From positions 10,867,519-10,931,518 of the forward strand of contig OZ020521.1 of assembly GCA_963971425.1 (NCBI GenBank): DNA of 64,000 nucleotides, in the 5' to 3' direction. The translations under genes and the position numbers were made by a program. Below the pieces are notes generated by a model. It was not told the DNA's origin. It made no database searches and saw only the letters and a list, made by a program, of their open reading frames with translations. The stretch comes from Bryoerythrophyllum caledonicum (lineage: Eukaryota > Streptophyta > Bryopsida > Pottiales > Pottiaceae). Below are positions 1 through 64,000 of this stretch, in pieces (positions within the stretch are counted from its first letter, which is position 1; every line of letters begins with the position of its first letter).

Positions 1-1160
1 GCACTACAAAAATTTCCTTTGAATTTAGATATGGCCCCCTACAAATGTCGACATTTAATTTTTTTATAAAAAAGACGTAGATTATAATCCAAGCACAAAA
101 AGAGAAGAAGGCCCAAAAAAAAACTTTATGATAGAAGTGACCACGGTTACATGGTACTTTCTTAATTTAGCAAAGTTTCTCCAAAATTTGCAGTTCTACC
201 AAAATTTTCCACTTTTTAAAAAACAATGTTTTTCCTTGTTTTTGGAGTTTTTTAGGCTTGCCTCTCACCCCTCACAAAATAGCCTCATTGGCACTTCTTA
301 TTCTGTAGTGTCTACACTTGAGAGGGAAAAAGAATTCCATACTATCAATCCGTTGTACAATGAGCATTGCTTTAGGAGTGGAACGAACAAACACTTTATT
401 CACGACATCCTCCTTTGGAGACCGGGGTTCTTCTTCTTCTTTGAACGAAACCTACATTTTTGAAAAATTAGAGCTAGCAAGTGCCTATAAGTAAAAATGC
501 TTCCCTAGATGCATGTATCCAAATGCGTGAATATTTGAAATCATGCATATCACCACAAAAGCAAGTGATTGTTCTTGAGAAAGAAACCAAGGTAGTTGAC
601 ATGAATACTAGGGTGGAATGTCGGTCAGTTCCATTATCCGCGCTTCATGCCGATTGTCCCATCTACCATTGAATAAGTGGTTCACATGAGTTTGAGGAGG
701 AGCAAAGCAGTTAACTGAATGCCATATGGTAATCTGGGTTGATCAGTTGTTGTTAAAGTACTACATCGCAACTCTATGCAATGATTCTCACCGCACCTTG
801 TTATCATCATTCTTTAACATAGCTAGCAATGATAGCATCTTTCTTTTCAGCATCTTACAACTACTTAAGGTAGTGCCATAGTTCCACCTGAACTCCCATC
901 TCGCTCATGATGGCAACAATAAACCGTGCAACAAACAAAGTAGGAACTCCTCCACACGGTGGACGTAACCAACTACTCCAACCAACACAAGAGCAGGTCA
1001 AACATGTTTACAAATGTACTCATTCAATTTTTTATTTAATTTTATTTTCCAAAATTGCATTTAATTTTCAATTAAGATACTATAAATTCTTCTAAAAATA
1101 TAATATATTCATCTACAATAAATATACATGTATATAATGATAGAATAATATACAACCACC
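1..1160. other. AT-rich intergenic DNA without a convincing gene
   Basis: Short reading frames here (for example 128-463 and 481-672 on the plus strand) have biased, low-complexity composition and no recognisable domain. The only structured part is a dispersed repeat at 299-440 described separately. I see no gene. Confidence 0.6.
299..440 (+). repeat. Dispersed repeat R, copy 1
   Basis: A block beginning near 'gtgtctacacttgagaggg' and ending near 'ttcttcttcttctttg' is repeated in inverted orientation at about 3,150-3,300 and in the same orientation at 39,241-39,335. All copies share a CTC-GAGAGGG core, a 'ttccatactact' segment and a 'gtggaacgaacaaacac' segment. The family is not identified; it may be the end of a transposon, because two copies lie next to LINE fragments. 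Confidence 0.55.
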
Positions 1161-1165
1161 TTTGT

Positions 1166-1222
1166 ACATTATAAATTCACAATGGAGAATGTCCAATTTT
1201 TTTGGAAAATCCAAGAGATTTG
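1166..1222 (+). repeat. Dispersed repeat S, copy 1
   Basis: The segment around 'attcacaatggagaatgtcc' followed by a T-run and 'ggaaaatccaagagat' recurs at 4,487-4,532 on the same strand and, reverse-complemented, at about 25,262-25,305. The three copies also share 'tgtacat' just upstream in two cases. Probably a short conserved end of a transposon or MITE family. Confidence 0.5.
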
Positions 1223-1678
1223 GCTTGGTAATACCCATGTAATGCCCAATTCATACCTGTCATGCCAAAGTCATGCTTTGATTTTTTTATTATAAATTTA
1301 GCATATGGGTGCCTAAACTGACTAATACGTACCACTGTTGAAATCTCAATTGTGTATTTTTTTTAATATGAAAACTTTGATATATGCAGTTCTTTGTAGA
1401 TATTTGCACTGTTGTCTTACTATTGAAAACTAAGCCACAAGTTAGACAATTTTTTTACATGATTCCTAATAATAAAAAACTCCTTTTAAAAATAAAAAGG
1501 ATAAAATCAAACATTCAAAATTAGATTTTTAGAGACATGCCCAAATCTCAGTTGTCCCCCAAACAAACATTTGGTCTTACTGGGGTTAAAATTGGGTGGT
1601 TTTCATTCCTTTCGTAGTGTGTCGTGCACTTCCCACTGTCTTGATTGGGATGCTATAAGGTATGTCAACTTTACCAGC
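1223..1678. other. AT-rich stretch, nothing seen
   Basis: Low-complexity A/T-rich DNA; no open reading frame, structured repeat or RNA gene recognised. Confidence 0.5.
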
Positions 1679-1770
1679 CACCTTTACATTACCATCCACA
1701 TCTATATCCTTCATAGATGTTTCCTTGAAATCTAAGAAGGGTATAGATGTGGATGGTAATGGAAAGGTGG
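1679..1770. repeat. Long imperfect hairpin
   Basis: 'cacctttacattaccatcc' and the following 'acatctatatccttc' are the reverse complement of the sequence ending at 1,769, with two mismatches across about 34 bp, separated by a loop of about 20 bp. A transcript would fold into a stable stem. It could be the core of a small foldback/MITE or a precursor of small RNAs; no miRNA family is recognised. Confidence 0.6.
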
Positions 1771-2890
1771 GCAATAATGGGCTCACATACCCTTATTGAA
1801 TTTGGAATTAAGAAGTTAGACACAAGTGCATTTACAGGAGACTACTACAGGTCCTCCATGGAGATGAAATTTTCCACGTCATATTTACAAATCCACAAGG
1901 TGAGAAGTTCATAAGATGAAGAGGCCATAATGGCTGATATTGAAGAGATCAATTGCTCCAATCATTGGAAAATGTATAATGTTAGCTTCCATGCATGGGT
2001 TGATAAATGGTGATGGGGTACGTTTCACAACTCTATTGGATGATGAATCGCAAAGATTGTCCATAATATAACAAAGCAGCCAACATACGCATGACAACAA
2101 TCATCATTTTGTGCACATTGTACGTCTAGACATGTAGTTTTTATTCGTTTGTATGAAGTGCACAGTTTTTTTTGTCTGTTTCTCATTGTCTTCACTGTGT
2201 TGCACACAAATCTATGGCTTCCCACCACTTAACTGGACCAATGAAAACCACTTGTACAGGTCAGGCCAGGGCCCCAGCACGCAAGGGGGCGGTGATCACC
2301 TCTTGCAGCCAGGGCTTGTATTCCCGCCCCGATGATGGGTTTCAAAATACAACCTTCAAAATTGTGCTTGGGTAATGCCATACTTGCCAATTGACTTCTA
2401 TGATGATAAGGCTATTATGAATTAAAAACGTAATAGGAATGTGACATATATTCAATGCAGATTGCGATTCTTTTGGAAACAGTACAATGATATCAGGTTT
2501 GAGTTTTTTTTTTAATATTTATATTATTTTTACTTAGAACCCCAAGATTGTGTCCTTTACTTTGGCTTCTATCCCTCCAAAACTAACAGGGGTCCGTAAT
2601 ATTTAGATTTATAAACTTCTATGATAATTATAAACACAGATTATAAATGGTACTTCTTAGTGATGAATCTAATTCTTTACACATACTTTTTCCTCTCTCC
2701 ACAATGTTTTCCATTTCATACAAGAAGAGTTTTATGACAAAACCCTTGGAGCTGCACAAAAAAGTTTTTGGGCCATTTAATACTGCATTTCTATAAAATT
2801 CCTTTATTCATCAATTTCAAATAATTTTGAATTATTCATAGATTCGTTCAACATTGCCTCAGTATGTTTTATGAGTTCAATGTTTAATCT
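1771..2890. other. Intergenic, nothing firm
   Basis: A/T-rich DNA with a GC-richer patch at 2,250-2,340 ('gtcaggccagggccccagc') that resembles no RNA gene I recognise. Short overlapping reading frames on both strands are not supported by domain or codon evidence. Confidence 0.45.
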
Positions 2891-3149
2891 ATCAATAGTA
2901 TATATTTGTATCTTCTTGCAAGATGCTCTTCAAATCTATGCTTCTTGATTGATTACATAGTCTACAAGTTTTAATTTTGCTTTTAAAAAATAAGCCTTCA
3001 ATATGCACTTCAACTTCATTGGTACGGCATGTGATTGTTGGAATTAGAGTATCAACATCTTTTGCGGTTGAGCCATTCTTCTTAGTTTTCATCTTTGGAG
3101 AGTGTTTCTTTCTCTCTCGCAACTTTCCTCCACGAGTGAAAGCCTTTCT

Positions 3150-3300
3150 GCAAGAAGAAGAAGAACGCCGGTTCCCTCCGGGAACCGGCGTGAATGAAGT
3201 GTCTGTTCGTTCCACCACTAAGACCATGCCCACCAGGCAAGGAATTAGTAGTATGGAACTACTTCCCCCTCTCGAGGGTAGACACTATGTATCAAGCAGC
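3150..3300 (-). repeat. Dispersed repeat R, copy 2 (inverted)
   Basis: Reverse-complement copy of the repeat at 299-440 and 39,241-39,335, retaining the 'CCCTCGAGAGGGGGAAGTAG' core and the 'gtggtggaacgaac' segment. It lies just 5' (in plus coordinates) of a LINE fragment. The inner end of this copy contains the perfect hairpin at 3,168-3,192. Confidence 0.55.
3168..3192. repeat. Perfect GC-rich hairpin
   Basis: CGCCGGTTCCC / GGGAACCGGCG form an 11-bp perfect stem around a three-base loop. It is unusual in an A/T-rich neighbourhood. It is part of repeat R copy 2 and not clearly present in the other R copies. It could be a structural hairpin at a transposon end. No terminator role is implied in a plant. 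Confidence 0.65.
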
Positions 3301-3354
3301 CTCAGGATCACGAGTATCCAGAGAACACAAGTAACCATCAAAATCCAAAGGGTG

Positions 3355-3440
3355 TCAGGGGGGAGGAAGCGGGGAGAGGGGAGAGAAGAGGAGGGTGGAG
3401 AGAGGGGAGGGAGGGGGGGGTGGGAATTGGGAAGGAGGAG
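3355..3440 (+). other. G-rich tract with quadruplex potential
   Basis: Runs of three to nine G separated by short A/G/T spacers occupy this stretch, for example 'ggagggaggggggggtggg'. It meets the usual four-G-run pattern for a G-quadruplex on the plus strand several times over. Its function is unknown. Confidence 0.5.
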
Positions 3441-3501
3441 TGTATTTTCAGAGTGGGAGGGTTTTTAAGATTTGTGAGGAAAGTAAGTGATGGGTGATGT
3501 T

Positions 3502-3939
3502 TTATGGGAGGCTTTGTGGGTCTGGGAGGGCTTGGTTGTTTTCAATTTTTTGTTTGTGTAGAAGGATGGACATGGCATGTTGGATGGCAATGGTGTTAAT
3601 ATTATTGAAAGTGTGCGAGATTGTTTCAATGGGGATTTTAAAGGTGTCTTCAATGATTTTTATAGATGGGATAAAGGTGGTGGCACGGGCGCCTGCGGCG
3701 ATTACAATAAGGGGGTCCGCTTTCCATCCTCGGGCTATGATGTCGACAATGACGGGTTGGTATTTATTCATTTTGTTTTCTATTGTTTCAGGGGAGAGCC
3801 TTTCTGCAACTATAGCAACAAAACCAAGGTTGCTTGTATCCTGCAACAAATTTAGTATGAGGTGCAAGACAATTGTTACGTGGACATACCCTAGGTATGT
3901 TTGCAAAATGATTTGAAATTTGGTCACCAAAAGATCCAA
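3502..3939 (-). pseudogene. LINE 3'-region fragment, copy 1
   Basis: An open frame of 145 codons on the minus strand is matched by the sequence at 47,960-48,300: both contain equivalents of 'AAGARATTFIPS' and 'NTIAIQHAMSILLHKQK', at the DNA level and in the same order. In the 48-kb copy this stretch lies downstream of an RNase H domain and a zinc-knuckle-like tail on the same strand, so the whole is read as the 3' part of a non-LTR retrotransposon. The fragment lacks the reverse transcriptase and RNase H parts. The assignment to LINE rests on that second copy; on its own this reading frame would not be recognised. Confidence 0.5.
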
Positions 3940-5257
3940 TGTCCTCCATGTTTAAAGAATAAACCTCTTTGAGTTATTGCATTCAAAATAGAATGCAAAA
4001 AATGCATACAGTATTCTGAAACGTAATTGTATTTAGAACTATATAATATACCATAAATTTTACAACATAGAAGTTAAAAAGTCTAATCTAAAATTTTAAT
4101 ATAATACAGGTAAAAGGAAAAGTATAAATTTAAATACAACTCATGATCTAATTTTGACGAAGGATTACGAACCGTCAAAATACGTAATTATAAATGAATA
4201 AACTGAAGACCAAAATTTGTTTCATAAGACCAATATGCAACAAAACATGTTTGGTGGGACAAACTATGTTCTACTACTCCCTCTACAACTCCCCAGCTTA
4301 CTTCATTTTTCATGTAATATGAATTACCATAAGTTCTTTGTGCACTTCGATAAACCACATAGGGGCCCCATTCAACAACACCAGTCAAACCTAGTTGTTC
4401 AGAATGATAAAACATATCACCTCCTTCAACTCCCCTCTGCTTTCTCTCCCAGTAATACCCTACCTGCAGGTCACTTCAATACATAATTAATTCACAACCG
4501 AGAATGTCCAATTTTCTGAAAAATTCAAGAGATATGTTTAAATGGTACTGAATTCACCCTTTCAAGAGAAAATAAATATTCGGTAGAAGTCTGACCCTAC
4601 CCTACGTACAGTAGACCAAACCACAAAGAAAAAGCAAAAGTCGAAAGTCCTCCAAGTCAGTCCAATTTTTTTTCCTTAAAAGATGCACAACGACAATCAT
4701 GATGGCCATACATCTCCATCCCAGTTGCTCTCCAATGACAAAACGGGCCAGCCAGAGTGGGTAATTCGGACCCACAACAACAACAACATGGAGCAGGTAT
4801 AAGAGCAAGCCCCAGGAGCACACCCCTACAAGGAGCTGCGCCCACCCCATACACTTCATCATTTGCTGTAGAACATAATCGACACTTCTGTCTCCCCTGT
4901 AGCACTGAGTTTGCGCCACTGTAGCGGTGGGTGGCAGTTGCTCCAAACACTTGGGCCAACACCCGCTTGCAATGAGGAGAAACTCCCGTCTCCGAAGAAG
5001 TGTCCGTCCCACATGACATAGATTTGTAGTATGCACCAACACAATCCAGCTCCCAAAAAACATAGTACTATCCTTCCGGCCCCCCTCTTCCCATTTAGTC
5101 CACACACCCAACTAGAAACCGTCTCTTTTCTCACCACCTCCAAGCTCATACATACAAACATGCACTATATTCCCCTCTCCAGTTGCTTGCTCTAAGCTCA
5201 TGTGTGCATTGTTTGGTAGGTGCCTGATGGAGTGATTAGAAACAACGCCGGAATAGT
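3940..5257. other. Intergenic, nothing firm
   Basis: Contains repeat S copy 2 at 4,487-4,532 and otherwise A/T-rich to mixed sequence. Overlapping minus-strand frames at 4,602-5,161 in all three frames are rich in Cys, Trp and Leu in a way expected of non-coding DNA, and none shows a domain. Confidence 0.4.
4487..4532 (+). repeat. Dispersed repeat S, copy 2
   Basis: Direct copy of the repeat at 1,166-1,222: 'attcacaaccgagaatgtcc', then 'aattttctgaaaaattcaag'. See copy 1. Confidence 0.5.
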
Positions 5258-5525
5258 TAGGATGGGTGCCACTCTTAGTTAGCTCAGTCTCGTCCCCTGT
5301 TTTCATCCAGTGTGTATTTGTTTGGGATGGGTGGCAGCATCACTGAGTTCAATCTCGTCCCCTCTTTTCATCCAGTGTGTTTATTTTTAGGATGGGTGGC
5401 ACAATCAGTTAGTTCAGTCTCTCCCCCTGTTTTCATCCAGTGTGTAGAATTTCTGCCCACGCCCAGTCTCATCGAACCCCACCTTTGAGTCCAGTTTCAT
5501 CCTCACCCCCTGTTTTCATCCAGTA
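5258..5525. repeat. 66-bp tandem repeat upstream of MAP70
   Basis: Three to four units each carry 'aggatgggtgg' followed by 'gagttca.tctcgtcccc' and 'ttttcatccagtgtgt', at a spacing close to 66 bp; the last unit is degenerate. The array ends about 600 bp before the MAP70 start codon, so it may lie in that gene's promoter. Confidence 0.75.
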
Positions 5526-6137
5526 TTTAGACCCGTGAAAGCCCATGCCCGGTCCTCCTATTCCCGTATCCAGACCCCGTAATTCCATCCCGTATCTAGA
5601 CTCAGCCTCGCAGTGATCATCCACGAAAGGCGGTGATTTTCATCCAAACGGTAGTTTTCATCCAACATCGAGCTAGTAGTTAGTTAGCATCATTCACGTG
5701 GTCCCGTCATTGAGCCGGAGTCGGAACTAGGGGCCAAACAAGGGTCGAGACAGAGGAGGGGTTGGTCGGTCCGGGGTTCTGACATCGCGACCCCCGCGAC
5801 ACCCCGGCGTCTCGGAGCCATTGCTGCTGCTCAGGCTCTTCTCCGTCTCTCTCTCTCGCTCTCTCTCTCGCTCGCTCGCTCCGCCACCGCAGACATCAAC
5901 TCCTCCGCGGAGAGACCTCTTGAGCTCCCACACACATTGATCCCGTCGCAGCGTATCATGCGGTTACCATCTTCAGGGTTGCGGTGAGAGAGAGGGATGG
6001 GGCGGGAGAGGAGGGGGCGCGGCCGGGACAGGGGCGATGGCGAGGCATGAGGGGCGGGGGGAATGAGGGGGAGGGTGGGCTGATGGTGGGAGGGGCAAGG
6101 AATTAGGGGAGGAGGGGGGAGGGAGGGAGGGGGAACG
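5526..6137 (+). promoter_or_regulatory. MAP70 promoter and 5' leader
   Basis: GC-rich compared with its surroundings. A pyrimidine (CT/CTCG) microsatellite at about 5,840-5,882 is followed by a G-rich purine stretch at 5,990-6,130 that runs up to the MAP70 ATG. CT-rich leaders are common in plant 5' untranslated regions. No TATA box is evident and the transcription start cannot be placed. Confidence 0.45.
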
Positions 6138-9100
6138 ATGGCTAGTTTGCGCGTGCCGCGGAAGCTGGCGGGGAGGGCAATGGCGGATTCGATGGGCAGC
6201 AGCGCCGACGGCGACGACAACTCGCTGGACGGCCGGAGCTCCACGCACGGCGGGGAGAGCACTACCACGCGGAGGCAGAGCCTGGACTACCACTCGGCCA
6301 ATGTGTACCACTCGCCCACGGTCGCAAACAAGGCGAGTGACGACGCCAAGCCCAGGCGCCGCAGTGCCGCGCGCCCGGCCGGCCAGTACGCGTCCGCGGA
6401 TTTGATGAACGTCTTTAACGGCTCTGATCCGGTGCGCCTCGAGCTCACGCGCTTAGAAAACGAAGTTAGGGGTAAGTCTTCATCAGATGTGCTTCGGATT
6501 CTTGCTTCCAGATAGATCTGTCGAAAATGTGGCCTCAGGCGGCGGACCGTGATTTGAATCTTGTTGCCGTTGTTTTAGATAAGAATCGCGGATTGGCCGA
6601 AGCGCAGGCGGAGATCAAATCGCTCCGGCTCTCGGACCGGTTGAAACAGAAAGCAGTCGATGAGGTGAGTTCTGGTGTTTTTCTTCTTCTTCTTCTTGAA
6701 ATTTCTCTCGGTTTCATGTCTCACATGTCGCCCAAGATTCATGCGCATTTTGGATTTAGTTTTTTTTGGGGAGACACTCGTTCAAGAATCATCTGCATTT
6801 TGGTTTCATTTTCTTGTTCGGGCGATTTATGTTCAGCTTTCCGAGGAGCTGGAGAAGGTGGATGATAAATTGAAGGGGACGCTGGTGTTGCTTGACAACA
6901 AGGTATGCATTGGACATAACATTTGATTGCGTTTTTTCCGTGTAATTTTCTACGGGGAAGTAATACTGGTAGACGCGCTGGCAGAATCTAGAAGTGAAGA
7001 AAATTAATGACGAGAAGAAGGCAGCATTAGCCGCGCAGTATGCAGCGGAGGCGACTCTGCGGAGGGTGCAGGCGGCGCAAAAGGATAACGACCTGCCGTC
7101 GCTTGAGGTCATCTTGGCGCCTTTGGAGGCCGAGTTGAAGCTCGCACGACATGAGATTTCGAAGCTGCAAGACACCAGCAGAGCCCTAGATCGCTTGACG
7201 AAGTCGAAGGAGATGGCGCTTCTGGAGGCGGAGAGAACCATCAGAGCTGCTGAGGCGAAGGCGGCTATGGTGGACGACTTGCAGAACCGCAATCAGGAGC
7301 TCCTCAAGCAGATCGAGATTTGTCAGGTACTACTGTGAGAATTTCTTTCTTTTCAACGGGCCTATCGTGAGAGGTCTGCAACTTATAGTAAGTTTTCTTG
7401 GCAGGAAGAAAATAAGATCCTGGATAAAATGCACAGAAGCAAAGTGAACGAGGTTGAGAAGTTGAGTACGACGATTCGCGATCTAGAGGAAGCGGTTCTT
7501 GCTGGAGGCGCTGCTGTGAATGCTGCTCGTGACTTTCAACGCCAAGTGCATGAGCTGATGGTGAGAGAAATCTTTACATTACCGACGTTGCTAACATCTA
7601 GACGGGTTTTCTCGCGTGATCTGGTGTTCAAGGCTGATGGATTAGGCAGTACTATAGATTTTTTCCCCCTTGTCTAGCCTCTGCCGGTGGATTAATCAAG
7701 ATCAAATTCCGTGGTGTAGGAAGGGAAGCGGACTTTGGAGCGTGAACTTGCGCGAGCAAAGATCAGTGCAAACAGAGTAGCTTCTGTTGTTGCTAATGAT
7801 TGGAAGGACGAGAACGACAAGGTTATGCCCGTGAAGCAGTGGCTTGAAGAGCGGCGGTTTTTGCAGGTAGCCACTCTGAGTTGTTCTTTGGTTTGCGTCA
7901 TGCTGCAGCCAAGTTTCTTGTTATCAATGTATAATAACTCCTCTCATCTTGAAGGCGGCACGACCTGTTATATATTGGTTCATGGAACGGTTCTCTCTCT
8001 GCATGAGGAAGTTTATTAAGTAAGTTCGATGTGCAAACAGGGGGAAATGCAGCAACTGCGTGAGAAGCTAGTGTCGGCAGAGAAGACCGCCAAGAATGAA
8101 GCACAACTGAAGGTGAGCTTTCATACTCCTGCCTCATGTGAGTTGATAGACCTTCAAGTTGTGGCGGTCTCACACTGGTTTGTCCTTGAATTTCAGGAGA
8201 AGCTTCAGCTTCGTCTGAAGGTTCTGGAAGAAGGGTTGAAGGCCGGGAACGGGACCGTTCGTCGTCCAACAGGAGCTGCAGTTGAAGCGAAGCGAAGTTC
8301 CAGTGTCACTAGCAACGGAAGTGTACGAAAGCCAGGGGGAGCTGAAGAAGGAGCCAAAGTACTCGTCAATGGGTCCCGAACCCGGCGATCTGCTGTAAGC
8401 CAGTTGAGAGCCATGACTGGCCCAATTCTGAAGAACGGAAGACTGACGTCCAAATCTTTTGATGGAGGCCGGTCAGATGGCCGGTCATTTGATCCAGGTC
8501 CTTTACCTGTGATGAAACCTTTCACAAATGGATTTGAGGAGGTGCGCACGGGCAGGAAGAGTGCTGCTCCCGCTGTATCTGCAGCAGCTAGTAAGCCTGT
8601 AGGCTCCGAGCCTCCAAGCCCCAAACTTGCCAGTCCTGAACCCGCAGGCCCTGAACCTGAGCCAGAAACTGCGGCTGCGAAACAGAGAGTGGAAGATGGT
8701 GCCGCAGCAGCAACATCTAATGTCGCAGCAGATTCTACTGTTTCAGCAGACGAGCCTGTTTCTGAAAGTGCGGCTGATACCGTCTCGGGCGTGCTGTACG
8801 ATATATTACAGAAGGAAGTCATCTCTTTGAGAAAATCTTCGCAGGAAAAGGATCAAAGTCTCAAAGACAAGGATAATGCAATCGAGGTGCGTCCCATTTT
8901 ATCTCTCCCAAAGTCTGATTCTAGGCCACACACTCAGCTCATTGGAAACTAATTCTGCTTCATTTAATGCAGATGCTCTCGAGGAAAGTTGACACTCTGA
9001 GCAAAGCTATGGAGGTGGAAGCCAAGAAGATGCGCAGAGAAGTTACAGTTATGGAGAAAGAGGTGGCTGCAATGAGAGTTGACAAGGATCAGGACCGAAG

Positions 9101-9323
9101 AACCAGGCGGCTCAGTTTGACAAAGGAACCTGTAAATAGTTCACAGCGGCTTTCTCTTTCTGGAAGGTATGTCGTCGTCTCACCAGTTTTTTTGGTTATT
9201 AGTCGAATCAGACGGCAGTTGTGTGTTTCTAGCAGGAATACGATTTCTACTGGTTGTCATTATTGATTTGCATTGTGGGCGTGCAGAACACCCAATGGTA
9301 GTAGCCTGAGGCAGACACCCTGA
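6138..9323 (+). CDS. MAP70: Microtubule-associated protein 70 (MAP70)
   Basis: Plant-specific coiled-coil protein that binds cortical microtubules and helps pattern cell walls. Ten exons join in phase: 6138-6471, 6579-6664, 6837-6902, 6985-7326, 7405-7560, 7720-7866, 8041-8112, 8197-8886, 8973-9166, 9287-9323, giving 707 residues. The family core is plainly visible: 'GSDPVRLELTRLENEVR', then 'INDEKKAALAAQYAAEATLR', 'ILAPLEAELKLARHEI', 'NQELLKQIEICQEENKILDK', 'LEEAVLAGGAA', 'VMPVKQWLEERRFLQGEMQQ' and 'EKLQLRLKVLEEGL'. The middle is almost wholly heptad-rich coiled coil. Exon 8 adds a disordered Ala/Pro/Ser/Glu-rich linker, which makes the protein longer than the roughly 600 residues usual in flowering plants, before a final coiled coil (exon 9). 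All introns are short with GT..AG ends and no frame is broken, so the gene looks functional. The ATG was chosen because it opens the frame that runs into the conserved core; its first 90 residues are lineage-specific. Confidence 0.95.
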
Positions 9324-10605
9324 GGATTTGCGGCGTGGAGCGGCTGTGGCTGAACTAGACATTGATTATGCAAACTATGCAAGCTGTACAGGCTGGAGAC
9401 GTCTGTGAGAGCCAGGCATAATCTCGGAGTCCTCTTGCACAGTAGCAGCAGTATTCCTTCCCTCATTGTTGGTGCGCTTGTGAATCAAGAAGATAGAAAG
9501 ACTGTGGGTGCTGTGGATATTCCAGAAAACCCAAGACACTTATACAGCAGCAAGGTTCCCCTGCCCCCCTCCCTTGTAGGTTACCAGCATGAATATACTG
9601 CTCTCAACCACCACCACCATGTCGTGCTGAGTAGCCATCACTCATTAGAAGAAGAGTAGCGCTTTGCATGTGCCCCCTCTGTGGTGACATTTTGACCATC
9701 TGGGTTGCATTCTATCGACATTTGCAGTTTATTTAGGTTTGCAGTCCGAGCTGGGTGATGGGAGCAAGGTGATGATGCCAAATTCCAGCCCTAAGCCCCT
9801 TCAGGTATCCCCTTCCTACTGTCATTTTGCCTCCGAATTTAAATCCTCTTTAGCTTCGCTTCTCAGGATCATCATGTTTCCTCCATCTTGGATCATGTAC
9901 ATGTACCGTAGATACATTGTATGAACATTATATGTTTTTGAGTTCAACCTCTTGAGAGAGAGGACAGGGGCGGCAGTTGGGAGTAATAACTTGTACCTTG
10001 GCGTATAGAGAGGGTTTCCCAGTGTCAGTTGTAAGGATTTTACAGGGTCAGGGGTGTCATATCCCAAACAGGTGGGAATCTGAGAGATTCATTCCTTACT
10101 AGAATTTCCATATCTATTTTTCTAAATCGGAGATTTTGACCGATTCAGATGTAGTGATGGCCTGTGTCTGTCTGTCTGTCTGATCTGTCTGTCAGTGAGG
10201 GAGGCTCTACGGCGTTAGTCACATCAGCAAATCGAAAACTTTAATGCCGGGGGCTACATACATCTGAATAACTAAACCACCTACTAAGTTACTGTTTCTC
10301 TTGAGGCGCAGCAAGGGCCTGTCAGCTTCCGTGAGAGTACTTTTGGAGTTGAACATGTTCTTCACCTCAGCTTGTGATTCTCAGGGTGGATTGCTAGCAT
10401 GCATCTCAGGTGTTTGAAAGAACCTGGTAGGGGATTTCACAGACAACATATTATACAAACGACTTATGTGTTTGTCCTGCAATGGAAGATGCCTTATGAG
10501 ATGTACCATGATCCATTGTTAACACCCCCTCCAAGTGATCAATTTTTCATTTAATACAATTTAGGGTAAACTTGTGCTATTGGGCACTCAACTTTTACAT
10601 TACTT
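9324..10605 (+). other. MAP70 3' flank
   Basis: Downstream of the MAP70 stop codon: probable 3' untranslated region with no further domain. A TGTC microsatellite lies at about 10,161-10,195. Small frames such as 9,405-9,659 are not supported as genes. Confidence 0.45.
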
Positions 10606-11940
10606 CACTGTACAGTCCCCTTCAATAAAGATACGTACTTTTAGCATTCCTAAGTATAGTAACTTTCAGTGCTGCCAACTTTGACACCCTCTTGAGGTTT
10701 AAAAAATTGTTATTTTACCATGAAATTTTCGGCACAAGATCACTTCTATGTTGATAACATGTGTGCCAAATTTCAAGGCCAGAAGATAAATGTAGAAAAG
10801 GATATTCCAAATTTACCAACATGTGTAGTTGTAAGCCATTCACTACTGCCAATTTTGACACCCTCCCGAGGGCTCAAAATTTGATATTTTACCATGAGAG
10901 TTTTATCACAAGATCATATCTATGCTGATAACATGTTTGTTAAATTTCAAAGCCATGTGATGAATACAATAATAGATACACAAGATTGTTTCTCATAGTT
11001 CCACATGTCGGTAGATTTTGAATATGAGTTTTTCTATTCATCTTCTCGCCTTGAAATTTGGCACACATATTATGTTCATAGAGGTGATCATGTGTTAAAA
11101 ATTTCATAGTAAAATAACAAATTTCCTAACCTAGGGAAGGTGCCAAAGTTGAAATGGTACCCTTGGATGTTTCTCACAATTAGCACGTTGGTAGATTTTG
11201 AATTTTTTTCTTTATTATCGTGGATATTTTAGACTTGAAATTAAGCATGCATATAATCAACATAGAGATGGTTTCATGCCCAAAATCTCATGGGAAAAAA
11301 CATAAAACTCAATCCATGGGAGGGTGTCAAATTTGGCAAGAGTGAAATGTTTCTCACAACTTCACATGTTGGTAGATTTCAAAAATCTTTTGCTATATAG
11401 GTATTCTGGCCTTAAAACTTGGCACACATGTATTCGATATAGAAATGGTTTCATGCCAAAAATTTCATGCGTAAAAACAAAAGATTTAATCCTTGGGAGT
11501 GTGTCAAAGTTGGCTAGGAGTGAAATGTTTCTTACAACTACACTCACAACTACACATGTTGCTAGATTTTAAATATGTCTCTTTGTGTGGATGTTTTAGA
11601 CTTTAAACATGTAATAAACATAGAGACGGCCCCACGCCAAAAATTACATGGGCAAAAACAAAAAATTCAATCCTTGGGAGGGTGTCAAAGTTCGTAGCTA
11701 TAAAACTTTTCTTAGTGCTACCCATGTTGGTAGATCTTGAATATCTTTTTTTCTATTCGACTTCCGACCTTGAAATTTTGCACACATGTTGTCAACATAG
11801 AAATGATCTTGTGCCAAAAATTTCATGGTAAAATTACAATTACTAACCCTCGAGATGGTGTCAAAGTTGGTAGCACTGAAAATTACTTTCCCAAGGAATG
11901 CAAAAAAATACGTATCTTTACTGAAGGGGACTGTAGAGTG
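10606..11940. mobile_element. Foldback-type element with internal repeats
   Basis: The left arm (10,606-about 10,800) and right arm (about 11,757-11,940) are reverse complements over roughly 190 bp. Each begins at 'ACTGTACAGTCCCC' or 'ACTCTACAGTCCCC' and runs through 'AAAGATACGTA', 'TTTTCAGTGCTNCCAA', 'TTTTACCATGAAATTTT' and 'ACATGTGTGC'. The interior is filled by five or six diverged copies of a unit of about 160-190 bp in both orientations ('aaattt.atggtaaaa', 'tcaaagttgg', 'cacatgttggtagat'). No transposase is encoded. The structure is that of a foldback or long-TIR non-autonomous DNA element. Confidence 0.7.
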
Positions 11941-13548
11941 TATCCAACACTGGAAAGAACTATCATGCATGTTATGAGTAAGCACCAGCTCAAAAGAGTG
12001 GCTAAGACTCATAATACAACGTGATCTCTCCTTCATTCTCAAAGGCAGTTCAAACTACTTCTCACTAACCTCCAAGCTCTTCCATACTTAAGAAGGATTC
12101 ACCACTATTTAATAACTATTACTGGAGAATCAATAGTAGTATCATAAATTAACCCCCAAAGGCCCTAGGTATTTTCACACCAAAAACACTTCAAAATTGC
12201 CATTTTCAGCTCATTCAACTCAAAATGTTACAAAACAATTTTTTTGAGAATGCAACCATAGGATCTTGTACAAAAGTTGTACAAGAGTGGTGAAAATTTT
12301 GGGACGTTTGATTGCACGGATTGAAAGATATCAGCATTTGAAGTGAGACAAGAAGGTTTTTTGAGGTCATACTAAACACCTTTAGCAAACTTTGATCACA
12401 TTCTATGACAAAGGATCATGTTAGGCACATGTGCATCAAATTTTAGAAGTAAAAGAGGGGTCAAAGATGTCCTTAAAAATCTTGCAATGCAACTATGTGT
12501 TGAGAGTTAACAATACACAAACACGTTTTGCATATAACACATCCTTCTCAACCTTTTGAAATTCAAAAATCCCTTCGATAGATGCAAAGATTTGCAATTC
12601 CTTACAAAGACAATTTTTTCTCTCTTCAAAATGGACTAAAAGTCCAATTTCTATTGAATTTAGAATTTATTAGGGCTTTGCTACACTATTTGTCATAGAC
12701 CACACAAAATTGCTGCACTATTTGTATATGTCACCAAAAATCAATTGTATCTTTTGAACCATAAGTCGGATTTCTACAAAAACTTTGTCTACGGAAAGCT
12801 AATAAAAAGTTGCCCAATCATTAAAAAATCCCAAAACATCATTCCTAAATTTGAGAACGTGGTACCCTACCTGAACCCAAAATGTCCCCTAAGGGAACAT
12901 TTAGCCTTTAGGGGTTTAAAGACCAATATCTTATTGAAACTTTCTGTGACTTCACAACTAACTCTAATATCATGAATAAGTCAATAACTCAAATAAGGTT
13001 GAGGACACTATCTCCATTGTAACAATGATATCTATAGAAAGAAAATATTCTCACCAAACTTCAAGTGAGAATCTCAAAACACTTCTTAAACTAAACCCTT
13101 AGAAATATTAGCAAGCATCCTAGTCTTGTACTCATATCATCCACCAATCACTCACCACCAATTTGATAACGTTTCAAGCCATAATCTACCACAAGGTTAC
13201 TGAAGTAAACCTAAGAAGGGACACACAAGTGCAAACCACATTAGAAAGAGTATCCTCCACCTCACACCACCGCAAGAATGGTGAGGACTGCTGTCCAGCT
13301 CTAAGGATGATGTCTTGGAGGAGAGTATGAGCGCTGAAACTGGGGGTGAAACTGGGGGTGAGAATTCCTTGAGGGAGGCGACGCCACAAGCTCATCCCTT
13401 CAGCTCCTTCTGAAAGTTTCGACGTTGTCTTTGGGAGGAGGGTAACCGCGCGCTAGGAGCTCGTCTAGAATAAGGATAGTACTCATCGCCCAGAATTCGA
13501 CGTGGCTGCCGGCATCACCACTCCAACAAAATCCAGCACGAGCTATCA
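11941..13548. other. AT-rich intergenic with a dispersed repeat
   Basis: The segment at about 12,155-12,440 ('tttcacaccaaaaacacttc', 'ttgattgcacggattgaaag') is repeated at about 40,063-40,330 in the same orientation. The remainder holds no domain-bearing reading frame. Confidence 0.45.
12155..12440 (+). repeat. Dispersed repeat T, copy 1
   Basis: Shares with 40,063-40,330 the order 'ggccc.aggtattttcacacc', 'aaaa.cacttcaaaa', 'gattgcacggattgaaag' and a following 'gaagtgaga'. Unclassified; possibly an LTR or an untranslated part of a retroelement. Confidence 0.5.
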
Positions 13549-14080
13549 TCAGTTTCTGTAAACAATTACACCATATTCGGGAGTTGCTGCAACTTTTACA
13601 CCAAGCAGGGGTGACGACATCAAATTAATCCACGTACCACTGGATAGGAGGAAAATTTGCTGCTTTCTGAAGTTGCCAAGCACGTTATGACTGATAAGGA
13701 TGCAAGTGCTAACACCCTCCACGAATGTACTCTCAAGTTCCCCATCTTGAGGCACATGGTTTCTCTTGGGAAATCCTCTCTAAACATGAAACTGTAGTGC
13801 ATCATTTGAACGTCGAAAACTTTGCATTATCTCCTTCACTGAAGTTTCAGTGAGCTGTGTCGGAATGGTTCTTTGGATACCGCTGTAGGAAACAATCCCA
13901 CTCTTCGGATCCCAGCCTCTTTCCGCAGCTCCAACCATAAACTGATGAAAGAGGTCTGAGTTTGTGGAGCCCTCTCTGATCAAGGCTAAAATCCCATCTT
14001 GGAGTGCGAATCGAGGATTACGACGACGTGAGATTACAGCTGTGGCATATCAAGGACAGAAGAAGCTGGCTCCCAGTGCG
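13549..14080 (-). pseudogene. Unrecognised decayed protein-coding segment
   Basis: One minus-strand frame stays coherent from about 14,080 to 13,549 apart from two in-frame stops (near 14,045 and at about 13,801-13,803). The translation on both sides has normal amino-acid composition: 'RRNPRFALQDGILALIREGS', 'GAAERGWDPKSGIVSYSGIQ' and 'LLGVKVAATPEYGVIVY'. I do not recognise the family. Two stops in about 175 codons point to a relic, though the TAG and TGA could also lie in introns. It is not flanked by a recognised transposon. Another possibility is an exon cluster of a host gene whose other exons I did not find. Confidence 0.4.
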
Positions 14081-14349
14081 ATGATTCTGAAAATTCTCAC
14101 TCTGTGCTAGCGGTAAAAAACAAGCAGTTGAGGACAAAAGCATGAGACAAGCGTCAGAAGGTTCACACGTTCACCGACCATATACAGTACACAGTCCTGA
14201 CTCCCATTCCATATATCTTGTGTAACTTGTGTAACAAACTTGCTTTCCCCAGGACTCCTTAGACCTTGTCTAGAATCTGATCTCAACAAGACTCTAGTAT
14301 GATCCTCCAAATACTTGGTGGATGGTAGTTGGATGATAGAAGGAAACAA

Positions 14350-15398
14350 TGCTCTAATTTAGAGTGAAGAGGGAAGATGTCTTCATTTGTATGATGCATT
14401 CAGGAAGTATCAATTTGTTAGCGTTAAGGTCATACCATGCATTCAGGGTTTAACCCTTAATCTCCAAGACAGCCAAAAAAGTAGCTTTCTGGATGACATT
14501 TTGAGGATGATTATTGCTGTAAACCTTCATTTTTCAATCAATTTGTTGTGTGGAGAGTTCATTGAATGTGTAAGTATTAGATGTTGATAAAACCTGCCTC
14601 ATTGAGGTAATCATGTTATGTCTAAAGAAGAAAAAGTTTGTGACATGGATCTCAATGTAGTGAATTTTAGAAACTTCTCGCTCTAGCTCTAAATCTGAAT
14701 TCTAGTCTTTAAAATGGTATTTTTTGATTTTTGAGTCCAACTAATGAAATAAAGTCTATGGAGTCTAGTTTCCATTTAAATTTGAAAATTTGAAAAATAC
14801 TAAAAATTGAATAAGTTATTGCAGTTTGAACTTTGGGCCTATTATTGATTTTCTAATTTTAGGTGAACATGGAAGTTTCATTTACACCACAAGTTTTGTC
14901 CCTGTAATGTACACCTTTGGTGAAATTTTCAGAATATTTTAGCATACTTTGTGGTTGATATGAGTTTTCTTCACTTTTTCTTTAAAAAATCAAAATAAAT
15001 TCAAAAATATCTCCAAAAATTGTGGTTTTTGTGACACAAAGAAAACATATGATCTCATCTCTGAAAAATGAAATGAAAATATTTCCACTTATATTTGATG
15101 AAAAATCAAAGCACACAATAGAATGGAAATTGGGATTGATTCCACGGTTATAGGCTCAGGCATTTAAGGATTAACCAGCAGTGGAATTTGATAGTCTCCA
15201 AATCCGTGTAGCATGGGGATTTTGTTGAAACTACGCTCTTGACCAATGACTTGTATATAGTTCAATCATAGATTCTTCTCGTAGTTCATCTAGTCTATCT
15301 GTATCAACAACTAATTGTATATATTGACACCTTCCTGTCCACATATCTACAGTGCACTTGCAGTGCTCATGAACGACTCTCTGTATGTAGTTTTAACA
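14350..15398 (+). other. AT-rich DNA that should include the copia 5' LTR
   Basis: A copia-type primer-binding site starts at 15,399, so a left LTR should end at the CA of 15,397-15,398. I could not find its start, since no second LTR is present in the window to align it with. The rest is A/T-rich with no gene. Confidence 0.4.
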
Positions 15399-15410
15399 TG
15401 GTATCAGAGC
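15399..15410 (+). other. Primer-binding site of a Ty1/copia element
   Basis: 'TGGTATCAGAGC' is the standard plant copia primer-binding site, complementary to the 3' end of initiator methionine tRNA. It follows 'aaca' as expected for an LTR ending in CA and precedes a gag-like reading frame by 265 bp. Confidence 0.8.
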
Positions 15411-15674
15411 TCTAGTTACTACACAATGATTGCGAGGAAGAGAGAGTCAAGAGAATTTAATAAGTCTAGAAAGATCAAGACATAGACGAGTAAGTCCAAT
15501 ACAAAGAGACTTTATTGAAGTCAAGAGAGATTTGTAAGAATCGATCAAAAGAGAAAGCAAGATATTAGCATTACAATCCTCAACAAGGGTCTGCTGACAA
15601 GTTCTAAGTTGGTAGCTTCACTAGGAGAGCATTGCCGCCATTGAAAGTTCACAAAATAGTATAGATCTAGCATA

Positions 15675-15995
15675 ATGGCAGACAATACAGTAGTAAAGGA
15701 GGGAGATAAATTGAAGGAACAAAAAAATCACTATGTATGGAGCTTGAAGATGCGCGTGATAACGCGAGCAAAAGGACGTTGGATGTTGACAGAGAGTGAA
15801 CAACTGCCAGGCGTCTTTTCCACAACAATCGATGGCGAGGCGATGACTAAAGCTCAATTCCGGAGGAAGAAGGTTGTCACATGTAGGTTAATTTTACTAT
15901 CTATCAATCACAATCTTGAGGATATTGTGGCAGATCACACCAATTCGGCAAAATTGTGGAAAGGACTTGTGAGCCACCAAGTCTACACTTCGTAG
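15675..15995 (+). pseudogene. Copia gag N-terminal fragment
   Basis: A 106-residue frame begins 'MADNTVVKEGDKLKEQKNHY'. It resembles the N-terminal part of copia gag polyproteins (UBN2/DUF4219-like): 'NHYVWSLKMRVITRAKGRW' matches the usual Y-x-W-x-x-x-M segment, and 'ADHTNSAKLWKGL' the later T-A-x-x-x-W-x-x-L segment. The frame stops where homology would be expected to continue, and no copia protease, integrase or reverse transcriptase follows. The element is therefore truncated, probably by the DNA that contains the hAT transposon. Confidence 0.65.
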
Positions 15996-16199
15996 TAATA
16001 GCTGCTAATAGAGATAAATTATAGATAAAAACATTAGAAATCCAACAAAAAACCTAGAATTAGAATTTAGTGTATATTTAGAGTTGAGAATCAATATTTA
16101 CATTTACCTCCATAGAGACACATCGGATATACTAAGGAATTTGGGTGCCACATGTAGAGATATATCATCAACTAGGATAATTACATGTGTGGTAATTTA

Positions 16200-16640
16200 C
16201 AACATTCCCTGCCGTCCCCGTTCGTGCTCCGTCCGGGTGCTATGCTCCCCATCCGCTTCCCATCCGGACTCCATCTACGCACCCTCCGCAATTCACATCC
16301 GCCGTCCCTGTTCGCGTCCCATCCAAGCACCCTATCCAAAATTCCCATCCTTGCTCTCCGTCCACTCCCCATTCGCTACCCATTCGTGCTAGCATCCGCT
16401 ACCCATCCGTGGTTTCCATCCGTGGTCCCCATCCATCTCGATTCGCTCCCCATCCGCCCTCATCCTCAATTCCCATCCGCATCTCATACGCAATCCTAAT
16501 TCGTGCCCCATCCGCAGTTCTTATCCATTGTCTTCTTTGGGGACCGTCCGCCTCCCATCCGCCCACCGTCCTTTGCATATCCGCAACAACGTTTGCTAGT
16601 CCGCGCCTCCTTTGCGGCCCATCCATGCCCAACCGTCCGC
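16200..16640 (+). repeat. Degenerate CCATCCGC-type array
   Basis: Over 430 bp the pyrimidine-rich words 'cccatccgc', 'ccatccg' and 'attcgc' recur roughly every 10-20 bp with drift. All frames are therefore Pro/Ser/Arg-rich and none is a gene. The array ends about 200 bp upstream of the hAT transposase relic, the place where hAT elements often carry clustered short transposase-binding motifs. That role is an inference. Confidence 0.55.
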
Positions 16641-16854
16641 ATGCTCCGTATAAAGTCCTGTATAAATTACTATCTTCACAAGGTGACCTTGCTTATTCTC
16701 GCATAGTGCATTTCAAGACCTTGGATTCTTTATACAAGAATGCATTGCACTAGATCCCATTGCTGATGTAGGATTGAGGAACCCTGGGTGGCACTTTCAT
16801 TCTTGGTATGCCATGCCGTTTTAGAACTCTGTATGGAATCTATGGTATAAAGAC

Positions 16855-18774
16855 ATGGATAATACTCCTTCAAGATCCGCATTACAAGTAAAATGTCGGT
16901 TTTGTTCTCACACCATGTTCTATATATATAGCGGGCAAGATGTTGTTGCACATGGAGTACCGTCCTCGCAGAGTCGCAGCGATGCAAGACATGATGGTCA
17001 AATGTGTAAGATGGTGCCTCTACATGTGCGTGTGTTGTTTCAAGAATGTGATGGGGGGTGTCTTGGATCGTCCAGATGTTGCCAACAATTTATCCCTCCG
17101 TCTAAACAATAAGGATGAAGTTTAGGTGGAATCTTTATTACCACTGTTTCTGAACAATGACGTAGAGCAAGTTCAGAATTTGCAAACCACATGTGACATT
17201 CAACTCACACAGGTAGATAAAGAATCTTAAAAGCTACGCCAACTCTCTTTGACCGAGGGGTTTAACTCTTCCGCAAAACAACTGTTGGATAGGATTTGAT
17301 CTAGTGTTTTTTACAAAGCAAACATTGCATTTAATATCATTAGGCATCATGCGTCTTTAAAAGCGGTTCATGAAACTGCACGCGTATGAATGTCGACGTA
17401 AGATCCACCGTCATACAAGGCCGTCCGTACAAAGTTGTTAGCAAACAAGAGAGCGGATCTAGAAAGGAGGATGAATGAGAAAATGGATGACTCTATATCA
17501 AAGGATGGGGTTACGATATGTAGTGATGGTTGAGACAACGTTCAAAATTGGTCATTGCTAAATGTTGTCTAGTCAGACACAAAAAGGGATGTTTTCCTTG
17601 GCACCATTGATACATCGGGGAATTACAAGGACCAATTCTATGTTGCTTCTCAAATCCAATCGTTTCTGCAAACATTTGGATTCCAAAAGTTGTCCAAGTA
17701 TGCACCGACAATGCTCTAGTCATGGCGTCCGCATGCCGTGACATCATGCAAGTAATTCCCCATTTCTATGTTCAAGGATGCACTGCTCATTGCTTGGATC
17801 TTTTACTGGAAGATTGGGGCAAAGAAAATTGGGTGAAAAGGACCTTGAGGAAGGCTAGGGTTATTTATTTATTCATCAAGAACCACCACACTTCACAAGG
17901 AATATTTTGAAGGCTATTACGAGGTCTTGCTATTGGTACGCCCAATGAGACACAATTTGCAACAAACTTTATCATGATTGAACGCCTCCTCCAAGTTTGC
18001 CAGGCCCTAGAAAGAATGGTGGTTGATGACCCATGGCATGTCTTTGTGGCTCAGTTGCGGACAAAAGCCCCAGCTACACATACAAAAGGCTTGTTTGCGC
18101 GGCAGGGGATACGCTCCAACGGATTTTGGGATACCTGTGTGAATTTTGAGTACATGGTATTGTCGGTGGTATGTATCCTTTGTGTATACGACGGCAATGC
18201 TCTTGCTATGGGCGTTGCATACAAGGTTATGCATGATTTGGAAAGTATTGTTCACAGGTTCGTCGAGGCCCGGTTCCAATTGAGGCAAGAATTGGCAACT
18301 CAGGCATTAGATGCCTTCAATGCAAGGTGGGGGCTTATGCTTATTGACCTTCATAAGGCAAGAACTATGTTAAACCTTTCTTTGCAAGGATGGGCCCCTT
18401 TGCATGAGAATGAGCACTTAAGACCAATCTTGAATCAAGTCCTTCGAAAGCTAGTTACGAGTACGGAATTTTTTCGGATGGTCCTCAACCAGTACCAGGA
18501 TTTCATTGAAAACAAAGGGACATTTTCAGATTCGATGGATCCAAACGTGCTTAATATATTGCTCCATGAATGGTGGGGTGGAATGGGAGGTGGAGCAAAG
18601 GCATTGCAGATAATTGCAAGACGCATACTTGCTCAAGTATATTCCGCATCAGCATGCGAATGCAATTGGAGCATGTACTCCTATGTACACAACAAGTCCC
18701 GCAATTGCCTAGAACATAGTCGGGCGGAGGACCTCGTGTACATTTACACAAATTCTAGGCTCCTAAGGCTTTGA
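16855..18774 (+). pseudogene. hAT-family transposase relic
   Basis: Decayed transposase read across several frames. A BED-like finger start ('KCRFCSHT') lies near 16,890. A DUF659 segment follows at 17,410-17,560 ('LLANKRADLERRMNEK', 'GVTICSDG', then a stop where Trp is usual). Next comes 'GNYKDQFYVASQIQSFLQ', then 'VIPHFYVQGCTAHCLDLLLE' at 17,750-17,815. The longest intact frame, 17,974-18,774, ends in the hAT dimerisation region ('ARRILAQVYSASACECNWS', 'SRAEDLVYIYTNSRLL'). hAT transposases cut and paste DNA with 8-bp target duplications. Several stops and at least two frameshifts make this copy inactive. Terminal repeats were not found. Confidence 0.85.
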
Positions 18775-19816
18775 AGGGGAACAAGGGTTGGTTAGTGGCT
18801 CTAGTTAAACGGTGTACATTTTAATGATGAAAGCAATGGGGAAGATCCAGATGATGCAAACGAGGAAGGAGGTTAATTATCGAGAATGATGGATTTGGTG
18901 ATCTCAATGACATGAACAACAACAATTTCGATTTGGGTACTAGAGATTCAAATGGTGGCGGTGGTAGTGGTTGTTGTGTAGGCGAGGATATGTGGGACTC
19001 GGATGGTCAAAACTCCGATGTTGACGGTGGAGGTGTAGATATATTGGGGTTTTTGATTTCAACGAAGGCGAGCCACTACAACATGTTCAAGGTCCATTGA
19101 ATCCAAGTGGGGATGATGATGGGCCGTCCTTTGGACAACTTTTTGCTGGTCAAGGACTTTGGCGTGACCACGAAGGAGGCCTTGAAGACCTGGCGGTCCA
19201 CGCAAACGTTGACTTGCCTTCTCAATCTCAAAGTTATTTGCTATCATTTGGTGATGAAGGGCAACGTGTCTCGGATCATTGAGAAGAGGAGGTTACTACA
19301 TCGGCGGGTGATATATTTTTAACGCTGTCGAGGCCGGTCCGCTATTGCAATTCAAATCGACAATGTAATCCGACTTACACATAGGAAGGATGTCCATGCC
19401 CTTTGACGAAGTTTTGGTGAATGCAACAATCACAAAAACCAAATCGTCTTCCCAAGTTGGAATACAAAATTTGCCGTTGACTTATAGTAATGTAATTGCT
19501 GGTAGAACCGATGCAATAACTATACGGGGATTGGTGCTTCATTGGTAGCTCTTCAAAACGATTGCCCCAACAATGGACATGGACAAAATCGTCATCAAGC
19601 CAACATGTTTAGTAGCGTTCAATTTCGTACTGTTGGAAGGCAACCTCTCACTTGTCAAAATGAATGAGGCCACGTCGTACAAAGGGGTGGGAGGTGGTCT
19701 TGAATAGTATTAAGAGGAATAGCTTCCTCCTGAGATGCAAAACTCAATGCGATTGCTGATGTTCCTACAGTTCTTTCACATTACGGAGAAGCTTCTTCTA
19801 GCACCTCAGAGGACGA
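18775..19816. other. hAT flank and unassigned DNA
   Basis: Just after the transposase the plus strand keeps an Asp/Gly/Asn-rich character (18,830-19,050), perhaps the acidic tail or untranslated end of the hAT element. The remainder to 19,816 has no recognisable gene. Confidence 0.35.
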
Positions 19817-20127
19817 CGCGTAACATTGTCCCACCCATCCGAGCATATTATTGCCCCATACTTGGCAATATCTACACCCATCTTCTTGTCAAGAAGCTCT
19901 TTCACTTTTTTTAAGGGGCTCAATGTGTGCCGTCCTTATGACATTGTACGACGGCGGTGTCTAATCAAAACCCGCCTTTGACGTTGCTTTTGTAACCTTA
20001 ACAAAGAAAGGATGTTTAACCACATGGAATGCAATGTTTGCTTCGAAAAAAAACCGTGCCCATATTTCGTCCAATTCTTTTTGTTTTTCAAGTTGGCAAG
20101 CTTCCGAGAAACTCTATTGCCGTACAA
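19817..20127 (-). pseudogene. Second hAT transposase fragment, opposite strand
   Basis: Reading the minus strand from 20,127 downward gives, with frame slips, 'AFHVVKHPFFVKV', 'KATSKAGF', 'KELLDKKMGVDIAKYGA' and 'IICSDGWDNVTRRPL'. This is the DUF659 region of a hAT transposase and corresponds to the 17.4-17.6-kb part of the other hAT relic, here with the Trp of the C-S-D-G-W motif preserved. Nothing convincing continues it beyond 19,817. It is a separate, inverted insertion. Confidence 0.7.
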
Positions 20128-21146
20128 ATCTTGACATCGATGATGCTGCTTGGTTTAGAGGATTTATAAATTGCGTGTTTTCCTCATTTTGGGTTTCCAA
20201 GGCACTACCTTGTTGGATCAGTTATGGAACATGTCGCTGTGGAACATGTCGCTGGTGCGCTAAGAAGGCCAACAATCTCGGCCTCAATCATCCTAGTAGG
20301 AATAGTATTCCCACATCTTTTAAAATTAAGTTGATTTTTTTGGTTGGGTATCCATGTAATGTGTGCAGTGTACTTTGGGACGTACAAGTACATGCTGCAT
20401 CCGGGCTGCAGGATAATACCTGAGTCCGTGCAACCCAAACGTGCCGGAACTCCAACCCATGTTGTAAATATTTTGATCATCGAAGCAAATTTATAGGCAA
20501 TATCGTGCAACATCTTGCAATTTTCTGAAAATGATAGCTAGCCTGAGGTATTATCGTGTAACTTGCCCAATGATAATAGAGATGACGACGAGCTGGTAAT
20601 GGCCTCCACTTTCGAGCGAGAGCGTTCGAGGGTACAGTGGGCATACAACTTTGAGGTGGATTGCTTCATTCATCGTTGAGGTAGAGTTGAAAGTTTAGAA
20701 TCATGATCCTAGTGGCATATAATCTGTACATTTATATTATTCAATCCGCTGCAGGACCAAATATGCCTGCAAGTATGTAGTGGATTCAAGAATAGCAGCA
20801 ACTGGTTTGAGCATTGTCTCGGAGTAGCAGTGTAGGCAGCAGGAGGTTTATCGCAAATCAGGTGATTCAAGTTGTGAGGTAGCGGGAGGTTTAATCGGTT
20901 GCAAGCAGTGAGAGTCGTATTAGGACAGAGAAATCTCTACATTTTGTGGCATTGCAACAGTGAGATATTATCAACAATTTTATATATGATTTTATAACAT
21001 TGATACATGATGAAAATCTACATGGAGTATTTACACTCAATCAACTTGGACTCGCTCACAAGCTGACAAAGAAAGTTTAATTGGTTGCGCAAGCTTGAGT
21101 AAGCAGGTTTCCTGCATATTTGTGGTGTGCAATGTACAATGTTGTA
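20128..21146. other. Intergenic, nothing firm
   Basis: Short frames on both strands (for example 20,205-20,513) have no recognised domain. They may be more hAT-derived DNA upstream of the minus-strand fragment, but I could not align them. Confidence 0.35.
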
Positions 21147-22692
21147 CTAAAGCTCCATGGGGCTGGCGTTTTGGGTGAGCGTGGGCACGAGGTGACCCGG
21201 GCACGCATACATGCCGTACACTTGGCGGTACACGCTGGCAGAGGTTGTCTTGGCGCCGCTGCCAGTGAAGTAAGCGCCGTTCAGGAAGAAGTCGCCGCTG
21301 GACGCCGAGTTCCACTTCCCCCACCCGCCGAACGTCGGGCCTTCGTCATTGATGCGCATCGTTACCTGCACATCCACCCCCAAAGCTATCCTCAGAAACC
21401 AGTGAGAAAAACCATGCGACCAGGTAGCGTGCATCGGCTAGTTAAGTTCTCACTTCTTTGCGCTTTCCTTCGCGTTGAAGAGGTTTCCCTTATTGAGGAT
21501 GGTGGGATCATGGCTGCCATCGATGGCATACTTGCCTCACCCGGACGAGTAGTCGTTGTTGAGCACATGGAAGCTGCCTAAGCGGCAGCGCGGCAGGCGG
21601 TGAACAAGCCCGGAGCCGAACGTGTTGAACGCCACCGTGACGCGCATGTCTGTGTCCTCAACGTGGTCCCCACTCGCGCCCAACAACACGACCTTGTCCT
21701 AGTCCTCTAGCACGTAGTTGGAGGTGGTGACCCCGGTAGAGCCATGCGTGATATCGATGAGGCCATCAAAGGTGTGAGCCAAGTAGCAGTGGTCGATCCA
21801 GACGTCGCGCGATTCCCAGATGCGGAAAGCGTCGCCGTCGGAATTTACGCGCTTGGTCTCCTCCGGCGAGACGCGGATGGTGGTTGGGCCCGACTTGCGC
21901 ACGTCGTGGGTGCGCAGCCCATGAATGATAATGTTGTTCATACTTCGCACACTGATCTCCGTGCCCGTGATGTGCACCCGACGTCTGCGCGCGTTGATGG
22001 TCTTGTACGCCGATACCTTTAACAAGCTCTTCAACTTGATGGTCATGCTGCTCTCGAATATGATCCACTACGGCCCCTCTCGCGTCACGGCGTGCCAAAG
22101 CGTTCCGTGCTTTGGGTTCTCAGGGTCGTCGGCCTTGCTAGTGACCACATAGATCAGTCCATTCTTACCTCCCACCGCATTGCGCCCGAACCCCATTACG
22201 CACGACGCCAGTCGCTGGCGGTTGCTACGCAAGTTGGGGTGGTAGCGCCAGCAATCGTCGATTGGGTTGCCCGTCCCGCACCCGAGTAGAGCCTTTGACT
22301 GCGTCGCCGGTTGCTTGTCCGCAGTTATACTCCTATTGAAACTTTCCGCCGCCGCCGCTTCTACACTAAACTCATCAGTACACGTACCAGACAAAATGTC
22401 ACGACATCTACACACCCCACTCCAACCCCCAAAACCCTCTCTAGAAACAGTGAACACCATCTAGACTGATGTATCAAGCTTACTCGCGGCTCAACTTGTA
22501 AACCGTGCCAGCACTCGACGGATCGAAGAACACCTCGTCATTCTTGTACCCTTCCTCACTTGCTTGCATATCATGAATCTCCATGTCGTAGTCTTGGGGC
22601 ACCCGCCTGTCGTGGATGCAAACCCATCCCGGTGCGAGTAGCGTGAGAACGAGCAACCGCAGAAGCTTGATAGACTTGTAACTGTTGGCCAT
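21147..22692 (-). pseudogene. Pectate lyase (PL1) pseudogene
   Basis: Pectate lyases are secreted enzymes that cleave de-esterified pectin by beta-elimination. Exon 1 (22,692-22,486) starts 'MANSYKSIKLLRLLVLTLL', a likely signal peptide. A phase-compatible GTAAGC donor leads to a second exon starting near 22,382. The family core follows in one frame: 'CGTGNPIDDCWR', 'GKNGLIYVVTS', 'TIKLKSLLKVSAYKTI', 'NNIIIHGLRTHDV', 'VWIDHCYLAHTFDGLIDI', 'HGSTGVT' and the catalytic 'RLPRCRLG', ending with 'GKWNSASSGDFFLNGAYF'. Three in-frame stops interrupt this core (22,070-22,068 TAG just before the usual W-I-I-F; 21,701-21,699 TAG; 21,539-21,537 TGA). The last exon does not join in phase. The catalytic motifs remain readable, so inactivation looks recent. 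The GC content (about 60% in the core) contrasts with the surroundings. Confidence 0.85.
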
Positions 22693-22744
22693 TGGAGGCA
22701 GATTATTAGTCAGTGTAGCCTGGAACATACACACTTTGGAATTC

Positions 22745-23500
22745 CCTTTTAGATATCAGCAAGACGGTTCAATCAGTCGACGATGGAATCATGCAACAAC
22801 AAACTCAGCAACCATAAACTGGCATGATATTTGGGCATCAATTTGTGCACACAACTAGCAACTCTAGATATCAACAAGATGGATCAAGCGATCGAAGACG
22901 GGGTGGAGGAGCAGCAAACTCTGCAACAAAAACTAGCATGAGATTCTGGCATCAATATCCGCACACTACGAGCTGCAACACTAGATATCAGCAAGAGGGA
23001 TTTATTGGCCGAAGACGGAAACGAGTAGCAACAAACTCTACAGCAGTAAATAGGCGTTAGATTCTGGCATGAATATATGCACTAGAAACTCTAGATATCA
23101 CCAAGACGGATCAATCGGTCGACGAGGGAAACGAGTTCTACAACAATAAATTGGCATGAGATTCAAGCATCAATACATGCATACTACTAGCTGCAAGTCT
23201 CGATATCAGCAAGATGGATCAATCGGTCGAATTAGACGGAAATGAGAAGCAGCAAATTATGCAACTGGCATGAGATTCAAATATCAGTATATTATGCACA
23301 CTACTAGCAACTCTAGATATCAACAAGACAAGTGAATCGGTCGAAGACGGAAACGAGTAGCAACAAAGTATGCAACATTCTACTGGCATGAGATTCAAAT
23401 CCCACTCTAGAAGATATTAGCAAGATGGATCAATTGGTCAAAGACAGAAACGAACAGTAGCAAACTCTGCCACAGTGTACTGGCAACAGATTCAGGCATC
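22745..23500. repeat. Minisatellite of about 100-118-bp units
   Basis: Seven units are each marked by 'ctagatatca.caagan.gat', followed by 'cggtcgaagacgg', 'gcaacaaactctgcaac' and 'tggcatgagattc'. The marker recurs near 22,748, 22,863, 22,981, 23,092, 23,193, 23,310 and 23,405. The array starts directly upstream of the pectate lyase pseudogene's first exon and would cover its promoter. Confidence 0.85.
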
Positions 23501-23706
23501 AATATATGTCCACTACCAATAACCATGTCCGTCCTCACTTACTATTTCAAGAATTTACTATTTCAAGCATATAGAAGTGGGTGAGTCAATGCGGTCACAG
23601 AAGGCAAGAAAAAGCACCCTTTTCTACATTCTGCGTGAGTGAAGGATGACACAACTTTTAGAGTGAGGAGCGAGAGGATTGCTTGTAGTGGTAATAGTAG
23701 AACTGA

Positions 23707-23865
23707 CATGATCAATATATGCAATAGTAAACTTCCATGATCAATATATGCAACAGTAAACTTCCATGATCAATATATGCAACAATAAACTTCCATGATC
23801 AATATATGCAACAGTGAACTTCCATGATCAATATATGCAACAATAAACTTCCATGAGATTCAGAC
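23707..23865. repeat. 29-bp minisatellite
   Basis: Five nearly identical 29-bp units starting 'catgatcaatatatgcaac' at 23,707, 23,736, 23,765, 23,794 and 23,823, with a sixth partial unit. The unit contains words also present in the longer minisatellite just upstream ('atatgca', 'catga'), so it may have been derived from it. Confidence 0.9.
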
Positions 23866-24569
23866 AACTATAATACATGCAATAGTAAATTGGCATGAGT
23901 ACATGATCAGGTTCATGACGATGTCAAGATTCAATAATAATGGAGATGGAGCTTGTTACATGTGTTAAAGAATCGATGATGGGAAGATAATAAGATTTGC
24001 TTGCTCCTGGTCAATAATATTATGGTTCCTGAAGGCCAACAATCTTGACTTAATTGGAAATGAGATTAGAGATTCTGTTTGCATAAGGAAGCTATGACTG
24101 AGATTGAGAGATTAGTTGGTGATTGGGGTACATCAAGTTTTGCTTTGTGGCAGGTGATTGCAAGTCAATGACGTCGGTGCACTCGCCGAACACACACTCT
24201 ATATAGTGACATCTTTCCACCTCTAAAATTCCACTATTCTATGGAAATAATATATTTGTGAAAATAACACAATGTATTACAAATATTTCATTTAGGGGAA
24301 ATATTTGCACAAACATGGGTATCTATCCAATTCTTAGCTACATAGTAAATAAGATATCCTTCTACGTATACAAAATTAATAAAACTATAGGATGGCTTAG
24401 GTAAATACTTCGTTGGCACAAACGTTAGGAGCATAGGAACATACACTACCCAAATCATGCAGTGTTTGAGATGCAATACCAACGTTCTAAAGAGTATGTC
24501 ATGAGCTAACACTGACCGTTAACAAATACAACCAAATTTTCCTTCCAAACACAACCAAGATCGTACGTC

Positions 24570-24920
24570 AAAGTGAGTATTTTCCCGTTGGGCGCCTTTC
24601 CAGATACCGTCTCATTTTGGATGACTCCTTAGTACAAAAGGTGCAAATACATACAATCATATGATGGGATGGACTAACCTCCCACCAAAGTCGGTATTTA
24701 CACACTGGGCGCCTTTATAGATACAGTATAAATTTGGGCTCATATAGTACAAAAGACGCAATGCTATAAAATCATATGATGGGGTGTAGTATGCAGTATG
24801 TACTAACCCGCCGCCAAAGTCGGTGTTTACTCATTGGGCGCCTTTACAGATACAATATAAAATTGGGAAAATATTCTATAAAATATGCAAATACATACAA
24901 TCATATGATGGGGTGTATTG
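24570..24920. repeat. Tandem repeat of about 120-128-bp units
   Basis: Three units share 'caaagtcggt.ttta', 'gggcgccttt', 'gatacantat', 'acaaaag' and 'aatcatatgatggg'. The 'gggcgccttt' word lies near 24,589, 24,708 and 24,837. Confidence 0.8.
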
Positions 24921-25084
24921 ACCCCTAGAGGACCTTTATGTTTGATCAAAACCACTCCAAAACTGCTCCTTTGAGATGAGATAGTATGAGATTAATTTAA
25001 GGAGAATCTCAATGGTCAAAGATATACATCAATCAATTTCCCCACCTCCTTGCTTAATTTTTTTTTCCCATATCACAATGGTTT

Positions 25085-25240
25085 GGATACAATGGATATC
25101 ACCTAGGTATCAGATGGGTATCACCTTGGCATTACACATGTATCACCATGATGTTATACAGGTATCACCTTGGCATTACATAGATATCACCTTGACGTTA
25201 CATGGGTATCACCTTGGCATTAGATGGATATAACCTAGAC
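25085..25240. repeat. Short tandem repeat 'ggtatcaccttggcatta'
   Basis: Six or so diverged units of about 24-27 bp, each with 'tatcacct.g.catta' or a close variant. The short open frame over it is a by-product of the repeat. Confidence 0.75.
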
Positions 25241-25261
25241 AAATCTATTGAATCTTCCAAA

Positions 25262-25305
25262 AAAATTTAGACATTCTCCATTGTGAATTAATCATGTACA
25301 AAATT
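25262..25305 (-). repeat. Dispersed repeat S, copy 3 (inverted)
   Basis: Reverse complement of the segment at 1,158-1,205: 'TGTACATGATTAATTCACA' then 'ATGGAGAATGTC' and an A/T run. See copy 1. Confidence 0.5.
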
Positions 25306-26297
25306 TGACAAATGCGTAGGATATATGCATTTAAAGAGTTCAATATAATTTATTTTTCTATATGTGCACAGTCCAATTATGATAAATTTATTTCAACTAA
25401 GATTAATGGCATATCCTTCCACTATACATTGTATTAATTTTATGGAAGCTATGTTCTACCTTGACTTGGGTCATTGCAAGCCAAAAATCACGAGTAATGG
25501 AGGGGTTTAAGATAAGGAATACATTCTTGCAATGTCTAGGGGTACAAAATGGTGAATTTCCTTAGTATGGCAAATTTATTATCTAATAGATTAGCATTAA
25601 TTGGATAAAAAATTGAAACGCTAGATGACATCATCTTGCCTTCTTACGTTAGGAGAAAAAAAGATTGGAAGATTTTGAAATCCTTAATTTCTATGCATTT
25701 TTTATTAAAAATAATGAGGACTGCAAAGAACTTTTAAAGTTCTTTTTGGTTATATAGAAGGAACTAGAAGAATAACATAGACCATATAGACCAATACAAA
25801 TAAAGAGTTTGTGGACGTAGAAATACCACTTAGGCCACTAGGATCTAGATGGCGTTGACCACCTCTATTGCTTCTTCTTGAAGATAGACTCTATACAACG
25901 AAGAGTGTAGTAGCCAAATAGAAAATAACATGTATACACAAATGTGTGTTATTTGGTGTTGTAGTTGTCGAGCCATGACCTCAAAGTTGTTGATTGAGAT
26001 GGGTGTATCTGATATGATTAATCCGAATCTAAAACCTTGCAAGTTGCCAAATCATTTGGATAATTTTGTAGGTGTAGTAGCTTGACATTGCAAATGATAA
26101 ATAATAAGCAAGCGATGTATAATTGTACCAACCAATAGGATGTGTTTATTCCTCCAATGTTGATAATATTGTAACAATATTCATTTGTAATTGATGAAGG
26201 TGGTATTTGTTTTTATTCCTTTTATTTTTATTTGACTCTTTTAATAATTTTTAATCTAGTTGTATCTAGCAGACTAGCAGTAGTAACTGATTGTTTG
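25306..26297. other. AT-rich intergenic, nothing seen
   Basis: A/T-rich sequence with no domain-bearing frame. It flanks the large Mutator-like element on its left and should, in part, belong to the LINE copy that the element interrupted, but no LINE coding homology was recognised on this side. Confidence 0.4.
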
Positions 26298-26307
26298 CCT
26301 ATCCTTC
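26298..26307 (+). repeat. Left 10-bp target-site duplication
   Basis: GCCTATCCTT, identical and in the same orientation at 39,231-39,240 immediately outside the right inverted repeat. MULE target duplications are usually 8-11 bp. Confidence 0.85.
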
Positions 26308-26369
26308 AGGAATGCTATCTTGTGAGCGGTGAGCGGTGAGCGGTGAGCGGCGAGCGGCGAGCGGCGAGC
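26308..26369 (+). repeat. Left terminal inverted repeat with heptamer array
   Basis: Starts CAGGAAT, then GCTATCTTGTGAGCGG, then three more TGAGCGG and two CGAGCGG units, ending CGAGC. The right end (39,230 back to 39,181) is CAACGAC, GCTATCTTGTGAGCGG, two more TGAGCGG, one CGAGCGG, CGAGCA. The two arms differ mainly in heptamer number (six full units against four). Confidence 0.85.
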
Positions 26370-26379
26370 ACTGAATTCA

Positions 26380-27559
26380 TGACAATTTTTACCATTTTTT
26401 TTGTTGTGAAATTAAAAAGAACACCTATTGCCGAGAGTGTAGGTGGATCGTGCTTCAAAAAAAAAACAAAAAACAAAAAACATAAGAGAAATTATTGACC
26501 TGCAATCGCTTTAATTTATAGTTTATTGAATAGAGGCACCTATAGCCGTGGCACTATTATTAGAAATTTGGCAAAAAATCACAACTAAATTTGATAGTTT
26601 GATAAGTAATTTGATAAGAGAATCCGATAGATAAAAAATGATACTTATTGATGGATTATATACAATTGATATAATGTGTTTTTGAAATTAGAACTATACC
26701 TTTATCACACCATGAATAGTTTACGATATTTCGAATATTTTAAGATGGTCCATCACTATCATTCTCTCCACTTGGCACCCCGATCTTTCTTTCAGAAATT
26801 TCCATATTCCCACAATCCCATATCGATTGGTGAGGCTGGGGAGGTGTACTATATAATGGCTGAGTACAACCATTACCTCCAGTGACAAGCCAGGATGGCC
26901 TGGTCATCTCAAGTCACAATTGATACTGCCGTGGCAGCCTTCGGGTGCTAGTGCCGGGTATACAAGGACCTTGGGAGAGCAGCCTCATTCCGCTTGGTGT
27001 AGTTTAGATACAGGGTAGACACAGGGTAGGTGTGGTTGTAGCACAACAAGTTTTTTGTTTTTGTTTTGTTTTGTTTTTTTTCATTCGTCTTTTATATCCA
27101 TATAACATATTCACTTCATACATTTCGCTTCATGCACCTTGATATTTATTAGAATAGTACTACATATTTGACTCAATTAGAATAGTAATACGCATCCGAG
27201 AGAATTCTTCTACTGCAATTCGCAGAGTTATTCAAGCAATGTTTATCCATGGACTTATGATATTTGCAGCAAAACAATTTAGATAGTTGAATAGATGTAC
27301 TTTATCTCCATATTTTTAATTCTATTGTATAAGAAAATATGGGGTACATAGATGTACTTCTCCCCCATTAATGAAATTTAAAATCGGGCTTATTTGGAAT
27401 CCAAGTTTGCATTGAAATATATGTTATGTTATCTCTAACTAGAGTACAAACATTTATGTTATTGAATTGAGAAATCAAATAAGACTTGCAAGGGTCATAT
27501 ATATCCATAAATCCAAAGCCTCATATCAGGTCAATACGGCACACAAAATAGAAGAATCA
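26380..27559. other. Left subterminal region of the Mutator-like element
   Basis: A/T-rich and non-coding. It includes the subterminal motif 'cctatagccgtgg' at 26,532-26,544, a GC-richer patch at 26,885-27,000 and a (TTTTG)-rich run near 27,045-27,080. It should hold the 3' untranslated region of the ParB-methylase gene. Confidence 0.5.
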
Positions 27560-30500
27560 CTACTCTTCACTACTGAACTCATCGTCACTGCCCTGATGGA
27601 TAAACGGCATACTGCTATCAGAACCACTATCGGAATCAGTACTAGCCTCCTCAGCCTCGTCATCCACAAAATCCTTTGCTCCAGAACCGGATCGAGCAGT
27701 CGGAGGACGTCGTGGAGGCGACGGCTGCGCTACGGATGCAATGGCACCAGCTTCGGCATATTCAGGCAAAATATGACCATGCTCCGGACTCACAACCTTC
27801 CCTGCCAAGCGAGCAAGCACTCCAACGGGAGGTGTTGACAGAGAAGCCATCAACGACGTCGAGAACCGTCTGCAATAAATTTTCATTAGTAAAATACCAA
27901 TGATAGAAAAAGATAACGAAAAAACCAAATAGAAGAAGAGAACTTACTTACAAGTTCTCTTAGGCGCAGTCCTAATCTCTGGTTCATCATCACCAAGCTC
28001 CAAAGGGCGCTTGAGAGAAGTCTGCTCCACGGGCTCAACAATTGCAGAAGTAACCTCCACCGTTTGTGGAATCATGGGTCGAAGCACCTCGTCTACCAAG
28101 TCCTTGTCTGCCTCCAAGGCAAGAATATGACGCTTGAGGGCTTTGCAAGCCCTGATACTTGCACCTAGAAAAAGTGTAGAATACAAACAGAATGAAATTA
28201 GAATCATGGTTTGAAAATCAAACCACAAAATGCAAGTATAAAATTAAAATACCTGTAGAAGCAGTAAGGTCCATGACGATCTCATCCTCCTTGGTGCAAA
28301 GATCAATAAGTGCCTCCAACAGATTCTGCGACTTCTCTCTGGCTCTTCGCCATGGCATCCCGGTGGAGGCTCTCAGCGTCAGTGACTCCTGGGTGATGAA
28401 GTTGGTCAGATGACCGTCTGAAGAGAGCTCAATCCCATCCGCCAAAAGTTCCACTCTGTCATTGAAGACAAATGGAGTTGGAGGATCCGCCTTTCTAACA
28501 AAGCACTTGACCATGAAAGTCTTGTGTACGCGGCCGGGGCGAGCATCAGAGAAGAGGGGAAGTCCATTGATGGCGAACCACTTTGCCTCTTCGTCAAAAC
28601 CCGACCATTGAGCCCAGGAAACCAATTCATTTGAAATGAACCTAGAATCTGGATAGAACACGATGATAGCTCCTCCATCACGAAGAAATGACTCTACCAA
28701 CTCGAAATTAAACCGAATCCACAATGATTCTTTCCGACCCTTGGAGGTCGGCACTGTAGGTAGTGTGTTCCATGGTGGAATCACAGTACCACCCTGAATC
28801 CCTGGAACTGGCAAGTCCTCCGGGACGTCAAATATGAACATATCCGCCAAACCATCCTCTGTCAACTCCCCCTTCATGTACCGCGTCTTGGATCCGCCAT
28901 GGGCAATCAACCACTGTGCTATATCCCTCCAAACTGGTGGAACGTCATCCTCAGCAGTGACTGAATCATAGTCAGTAAAGATAGAGTAGGCGCTCGTATT
29001 GATTACCTCAACAGCAACAGTGGATTCTGTCTGCTCCACGATAGGAATCGAATAGATGGTCTGCGCTGGTTTCGCAACGAATACTCCTGGGCGGCTGCTA
29101 GCAGATGGAGAAGCGCCAAATGTCGTTAATACAGGTGCCGGCTGTGAGAACGATCCAAGTCCCACGGCAGACAACAATTTCTCGGGCCCCTCCTTGGCCA
29201 CCAGAGCTGCCAATTCCTTGTTCCTCACTCGAGTCTCTTTCTTCTCCTTCCTTGCACTCTCCTTCTCCAAACGGGCCGCTTCTCGCTCAGCGACTCTGGC
29301 TGCAATCCTGGACGCCTTCTGTTGTGCCCTCTCCTTGGCCTTTTCAGAGAGCTCAAGGTCAGGCTCAACCTAGAATGGAGCTGAAGCTTGCAAAGCTGGA
29401 CCCGCACCAGAATGTTGAGCCAAGGCATCACATGACTCCCGAAGCTCCACCTCATCACCTGGAGTTGGAGCTGAATGCCAAAGTTCCAAATACCAAGGAC
29501 ACTGCGCCAAATGATGCCGAGTAAAACGGCGCAACTGAGACTCTGTGAAAATGCACTCAGTGCTGACTGTGGTATCACACCTCTTTCTCAGCCGGATTGG
29601 CAACTCCCGAGGCTGCAAAGCTCCATTGGCAACGAGCTCTTGCCAAAAATAGCGGAGCACCACTCTCTTCACACTCTGAGGTGTCTCGGGCTGCTTGAGA
29701 AACTCATCAGACTTCACTGCTTGAATAAACGAGTACAAAGAATTGAATAAAAGACTACCTCTTTAAAAAAACTCTTCACCATTACAAGGGTCAGCAATAG
29801 CTAGAAGTCGAGTGAGTAAGGTGCCACATTGAGTCTTCTTCTTTTGTACCGCTTCAGAGCATAGAGTGACTAACTCCGCAGAGCTCCCAACACGATCAGC
29901 CCCAACACTGGTCACAAGTGTGTCACGGTAAGATCGAATACAATCTTCTTGAGCTGCAATAAGCTCCCGCTACACGAAGAAAATTTTGTTGTGTATTAGT
30001 ATACTTTTCCATATTCAATAACATTACATATACGTATTCTGGGGCATGAATAACAGCATAGAGTTCACAATGATGGACCGAACTTAACCCCAACGTACCT
30101 CATAAAGTAACTTCAAGAATGAATCAAAGGTCATATGGTACCACTTTTTGGTGCCCTTTCTAGCCCACTCTGCCACACTAGCATCATGATCCTCCTCACT
30201 AATCAGACCCTTGAGCTGATCGAAGTCCAAAAGTCCAAAATGCTGAACTCTCTTCACATCATGTGACAGTTGCTGTGTCACATGGTCGGAGTCTTTCTGC
30301 CTGAGTTACAATCTTTATTGACTTCAAAGTCATGCGGAAATACCAATAGAAATACGTATCTGATGAAAGAGGGAAACAAAAAAAGGAAATAAAGAAAAGA
30401 ACTCACTTGTTCCAGTCCGTCATGGCGTTTAATAATATATGGCGGTTCACCAATGAGGGCTCTAATAAAACTGCCCGAACCGGAACATGAAAGGAAGAAT

Positions 30501-33500
30501 CGAGTCTATGCATGGTGGATATGACATCCATCCATGCAAGATGGCGGTGGTTGCCATCCCACACAAAAAAGTAACGATTAGAAAGGCTGCGCAACTCTGG
30601 CCTACTCGCAATCAAAGCCTCAAACTTCTGGTCCTCCGCCCTCCATAGTTCTGACCATCCCTCACGCTCCTCAGGCAAAACTTCCCGCTCGACCATGGAA
30701 AAGTCCTTCAATGCTACACAGAAACATGCAGACCCAGATCGGTAGCCTTTGACAAACTCGCTCTTCAGCTTCTCTATGTCCGGCTTGACTGGAATTCCCA
30801 CCTCCGTCATTGGCAGCATTCGGCAAAGTGGGATGTGCAACTCTCCAATAGATGGATAATGAGACCTCTGGAGCACATCGTAGGAAGTCCCACAAATGGA
30901 CTTCCTCAATGAAAGCTCAGTTGTGTCCAAACCGGGATCCACCCCCATCACCGGTACTAATTGCAGGAGTAAACTTGAATCAGCATTCGGCGATCTCGAT
31001 GCCTCTGGCGTGTGCGATCCTGCAGCCCCTAGACCAGAAAACGTGTGCACACTAGGCATCCCCAACTCCTCTGTTGGAATGACCTTGTCTCCGTGAAGTG
31101 ACTCCATCTGAGGACATCCAGAGTAATCAGTTAGGATATACAAACAATAACATGTAAGAAAAGCTTTTCCTAACTCAAGGAAAAATACCAAATGCAACAT
31201 AATATGAAGAAAGCAACATGACTGAAATGCATGGAGCACGAATTGACTAAAAAAAAAATTTTAAAAACTTTCTCTCACATGGTAATGTTGAAAACTAATC
31301 CAGAACGTTTAGACAAGTTCACAATGCAGAATAAAAAAAAACATTATAAGTAAATGGAATTAAACCAAATCGTGAAACAAACTGAAATGGCCCTCCCACG
31401 ACTACTATACTAAAACAAGATTCCTGAACTCATGACTACTGGAAAGCACAAGAACGAACAAACAGCAAGCTCGCACGACGCATGTGTGAGCCCAATATTT
31501 TTAAATAAAAAACCAAAACAAAGAACTGCTCACAGTACCTCGGATCCGAGGGACGCCTAACAACCTCCAAATTCGGTTCTGGTTTTAATCTATCATGGAC
31601 CACTCTACTCGGAATTGTGAACTCTTCAACATAATCTAGATTGGAACTGAAATGGACCTACAACATCTAGCAACTAAACTCACTATAAAATTCTAGCACT
31701 CATGAATGAAGGAAAGTTAATGCGCATACACACAACATGCTTACAGACATACTATGCATGTGTGAGCCGAAATTGGAAAAAGAAAAAATCAAAACTAAGT
31801 ACCAGTCACTGTACCTCGGATCCGAGGGACGCTGAACAACCTCCAAGTTCGGTTCAGATTCTAATCTATCATGCACCTTTCTACTCTAAATTATGAACTC
31901 TTAATCCTCATCTAGATTGGAACTGAAATGGACTTAAAAGCACCTAGCAATTAAACTCACTCTAGATTGTAGCACTCATGATTGTAGGAAAGTTAATGAG
32001 CATACACACAACATGCTCACAGACATACTATGCATGTGTGAGCCGAAATTGGAAAAAGAAAAAATCAAAACTAAGTACCGGTCACTGTACCTCGGATCCG
32101 AGGGACGCTGAACAACCTCCAAGTTCGGTTCAGATTCTAATCTATCATGCACCTTTCTACTCTAAATTATGAACTCTTAATCCTCATCTAGATTGGAACT
32201 GAAATGGACTTAAAAGCATCTAGCAACTAAACTCACTCTAGATTGTAGCACTCATGATTGTAGGAAAGTTAATGCGCGCATACACAACAAGTTCACAGAC
32301 CTTCTATGCATGTGTGAGCCGAAATTGGAAAAAAAAAAAACCAAAACAGAGTTCTGCTCATTGTACCTCGGATCCGAGGGACGCTTAACGGCCTCCAAGT
32401 TCGATTTTTTTTTTACATCTGTCTTACTTATCTTAACTGTGATGAATGAAATTATAAACCGAATAATGATATAATTTGAATTGGACCTTGATCACGTCCC
32501 AGAATTACTGAGCTTAGATTCTTAATACCAGAGACTATTGAAATGCATAAACACGAAACACATCAAGTAAATTAAATGTGTGAGAAGGTGATAGTAAGAC
32601 CCAACAAAATAAACCACAATATAGTGCACACAGTCTCTCTAGGTGGAGGGACAAGAGGCTCGATTCGACTCTGGAACCCAGTTAACTCATAAGAAGAGGA
32701 AACATCGTCATCCTTTCCAAGAAGATGCATATCAGGTTTTATTTCAGAGTAGAGTATGAATTCACCACTAAAGTGAGCCGGTTCTTCCCGGATTCGGCAG
32801 CGTCTGCTCCAAATCTTATGAACGCACTTTCGGCTCGTGCATCAGAAGCACCAACCTGATTATGTCTCAACGCATTTAGGGTTTATGAAATTCAATGAAC
32901 AATGCTCACAGTAACACGGTTTACAGGATTGAAAAACGAAAAATATGTATTGGGTAATGTGCGGCGGACTTGTTTTCATACTTCAAATTCAAGTACCGAA
33001 CTTCAAAATGAGCCACAGGACTTAGAATTTCCAATTTTGAAGTGAAACAAGTGAGTTGAAATAGATTTCAACTTACCTCTCTAGTTTGTGGCTGCAGCTC
33101 CGCCTCGCCGTGCGTCTGTCCACTTCCTTCACCGTTCTCACAACCTTCTGCCTGCAAGAGAAAGGGATTCCTTATTATGCATAACAGGGTTCAGCAAGTC
33201 CACCATTCATTCAAACTGAAGTTTACGGACGAATCAAAAATGCGATGCTTTGGCAGAAACCCTAGCCGAAATTGTTTACCACACAGAAGTATACTTCAGC
33301 CGCCACTTGTTAGTTCACGAACTACATGGTAAGTAAAATGGAGGTTCAGTGAAGCCCTACAGGAGCAACAGCTCTTGCTCGAGTTGAACTCAAAATGAAC
33401 CAGACAACTTAAAACTCGAGAATATTGAATCGGTCAATGTCCTCACATACTAAAAGACAGATTCTAGAAACTTAATAGTCTAGTAAGCATGACGCACATT

Positions 33501-34187
33501 ATAGTTGGAGACGCATTGTGATATTAAGGATACCAAACATACGATGCATTATGTAAATCATTCTGATGATATTGTACCTGTGTCATTTGGGCCCTCTCGG
33601 CACCCAATAGTATTGGCCCAGTTTCCCCTATGCTTCCTCGATCGTTCCGTGGTCGACCATTGGTTGCCCTGGACGAGGACCTATTCCTATTCCTTGTGGA
33701 TCGTGTTGAATTAACTCGGCTCCTTGGGTCCATACTTGAGTCCATGCTTTGACAGTCATTGTCGTCAACAACACCGTTTGCACCCTTACCCCCATGCATC
33801 GAGCTTACTGACGCATTAGGTCCAGTGAAATCACTCGTCATAATATCTTGTATAGACTCTTGTTCCTCCCTTTCACTACGCAGCTGCATCACATAGCTGG
33901 ACGACTACACAGTACGATTTAAAGTATGACCAATACATGATTGCACTATTGAAAATTTACTTATCATATGAAAATGAAGCACTTACTTTAACAATATTGT
34001 GTGGCGCCTCTTCTGCTTGAAGTATACTTGACAAATTCCTGAATCGCACGGGCCCCTCAGATGACAGGTCCTCACGCCTCTCCTCTGAAACCTTGGCCTT
34101 GTGCTGTTGTCGCCGCGTTCCAGACCGACTGGGCTTTGGATATGAGTCGTCTGTTGCTCTTCTCTTCCGGCCACCCTTGCTTGTCAT
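27560..34187 (-). CDS. ParB-like / beta-class DNA methyltransferase-like protein on a MULE
   Basis: Ten exons join with consistent phase: 34187-33987, 33904-33578, 33151-33077, 32856-32632, 31107-30407, 30300-30099, 29969-29780, 29716-28253, 28164-27948, 27869-27560, coding about 1303 residues. Residues 1-276 are charged and disordered, with a basic nuclear-signal-like start ('KGGRKRRA'). Residues 365-495 resemble a ParB/sulfiredoxin fold: 'GELHIPLCRML' ... 'VWDGNHRHLAWMDVI' ... 'VPVRAVLLE'. Residues 756-815 are a charged helix. Residues 930-1160 follow the order of beta-class N4/N6 DNA methyltransferases: 'FIFDVPEDLP' in the motif IV place, 'RDGGAIIVFYPD', 'RAREKSQNLLEALIDLC', 'VMDLTASTG' as motif I, and 'HILALEAD' as motif II/III. 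The tail is acidic. DVPE instead of D/S-P-P-Y/W makes catalysis uncertain. A TAG at codon 756 would stop translation unless the 81-bp GT..AG stretch 29,450-29,370 is spliced out, which preserves frame. The function is inferred, not known. Confidence 0.75.
31435..32540 (-). repeat. Four-fold 276-bp tandem repeat with exon-like blocks
   Basis: Units of about 276 bp are marked by 'cctcggatccgagggacgc' at 31,538, 31,814, 32,090 and about 32,367. The two middle units are almost identical; the outer two are diverged. On the minus strand each holds a block of 40-46 bp ('GAACTTGGAGGTTGTT' ... 'CGTCCCTCGGATCCGAG') preceded in three units by an AG and followed in all by a GTAC donor-like sequence, so it looks like a multiplied small exon. 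The repeat lies within the 1.5-kb intron between exons 4 and 5 of the ParB-methylase gene. These two exons join in phase without it, so the blocks may be alternative, cryptic or dead exons. Confidence 0.8.
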
Positions 34188-34782
34188 CCTCTGCAAGTCG
34201 TCGTGGTTGCATCACATTGAACATTTTCACCAGGGTAGTGCTGCTATGATATGGCTAGTTATCGTAGAACCATAATTACCCCACTTAGGTCTATGATACT
34301 ATTTTATTGTGTTGGCAACGGGATGGCCCAAATTCCGCATCAAGTTAATCAATTGTTGTCAGCCTTAATTTGAATTTCAAAAACAAAGTTAGTCGTGACT
34401 ATAGCATTTCTATTACTTGCTTCTGCAGTCAGAAGCATTCCACTTTTCTGGATTTATCATTTTCCGTAAGTGAATAACGACAACACCAGGGAATAATTAA
34501 CTTCAAGCAGACTTAGTGGCTTAGTAGATACAACTAGTGCATATCTTTTTGTAAATTGCTGACTCAGATCATGACCTCTAGATTTGAATCTGAACTTTGT
34601 CGTTTTCGTGTGAACATACAGCATACACTCGTTTATCACTAAATTGAATGATAAACTCCCCCTTAGTAGGATCAACCTATTAATTTCTTTCCTTAATTTG
34701 AAATCTTTTCCATAATGATTGCGGCGCCGTCAGGGAGCGTGCATGGGCATCTGACATAAAGCGTTAAATATTTTCGCCGATT
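34188..34782. promoter_or_regulatory. Divergent promoter region of the two MULE genes
   Basis: The 595 bp between the two start codons must hold both promoters, one on each strand. The region is A/T-rich. No clear TATA pair or shared box was recognised. The plus-strand start could be as late as the ATG at 34,915, and an in-frame AG just before the minus-strand ATG leaves room for a 5' untranslated exon. Confidence 0.5.
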
Positions 34783-37700
34783 ATGAGCACGATGCGTTTC
34801 CGTAATTGGACGTCTCCACTGAGATGTTTAGGCAAGTTGTTGATTTCTTCAATATCCAACCGTCATCATAGACAGCACGCATTCCATATCCTATGCTGTG
34901 GAGAGCTCTTGACTATGGCGTCACTAACATCTCAGTATGGTGGTGTTCCGCTTGTCGTGTCCGTTGGCGAGAATGGCACTGTTAATGTCCCGGAGGCAGT
35001 CCTCAGTAGTCGCTTCGGGTATAGACTTGGAACCGTCCATGTTGAGCAAGAGGTGTTTGATAGCTCGGGAGTATTAGAACATTCTATATACCAAGTGAAA
35101 GATCGAGACGATTTAGGCTTTCTGTGGAACCTGTGTCGTGGTTCTTTTAAAGTATATGGTGTTAGGGATACTCAAGCGTCCGCTAATGCGTCGTGTGCCA
35201 TGATGATCCCTCCTACTGATTCTCGTGATACAATACTCGTGCCCGGTTTGGGCACACAGTCTAACCCAAGCGTGCAGCTTCTAAGTGACACGGACGAGGA
35301 CCTCTCTGATGTGAATTTAGGGGAATCGTCGTACATCTTTAAGTCACAAGACTCTATCTGTCCCGATACGTCTAACCATACCCCAAGTAGGTCGCACATG
35401 TCTTCGTCTCTTTCCTTAGGAAAATCACCTGTCCATCCAAAATCTAAAAGTATCCGCAGTATCATTCCTTATGTTCGCAGGACCTGTACTAGAAAGGGAT
35501 CCCGTTCTGAGTTGACACAAGTGGATTTCGACAGCATTCAGGTTTCACGTGTGAAGTATCTGCCTCCGTCTTACAACGGGGACGTGTTGTTTGAGTTGCC
35601 CCCACTTCCAGAAGGCATACCAACTCAGTTTGGAGGAGGACTGGATGGTATGAGCAAGCAACACGATGGTCACACATGGTGCAAGACAATGACTACGAAT
35701 ATCATGAATGATTTTGGCCTCACATATCGGAAGTCATCTTGTACTGGCCATCTTCAATGTCCTAACCTTCATTGTGACTATAAGTGCAGGAATGAAGGTC
35801 GCACTAATCAAACGGAGTGGAGTGGACTCGCCATTTTCCCTTGGCCTATGAATGGCGCTACGCACCCTAAATCAACCTTGGCTTGTAAGGTTTGTCAAAC
35901 CCCGCCTATTTGTCTAGCTCTCTGTGATGCTCGTATTTATTATGTGACGTGTACCGATGCGGAGCGCACCCAACTTGCCATTCATCTTGGTATTCACCAG
36001 CATCCCATCTCGAATGGAGTTGACCAAACCGCAATGGATGTGATGCATGAGTGCGTTGCGAAGGAAGTCGAGCGCACATCCAACGCCACTAATTCTGCTA
36101 TCATTATGGCAGCCAGTAAGAATTACCTATCCGATTACTTGATCCGTCCCGGATCGGGATCATCAAACTTTGAAGGAGCATCCATGGATGTTGTCTTGGA
36201 TCAGTTCCAGACTCTATCATCCCCAAACATTCGAAATTTGGTATCGACATGCAAGTGCTTCTACAGTAGTGGGAAGGGTGTCATGGACAACATCATGGAG
36301 CTAAAGGAGTCATCCAAGTTTGTCTTCATCCACGAGAACAAGTTCCCGGGCCAATCTAAAGGTAAGGTATTTGTATTTAAAATGTCTGTTGATCGTCCGG
36401 GTAGCGGTGTTGATCTTGTTCGGCGGATGCAACCGGGTGGAGACCTTCAAGATTGTTGGTTGATGTTTGATCACGTTAAGCGGGTTAAAGACTGGACTAC
36501 CATGGCATGCCATGTATACGACAGTAAGTATTGTAAAGTTATGACGATAGCTATGTGTGATATGCAATCGGAGGATGCTCAAGCACAACAGTTGTTTTGG
36601 GAGAACCTGAATGATACGATGAGCCATCACGGAGTGGAGAATACGAACTTTAAAGGGTTCATGGCTGATAGTGCCGGAGCGAATTGGCACGCTGTCCGAC
36701 GAGTGTATGGCAATGGCGACAAGGACGTCCCGATCGAAAACAAAGAACGGACTTGTTTATTCCATTGGACCAAGTGCCTTCAACGAGCCACCACGAAGAG
36801 CATTCTACCAGCATTCCAAGATCAACACATTGCACTTTGCAAGATTTGGAAGAACGCGAGATCACAAGAAGAGGCTGAAGCACAGTACAACGTCATTTGT
36901 GGATGGTGGATTTCATCTGGGGCTACTACCGAAAGCGGGCGTCGGGCGCTAGAAGATTGGATGGTTTTTTGGCATTTCCGATATAGACAATGGGGTGGAG
37001 CAATGCAACTAGTAAGTTCTCGGATTTTTTGTTCATAAATATTCAGATTGTTGAAAAGTTATATATAAACGATGTACTGACCATTGTTGTATGATATCAG
37101 GACCTCACACTGGACGAGCGAGCTGACATGCCATCATGTAATCTTGCGGAGACAGTCCACAACCGCTGGCTTCAACAGTTCGGAAATACCATGACATGTT
37201 TATATGCGGCTACCGTGGATGACCTAATTCGGGCTTTCATGCAAATCACTTTGTACCGGGCATGGATCAATGGAGGGACCTCCGGAAAATGTCCAGACAA
37301 AGGTACACTTCGATTAAGATCTGCCCAACGTTCTGGTGATCCAAAACTCATTGCAGAAGCTGTGCGGAGTTTTCCGGGGGCAGATGATCTCTTAACAAAG
37401 ACGGGCGGGCTCGTAGGAGCGGAGATTTTTGGGTCTACCAAACGGAAACTTGACATGCCACCGGGGTCCAGCAACGACTCCCACCGCTCCGATACGGTGA
37501 ACTATTCGATTCCACGAGATGGCAGAAGGGTGACTCGAGCGCGGATCGAAGAGGCCCTAAATGAACAAGGTTCCGGGGTCCGTCACTCAACGGCAGTATT
37601 GGAATCGGAGGTTGATCCATCAAAGTGGCACATTGGTCGACTTCCGAAGACCTCCCACCGAAAGTGCCAGGCATTGCAGGCTCACACTGGTCAGAGATGT

Positions 37701-38468
37701 GACGCTAGAGTTGGACGTGGGAGTCAGGGAACACCTGCCCCAACATATATTGGCAAGAAGAAGGAATTCAGGTCGCCCCGAAACACTACTGTCGAGTTAT
37801 GGTTTTGTGCTGATGATATTAACCGATGCATGATGGGTTCGAAGAAATCGTTTGTAGTGGATTGGCCATCAGTCCCAATGACATGGCCAGTGAAGCTTGG
37901 CACGAACCTTACGATGCAAGAAGTTTCATCGTTAGAAGAAGCAGGTTTTCAGTTAGAGCAACGTGGTGCTTTGTCGCCTCGGAGACAATTCCAAGTAACT
38001 TTGAACATGCCTCTTCCGCGATCAAACTTCCCGCTTCCAGATAATCCGGACTCATACCATACTTTCCGCAACGGCTACCAGATTCGTCGAAGTTCAGATG
38101 TGCCTTCCGTTGAGCACCGAAACAAGTGGTCAAGCGCAGCTCTGATGAAGAATTGCTACGTTACAAATGTCACCGCAATACTGTATCCGGGATTTGGATG
38201 CGTTATCACTCTTCTAACGGAGAAAGAGAAGTCTTATTGCATAACCTTCACAGACTACCCTGCGTGTACATGTCGAGATTTCCTGAAGATGTCAGTGGAG
38301 GCGTTGGGGAAGAAAGAGCAATGGAAGTACTGCAAGCATGTGTACTACATCCTACGCTATTTATGTAAGATGGACTACAAGGAGGACTTATTCATGCATG
38401 CCCCAAGCTACAGCTTTAACGAGGTCATGCGCATTCTAGAGCTTGCTAATATTGCCGAGCAAGCATGA
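34783..38468 (+). CDS. Mutator-like (MULE) transposase with GCM/WRKY-like and SWIM zinc fingers
   Basis: Cuts and reinserts the element by binding its terminal repeats in the nucleus. Two exons, 34,783-37,011 and 37,101-38,468, join in phase through an 89-bp GTAAGT..CAG intron, giving 1198 residues. Near residues 317-410 lie 'TGHLQCPNLHCDYKC', 'CKVCQTPPICLALCDARIYY' and 'HLGIHQHPI', a Cys/His layout like the WRKY-GCM1 fingers known at the N-terminus of many MULE proteins. The DDE core spans about 555-740: 'WLMFDHVKRVKDW', 'FKGFMADSAGANWHAV' and the C-x-x-H 'TCLFHWTK'. A SWIM finger follows at about 1131-1156: C-T-C-R-D-F ... Y-C-K-H. No stop or frameshift is present. Translation may start instead at the ATG at 34,915, where a 'MASLTSQYGGVPLVV' start looks more protein-like. 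The catalytic Glu was not assigned with certainty. Confidence 0.9.
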
Positions 38469-39180
38469 ATCTTGCAATGAAGTATCTTTTGAATAGTATT
38501 TGTATTTTGCAGTAGCTCGTATCTGAACATCTGCATTGATTTTGCTTGTCACGTGTATGGCTAGTACTCAATGCTTGAGTGAATTTATCACTCATACTTC
38601 TCTTCAATATACTAATTTATATTTCACACTATCATTTTTTCTTATACATTATTTATACCAACTTTAGAGATGCTATGTTAGCAACATGCAGAAGTTATGT
38701 CATGCATTGGCATCATATAACATCTCTCATTTTGAACCATGCAAACTCAATGTGGAGAGATGGGGTATCTTAATCCATTGGAAATAGTTTATAATCAAAT
38801 ATTAGAACATTAGAATATTATTTGTCCCAAACATTGTTATTATAGCTATCACGATGAAAATATATGACTCCACATCCATTACTATTGGACTCCACAATCA
38901 TTGTAAGTTTTATTAGATTTTTTATTTTATTGTGGACTTTGTAATTTTATCCATTTAATAAATGGACCCTAAACTGCGAGTTGAAAGTTGTGGACATGAG
39001 CAACAAAAGGGAGTCGCTAAAAAACGTCTATGGTTAGTGATTCCACGGCTATAGGGTACCTTCTAAGTTTAGAAAATTCTTCCAATTTTTTTCGCAAAGT
39101 TTGTGAGAGTTATCGTTAGTTTCCGTGAAAAAAAAATTCTGGAAAAAAACGACTTTTTTTCTTGTTTTTAGACTATTTTC
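38469..39180 (+). other. Right subterminal region of the Mutator-like element
   Basis: A/T-rich, non-coding; holds the transposase 3' untranslated region and the inverted subterminal motif 'ccacggctatagg' at 39,047-39,059. No other gene seen. Confidence 0.5.
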
Positions 39181-39230
39181 TGCTCGCCGCTCGCCGCTCA
39201 CCGCTCACCGCTCACAAGATAGCGTCGTTG
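39181..39230 (-). repeat. Right terminal inverted repeat with heptamer array
   Basis: Reverse complement of the left end: four full heptamers then 'CACAAGATAGC' and 'GTCGTTG'. See the left repeat for comparison. Confidence 0.85.
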
Positions 39231-39240
39231 GCCTATCCTT
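39231..39240 (+). repeat. Right 10-bp target-site duplication
   Basis: GCCTATCCTT, matching 26,298-26,307 exactly. Confidence 0.85.
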
Positions 39241-39335
39241 GAAAGTTGAGAGGGGGATGTAGTTCTATACTACTATCTATGTTCTATAGGCAAATTGGTG
39301 GTGGAACAAACAAACATTGTTCTTAGAGATTGGAA
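39241..39335 (+). repeat. Dispersed repeat R, copy 3
   Basis: Shares 'gagagggggatgtagtt', 'atactact' and 'gtggtggaacaaacaaacat' with the copies at 299-440 and (inverted) 3,150-3,300. The Mutator-like element inserted at its left edge. Confidence 0.55.
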
Positions 39336-39800
39336 TTCTTTTCTGGTTGTTTTTTGGTTGTGGGAATGATATGCATTAGGTCTTCTATTGCGTCTGTATG
39401 TATGGCTTTTAGTTTTTTTTTAGGCTCTTACATGGATTTTGAATTGTTGGTATTTATCAAGCTTAATTGGATTTCTCCATGTCTTGCAAATCTTGCACTT
39501 GTGGTAATTACTAGAAGTAGCGCCTCCTTTTATCCAAGGTTAAATTAAGGACTTGGTTGGGTTAGTGCTTGACTATCATATTCAAGGTGGTTTAGCACAA
39601 ATACCATACCCGGCATGAGTTTTGCATTACATTGGCATCTTTGTACATCACATAAACATGATAGTAGCTATGGTTGTATTGTGTTATTTGATACTATGTT
39701 TAGGAGTTTTTTTGCGTTGAACACTGTGTAAAATTAGGTTTTTTTGTCCTTTTGAATAGTTTATGAAATTTCCATATTGCATTGTTGTGTCTTTTGATTC
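39336..39800 (-). pseudogene. LINE fragment, copy 2
   Basis: The plus-strand text 'gcattacattggcatcttt' (39,625) through 'catattgcattgttgtgtc' and 'ttttgattc' (about 39,800) runs parallel to 48,323-48,500 of the LINE copy at 48-49 kb, including 'tgacatctttg', 'tagccata' or 'tagctatgg', and 'cata.tgc.ttgttgtgtctttt'. It is therefore the 3' zinc-knuckle region of the same non-LTR family on the minus strand, badly decayed, and it was the landing site of the Mutator-like element. Confidence 0.5.
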
Positions 39801-40062
39801 TTAAAATCATATATGTTATTTTGTGGACAAACTAGTAGTAGGTGTACTCTATGCGTCTACTACTTGAAAGTTGTATAGTGTATAACTCAAAACAACTTAA
39901 CCCTTAAACGTTTTAATGTGCCGTTGGTGGTCATGTATTCTACATGTAAGGTGTCATATATGAACATGATAAGGTTCAGATAATTTTGAAATGACCTCCC
40001 AATAAAAGATGTTATTTGAAGAATCTTTAATACAAAAGTGTAAGTCATGCTAAGCTTTAACC

Positions 40063-40330
40063 CAAAAAGGCCCAAGGCACTTTCACACCAAAATCACTTC
40101 AAAACTGCTTGTTCTAGTGCAATGAGTAAGGAGGAAAGAAAAAATTGTTATTTTTACCTCTAATTCTAGAATCTAAATTAAGACTTACTAAGTGACGTCC
40201 TCACAAAATTTTAGAAACTTTGACTGCACGGATTGAAAGAATATAGTGTTTGCAGTGGAGAAAGCGATTCATTTCTTCCCTATGTTGAGTGGATTAGCAG
40301 ACTTTGACGTCACTTGGTATCAAATTTTTG
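40063..40330 (+). repeat. Dispersed repeat T, copy 2
   Basis: Same orientation as 12,155-12,440; shares 'tttcacaccaaaatcacttc' and 'tgactgcacggattgaaag'. Confidence 0.5.
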
Positions 40331-40394
40331 CACTACACAATGTCTTAATCCATTACCATTGTGTTAAGCATGATGTTAGTTCCTTATACACCAT

Positions 40395-40545
40395 TTTTTA
40401 GAGGTAGAGGAGGGGTGTAGCATATTCAAAACAAATGTGCAAGGAGTGGAGGTTCAAAAATTGCCAATTCACATTCTAATTTTTTGTGAACTTAATATGT
40501 TTTAGATTGATACTCCGAATGGTCAATAAGAAGGTTTACACCACA
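40395..40545 (+). repeat. Dispersed repeat U, copy 1
   Basis: 'aggggtgtagcatattc', 'gcaaggagtggaggttc', 'aaaaattgccaatt' and 'aatggtcaataagaaggttt' are found reverse-complemented at about 58,165-58,320. It follows directly on repeat T here, so T and U may be parts of one larger element. Confidence 0.55.
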
Positions 40546-40598
40546 TAGCCGCCAGAAGCTCGTGCCACCAAAATATAGAGATGCTCCGGGTGGGATGT

Positions 40599-41395
40599 CT
40601 AGTAAGTGAGCTCCGCATATTGTTGTGAGAAGAGGCGCAAGGACTTAGTCTGAGAACCTAGAACTTCGTGTAGCAAGTAGTTGTTGGTGTTCCTTGGAGT
40701 CTTCACTAGAAGTGTGAGACCACGTGACTTCCTTGTTTCGAACTTCAACCTCGGTTGCCTTTTTTCCTTAGAGCTTCGCTCGAAAAACTTGTGCTCCATC
40801 GGTAGTGTCATTGAGGTTATTAGTGTCATCTTAGAGTTTGGTTGTATTTCCATTGTCCTCCAATCAACTACTACTCCAAGTATAACTTCTGCGTACACCA
40901 TTTATAAAATACATAGATTCACTTTGTTGCGGTGAACCATGGCCTTGTTGTAGATGTGTTGGTACACTTGGATGCACCACTCTTTGAATAGTTCATTGGT
41001 GCAGTAATTTAAGTTGCCCTTATCGTACCGCCAAAGCTGCAAATACCGCAAATGTGGCCACATTTGTCCCAAATGACACCACGCAATGTACTTTGCACAC
41101 TGTGTTAATGTCCATGGACTTGGTACATCTCCCTAGTCTCAAAATGCTTCAACTCACCATCAATGAACTTGTCTTTTGAGTGGGGACTGACAAGCAATGG
41201 ACCCTAGATGGAGATGTATGAGTTAATATTTGTAAACGCACCCAAGGTCTTGTACCATGAATCTAAGTAGCCTTTTTTTTTTTTTTTTCTAATTACGGAT
41301 ATTTAGAACTGTTAAACGTTGGTTTTAAAGGCTGAAAATGAGAAAAGAAGAGAAGCAATGTCTTTGCAAATAACTCTATTGGTGTTATGAATATA
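40599..41395 (-). other. Unassigned decayed coding-like DNA left of the Tc1 element
   Basis: The minus strand from about 41,250 to 40,599 reads with few breaks through segments such as 'DKFIDGELKHFETREMYQ' and 'EWCIQVYQHIYNKAM'. The family is not recognised; it could be an old transposase. No gene is called. Confidence 0.3.
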
Positions 41396-42892
41396 CAGTG
41401 GCAAACATAGTTTCTAGACAGTGAAGCATCTCTCCAATTTGTGTAGACTGTAGCGTAGTTGGTGGATTGATAAGAGATTTTTTGGTCTAGCTTTAATTAG
41501 TACACCACATGGCACCTAACTAACATTGAATTCCACAAAATATTCTACTTGTAGAGATTATACATGCAAAAATCATGAAGAGATGTGTACAACTTAATAT
41601 GCACACAACTTGTGCACATCACAATCTTTTCAATACAAATGCACTTGTGAGGCTTTTTGTTTTGGATTTCTTTTGTAAGATTTGGAGAGACCTTTAGTGA
41701 TTTGCTATGGCTCCTAGATGGTTCGAAAAACAACACAGGACAATTCTTGAAATGTATGAGCCAGACAACCCATATGGCGAGATTTCAGCAGTTTTGGGCC
41801 TTCTTTGAAGCACTTGTTTTGACATAGTGCAAAGGTTTTGTGAGAGAGGGAGTCTAAAAGACAAAACTTCACCCGGTAGACCTAGAATTCTTAATGAACG
41901 TAGTGACCATAACATTGTGAGGAGGTTAAATGATCGAAATACTAGTACAATTGGAGCTATAGGAAGAGCGTTTTGATCCAAAGGCAAACAATTGACTGAT
42001 GATAAAGTAAAGAGGAGTCTTTGGAAGCAAGAATTGAGAGCATGTGTGAAGACCAAGAAGCCACTTTTGACCAAAAAAAATGTTGAGCACGTCATTTGCA
42101 ATGGGCATGCAGATTGGGAGTTCTGAGGAGTTTTGGGTTCATGTCATTTTTTTTAATGAGTCCAAATTCAATCTTTTTGGTTTAGTTGGCCTTCAATATT
42201 ATTGGAGATTGAGTAGAGAACGTCTTTTAGATCAACATGTGCAATTTATATTCAAACATGGGGGAGGAAGCATAATGGTTTGGGGTCGTATAAGTTGGAA
42301 AGGAATTGACAAGCTTCATCTGATTAAAAGGAAGATGGATAAATATTTATTCCGCAACATTTTAGAGACGGAACTTATGAGTACTATACAAATGCAAGGT
42401 TTAGAAGATGATTAAGCTATTTTCCAAGATGACAATGACTCAAAACACATAGTACATTTTGTTGTAGATTGATTGCATGCTCAAAAATTTCTCTTAATTA
42501 AACAACCTCCAAAATCACTGACCTCAATTCACTAAAACATCTTTGGAATGAAGTATATTGTTGTCTGAGAAGCACTAAGAAGAAACCCACTAGTAGAAGT
42601 GACTTATAGCAGAAGATTCAAGAAACTTGGTATAATATAGAGCTTGATGTTGTTAGGAAGTTAATATGCTCTATGCCTCAAATTACTCTTAATGTCTATC
42701 CAGCAAGAGGTGGCTACACATTGTGGTAGTGTTTGTGAGTGCTTATGAGTCGAATCATTGAGTTGAAAAGGTGTTTTGTAATCTATGGTCTTGTTTTCTG
42801 TAATTAGTAAGCAATGAAAAGGAATTTCAGTAGATTTGACACTTGGTTTTCATAAAAAGCTTCACTTGTACAACTATTTGTGCTTGCCACTG
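41396..42892 (+). mobile_element. Tc1-type transposon, full length
   Basis: A 1,497-bp element flanked on both sides by TA. The ends are inverted: CAGTGGCAAACATAG at the left, and CAGTGGCAAGCACAAATAG reading inward from the right. Both arms share an inner GTGAAGC motif about 30 bp in. Length, TA duplication and CAGT-type ends are those of Tc1 elements. It contains the transposase relic at 41,707-42,729. Confidence 0.85.
41707..42729 (+). pseudogene. Tc1-like transposase relic
   Basis: The span is 341 codons, the length usual for Tc1 transposases, but it is broken by in-frame stops and by frame slips near 42,110 and after 42,415. The paired helix-turn-helix part reads 'SLKDKTSPGRPRILNE' and 'DDKVKRSLWKQELRACVKTK', with the G-R-P-R hook visible. 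The catalytic part reads 'VIFFNESKFNLFG', where the family has D-E-S, then 'GGGSIMVWGRISWKGIDKL' and 'AIFQDDNDSKH'. The D-L-N-P-I-E-N-x-W region appears as 'DLNSLKHLWNEV', so the last acidic residue is lost or displaced. The copy is inactive. The layout resembles animal and fungal Tc1 elements (DD34E) more than the plant mariner (DD39D) type. Confidence 0.8.
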
Positions 42893-44471
42893 TATATCAT
42901 CTGCAGGGATTATTTCGGAGAGGTGGCGTATGTGCAACGGTACAACACCACTCAAGGCGTTGCACCGGCCTCTGCATCCGGTGCAGAAGTGTCGCGTCAG
43001 AAGAACCAGCTAATACAGCGCTTGCTATGCTTTTGATGTGAAACTAGGTTGATAATTTCGGAGTGGAGAGATGATTTAGTGCAAACCTTATCGAAATTAG
43101 TTGAGGAATTAAAGCCTCAAGAACGCATCGAGTACAGAAATTCAGTCGGAGGACAAACCTTCAACAAGAGTACACATCAAACTTTGAGCCTTTATCGCTT
43201 GTTGCGCTTGTCCAGATGGGAGGGCATCGGTGAGCAAGGTGCCTTGAAGCTTGAAGAATATTCTTCGAGATGAAGTTTAGTGAGGAGAATATTTCATAGT
43301 GAGCAGGTGGTGTTTACTTTTTCATTTACATTGTAAGAAATGTTGCAATTTGATTTCTTGAGTAAAAGAAGGTTTTTGTCAGCTTGTTGCTACTACAATA
43401 CCTCATTTTATCATGTAGTACTCAAGCTCAGTGAATGGCATCATGAGTACTCTCATGTCACATTGATCAACGCACTCATGAAAGATTATGTTGAAGAACA
43501 TGAGTTTGAGATTCAGCAGAGTTCGAAGCTCGAGATTGCTAGCTTCAGCAAACTGGGAGCACTTGATGGTAAGCACAACTTCACGCTGTTAAAATTCGAA
43601 TGATTCAAGCTCCATACTAATATTTTCCAGAAAGAGCGCAGTTGGCTTAACCGAACATACATGCTGGCTACTATCAGTCACAAGAATCATGGCCAACTTC
43701 TGAACGTGAAAGACAACGCTACTTCCACCTTTACAATGAATTACACATCATTCCACATCATTACACATCATTCCACACAGTTATCTAGATAATATGAACT
43801 CTGAGAAGAAGAAAACGAAGACTCACCTCCTTTAGATCCATAGTGATATGGCCAGATAAACCAGCACTCAAGTCCTGCACAAGAAGTTATGAAAATATCA
43901 GCACTCGATCGATTGAATTTCTGACAGCTCTAATCAACGCTCTTCAAGGAAAATAGTTTACTTCAAAGACAGGAAATTAATTATGCACAAGATATACCTG
44001 ATCTGAAGCAGCCCCCATCCAATCAGCGCCATCCCATCCCCATGCCAGAAACAGAGTCAATACTTGATTGCTGAAAAACAGGATTGCATTCTAATAGCAG
44101 ATTCGATACATGAAAATTGTTTCAACCATTCGCCAAAGGCTGCAAGAACATTTACCCAACTTAACCTTCGTTTAATCCCATCTGCATCTCGTCATAACAT
44201 ACTCATCAACCGAGACATAACAGTTCCAACCCAGTCCCAAGTGCACCACCGGATACAGTACCTTTCGGCTTTCCCACATTTCTCAGCATAAATGGTAATA
44301 GAATGTGTCAACGACAGGGGTGCAATTAGTCATACCTATATGTTACGACTCCCCAACGTCGTTTAAAGGTTAAATCATTCATGAAGTACAATATTGTAAC
44401 AGAAATTGTCTAACCTACTGATTGCACAAATATGGTTCAAGGATTTCTTGACTACCCGACATTCAAATGAA
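42893..44471. other. Intergenic, weak coding-like fragments
   Basis: The Tc1 element split a stretch that continues on the right as 'DYFGEVAYVQRYNTTQGVAP' (42,908-42,967, plus). This faintly recalls DUF3455 proteins, but too little is left to call. Frames at 43,049-43,273 and 43,340-43,603 are unrecognised. A short repeat 'attacacatcattccacatc' lies at 43,740-43,785. The last 200 bp should be the 3' flank of the GT14 gene. Confidence 0.3.
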
Positions 44472-45959
44472 CTAATCATATCCCAAAACTGGAGACAAAC
44501 TGAGCAAATTGGCCATGGTTTCAGGCGTGCCGCTGAACTTCCTGGCGAAGAGGAAGCACGGCGAGTTGGGCACGCCGTTATATACACACGACTTCTCGCT
44601 GGTTTCACCCCTCATCTTTTCGTACTGATAGAAGCCGTGCGCGTTGAAAGTGAGATTCTGGAAGCCCTGGATGAGCGCAGGGGTGACGTTGGATGCGTTA
44701 AACATGACGGGCGAGGTTTGGCCGCGTATATGGCCCACCCAGTTAACGTACACCAGGGAGCGATGCGCAATGGAAAGCGGATCCAGGACGGTGAACAGGG
44801 TGGGGATATAGACCTCGGACGAAAAGCCCGTCCTGTACCAGTGGTGTTTGAATCTGGGGAAGTAGTAGCGGTCGCCCACGATCAGGCCCGCGTGGCGCCG
44901 GTGCACCGTGATCCACGCCTCGCCTTTGCGCACGAACTGCATAGGGACCGCCATGTCGCCCGTGGTGCGGACCCAGTTGTGGCGCCGAAACTGATTTTTC
45001 GTGTTGTACGCCTCCACGAAGCTGCGGTCGGACCGCGTGATGTAGTCGTAGGCAAACGGGAACGAGCGGATGGGGACGCTCGAGTCGCAGAGCACGTGGA
45101 ACCACGCGTTCGGGGTGGTGGAGTCCAGGAGCGCGTAAGCTAGCAGGCGCCGGACGGCTGCCGGGAGCGAGATCTTCCACTTGTTGACCGGCTGGCTGGG
45201 GATGGTGCGTTTGTGGAAGAGGGACCCGGACGCGAACTGGTGGTGCCGGTTCGTGTCGTGCACGTAGATGGAGTACTTGTCCTCGTGGCCAGCGAAGAAC
45301 TTCTTCCAGACTGGCTCCGAGGCAATGGCACCGCGCGTGAGGAAGAGGAAGGCGATGCGCGGCGTGCCGGGCGCCATGGGCCGCTTGGCGTGGCGGTAGG
45401 CTGCGCAGAGCGCTTGCTCGTCGTTGAAGGCGCCCGTCACCCAGTCCCGGTACGTCATGGTGAGATTGTCGTCGACGCGGTGTTGCCTGCAGCCCCAGAT
45501 GTCCGAGTCCGCTTCGGAGAAGTATGAATTCGGTGGAATTTGCAACTGTGCTGATGGCGATTCGTCGGACTCCGTGAGCTTCACCACCTGCTGCTTCCGC
45601 TCATTCTCCTTTCGCTTGAGCTCATCTTCCCTCTGCTCCAGCTCAGCCTCCTTTTGCTTCAGTTCAGCCTCCCTTTCCTTCACCTCAGCATCCATTTGAG
45701 GTTCCGAGACCGGAAGATCGTTGGGAAGAGTATTTGAAGGGAGCTCGTCCAAACTAGAGCTGGATAGCGTTGTGTTGATATATGAAGAATTATCTACCAT
45801 GGCAAAAGGGCAGTGGTTTGGGACGGGAGGGCTTCCGTTCCATGTGACGATCTGCAGCGCTAGCAACAGCACAAGCGCCAGGGCGGCCAACACCTTGGTC
45901 ATGTTGTTCACGCTCCATTTGTTCCACTGGCCGTCGGATTGATGATAAGTCGGCAGCAT
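44472..45959 (-). CDS. GT14 (core-2/I-branching, BC10-like) glycosyltransferase
   Basis: Golgi type II membrane protein of the plant DUF266/BC10 group, thought to add sugars to cell-wall glycoproteins or polysaccharides. Uninterrupted single exon of 495 residues starting ATG at 45,959. Residues 1-20 are cytosolic and 21-39 ('KVLAALALVLLLALQIV') are the membrane anchor. Residues 50-90 are a Ser/Asn-rich stem and 90-130 a Glu/Lys coiled-coil stem. The catalytic domain starts at about 195: 'RIAFLFLTRG', 'KYSIYVHDTN', 'WFHVLCDSSVPIRSF', 'RKGEAWITVHRRHAGLIV', and towards the end 'SPCFLFARKFSGT'. These match the family's P-x-I-A-F-x-F-L and G-x-Q-W-x-x-x-x-R-x-x-A blocks. Codon use is GC-rich, as in the MAP70 gene, and unlike the transposon debris. 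The acceptor and donor are not predicted. It looks functional. Confidence 0.92.
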   Translation of the reverse strand: MLPTYHQSDGQWNKWSVNNMTKVLAALALVLLLALQIVTWNGSPPVPNHCPFAMVDNSSYINTTLSSSSLDELPSNTLPNDLPVSEPQMDAEVKEREAELKQKEAELEQREDELKRKENERKQQVVKLTESDESPSAQLQIPPNSYFSEADSDIWGCRQHRVDDNLTMTYRDWVTGAFNDEQALCAAYRHAKRPMAPGTPRIAFLFLTRGAIASEPVWKKFFAGHEDKYSIYVHDTNRHHQFASGSLFHKRTIPSQPVNKWKISLPAAVRRLLAYALLDSTTPNAWFHVLCDSSVPIRSFPFAYDYITRSDRSFVEAYNTKNQFRRHNWVRTTGDMAVPMQFVRKGEAWITVHRRHAGLIVGDRYYFPRFKHHWYRTGFSSEVYIPTLFTVLDPLSIAHRSLVYVNWVGHIRGQTSPVMFNASNVTPALIQGFQNLTFNAHGFYQYEKMRGETSEKSCVYNGVPNSPCFLFARKFSGTPETMANLLSLSPVLGYD

Positions 45960-47357
45960 TTAGGAAACTCTATCAGCGATCGTGGCAAAACCTAGAGTTG
46001 AGTATCTTCAACCCAAGCGAACAGATCCAAGTTGCGCTGGTCGACACAGAGGTGACATCTCGCCAGCTAGCGCCTCCTGTGTGAACAATCTTCCAAGTAA
46101 GTACTCTGAAAGATTCTGAAAGATTCTGAAACAGGAAGTGCAAGAGCATTGTAATTGAAGGCATCAATACTCATCTCACAAAATCAGAATAAGCAGAATT
46201 TTGAAATGTGACAAGAATATTAGGTCCAACATTGACTTAGAAGTACTGTTCATCGCTTGTAAAAAAAGCTACATCAAGGTCCTGACTGCGTCCACACGTC
46301 AGACTCGGTGTTACGGAGATTTATACTGGACTCTGTAGTTGAGTTTTGATACAACCTTCGTAACCGTCTAAAACCCCGAGCAAGTAAAGAAAAAGGAAAG
46401 AGAAAAAGTACGAGTCAGGAGTGAACCATAAAGAAGAACCGTGTACGTCTGGCAAATCATACAAAAGGAAGCATGACCTTTCACAAGAAAAGACCAAATC
46501 CAGATACGAAACCTATCACCTCGCCCGTGGATTAACACAGCAGGACTTTTTCACATCAAATTTCAAATCCTCAGCAACTTATTTCAGTTTGAAAAACGAT
46601 TCGTTATGCACAAGATTATGTTTAATCACTTCAACTCGCGGAAAAATCTGAATGGAATAGTACGGCTTCAACTGAAAACAATCGAGGTCGAAATTGGCGC
46701 GGCTGTGAACATGTGACTCTCACGAATTAGCTAGGTTTCATTCCGCATCAACAAAAGTACTACACCAAAGCCCTAGAATCATTGAAAATCAACAAGTGCT
46801 ACAAGAATCCGAGAGTCCGACTCTCACTGCCGATCCGATTGACACTACTTAAAAAATCAAAAACTCGAACAAAACAGTACGGCTCCAGTAAAGAACCTCG
46901 ACAAGTTCAAAAAACAAAATCCAGGCAGACGCTTTCGGCGAGGTCTGCGGCACTTGACTGATTCTTAAGCAGTTCGCTTTCCACCGCTCCACTCAGTAAC
47001 GGCATCGACAATCGGAGCAAAAGTCCTAAAATCGATATACCTTCGGCGATCGAATCCGAATTCAGAAACCAGACTAACAACTCGACACTGGAACGTGACT
47101 TTCAGATCGGATCTAGAAACAACTCAAACAAAGCAGTTCTGATCAAACAATCAACTAACGTCGTCTTAGAATCACATCTTTCTCGCGCCCAAGATCACTA
47201 GGGTCATAAACGTCCGCGCACACACATGTCACTTTATTGACTTCAAAAACTTGCCTCCGCTCGTCTCCAAGCTCCAAGCTCCCGCCCTCTCTCCCCCAGA
47301 AATTCTTGGTCCAGACTCCAGAGAGAAGTACGATGAGTTGAAGTGTTCAACTCACTA
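45960..47357 (-). other. GT14 upstream region
   Basis: No domain-bearing frame on either strand. Mixed composition, richer in C and G than typical repeats here. If the TATA-like box at 47,358-47,371 is real, this region holds a 5' untranslated region of about 1.3 kb that probably contains an intron. Otherwise it is promoter. A triple 'gaaagattct' repeat lies at about 46,107-46,130. Confidence 0.4.
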
Positions 47358-47371
47358 CCTTAAATAAAAAG
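47358..47371 (-). promoter_or_regulatory. TATA-like box upstream of GT14
   Basis: On the minus strand this reads CTTTTTATTTAAGG, followed about 30 bp downstream by the start of a stretch with CT- and GA-rich tracts typical of plant leaders ('ctctctggag', 'gggggagagagg' on the minus strand). It is 1.4 kb from the start codon, so the link to the GT14 gene depends on an untranslated intron. Confidence 0.25.
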
Positions 47372-47698
47372 CGGCAATGTGCCAGGTTAAGTACAAGTGA
47401 AAGGACCGGCAGTGGCCGCCAAGGGCTTGATGGTCAAAGTGAACATGGCTACAGTGAATGGCGAGGTAAACCTATAATTAAGGGATAAAGCCCCCTTCCC
47501 ACCAGTAGGTTGGCTGGAGCTTGTGGTGAAGGCGGATAGTGGATTGTTTATGTTGATTTTGCACCATAAAAAAGTGGTAACTATCTTCCTACGTGGCATC
47601 CTACTTGACAAGTGAGTTATCTATAGTGGGCAGAGAGGTTATGGAGTGTTGATGAAGAGTAAATTTGTTGCATGCCATGAATAGTAGAGAAAAGTAGG
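47372..47698. other. Intergenic, nothing seen
   Basis: No repeat or reading frame with support between the putative GT14 promoter and the MITE. Confidence 0.4.
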
Positions 47699-47919
47699 TA
47701 CACTGATTTTGATGTTTAGTGTCATGGGCAGTAAATGACTTGTAAGTGCTGTAAGTTTTCACTCTTCATGAATATTTTTACAGACCATGTCCACTATGAT
47801 CCCCCTCTATGAGTAGTATAGATTGTTGTGCTCATAGTAAAAATTTATGTTAAAAGTAAAAACATACATCATTTACAAGTCACTTACTACCCATGACACT
47901 AAACATCAAAATCAGTGTA
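47699..47919. mobile_element. MITE family M, copy 1
   Basis: 221-bp palindromic element. The ends TACACTGATTTTGATG and, internally, TTTAGTGTCATGGGCAGTAA are inverted at the other side over about 65 bp. The interior is A/T-rich and non-coding. The outermost TA may be a TA target duplication, as in Stowaway-type MITEs. The same element occurs at 54,718-54,932, with a relative at 55,425-55,642. Confidence 0.85.
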
Positions 47920-47959
47920 GTGGTGGAAGAAGAAGAAGACGTTATTTTCAAGTTTTCAT

Positions 47960-49330
47960 TAGTATAGGAGTTTGGACATTGCATGTTGGATAGCAAGGGT
48001 GTTGATTTTTGAGAATGTCTTTTTAATTGGATTAATGGGGTTGTTGAATGTTTTTTTAAGACATTTCATAGAGGGGATAAAGGTAGTAGCTCTAGCTTGA
48101 GCGGCAATGACAGTAAGGAGGTTAACTTTCCATCCAAGGACTGCAATGTCATTAAGAAGTGGTTTATATTTATCAGTTTTGTTTTTGATTGCTTATGGGG
48201 AAAATTTATCATTACAATATTTGAATTTGATAAATTGGATAGTAAGGTTTGTATTTATGTGGTCCGGCGGGGAGTCTTTATATGGTAGTCCTTGACGCAT
48301 AGTATGTCTTGTTTAAGTCTAGCATTACAATGACATCTTTGGGTTTCACATATGCATGGAAGTAGCCATAAAAGGATGGTGTTTTCTTGTGGGTTGTTGT
48401 TGAAGGGTCCGTCGTTCATAAGTATGAAGCACCTAGATTTGTCTAAGGATATTATTAGTTTTTGGATTTCCCATACTGCTTTGTTGTGTCTTTTGACGAT
48501 TAGTGAGTGTATGTGATGGTTTTGGCATTTGAGGAGAATGTGTAGCCATGTGTTCGGGTTTGTGGAGGTGCATATTGCGCATGTTATGGATAGAAATCAT
48601 TTTATTTGAAAGAATAATTATATTCTAGCATTCTCCATGTATTGATCCGTTCTAAATTTTATGATACATGTTCTCTGTGAGTCTATGATAAGGAGATTTG
48701 TCTAAAAGTCATTGAAGAGTTTGTTGTCAATGTTTTTATTTTGCATTTGTTTTTCTAAATTTGGATTTTTTGGTTAATTGTGTCAAGTTATTATAAAAAT
48801 CGTGTGTTTTGAGGTGCTTGTTAAGGAACCTTATAGGGCCTTTGTCTGGGGTGGTATCCATGGATGGCCATATATTTCTTTGGTAATAGTATGGTGTTGT
48901 GGGAGCATGTTCGTATATGTGTTTGCTTTGCCTATGTTCCTTGTCTCTTCGTAGTTTGGATAATTTGTCCGCTTCTTCATTTCCATCAATGTTAACATGG
49001 GCTCTTACTTTGTATAAATCTGTAGGTTGTGTACGTGATTGTGGCATTTGTACCATTGAGGTGGGAATGGTTTTGTTGGGGTGACTATTATGTATGGTAG
49101 GGTGTTGTATTCGTGTGTTTAGGAGATATAGTATGTTTACGCAGTCGATAAGATGTGTGCAGGTTCGTTTGGATATTTTTTGGTTAAGATTTGTAGTGTT
49201 TTGTGGTGTCGGAATACGTATGTCACGTATGTATCTCCTTGAGCGTTTCTGATGTCAAAAACACCCCAAATTTTGACTTGTGTATCGTTCCTTGGATTTT
49301 GTGAAGTAGTTAGCCAGATCTGATCCATTT
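47960..49330 (-). pseudogene. Non-LTR retrotransposon 3' end with RNase H
   Basis: The minus strand, read from 49,330 down with frame slips, gives an RNase H domain whose C-terminal block is clear in the 49,056-48,736 frame: 'KVRAHVNIDGNEEADKLSK'. This is the conserved V-x-x-H-x-x-x-x-G-N-E-x-A-D segment of LINE RNases H. It is followed near 48,560-48,420 by a zinc-knuckle-like tail: C-x-x-C, then 'WLHILLKCQNHHIH', 'RHNKAVWEIQKLI' and 'RCFILMNDG'. Last comes a conserved C-terminal stretch shared with the copy at 3.5-3.9 kb. Stops and frameshifts make it inactive. No reverse transcriptase is present in the window; the element is 5'-truncated, as is common for LINEs. Confidence 0.7.
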
Positions 49331-50314
49331 CAACTTTACGTTATATCCTTTCTTCAACTCTCTTTATTTTTTCTGATCTATCCGGTCAACCATTCCTTCC
49401 GGTTGGCCAAAAAGTTCTCCTTTCCTTCCATGTACATTTCCGTACCCGGAGTCCTCTTAATAAGTGACATTACTCAAGCTCTAGTTTATCCTTGTGATAT
49501 TAGCTATCGGAGGGTGGGTCCTGATCAAGGAAAGAGATGGTGCTCAAAACTCTCCTTCCGTATATTATAGTGGTGAAAGAATCCACTTTTCAAAACAACC
49601 AAAGCAATAAGAAAACAAAAACAAAAACAAAAACAAAAGGACAATGCGTTCTTCCTCACAACCGTAGGGAATGCCGCCGGTCACGCAGAAAGTACCTACT
49701 CACCCTTCCCAAATACTACAAAGACAGATTTCTATGAATTCCGGATCCGGTTTCGGTTAATGATCCTACATGTACTTCATCACAATTGTAGGGAACGCCG
49801 CCAAACAACAGCAAGAAGAAAACACACAAGCAAAAACCTCCAACCCATTCACGGAATCCAAACGAAACTAGATCTAAAATCCACCTTCTCTACAACAACA
49901 CTCGGGCATCACCAAGGCACTCATCCATTAGCTAATTGGGTCACTCCTCTCCAAGGATACTAGGGAGCACAACAAATGCGAAGATAAGGGGATGAAGATT
50001 AAAGATGTGAATAGCTTGCAACCATTTCACTTTTGTACACAAAATATCTCTCAAGGTTCTAAAAATTTGGATAGCACACAAAGTCAACACCGCCGTCAAA
50101 TCTCCAAAAAAGGCCACCAAAAACCATCTGAAGACCACCTGACCAAATCCGAAATCCCCAGATCAGATCCGAAAATCTCAGATCAGATCCTCGAATTATG
50201 GTATGATTTCGTCCAAACTTCCAATAAAAAATCCTAACTACCGGGCTTCAAAACCCCATTGTTCAACCTACTCTCGATTTCTAAATCAATTGTCTGGTCT
50301 TCTTAACCTAATCC
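49331..50314. other. Intergenic, nothing firm
   Basis: Lys/Thr-rich short frames and an (AAAACA)-type run near 49,610-49,640; 'gtagggaa.gccgcc' occurs twice (49,663-49,680 and 49,788-49,803). No gene recognised. Confidence 0.4.
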
Positions 50315-50694
50315 CTACTTTTTGCTGGATCCAGATGCCTCGGCCTTGACTTCTACCGGAGTGCCCGCAATTGGTGACACCTCGTGATCTTCCTTGCACT
50401 CTTGGTCCTCCTCTTGCACGGCGATCATCTTGCTCACAAGAGTCTTCTCCTCAATCTCTAGCACTACCGCCCGTGAAGATTCCCTTGTCTTCCGCATGGA
50501 CGTCGATGCGGAGGTCGTTCTTTAAGCCCTAAACACCCCATCCGCTTCAGGTTCGCGTCGAGGGCTTTCTCATCCTTCATGTCCTCTCGTACCCCTAGAA
50601 CCACATTCCGGAGATTGATCGGAAGCTCCCTAACTGCTCGGCTGCTCGACGCTTTCACCATCTTCTCCGCCGTCATGATCATGCACCCACACAA
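50315..50694 (-). pseudogene. Unrecognised short ORF with a frameshift
   Basis: Two minus-strand frames overlap at about 50,464-50,497. The first (ATG at 50,676, 'MTAEKMVKASSSRAVRELPI') and the second ('RKTRESSRAVVLEIEEKTLV' ending 'EVKAEASGSSKK') have the charged composition of a real protein, and a one-base slip would fuse them into about 120 residues. The repeated S-R-A-V motif in each half suggests an internal duplication. The family is unknown; a LINE ORF1-like protein is one possibility. Confidence 0.35.
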
Positions 50695-51635
50695 ATGACC
50701 TCTATTGTTCCGCAGCTAGATCCTTACCCTGCTCAAAACCCTAACCCCAATCCTCACACAGTCGCTTACTACACGCAGGCCCTTGATGGTCGTTCCTTCT
50801 GATAGAAACATTATCCTCTCAAAGCACAAAACAACAAAAAAAAACAAGAAAATGTGTGATACTTGTCCTCCGGCGGTTATTTATAATTGTCGGATGACCG
50901 TTATTTTTCTCCACTTCCGGATAGATCCGTTAGACCCACGTTCGATTTCGGGCATCTGGAATCTTATCATGTGTTAACCGGATGTTTAGAAACACCCATC
51001 TTTCACGCTCCGTAGATGATTTCTAAGGCACCTTTTCCTTCTCCCCCATCCAGTTGTTCTTTAACCTTTCCTTAACACTTTTATTGTTTTAAGGAGTTGA
51101 CTGTCATGGCCAATTGATAAAACTAATAAAAACATAATATTAACAAAAGCTAACTAATTAAAAATATAAAAAAATTATCTCACTAAAGCACTCATTACTC
51201 TGAGTGACTTCCGAGGCGAAAAGTAGGTTCCAACATGTGGACAACCATCATTTATGCTCTAATAATGTTTTGTAATCCGTGTAGTCGTTTTGGCAATTTT
51301 AATGTCTTTTGATGCATTGTACATACCATATCCAACTTTTTTACTATGCTAATTACCAGGGCTTACTTCTGTTGGTTCCTTAAATGATCCAACTCTATTG
51401 GTTCCTTAAATGATCCGACTGTATAGTAGTAGTGTTTGGGGTTGAATTTAAAGGATAAATTTGTATCATAATTTGGAAGTGGTGCTATGTGGTTTGTAAG
51501 CGTTTGGTTAAGGTTTGGGTATTTGAATTTTGATCATTGCTTGTTGTGGTTAACTATGGTGTTTGTCGCCGTTGGTGGAGCAATGTAATGTAGCCTTGTT
51601 TTATATTTAGGCTCTTGGTTATCAATTTGAGTTGT

Positions 51636-52091
51636 TTAAGGTTTGTTTTGGATCCTATGTTGGTATTTTTCTGGTGTATACACATTATTTGTAGTGTGAA
51701 TTTTTCTATTCTTGGTTTGATTAAATCTGTTGGTATGGAAGGCTCGTTGTATGTTTTTGTATATGCCGCAAAATAGGCTTAGTATGTGGGTGTCTAAGAA
51801 TGAGCCTATGTGGGAGTTGGAGCTTTGATACAAACTGTCGTCCGGAAATATAATGTATGTTATGTTGGATGAGTTATGTTTTGCTGCTAGTCTAGCCTAA
51901 TGTATGGCTTGTTGGGCATCTTTTTTAGTGTGTGGATGTGCATATCCAATGCCAATCCATTTATATTCATAAGCTTTGCCGAGCCAGCCAAAGACTTTGT
52001 CCCATGAGAATGGAGAGAATAATTTATTTAGTTTTATAGAACATGTGACTAGAGATAAGAAGTATGAGGGTAGTGGTGGAGATATGGACAT
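51636..52091 (-). pseudogene. Possible RNase H/LINE scrap
   Basis: The minus strand reads 'KVFGWLGKAYEYKWIGIGYA', a stop, and then 'QSSNSHIGSFLDTHILSLFC' in the same general frame. The W-x-G-x-G-x-A followed by a D-D-S segment recalls the N-terminal part of an RNase H domain, which would fit another copy of the LINE seen at 48-49 kb. Support is weak. Confidence 0.25.
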
Positions 52092-52102
52092 TGAGATAAA
52101 CT

Positions 52103-52478
52103 ACACCAAAGACTAAATATAGTGTGGATTCATTGGTATCGTGGGTGAAAAATGATGTGGACCACATTAATTTGATGTGAACACATTTTAACATGTGTCA
52201 TGCCATTCTTTGTCACCTCATCGCCACTTACTACCAAATATCTTCCACTCCCCCTCGCTTGCCGCCACCTCACCGCCACTTGCCGCCCCTCGCTGCCACC
52301 TCTCCATATTCCACATTGATTTTGTGTCAACAATTTTGATATATCCTACACTATTTTCTAACGAACATAATTTGATGTGGATTATGAATTGAGGTGGACG
52401 ACTATAATTTGCGTGTACTGGAATTAGTGTAGCTATTTTGAAATAGTCTGGTCCACACTATATGCAGTGTTTGGTGTA
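52103..52478. mobile_element. MITE-like inverted-repeat element
   Basis: The left end 'tacaccaaagactaaatata' continues 'gtgtgga'. The right end, reverse-complemented, is 'TACACCAAACACTGCATATA' then 'GTGTGGA'. Internal segments 'gatgtggaccacatt' and 'gatgtggattatg' repeat. It is about 375 bp and non-coding. Confidence 0.6.
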
Positions 52479-52489
52479 CTCCACTATAC

Positions 52490-54717
52490 TAAAATTAATG
52501 ATTAGTGTAGTATACACTAAATGCAAACCCATACACCAATTGCGAACAAGGCATTTAGTGTAGTGACAAAACCCTGCACTAAATGCCCTATTTGTCAATT
52601 TTAGTAAAGATTTCAACGTAATTTTTTTCACTTGTGCACATTTAGTGTATCAAAAGTAGAAGTATAAAAAAGGTCCAACAGTCGAGGGTTGTCAGAGTAT
52701 CTATTAGCAGCTTTCAATTGGCCACAACTCATTCATTATAAACCCGAATTGGACATATGAGGTGTTTTTTGGCATCTACAAAAATGTAGATGCTAAAAAA
52801 CACCTCATTTGCCCAATTTGGACAAGTTTTGAATGAGTTATGACCATTTGAAAGTTGCAAATGAAGAGAAGCATGGGCTGGAATGATTGGGGGATTGATT
52901 GTGGTTTGAGTGAAGGTTACATTAATGACATTGGTAGTTGACACCAATTGTCAACTTCTTTACAAATAGTGTATTAGGGTAAGTGCACTATTTGTACCAC
53001 TACACTAAACATAAATTTTAGTGTAGTGAGTGATTGTAGGGCATCATGTTTGATGTGAACACTCTCATCTATACACTATTAATTCTTCACTCCAAGATCT
53101 TAAAATATTTAAATTACAACATGGCCGTATGAACTCCAAGTGAATTTCTTACTACATGGTAGTTAGTGCGTTGGTAAAGTTTGCAGCCTACCTCTTGGTG
53201 CAAAGGGGGCATTTGTGTGGATTGTAATACCAACACCCCTTCTCAAACCACATTTGATACAACAACAATATCAAGGCCGAGAGAGAGAGAGTGCGAGGGG
53301 CAATAACCCAACTAAGGGATTAGTTGGAATGGCTAACTACGGTAAGATTAAGAAAGTCTAACGATGAGGATTTTAATGTACAACCAATAACTAACTCATG
53401 TGTAAGTGCTGTAGATGAAGGTGGTCTTCTTGTCGTTGTGGTTAATTTTGGTGGCGATAGGTTGAGTGTTGGACACGCTCTCGTCCAACGTCTTGCCACG
53501 GCTGTAGAGATCATTATATGGAGAGGAAGAAGGTAGACTCAAGCTAGAGCAAGAGGTCGATTGCGGCGTCAAAGTAGGGGCGAGGGGTCAAATCGAAGTA
53601 GGTGCGGCAAGGTTTGGATGCAAGCAGGAACGGCAAGAGGATGTAAGGGGTTTGCTCACAAGTGCCAGGGCCTCGACATGCATCACAGGTTATGTGGAAG
53701 AGGCGACCAACTAGTCTAGGGATGGAAGTCGTGGTGCTTCACGGCGTGAGAGTGGAGTGCAGGCATGTGATGGTTCCAGGGCTTGTCTTGACCTTCTATC
53801 TTCAGATATTGATGCAACATCACATAATAGGGTGCGAAAGTATTATGCAGTACGTCAAGGTAGAGTTTTGGGTATTAACACTAATTGAGCAAATTGTGAG
53901 AGGCAAGTGTATGGATTTAGTAGAGTTGTCTACCACGGTCTTAGAACCAAGGGTGAGGCTATCGTGTTTGTGGGGATGTCAATTGACATGAATGCATTTC
54001 CCCTTGCAGGTCAGAGACTACACTAAACATCGCATTTAGTGTAGTCACACAAATAGTGTAATTACCCTACTACACTATTTGCGAAGTTGTTCACAACTAG
54101 TGTTAGCGGCCAACATCATTAATGTAGGCAGTTGGTTGAGGCATCATTAATGATGTAGGCGGTTGGTTGAGGCCGTCAAGTATTTATTCTCTATGTTGAC
54201 TTCTCTTGTTTTCCACCTCTCCCTACCCCCAATCATCCGCCATGCCTTACCCCTATTTTATTCAATATATTGCATGTCTTATGATTTTAGTTTTTTTTAT
54301 ACAAATATTCCCTCATTTTTGCGACTATGTTGAATTTACATCACCAAAATCTGGAAATGCCCATAACTTACTCATATTTTCTTCAAATTAAACATATGAT
54401 ATGTTTTTTGAAATCTACAGAAAATGTAGATGTCAAAAAACATCAATTGACTGTAATTCCGATCCTTTTTGAGTGACTTATGCTCCTTTGAATAGTGCTG
54501 ATTTTATTCACTGCGGCAAGATTTTTCATACACTAATTGTGCACAAGTAGATTAAAAAAACCACCCATTTTTACTGCAATTCACATACAGTGTAATGTTT
54601 CACATTTAGTGTAATGTTGTGTTGTTACACTAATTGTAATTATTCCTTTTAGTGTAAGAATTCGTATTTAGTGTAGACGATACTAAATGCAATGTTTAGT
54701 GTAGCTGCTACACTGAT
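52490..54717. repeat. Cluster of TTTAGTGTAG / CTACACTAAA motifs
   Basis: The 10-12-bp motif occurs in both orientations near 52,505, 52,555, 53,010, 54,020, 54,035 and, many times, between 54,585 and 54,715. It also borders two palindromes: 'ggtgttttttggcatctac' (52,761) and 'atgttttttgaaatctaca' (54,401), each with its own reverse complement a few bases on. The layout, with short motifs dense near both ends of a 2.2-kb segment, is like the subterminal repeats of CACTA-type elements. No transposase is recognised; the reading frames inside (53,324-53,991) match nothing I know. Confidence 0.5.
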
Positions 54718-54932
54718 TTTGATGTTTAGTGTCATGGGCAGTAAATGACTTGTAAATGCTGTAAGTTTTTTACTTTTTGATATAAAATTTTACCAATAGC
54801 ACAACAATCTATACTACTCAAAGGAGGGGAACAAAGTGGACGTGGTCGGTAAAAATATTCATCAAGAGTGAAAACTTACAACATTTACAAGTCATTTACT
54901 GCCCATGACACTAAACATCAAAATCAGTGTAG
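54718..54932. mobile_element. MITE family M, copy 2
   Basis: Same terminal sequence as the element at 47,699-47,919: TACACTGATTTTGATG at the left and its reverse complement at the right. Interior matches include 'cacaacaatctatactact' and 'aatatt.atca'. Copy 2 lies at the right edge of the TTTAGTGTAG cluster, to which its ends are related. Confidence 0.85.
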
Positions 54933-55424
54933 CGCTGGTCGAAGGCTTGTGAGATACCTAATGGCAATAAATTAGGGCCTTACCATACGGGAGGGGGAGG
55001 AAGTTTCACAACTTCCTCCAACATGGCACTAGTGCTTGTGGACTTCCAGGCACTAGTGCCTGGTAGTTTTCGCATGCAATTATTGTGCCAAGTCATTGCC
55101 ATGTAGATTCCAAAGCAACATCCAATGCAAATTCCAAAGCTACAAAGTTGCTCCATGTCATTCTTGCCACTCCCCCTATTTCCTCTCATGTGGCAACCAC
55201 TTGCTAATTTGAACCAATGTGAGTCATCCAACTCACTGCCTTTCCTCTCGTGTGGTTTGGCCCTTAGTTGGATGCAAGAGGTTTGGTGAATAAGCCAGCT
55301 TGTTGAGAGTGATTGGGCACATATAAAATGATAATTGTACCATCACCATATTTCTCTCTGTTGTAATGATGTTCTGATTATATATGTTTTGTCCGCTGAT
55401 GCATCACGGGATTACAAACTACAC
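54933..55424. other. Intergenic, nothing seen
   Basis: Between two MITEs. The short direct repeat 'ggcactagtgc' / 'ggcactagtgcc' lies at 55,025-55,060. No gene. Confidence 0.4.
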
Positions 55425-55642
55425 TAAAATTGAGAATTAGTGTAACCACACTAATTAATTTGTAAATGCTACAAGTTTTTACTTTAGATGAAGGTTTTTA
55501 CTATGAACACAACTGTTGATACTATTCAATGAGGGGAATCATTGTAAACATCGTTGGTAAAAACATTCATCACAAGTAAAAACTTATTAACATTTAAGAT
55601 CATTTACTGTGGTTAATACTAATTCTCAATTTTAGTGTAGTT
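55425..55642. mobile_element. MITE family M, diverged relative
   Basis: 218 bp with ends TACACTAAAATTGAGAATTA in inverted orientation. The interior keeps 'tttgtaaatgctacaag', 'atgagggga' and 'taaaaacattcatca', as in the two other family members, so the interior is conserved although the ends have diverged. Confidence 0.75.
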
Positions 55643-56265
55643 TATAGTTGCTAGGGTTGTGACAGAAAATGTGAGTGGGAGATGGGCCGCCAATCCTAAG
55701 TTCGTCCAAAAGGAGTCTAAAGTATGTAGCGTTATTGGCTGCTTTTAAAAGTACTATGTATTCAACTTCTGCGGATGACAAAGCTAGGGTAGGTTGTAAT
55801 TTGCTAGATCACTTAGGCGGATGAAAGGCCACAGTGGAAACTTTTGTCTAGTGCTAGTATTAGTTGTAGGAGTAGCAATAGGACTTACCCTCATTCTAAT
55901 CCTAACCTCTAACCCGGCCCGGGTTCCGCCCCGGCCTCGCCGGCCTTGGCGGGGGCTCGCCTTGTTTTCATTCCCTGCAGTAAAGGCTCTCTTTACTTGT
56001 ATCAAAAAAATTAAAAAAATTGCTAGATTAGGAAATAGGGGATGATCCAAGTCTGTATAAAATGCCTGAAATAGAGTGTCGTCAATTTATTTGTCTTCCT
56101 CAGTTTGCATCTGTATTGATAGATAATTCCCCACTATCATTTGCTCGATAATAATTCCCATATTCAAGGGTGTCATTTAAATAACAAAGAATGTTTTTGG
56201 CAGCAACAGAGTTATTTGTAAAGGGAACCAGTCTTTTGTCCTCCTTTTTCCATGGAAATGAAAAT
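55643..56265 (+). other. Non-coding stretch with GC-rich island and A-rich tail
   Basis: 'acccggcccgggttccgccc' to 'cggccttggcgggggctcgc' (55,913-55,964) is very GC-rich. It is followed at 56,005 by 'caaaaaaattaaaaaaattg'. This order resembles the 3' end of a retroposon (LINE or SINE) in the plus orientation, but no coding part is seen upstream. Confidence 0.35.
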
Positions 56266-56589
56266 CTAACCTGTATTTAATCCTGTCAAAATAAATTCAA
56301 GTTTTATGGAGGTGTCAGTTACCACAAATGGCACAAATCTCCCAAAAACAAACAAGAACAGTGTTGAACAGTGTTGGCTGATTGGACCAGTGTGGTATGC
56401 ATACTCAACAAAGTCGTTGATTGAACAAGTCTGGCGCATACAAATGCAGAATGTCGCTGACATGGCTGACTTGATCAATGTGTACCATGTGACAACACTC
56501 GGCGCTCAATAAAAGCCAAGCTCAAACTAGAGTTTGAGAATTCTCGGGCTCAAAAACTAATTTGTCCAGTGTTCTATTCAAGGTCTACA

Positions 56590-57570
56590 GTAAAACCCTG
56601 CCAGTGGACTCGGCGACCCTAGCTTTTCCATTTTACAGTTAGAAATTGAGGATTTGGGGTACTTTGCGGATAACTCTAATAAGATGCACTTGTTGAGGAT
56701 TATTCATACAGCGAGAAAAGCATCTTATTGCATATTTGATGTCCCATCGACTTATAGTAGCATATAGAAGCCCCTCTACAAGACTCTTGCAGACAAGTTT
56801 GCCTACGAGGTTGGTTTCAGTGTCGTTACAGAGTTTGAATTTGGGTTTGTACGTACAAAAAGAGGGTTACAATTGTGCATACCAAACCGTTCGACAAGGC
56901 CTTGGATGTAATCTCGTTGGTGGAAATAGATTCCATCATTTGTATAGTGAAGTTTGACGCCAAGATATAAATGTGCATCCCCTAAGTCTGTCATTTAGAA
57001 TTGTTTCCTCATGTATGCATTGAGTTTGTTGATGTTTTTGTGGTCATAGCCAGTGAATACAATGCCATCAACATAGAGTAGAAGCAGTGTATATTTGCCA
57101 TTGTGAATTGAAAAATAGAGGTTGGGTTTTCAATACTCTTTGAGAGGCTATGTTGCTAGAGGTAGGCAATAATTGCATTACACCAAGCTTGTGGAGCTTG
57201 CCTAAGACCATAAAGTGCACGTTGTAGTTGATAAACTTTGCCACTGTTTTCAAAATCGGGAGGGATTGTCATGCAAACGTCCTCGTCTATTTTGCCATTT
57301 AAGAAAGCAATCTTTACACCTCAGTGATGTAATTTCCATTTTTTGCATGCGGCTAGAGCAACTACACTACTGATTGTGGACCAACGTACAACATTGGCAA
57401 AAGTTTCAAAGAAATCAAAGCCCTCCTCCAATTCAAATCCACTTGCGACAATTTCGGCCTTGAGTTTCTTTAGTTTGCCGCTAGGACAAGCTTGTCTTTA
57501 AAGATCCATTTTGCAAAGATGGGAGTTTTGTCGTCAAGTTTTGTCATCTGTAAGAAAAACTTCATGAGAA
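56590..57570 (-). pseudogene. Ty1/copia reverse transcriptase relic
   Basis: Reading the minus strand from 57,570 gives, across frame breaks, 'EGFDFFETFANVVR', 'VKIAFLNGKIDEDVCMTIP', 'KVYQLQRALYGLRQAPQAW', then 'MTDLGDAHLYLGVKLHY', 'DGIYFHQRDYIQGLVERFGM' and 'YATISRWDIKYAIRCFSR'. These are the RVT_2 blocks of copia polyproteins in their normal order. The Y-V-D-D-x region is decayed ('CFYSMLMAL'). No gag, integrase or LTR belonging to it was found, so it is a fragment. Confidence 0.85.
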
Positions 57571-59108
57571 GAGCAGGCACATTGAACAACTTTTGCTAGA
57601 ACACTTGAACAAATGTGAGATTTTTGATACTAGCAAGTATTATGATTTCCTTTCATATTGTCCAAAAGTATACTTGTCTTTAGTAAAAAGCAGCATATCA
57701 ACGAGGCCTTATTTTATTGTCAATCAGGAGCCAAATTGCGAATTTTTTTCCAAAAATAATATTGCCCCCAAAAGTGGGAAATTCTAATTTTATGTTGCCA
57801 AAACTTCATTGATGGCCATTGCTATATCGTCATATTGCCACTAATGAATAGCTAGGATTCCATCCTATTGCCAAAAAGGATGTACAATTCTATGTTTATG
57901 GAGATGAATTCTCCAAAATGGATATTTAGAAAGAAAATTTGGTTTTGTATGGTTCAAGAAGAAAGCCAAAAGTGCTACAGCTCCATGGCCTCTGTACCCC
58001 ACTGTGGCTATCCCACTAACACCAAAATAGAAGAGTTGATATCAACCCAAGTCAAACATTTTTACGTAGTGTCACACATTGTTGGACAAGGCACAAAGTA
58101 ACTTTTCTCTTTTCCACATAAAACTTAGAGGTCTTCATATTTATTACTTTTCATCTTTTCCAAAAAAATATGCAATGTAAACCTTCTTATTGACCATTCA
58201 CATTATCATTCTAAAGCTATCATATTCACAAGAAAATAAAACGTCAATTGGCAATTATTGAACCTCTACTCCTTGCACAATTGTTTCGAATATGCTACAC
58301 CCCTTCTCTACCTTTAAAAATTGATGTACTGTACAAGGAACGAATATCATGCTCAAGATGATGGTGTAAAATTTAGCGTCACTCCAATACACCCGAACCA
58401 AGGACAGATTGCACAGCAAAAGGACGCAAGAATTTTTTCAATTTTGAAAAAATATTTGAAGCAGGACGACCAGCAAAAGGACGCAAGAATTGAAAACAAC
58501 AAAGAGAAGAGGAAAGCAACAGAAAACGAGGAAGGAAGGGCAGAAAAAGTAAAGGCATTGAAGAAAACGGAAAGAAAGAAGAAAGTACTGGAGGTTTCTT
58601 GAAAGTGCTTCTAGTAGAGGAAAGCCAGTAGGAATATGGTGCCGAACATGACGATTTTTTTGATGCACAAGGATAGACATCCAAAAATCTCATACTCTCT
58701 ATTTTTGCACCAATAAGATGCATGGCAATCAATTCTCTTGGGCCCTACAGCATGCAAGCTAAAGCTATCCCATAATATCCCAAGGTCTCAAAAAGTCGAT
58801 CGGTGGTTCCCCACACCATTCCCCAACCAAGTCACCATGTACATGTGGTCCCAGGTACTAACATAAGACCCTTAGATTTGGGTGAAAGATTCTTTACTGT
58901 AAGGAAAAATGGAAAAGAAATAGTCGGGGTTGACCTTGGGGTGCTCAATGATTGGAGTCCTTTAAATGAGGAGATGGCACATGTACAGTACAATGGGAGA
59001 GAAAGCAAGGGCTTTCTGGAGGAGAATTACCATCCATAGAGGATGAAGTTCGTCAACCAGAGTCAACGAGGGGGAATTGATCATGAAGATGATTTCAATA
59101 TAATATGT
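57571..59108. other. Intergenic with repeat U and a Lys/Glu-rich frame
   Basis: Repeat U copy 2 lies at 58,165-58,320 (inverted relative to 40,395-40,545). The frame 58,321-58,602 is Lys/Glu-rich, contains the 18-bp direct repeat 'cagcaaaaggacgcaaga' at 58,404 and 58,471, and has no domain. The frame 58,803-59,039 is unrecognised. Confidence 0.35.
58165..58320 (-). repeat. Dispersed repeat U, copy 2 (inverted)
   Basis: Reverse complement of 40,395-40,545: 'aaccttcttattgaccatt', 'aattggcaatt', 'gaacctctactccttgca' and 'gaatatgctacacccctt'. Confidence 0.6.
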
Positions 59109-59493
59109 ATTGGTTCTCATCTAAGGTAAGCCTCCCCATAACCAACAAAAACTCATAGCCAACGCCTATAAAATTGGGGTATATCGAACCCTCTTCCATG
59201 CCATTACCTCCAACTCAACTCCAAATGGAGGTTTGCTATTAGTCAAGACCCTTACTTTTGGTCGTTGGTTATGGGGGGTACCTATTGCTGGCCACCCACT
59301 AACATGGCTGCACAGTTTGAAAATTCATAACTAATTCAGTTTTCATTGAAAAAATATGAAACCACTTGGGTTGGAGTTGTAATTTTACTGGCTATCACTG
59401 AAAAATAATAGTATAATTATCTCCTCTCTCCTCAACTATGCACACTCTTTAACTTGTCGGTTTTAGGAGGGCTTACCTTAGTACAAACCAATT
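59109..59493. mobile_element. MITE-like element with CTAAGGTAAGCC ends
   Basis: The left end 'ATTGGTTCTCAT' plus 'CTAAGGTAAGCC' is mirrored at the right by 'ATTGGTTTGTA' plus 'CTAAGGTAAGCC' (reverse-complemented). An inner inverted pair, 'cataaccaac' and 'gttggttatg', also exists. About 385 bp, non-coding. Confidence 0.7.
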
Positions 59494-61370
59494 GTTATCT
59501 ACTCACACGGATGTCATTATGGTGCGGAATTCTCTCATACATGACCTGGTAGTCTATGAGGATTAGAATGTAAAATCGGATTGGAAGGGATATAGATGAG
59601 ATGATATTATACCATGTTAAGCCCGCCAAAAGGAAACATCAAGCTAGGGGACAAACAGATCAATCAACAAGTCTCCATTGCTTGAAGGCCATTGTAGGTA
59701 GCATCAAGTAATCATCAGCTACTCAAGCATTGACAATTTGCTTACTCTTAATCCCTCACCTCAGCCAAACTGCAACAGATATGACTTCCATTGCCTCCCT
59801 TGTCAATTCACCTCATCACTTTGCGTTTCTGACTCTCAACACATGCAATCAAGTTCCACACCCTACTTTGAGAGCTTGATAGCCTTTCAGCTAGTAGAAA
59901 GATCACTTATGGTCCCCACATGGTAAGATCATACACTTTTTCAACCCGTTAGGCACATCATGTAAGCTTTGATGGTCTCTGAATAATAAAATTTTGCAGA
60001 CGTTCAGAGATATCTTTTTTTTTGTAAATTGGCAACTAACATCTCTCCGCACAAACTTCACTCTTCCTTCGGCTTTTGAGTGATCGTAACACTTTGAATG
60101 GTCAGATTTCAGAGGTGTAATGTTAGCACACATTGTTGAACCTTGAGGGTTTGCTAACTGGAAGAATCGTGGAGTTTCGTGAATCCGGTTGTTACAAACT
60201 CATTCGTAACAAGTGAACGGTTGTAACGGTTAACGGTTGGGTTAGTTGGTTTCTTTCTTGTCTTTAAGAACCATGAGAGGAGGTTTGTTCCTCACTTGAC
60301 ATTTTGCCTGATGAAGATGAAATGATTCCAAAACAATGTGTAATCCTTGGCTCTTATTTTCCTTATTGTAAATATGTAATGTTTTAGTTTGAGATTAATT
60401 CGATTAGAGCATCAACTTCTTTGTCAAGTCGGTCCGTAACATAATGTCAAGTCAAGCAAAGTCCATGCTTTAATTCAAATTTACAGTTTGAAGGTGCAGT
60501 GGTGGCTTTTACTTCATGGCTACGAGAAGTTAGGGTTGGTTGCGGAGGTGGTTGCCGCCAGGATTACAGAGAATCCTCAGGACATGACGCGGCGGGCATG
60601 GCGGTGTCCAGCGACGGGGAGGGCACAGTTGCTGCTGTTGTAGTGTTGTCCAACTCTCTGCACTCTCCCTAACGCGAGTGTAGCCTGGTGATTTGTCTGT
60701 CTCTCAGCCATCATAACCTCCTACTCAACCTCCATAATCTTTGCCATGGGGACCAGAATGCGATTAATAAGCGTTTGCAAGTGCTCTTGAGCTTCGTGAA
60801 GGCCCTTGCGACTGACAATTCAACGAAGCCTTTTATTGCTTTCTCAGGAGTACAGCCCAAGAACATGTCGGGCTGCAACAAGCCATTTATTGCAATGCAG
60901 ACCTGCATGGCTCCTAATCTTGAAGCTTTTATTCAATATAGTGGTAATGACACGAACAACAATAGTGCTAAAGAATATGAATCAAACTCACACAACTTGT
61001 GCATAAGACTCCGTGCAACAAGTGTATGAGTTGTTATGATGGTGCAAAATCAATTATTGATCTTTGTGGGAAATTGGAACAAGAATGGCGCTGTGATGGA
61101 GAAGTCGTGATTTTCAAAGGAGAGTTAAGTTCTGCACCGAATAAATATTTTATAAATTTTAGTTAAGTTGTTGAGCTATCCGCAGCAATTCAATGTTCTG
61201 TACTGATTGAGCTTAGGTGAACAACTTTGTCTTTTTAAGTTGTATGTTGAGCTATTCAAAGGAGAGATAATTTTTGAATTCAAAGATATCATATTATTTT
61301 GAAGGCAATTTAGGACCGGCTATCACAACGAGGTGTTTTATATGATTTATTGATTTGTGAACCTAATATT
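59494..61370. other. Intergenic, possibly including the gypsy 5' LTR
   Basis: No LTR boundary could be fixed without a second copy. A stretch at 60,120-60,460 with 'gtaacggttaacggttggg' and a 'caatgtgtaatccttgg' sequence could be an LTR, which is speculative. The frame 60,688-61,029 has normal composition but no known domain; part of it repeats 'aagccttttattgc' and 'aagccatttattgc'. Confidence 0.3.
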
Positions 61371-61661
61371 ATTTGATGGATCAAGAGCCATCGATGGTCA
61401 ACCCTGGGGAAGTATTGATGCCGGATGGGATGGGGCCGGAGGGGCGGCCTTCAACTAGCAACAAATTCAGAGTGTTTTCCAAGCCGCAATTCCTCATTTG
61501 ATGCAGGAGATTTCAAGCAGAGCAGTAGGGGGACCACGACCGATTGTCTCTCCCACATCCAGTAGAGGAGTATTAGGAGGGAGGTGTACAGAATCAAACA
61601 TTGAACATAAGCAGTCTAAGGTAGCTGAACCGGATAAGTTTTCCGGGAGAAAGGGAATGAG

Positions 61662-62564
61662 GTGTACCGATGGTTTGCGCTACTCCGTATTGTATTTCGA
61701 GGTAAGCCGCGAACTTATAGCTCTACTGCAGATAAAATAGCTTCTGCTCTTTCGTATGTGACTAGAGTGGCACAAAATTGGGCTATTTGTCAAGCCTTGG
61801 ACGAGGAACGTGGTCACAAATTATTGGGTGATTACAATGCTTTTCGAGAATCCGTTATTGCAATATATGGGAATATTGATCGTAGGAGCAATGCCGAGGA
61901 TCACCTTGGAAAGCTTCGACAAACTGGGTCAGTGGCTAATTATATTTCTATGTTTAATGAATATGCGGCTCAACTTGATTGGAATGAATCTAGTTTGGTG
62001 GCTCGATTTCGTGGTGGACTTAAGGAATTTTTTTTGGATTCGGTGGCGATAGCTAAGGCTCAACCGCGGGGGCTACAAGAGTGGGTGTCGATGGCGTCAC
62101 AAATTGATGAGAGATTGTGGAGTCGGCGTCAAAACCGGCGTTCACAGCTTGAGGCTCCACGTTTCCGATCTCCAACAATCTTGCCACGAGATGTCGTAAG
62201 GAAATTTCAATCTAACTCAAATACCTCTAGTTCGGTGCCACTGGAGCTTGGTGCGGTGCGTGCCCCTACTACAGCCTTGGCAAAAACAACAGCGGAACGA
62301 CAAGAGTATCAACGTCAAGGGCGTTGCTGGGGTTGTGGTGAGTTAGGTCACATTCGATCGCGTTCCTCACAAATCCATCCAAGCCATTATCTGTTTCAGT
62401 TATCATTGAAATGGAAGGCATCTCTTTGGGGAAAGAGAAAGCCCGGGACTGAAGGAGAAGCTTCAGTACCCGGGCATCATTCAAACCGTCGCTGCCATCA
62501 TTCAGAAGACACCCACGGTAGAAATAATATGAAATGTGGACAATATAATGGAGCAACACCTTGA
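61662..62564 (+). pseudogene. Gypsy gag with damaged zinc knuckle
   Basis: A 300-codon open frame covers a retrotransposon gag domain: 'RYRWFALLRIVF'-type start, 'ALSYVTRVAQNWAICQAL', 'YNAFRESVIAIYGN', 'KLRQTGSVANYISMFNEYAA' and 'FRGGLKEFFLDSVAIAKAQP'. It also covers the nucleocapsid knuckle 'CWGCGELGHIRSRS', where the last Cys of C-x2-C-x4-H-x4-C is Ser. The start of gag lies upstream in another frame (61,498-61,740: 'KVAEPDKFSGRKG'), so a frameshift separates them near 61,660. After the knuckle the frame runs into unrelated residues. Confidence 0.8.
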
Positions 62565-62640
62565 ACCGGCTCCTTGGTCGAATTTGCAATGGGGTACCAT
62601 GTGGTCGGATAATGTTGCAGCAATTTCGAGGGAGACACAA

Positions 62641-62943
62641 GGCAGATTGGATCCATTATATCTATGTGCCACTCTCAATCCTGGTGCACATGTGACTTTA
62701 AATGCGGAACTCAATTCCTTCCCAGGCCTCACGTTAGTGGACTCGGGGGCCACGAGAATATTTATGTATCCAAAGTTTGCTGAGGAATGTAATGCGGTGT
62801 TGCAACCAAAGGCGGTGCCACGTGAAGTTAGAGTAGTTGATGGACAAATGATCAGTTGTGGGCTTATAACCCATGAGGCCATTGTGGAACTTGTAATTGG
62901 AAATCATCGTGAAAGACTGGTGGCAGATATTACAAATACATGA
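62641..62943 (+). pseudogene. Gypsy aspartic protease
   Basis: The retropepsin-like core 'LTLVDSGATRIFMYPKFAEE' contains the catalytic D-S-G-A, followed by 'VRVVDGQMISCGL' and 'VELVIGNHRERLVADI'. A TGA ends the frame at 62,943, exactly where the continuation '[17 protein letters not shown]' appears in a neighbouring frame. The catalytic triad is intact but the polyprotein is broken. Confidence 0.8.
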
Positions 62944-63399
62944 AAGTATCCATGTATTTTAGGCATTTCTTGGCTGATCCGCCATGATCCAACCATTCAG
63001 TGGTCCCAACGGAGCGTCGTATTTGATTCCCCCTATTGTCGGGCATCGTGTATTGTGAAGGAAGTACGAAGAAGAATTGAAAATAACAACGAAATGGAAC
63101 GTGGAAAAAATCCAATGAAAATATGGAAAAAAAGGCCGAAGCAAGATGGAACGCCTCCCAGGTAAAAAAAAAAGATTTTTTTAAAATACAAAAATGAATA
63201 ACAAAAGTAATGAAGGAGAAAATATTTTTAAAAATAATCAAGGAAAGAATTTTACGAATATTAATGAAGACAAAATTGTTTCGAGATTAATTGCTCCAAA
63301 ACATGCATTGGTCTCCACAGCAGCCGTTCGTCTTTTGGCAAAGGAAGCGGAAATTTATTCTCTTGAGATTTCCGAAGTTGATACTCTATTATCCTCCAT

Positions 63400-64000
63400 T
63401 CCAGAAGAATATCATGATTTAAAAGGAGCTTTCAATGAAGTGGCATCAAACGAGTTGCCAAACCATGGTCTCTGCGACATGAAGATTGAATTTTAAGAGG
63501 GACAAGAGCCCCACAACACTGGGTTGCGACCAATGTCTCCGGTAGAACTGGAGGAACTTTGAAGGTATTTAGAAGAAAATTTGGATAAGGGGTGGATTCA
63601 CAGCTCTAAATATCCTGTTTCAGCACCGATTTTATTTGCTCAGAAAAAGACGTTCAATTCGGGTTTGCGTGGATTACCGGAATCTTTATAAAGTTACTAT
63701 GCGAAACCGTTATCCCCTACCCCTTATTCCAGAGCTCACTAACCGGTTGGTAGGGGCTACAATTTTCACCAAATTAGACATTCGGCAAGCCTATCATCGC
63801 ATTTGCATGGCTGAGGGGCATGAATTCAAAACGGCTTTCAAAACACGGTGTGGGTTATTTGAATATTTAGTTATGCCATGTGGGTTGACGAATGCCCCGA
63901 CTCAATTTCAATCTTTAATGCAAGATATTTTTAACAATCTTCTAGACATATCAGTGGTTATATATTTAGATGATATCTTAATTTTTTCAAAGAATCTTGA
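63400..64000 (+). pseudogene. Gypsy reverse transcriptase, N-terminal half
   Basis: Across several frames: 'EYHDLKGAFNEVASNELPNH', a stop, then 'GLRPMSPVELEEL', '[13 protein letters not shown]', '[20 protein letters not shown]', '[17 protein letters not shown]', '[20 protein letters not shown]' and the catalytic '[14 protein letters not shown]' at 63,955-63,996. Key residues, including the first Asp (K-L-D-I) and the L-D-D box, are kept. A deletion or frameshift near 63,640-63,660 follows the 'FAQKK' block. The sequence is cut by the window end. Confidence 0.85.

Follow-up and report, generated by a model that had tools for sequence, protein, structure and literature searches.

The window analysed here, a 64,000-nt stretch of contig OZ020521.1 of the moss Bryoerythrophyllum caledonicum (positions below are those of the window), contains an element from a large Mutator-like family. 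The full module of this family consists of an inverted end, a leftward accessory gene, an array of the palindrome CTCGGATCCGAG, a rightward transposase gene and a second inverted end (Table 1). Elsewhere in the window there are a piece of a MAP70 microtubule-associated protein, a land-plant family (8020-8949, + strand; Pfam, 2.9e-35), a hAT dimerisation domain (17911-18771, +; Pfam, 7.2e-9), a Core-2/I-branching glycosyltransferase in a single open frame (44475-45959, −; Pfam, 2.6e-41) and a retrotransposon gag (61638-62561, +; Pfam, 8.5e-10).

Table 1. Features of the Mutator-like element in the window. L005 is a relative of the accessory gene described in the text.
Feature	Position	Strand	Remark
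Left copy of target site duplication, GCCTATCCTT	26297..26306		
Left terminal heptamer CAGGAAT	26307..26313		Accessory-gene side
Left inverted repeat	26314..26355		GCTATCTTGTGAGC, then GGYGAGC heptamers
Last accessory exon	27560..27869	−	Acidic Ser-rich tail; 37.5% identity to L005
Accessory exon ASIRACKALKRHILALE	27948..28164	−	Stretch after motif I
Accessory methylase-domain exon as present in window copy	28253..29716	−	Start missing relative to relatives
Break site	29717..29785	−	Initially annotated as a 69-nt intron
Accessory exon RELIAAQEDC...	29786..29969	−	
Accessory exon QKDSDHVTQQ...	30099..30300	−	62% identity to L005
First core accessory exon, ELHIPLCRMLPM	30407..31107	−	ParB-like WDGNHRHLAWM; 52% identity to L005:552-1178 overall
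Tandem array of four 276-nt units	31414..32517		Upstream of accessory ATG
Palindrome CTCGGATCCGAG (1)	31539..31550		
Palindrome CTCGGATCCGAG (2)	31815..31826		
Palindrome CTCGGATCCGAG (3)	32091..32102		
Palindrome CTCGGATCCGAG (4)	32367..32378		
Exons 1-3 of the initial annotation	33077..34187	−	34187-33987, 33904-33578, 33151-33077
Transposase exon 1	34915..37011	+	D519, D585, C614xxH617
Transposase exon 2	37101..38468	+	Presumed catalytic E716 in NLAETVHN, SWIM-like CxC...CxH
Right inverted repeat	39182..39223		
Right terminal heptamer, outside-in CAACGAC	39224..39230		
Right copy of target site duplication	39231..39240		

The two inverted arms, 42 nt each, are 98% complementary, and seven bases beyond them stands a perfect 10-bp direct repeat; a shared run of at least 10 bases was obtained in only 8 of 20,000 shuffles of the two 25-nt element flanks. 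The element thus has the terminal inverted repeats and the 8-11-bp duplication of a Mutator-like element (MULE). Inverted ends with heptamers and the perfect repeat had both been described in the initial annotation, which placed the start of the duplication at 26298, one base off. The terminal heptamers are the element's own sequence, as the same or similar heptamers are found at the ends of further copies: CAGGAAT is identical at the left end of the copies C1_5249200, C1_7194200 and C1_7352000 and is found at C1_43115500 too, and the transposase-side heptamer CAACGAC of the window corresponds to CAGCGAC or CAGGGAC in further copies. When five end pairs were checked for a target site duplication, the match was 10/10 in the window and C1_5249200 and 9/10 in C1_7194200 and C1_7352000; the degenerate pair of C1_4092200 matched at 4/10, that is, had no duplication. 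The first 21 bases of the left inverted repeat, with at most one mismatch, have 521 forward and 545 reverse matches in the 437-Mb genome, compared to none for the reversed control. By eye, we also noticed two such inverted ends spanning 192 bp at positions 1502-1693 of the C1_12268300 stretch (G000:C1 ~12269801-12269992), flanked at a distance of seven bases by a perfect 10-bp duplication, AGTGTGCGAT; they form a miniature non-autonomous derivative.

The transposase exons join into a frame of 1154 aa without any stop, in agreement with the initial reading of an intact MULE transposase. Residues D519, D585, C614 and H617 are invariant in all 22 aligned members, and E716, identified by eye in the window protein, is probably the third catalytic acidic residue. 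A DDE layout with C2H between the second D and E is that of Mutator-like transposases. The SWIM-like motif was found by eye close to the C-terminal end. Pfam profiles contribute little here: none of the MULE, Transposase_mut and SWIM families matched the window transposase at E ≤ 1, a Pfam profile search with exon 2 alone gave no match, and PF00872 matched two of the 22 members, with a best E-value of 0.034. The element is therefore classified as Mutator-like because of its ends, duplication and residue layout, and not because of a Pfam profile. Among 3392 candidates, 593 protein clusters were related to the transposase core at E ≤ 0.001, 120 of them listed.

As initially annotated, an oppositely directed gene adjoins the transposase. 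Its structure could be interpreted with the help of two relatives found by scanning contigs of prokaryote genomes, L005 (CADCWO010000058.1) and L006 (CADCWO010000134.1). Both are binned in the cyanobacterial MAG AVDCRST_MAG81, to which they are foreign because the genes contain introns; they represent eukaryotic contamination in a public genome. The sample behind the MAG is presumably soil crust, judging by its label, and our guess is that the contigs derive from moss. The MAG holding L005 also encodes a transposase 78% identical to that of the window and open over 719 aa. The accessory gene of L005 is complete, with seven exons, 1136 aa and no stop. Compared to it, the window copy lacks, at the break site, an entire exon (219 nt) together with the beginning of the exon after it; its frame is lost at about 29763-29765, and an in-frame TAG (29370-29372) lies inside the methylase-domain exon, where those relatives (from 19 protein clusters) that span this codon align across it without an intron. 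In the window copy the transposase is thus open and the accessory gene broken. The ten exons joined in phase in the initial annotation can indeed be built, but exons 6-8 of that reading sit on the break, and the reading is partly an artefact because the copy is damaged. The region of its exons 1-3 is clear in two of the 10 other copies and weak in a third, and is therefore probably an optional extra. Between the array and the transposase, 33077-34187 (−) holds a 201-codon open frame, basic and rich in Ser and Arg, which is perhaps a third, optional gene. The ATG of the first core exon stands directly 3′ of a splice acceptor. In C1_5249200, from the same genome as the window, the stops fall, by eye, in parts matching L005 introns, and this accessory copy looks intact.

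The C-terminal domain of the accessory protein is a relative of N6/N4 DNA methylases, which bears out the initial suggestion of a bacterial- or phage-style protein. Against the Pfam family N6_N4_Mtase (PF01555; curated cut-off 26.7 bits), the window accessory exons scored 29.6 bits and the C-terminal domain of the spliced relative P0006 scored 31.1 bits, with unspliced members and full-length L005 (20.5 bits) not reaching the cut-off. The domain is also matched by PHROG DNA methylases (2.8e-6 and 2.4e-5), by the CcrM model (4e-6, far under its own cut-off) and, in tblastn, by phage methylases (7e-4); no phage methylase was matched with the window exon alone as a query. Among annotated phage proteins, the closest matches are DNA methylases that are either adenine-specific or of unspecified type. 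Profile comparison gave 0.0075 (probability 5%) for E. coli YhdJ and 0.47 for PrmA, a methylase of another class. In the alignment VDLIIFDVPE falls on VDLIFADPPY, and DIVMDLTASTG on DIVLDPFAGS. The methylase-domain exon of the window displays motif IV-like DVPEDLPVPG, motif X-like REKSxNLL and motif I-like DLTAST|G, and its charged region is probably a coiled coil.

The catalytic motif of this domain has been lost. Across 20 members the motif IV column reads DVPE in 13, DVPK in three, and DIPE, DVHE, NVLE and DMPE in one each; (D/N/S)PP(Y/F/W) is found in 0/20, there being never DPPY and no aromatic fourth residue. A protein of the N6/N4 methylase class without motif IV of this form should not methylate bases, and the DVPE-like motif in all 20 members suggests that the accessory protein is probably no working methylase, at variance with the DNA-modifying activity initially proposed. 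One glycine of motif I is replaced (by eye). The motif is changed only in part, so that binding of the methyl donor may be retained, and the motif I-like stretch and the sequence after it are conserved. The protein had also been described initially as ParB-like, and its N-terminal part carries the motif WDGNHRHxAWM. This part had no family match in Pfam, PHROGs, PDB sequences or phage records and chance matches only in plasmid records, and hhalign to YbdM gave 0.082 at DGxHRH, compared to 0.12 for the control. The ParB likeness, drawn from the single DGNHRH motif, is unproven.

The accessory protein is under purifying selection, as indicated by a dN/dS of 0.107 between L005 and L006 (148 synonymous and 65 non-synonymous differences over 882 codons, stop codons omitted; L006 carries one stop near its end). 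The ratio is 0.169 in the methylase part and 0.062 upstream of it. Relatives in other database records are 37-57% identical. A further 13 shorter relatives (P0009-P0021) are probably decayed; their mutual identities are 72-92% over 78 pairs, and the contigs that carry them have 13 distinct lengths.

The strongest clue to accessory function is the palindrome array, which is absent from the initial annotation. The 12-bp palindrome CTCGGATCCGAG, which contains GGATCC, occurs once per 276-nt unit. In the 437-Mb genome it is found 1281 times, compared to 8 for its reversed control, which is a palindrome too. L005 also has an array upstream of its accessory gene, of period 106 and running to the contig end; its units fold into long hairpins, and three of four contain the same 12-mer. 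Shuffled sequences also share some 12-mer with the window (31 of 3000 when units are shuffled, 131 of 1000 when arrays are), so the presence of CTCGGATCCGAG in both arrays is weak evidence by itself; it is the genome count that decides its enrichment. Across copies the palindromes are spaced 126 to 1932 apart. When 10 other arrays were compared with that of the window, only the C1_43115500 array aligned at length, three shared single pieces of 56-68 bp and six shared nothing. This low similarity shows that differing arrays formed around one motif. A copy of about 23 kb between exact ends (G000:C1:43116657-43139729) has at least 21 palindromes, mostly 274-277 apart, and is a case of array expansion.

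The two-gene module recurs in the genome. By hand count, the first 50 listed places of CTCGGATCCGAG form 18 groups on C1, of which all 10 with at least two sites were fetched by motif alone and the eight single-palindrome groups were left out. Accessory-gene sequence is present in 10/10 of these clusters, in one as a diverged relative, and a divergent transposase with the palindromes between both genes in 8/10; in C1_43115500 the transposase match covers the first 27 residues, at the edge of the stretch. In the C1_12268300 cluster the array and accessory exons stand together, and no transposase was matched. No transposase was matched in C1_28349500 either, where the only accessory gene is a diverged one (25-44% identity) that has the array on the opposite flank. 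Neither gene and no palindrome was found in four 10-kb control stretches or in the window outside the element, and the control stretches had no exact 14-base element end. The genes thus lie side by side within element copies, in C1_5249200 inside ends with a perfect 10-bp duplication, and the accessory gene is part of the element family and does not represent a fixed host locus, as is also seen from P0009-P0021 on contigs of 13 lengths.

Mutator-like elements with an accessory regulator are a known kind; what seems new in this family is its accessory protein and its palindrome system. In maize MuDR, with a target site duplication of about 9 bp, the transposase and accessory genes likewise lie inside terminal inverted repeats; however, mudrA and mudrB are convergent, whereas the genes described here are divergent with the array between them, and we know of no methylase fold in mudrB. 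With beta-class N6/N4 methylases (YhdJ, CcrM and phage enzymes) the accessory protein shares domain order and motif register, TQKPxxLL..DIVLD aligning with REKSxNLL..DIVMD, but it lacks DPPY, also comprises an N-terminal part and a charged region that is probably a coiled coil, and is encoded by an intron-containing, transposon-borne gene. The DGNHRH motif and palindromic repeat sites beside the gene recall ParB-parS, although the ParB-like part has no family match and CTCGGATCCGAG bears no known sequence relation to parS. Bacterial-type DNA modification in a eukaryote is also known from bdelloid rotifers, with the enzyme N4CMT; unlike there, the catalytic motif of the accessory protein is lost and its gene is part of a transposon. 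In the rotifers, 4mC is reported to be a DNA mark (PMC8885841).

The closest parallel is offered by VANDAL elements of Arabidopsis, which carry the VANA transposase and the anti-silencing protein VANC. VANC is reported to bind short sequences in the non-coding parts of these elements and to cause loss of DNA methylation; its motifs (YAGTATTAY, AGTTGTCC and AGTTGTAC) build up in tandem and vary from one related element to another (PMC5735166). The moss family likewise combines a Mutator-like element, a second gene and a short motif amplified as differing tandem repeats. It differs from VANDALs in having terminal inverted repeats, VANDALs being described as non-TIR in a 2026 gene-capture review (PMC13317346); in addition, the named VANC motifs are not palindromes, and the accessory protein has a methylase-like domain. 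VANC is most likely the appropriate working model, the accessory protein not being classed as a VANC and being likened to it by published description only. Literature word searches retrieved no Mutator-like element paired with a ParB- or methylase-like gene; a word search of a Mutator survey found neither methyltransferase nor ParB in its main text (PMC6446971), and one of the gene-capture review did not find methyltransferase (PMC13317346).

On balance, we lean towards the accessory protein being an element-encoded, sequence-specific DNA-binding regulator that would use its own palindrome array in a VANC-like manner. With its bacterial-type N6/N4 DNA-methylase fold, lost base-methylating motif and N-terminal resemblance to ParB at one motif, the protein would bind the CTCGGATCCGAG palindromes in the control region common to both divergent genes. 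Such binding would keep or set the expression of both genes, through anti-silencing and/or autoregulation, and may mark element copies as self. A methylase turned reader would explain the kept fold together with the lost motif. The protein that binds the palindrome may instead be the transposase or one of the host. More speculative, and in our estimate rather doubtful, is a scenario where a catalytically dead ParB-methylase-type protein reads a parS-like palindrome, with arrays arising anew between the genes in each subfamily, and where self-recognition and anti-silencing have emerged independently of VANC.

Alternatively, the palindromes could be transposase sites or structural elements (hairpins, an insulator, or a start of replication or transcription), with the accessory protein doing something else, such as aiding transposition. 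Their location in the common control region and the long hairpins of the L005 units fit this explanation, which we nevertheless find unlikely given that the element ends bear another repeated motif, GGYGAGC, and that C1_12268300 keeps the array and accessory exons without a transposase match. A still working methylase, acting on element DNA possibly at the GATC/GGATCC of the palindrome and leaving a mark that protects or guides the element, is improbable in view of the motif IV found in all 20 members (D-V-P-E/K and similar) and the replaced motif I glycine, even though the domain exceeds the Pfam cut-off, its nearest annotated phage matches are methylases, the motif I-like stretch and the part following it are conserved, and the palindrome holds GGATCC. 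There is very little to recommend the view that the accessory gene is passive cargo, captured from the host or from a bacterium: several copies, including that of the window, do look broken, but the low dN/dS between L005 and L006, the accessory sequence in every palindrome cluster and the relatives in other database records all speak against it. Finally, chance adjacency of two unrelated insertions in an ordinary Mutator-like element, which the single window alone could not exclude, is refuted by the same gene order in 8/10 clusters and by C1_5249200, with both genes within ends and a perfect duplication.

To our knowledge, transposon-encoded factors acting sequence-specifically on their own DNA are known mainly from VANC. 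If the DNA-binding regulator proposed here is real, it would be a second such factor, with another fold and a visible 12-bp candidate site, and would imply that such systems arise repeatedly. The family would then offer a direct test, with one protein, one motif and 1281 genomic sites. It also points to a methylase fold of bacterial type that has stayed under selection despite loss of the catalytic motif, perhaps serving purely to read DNA.
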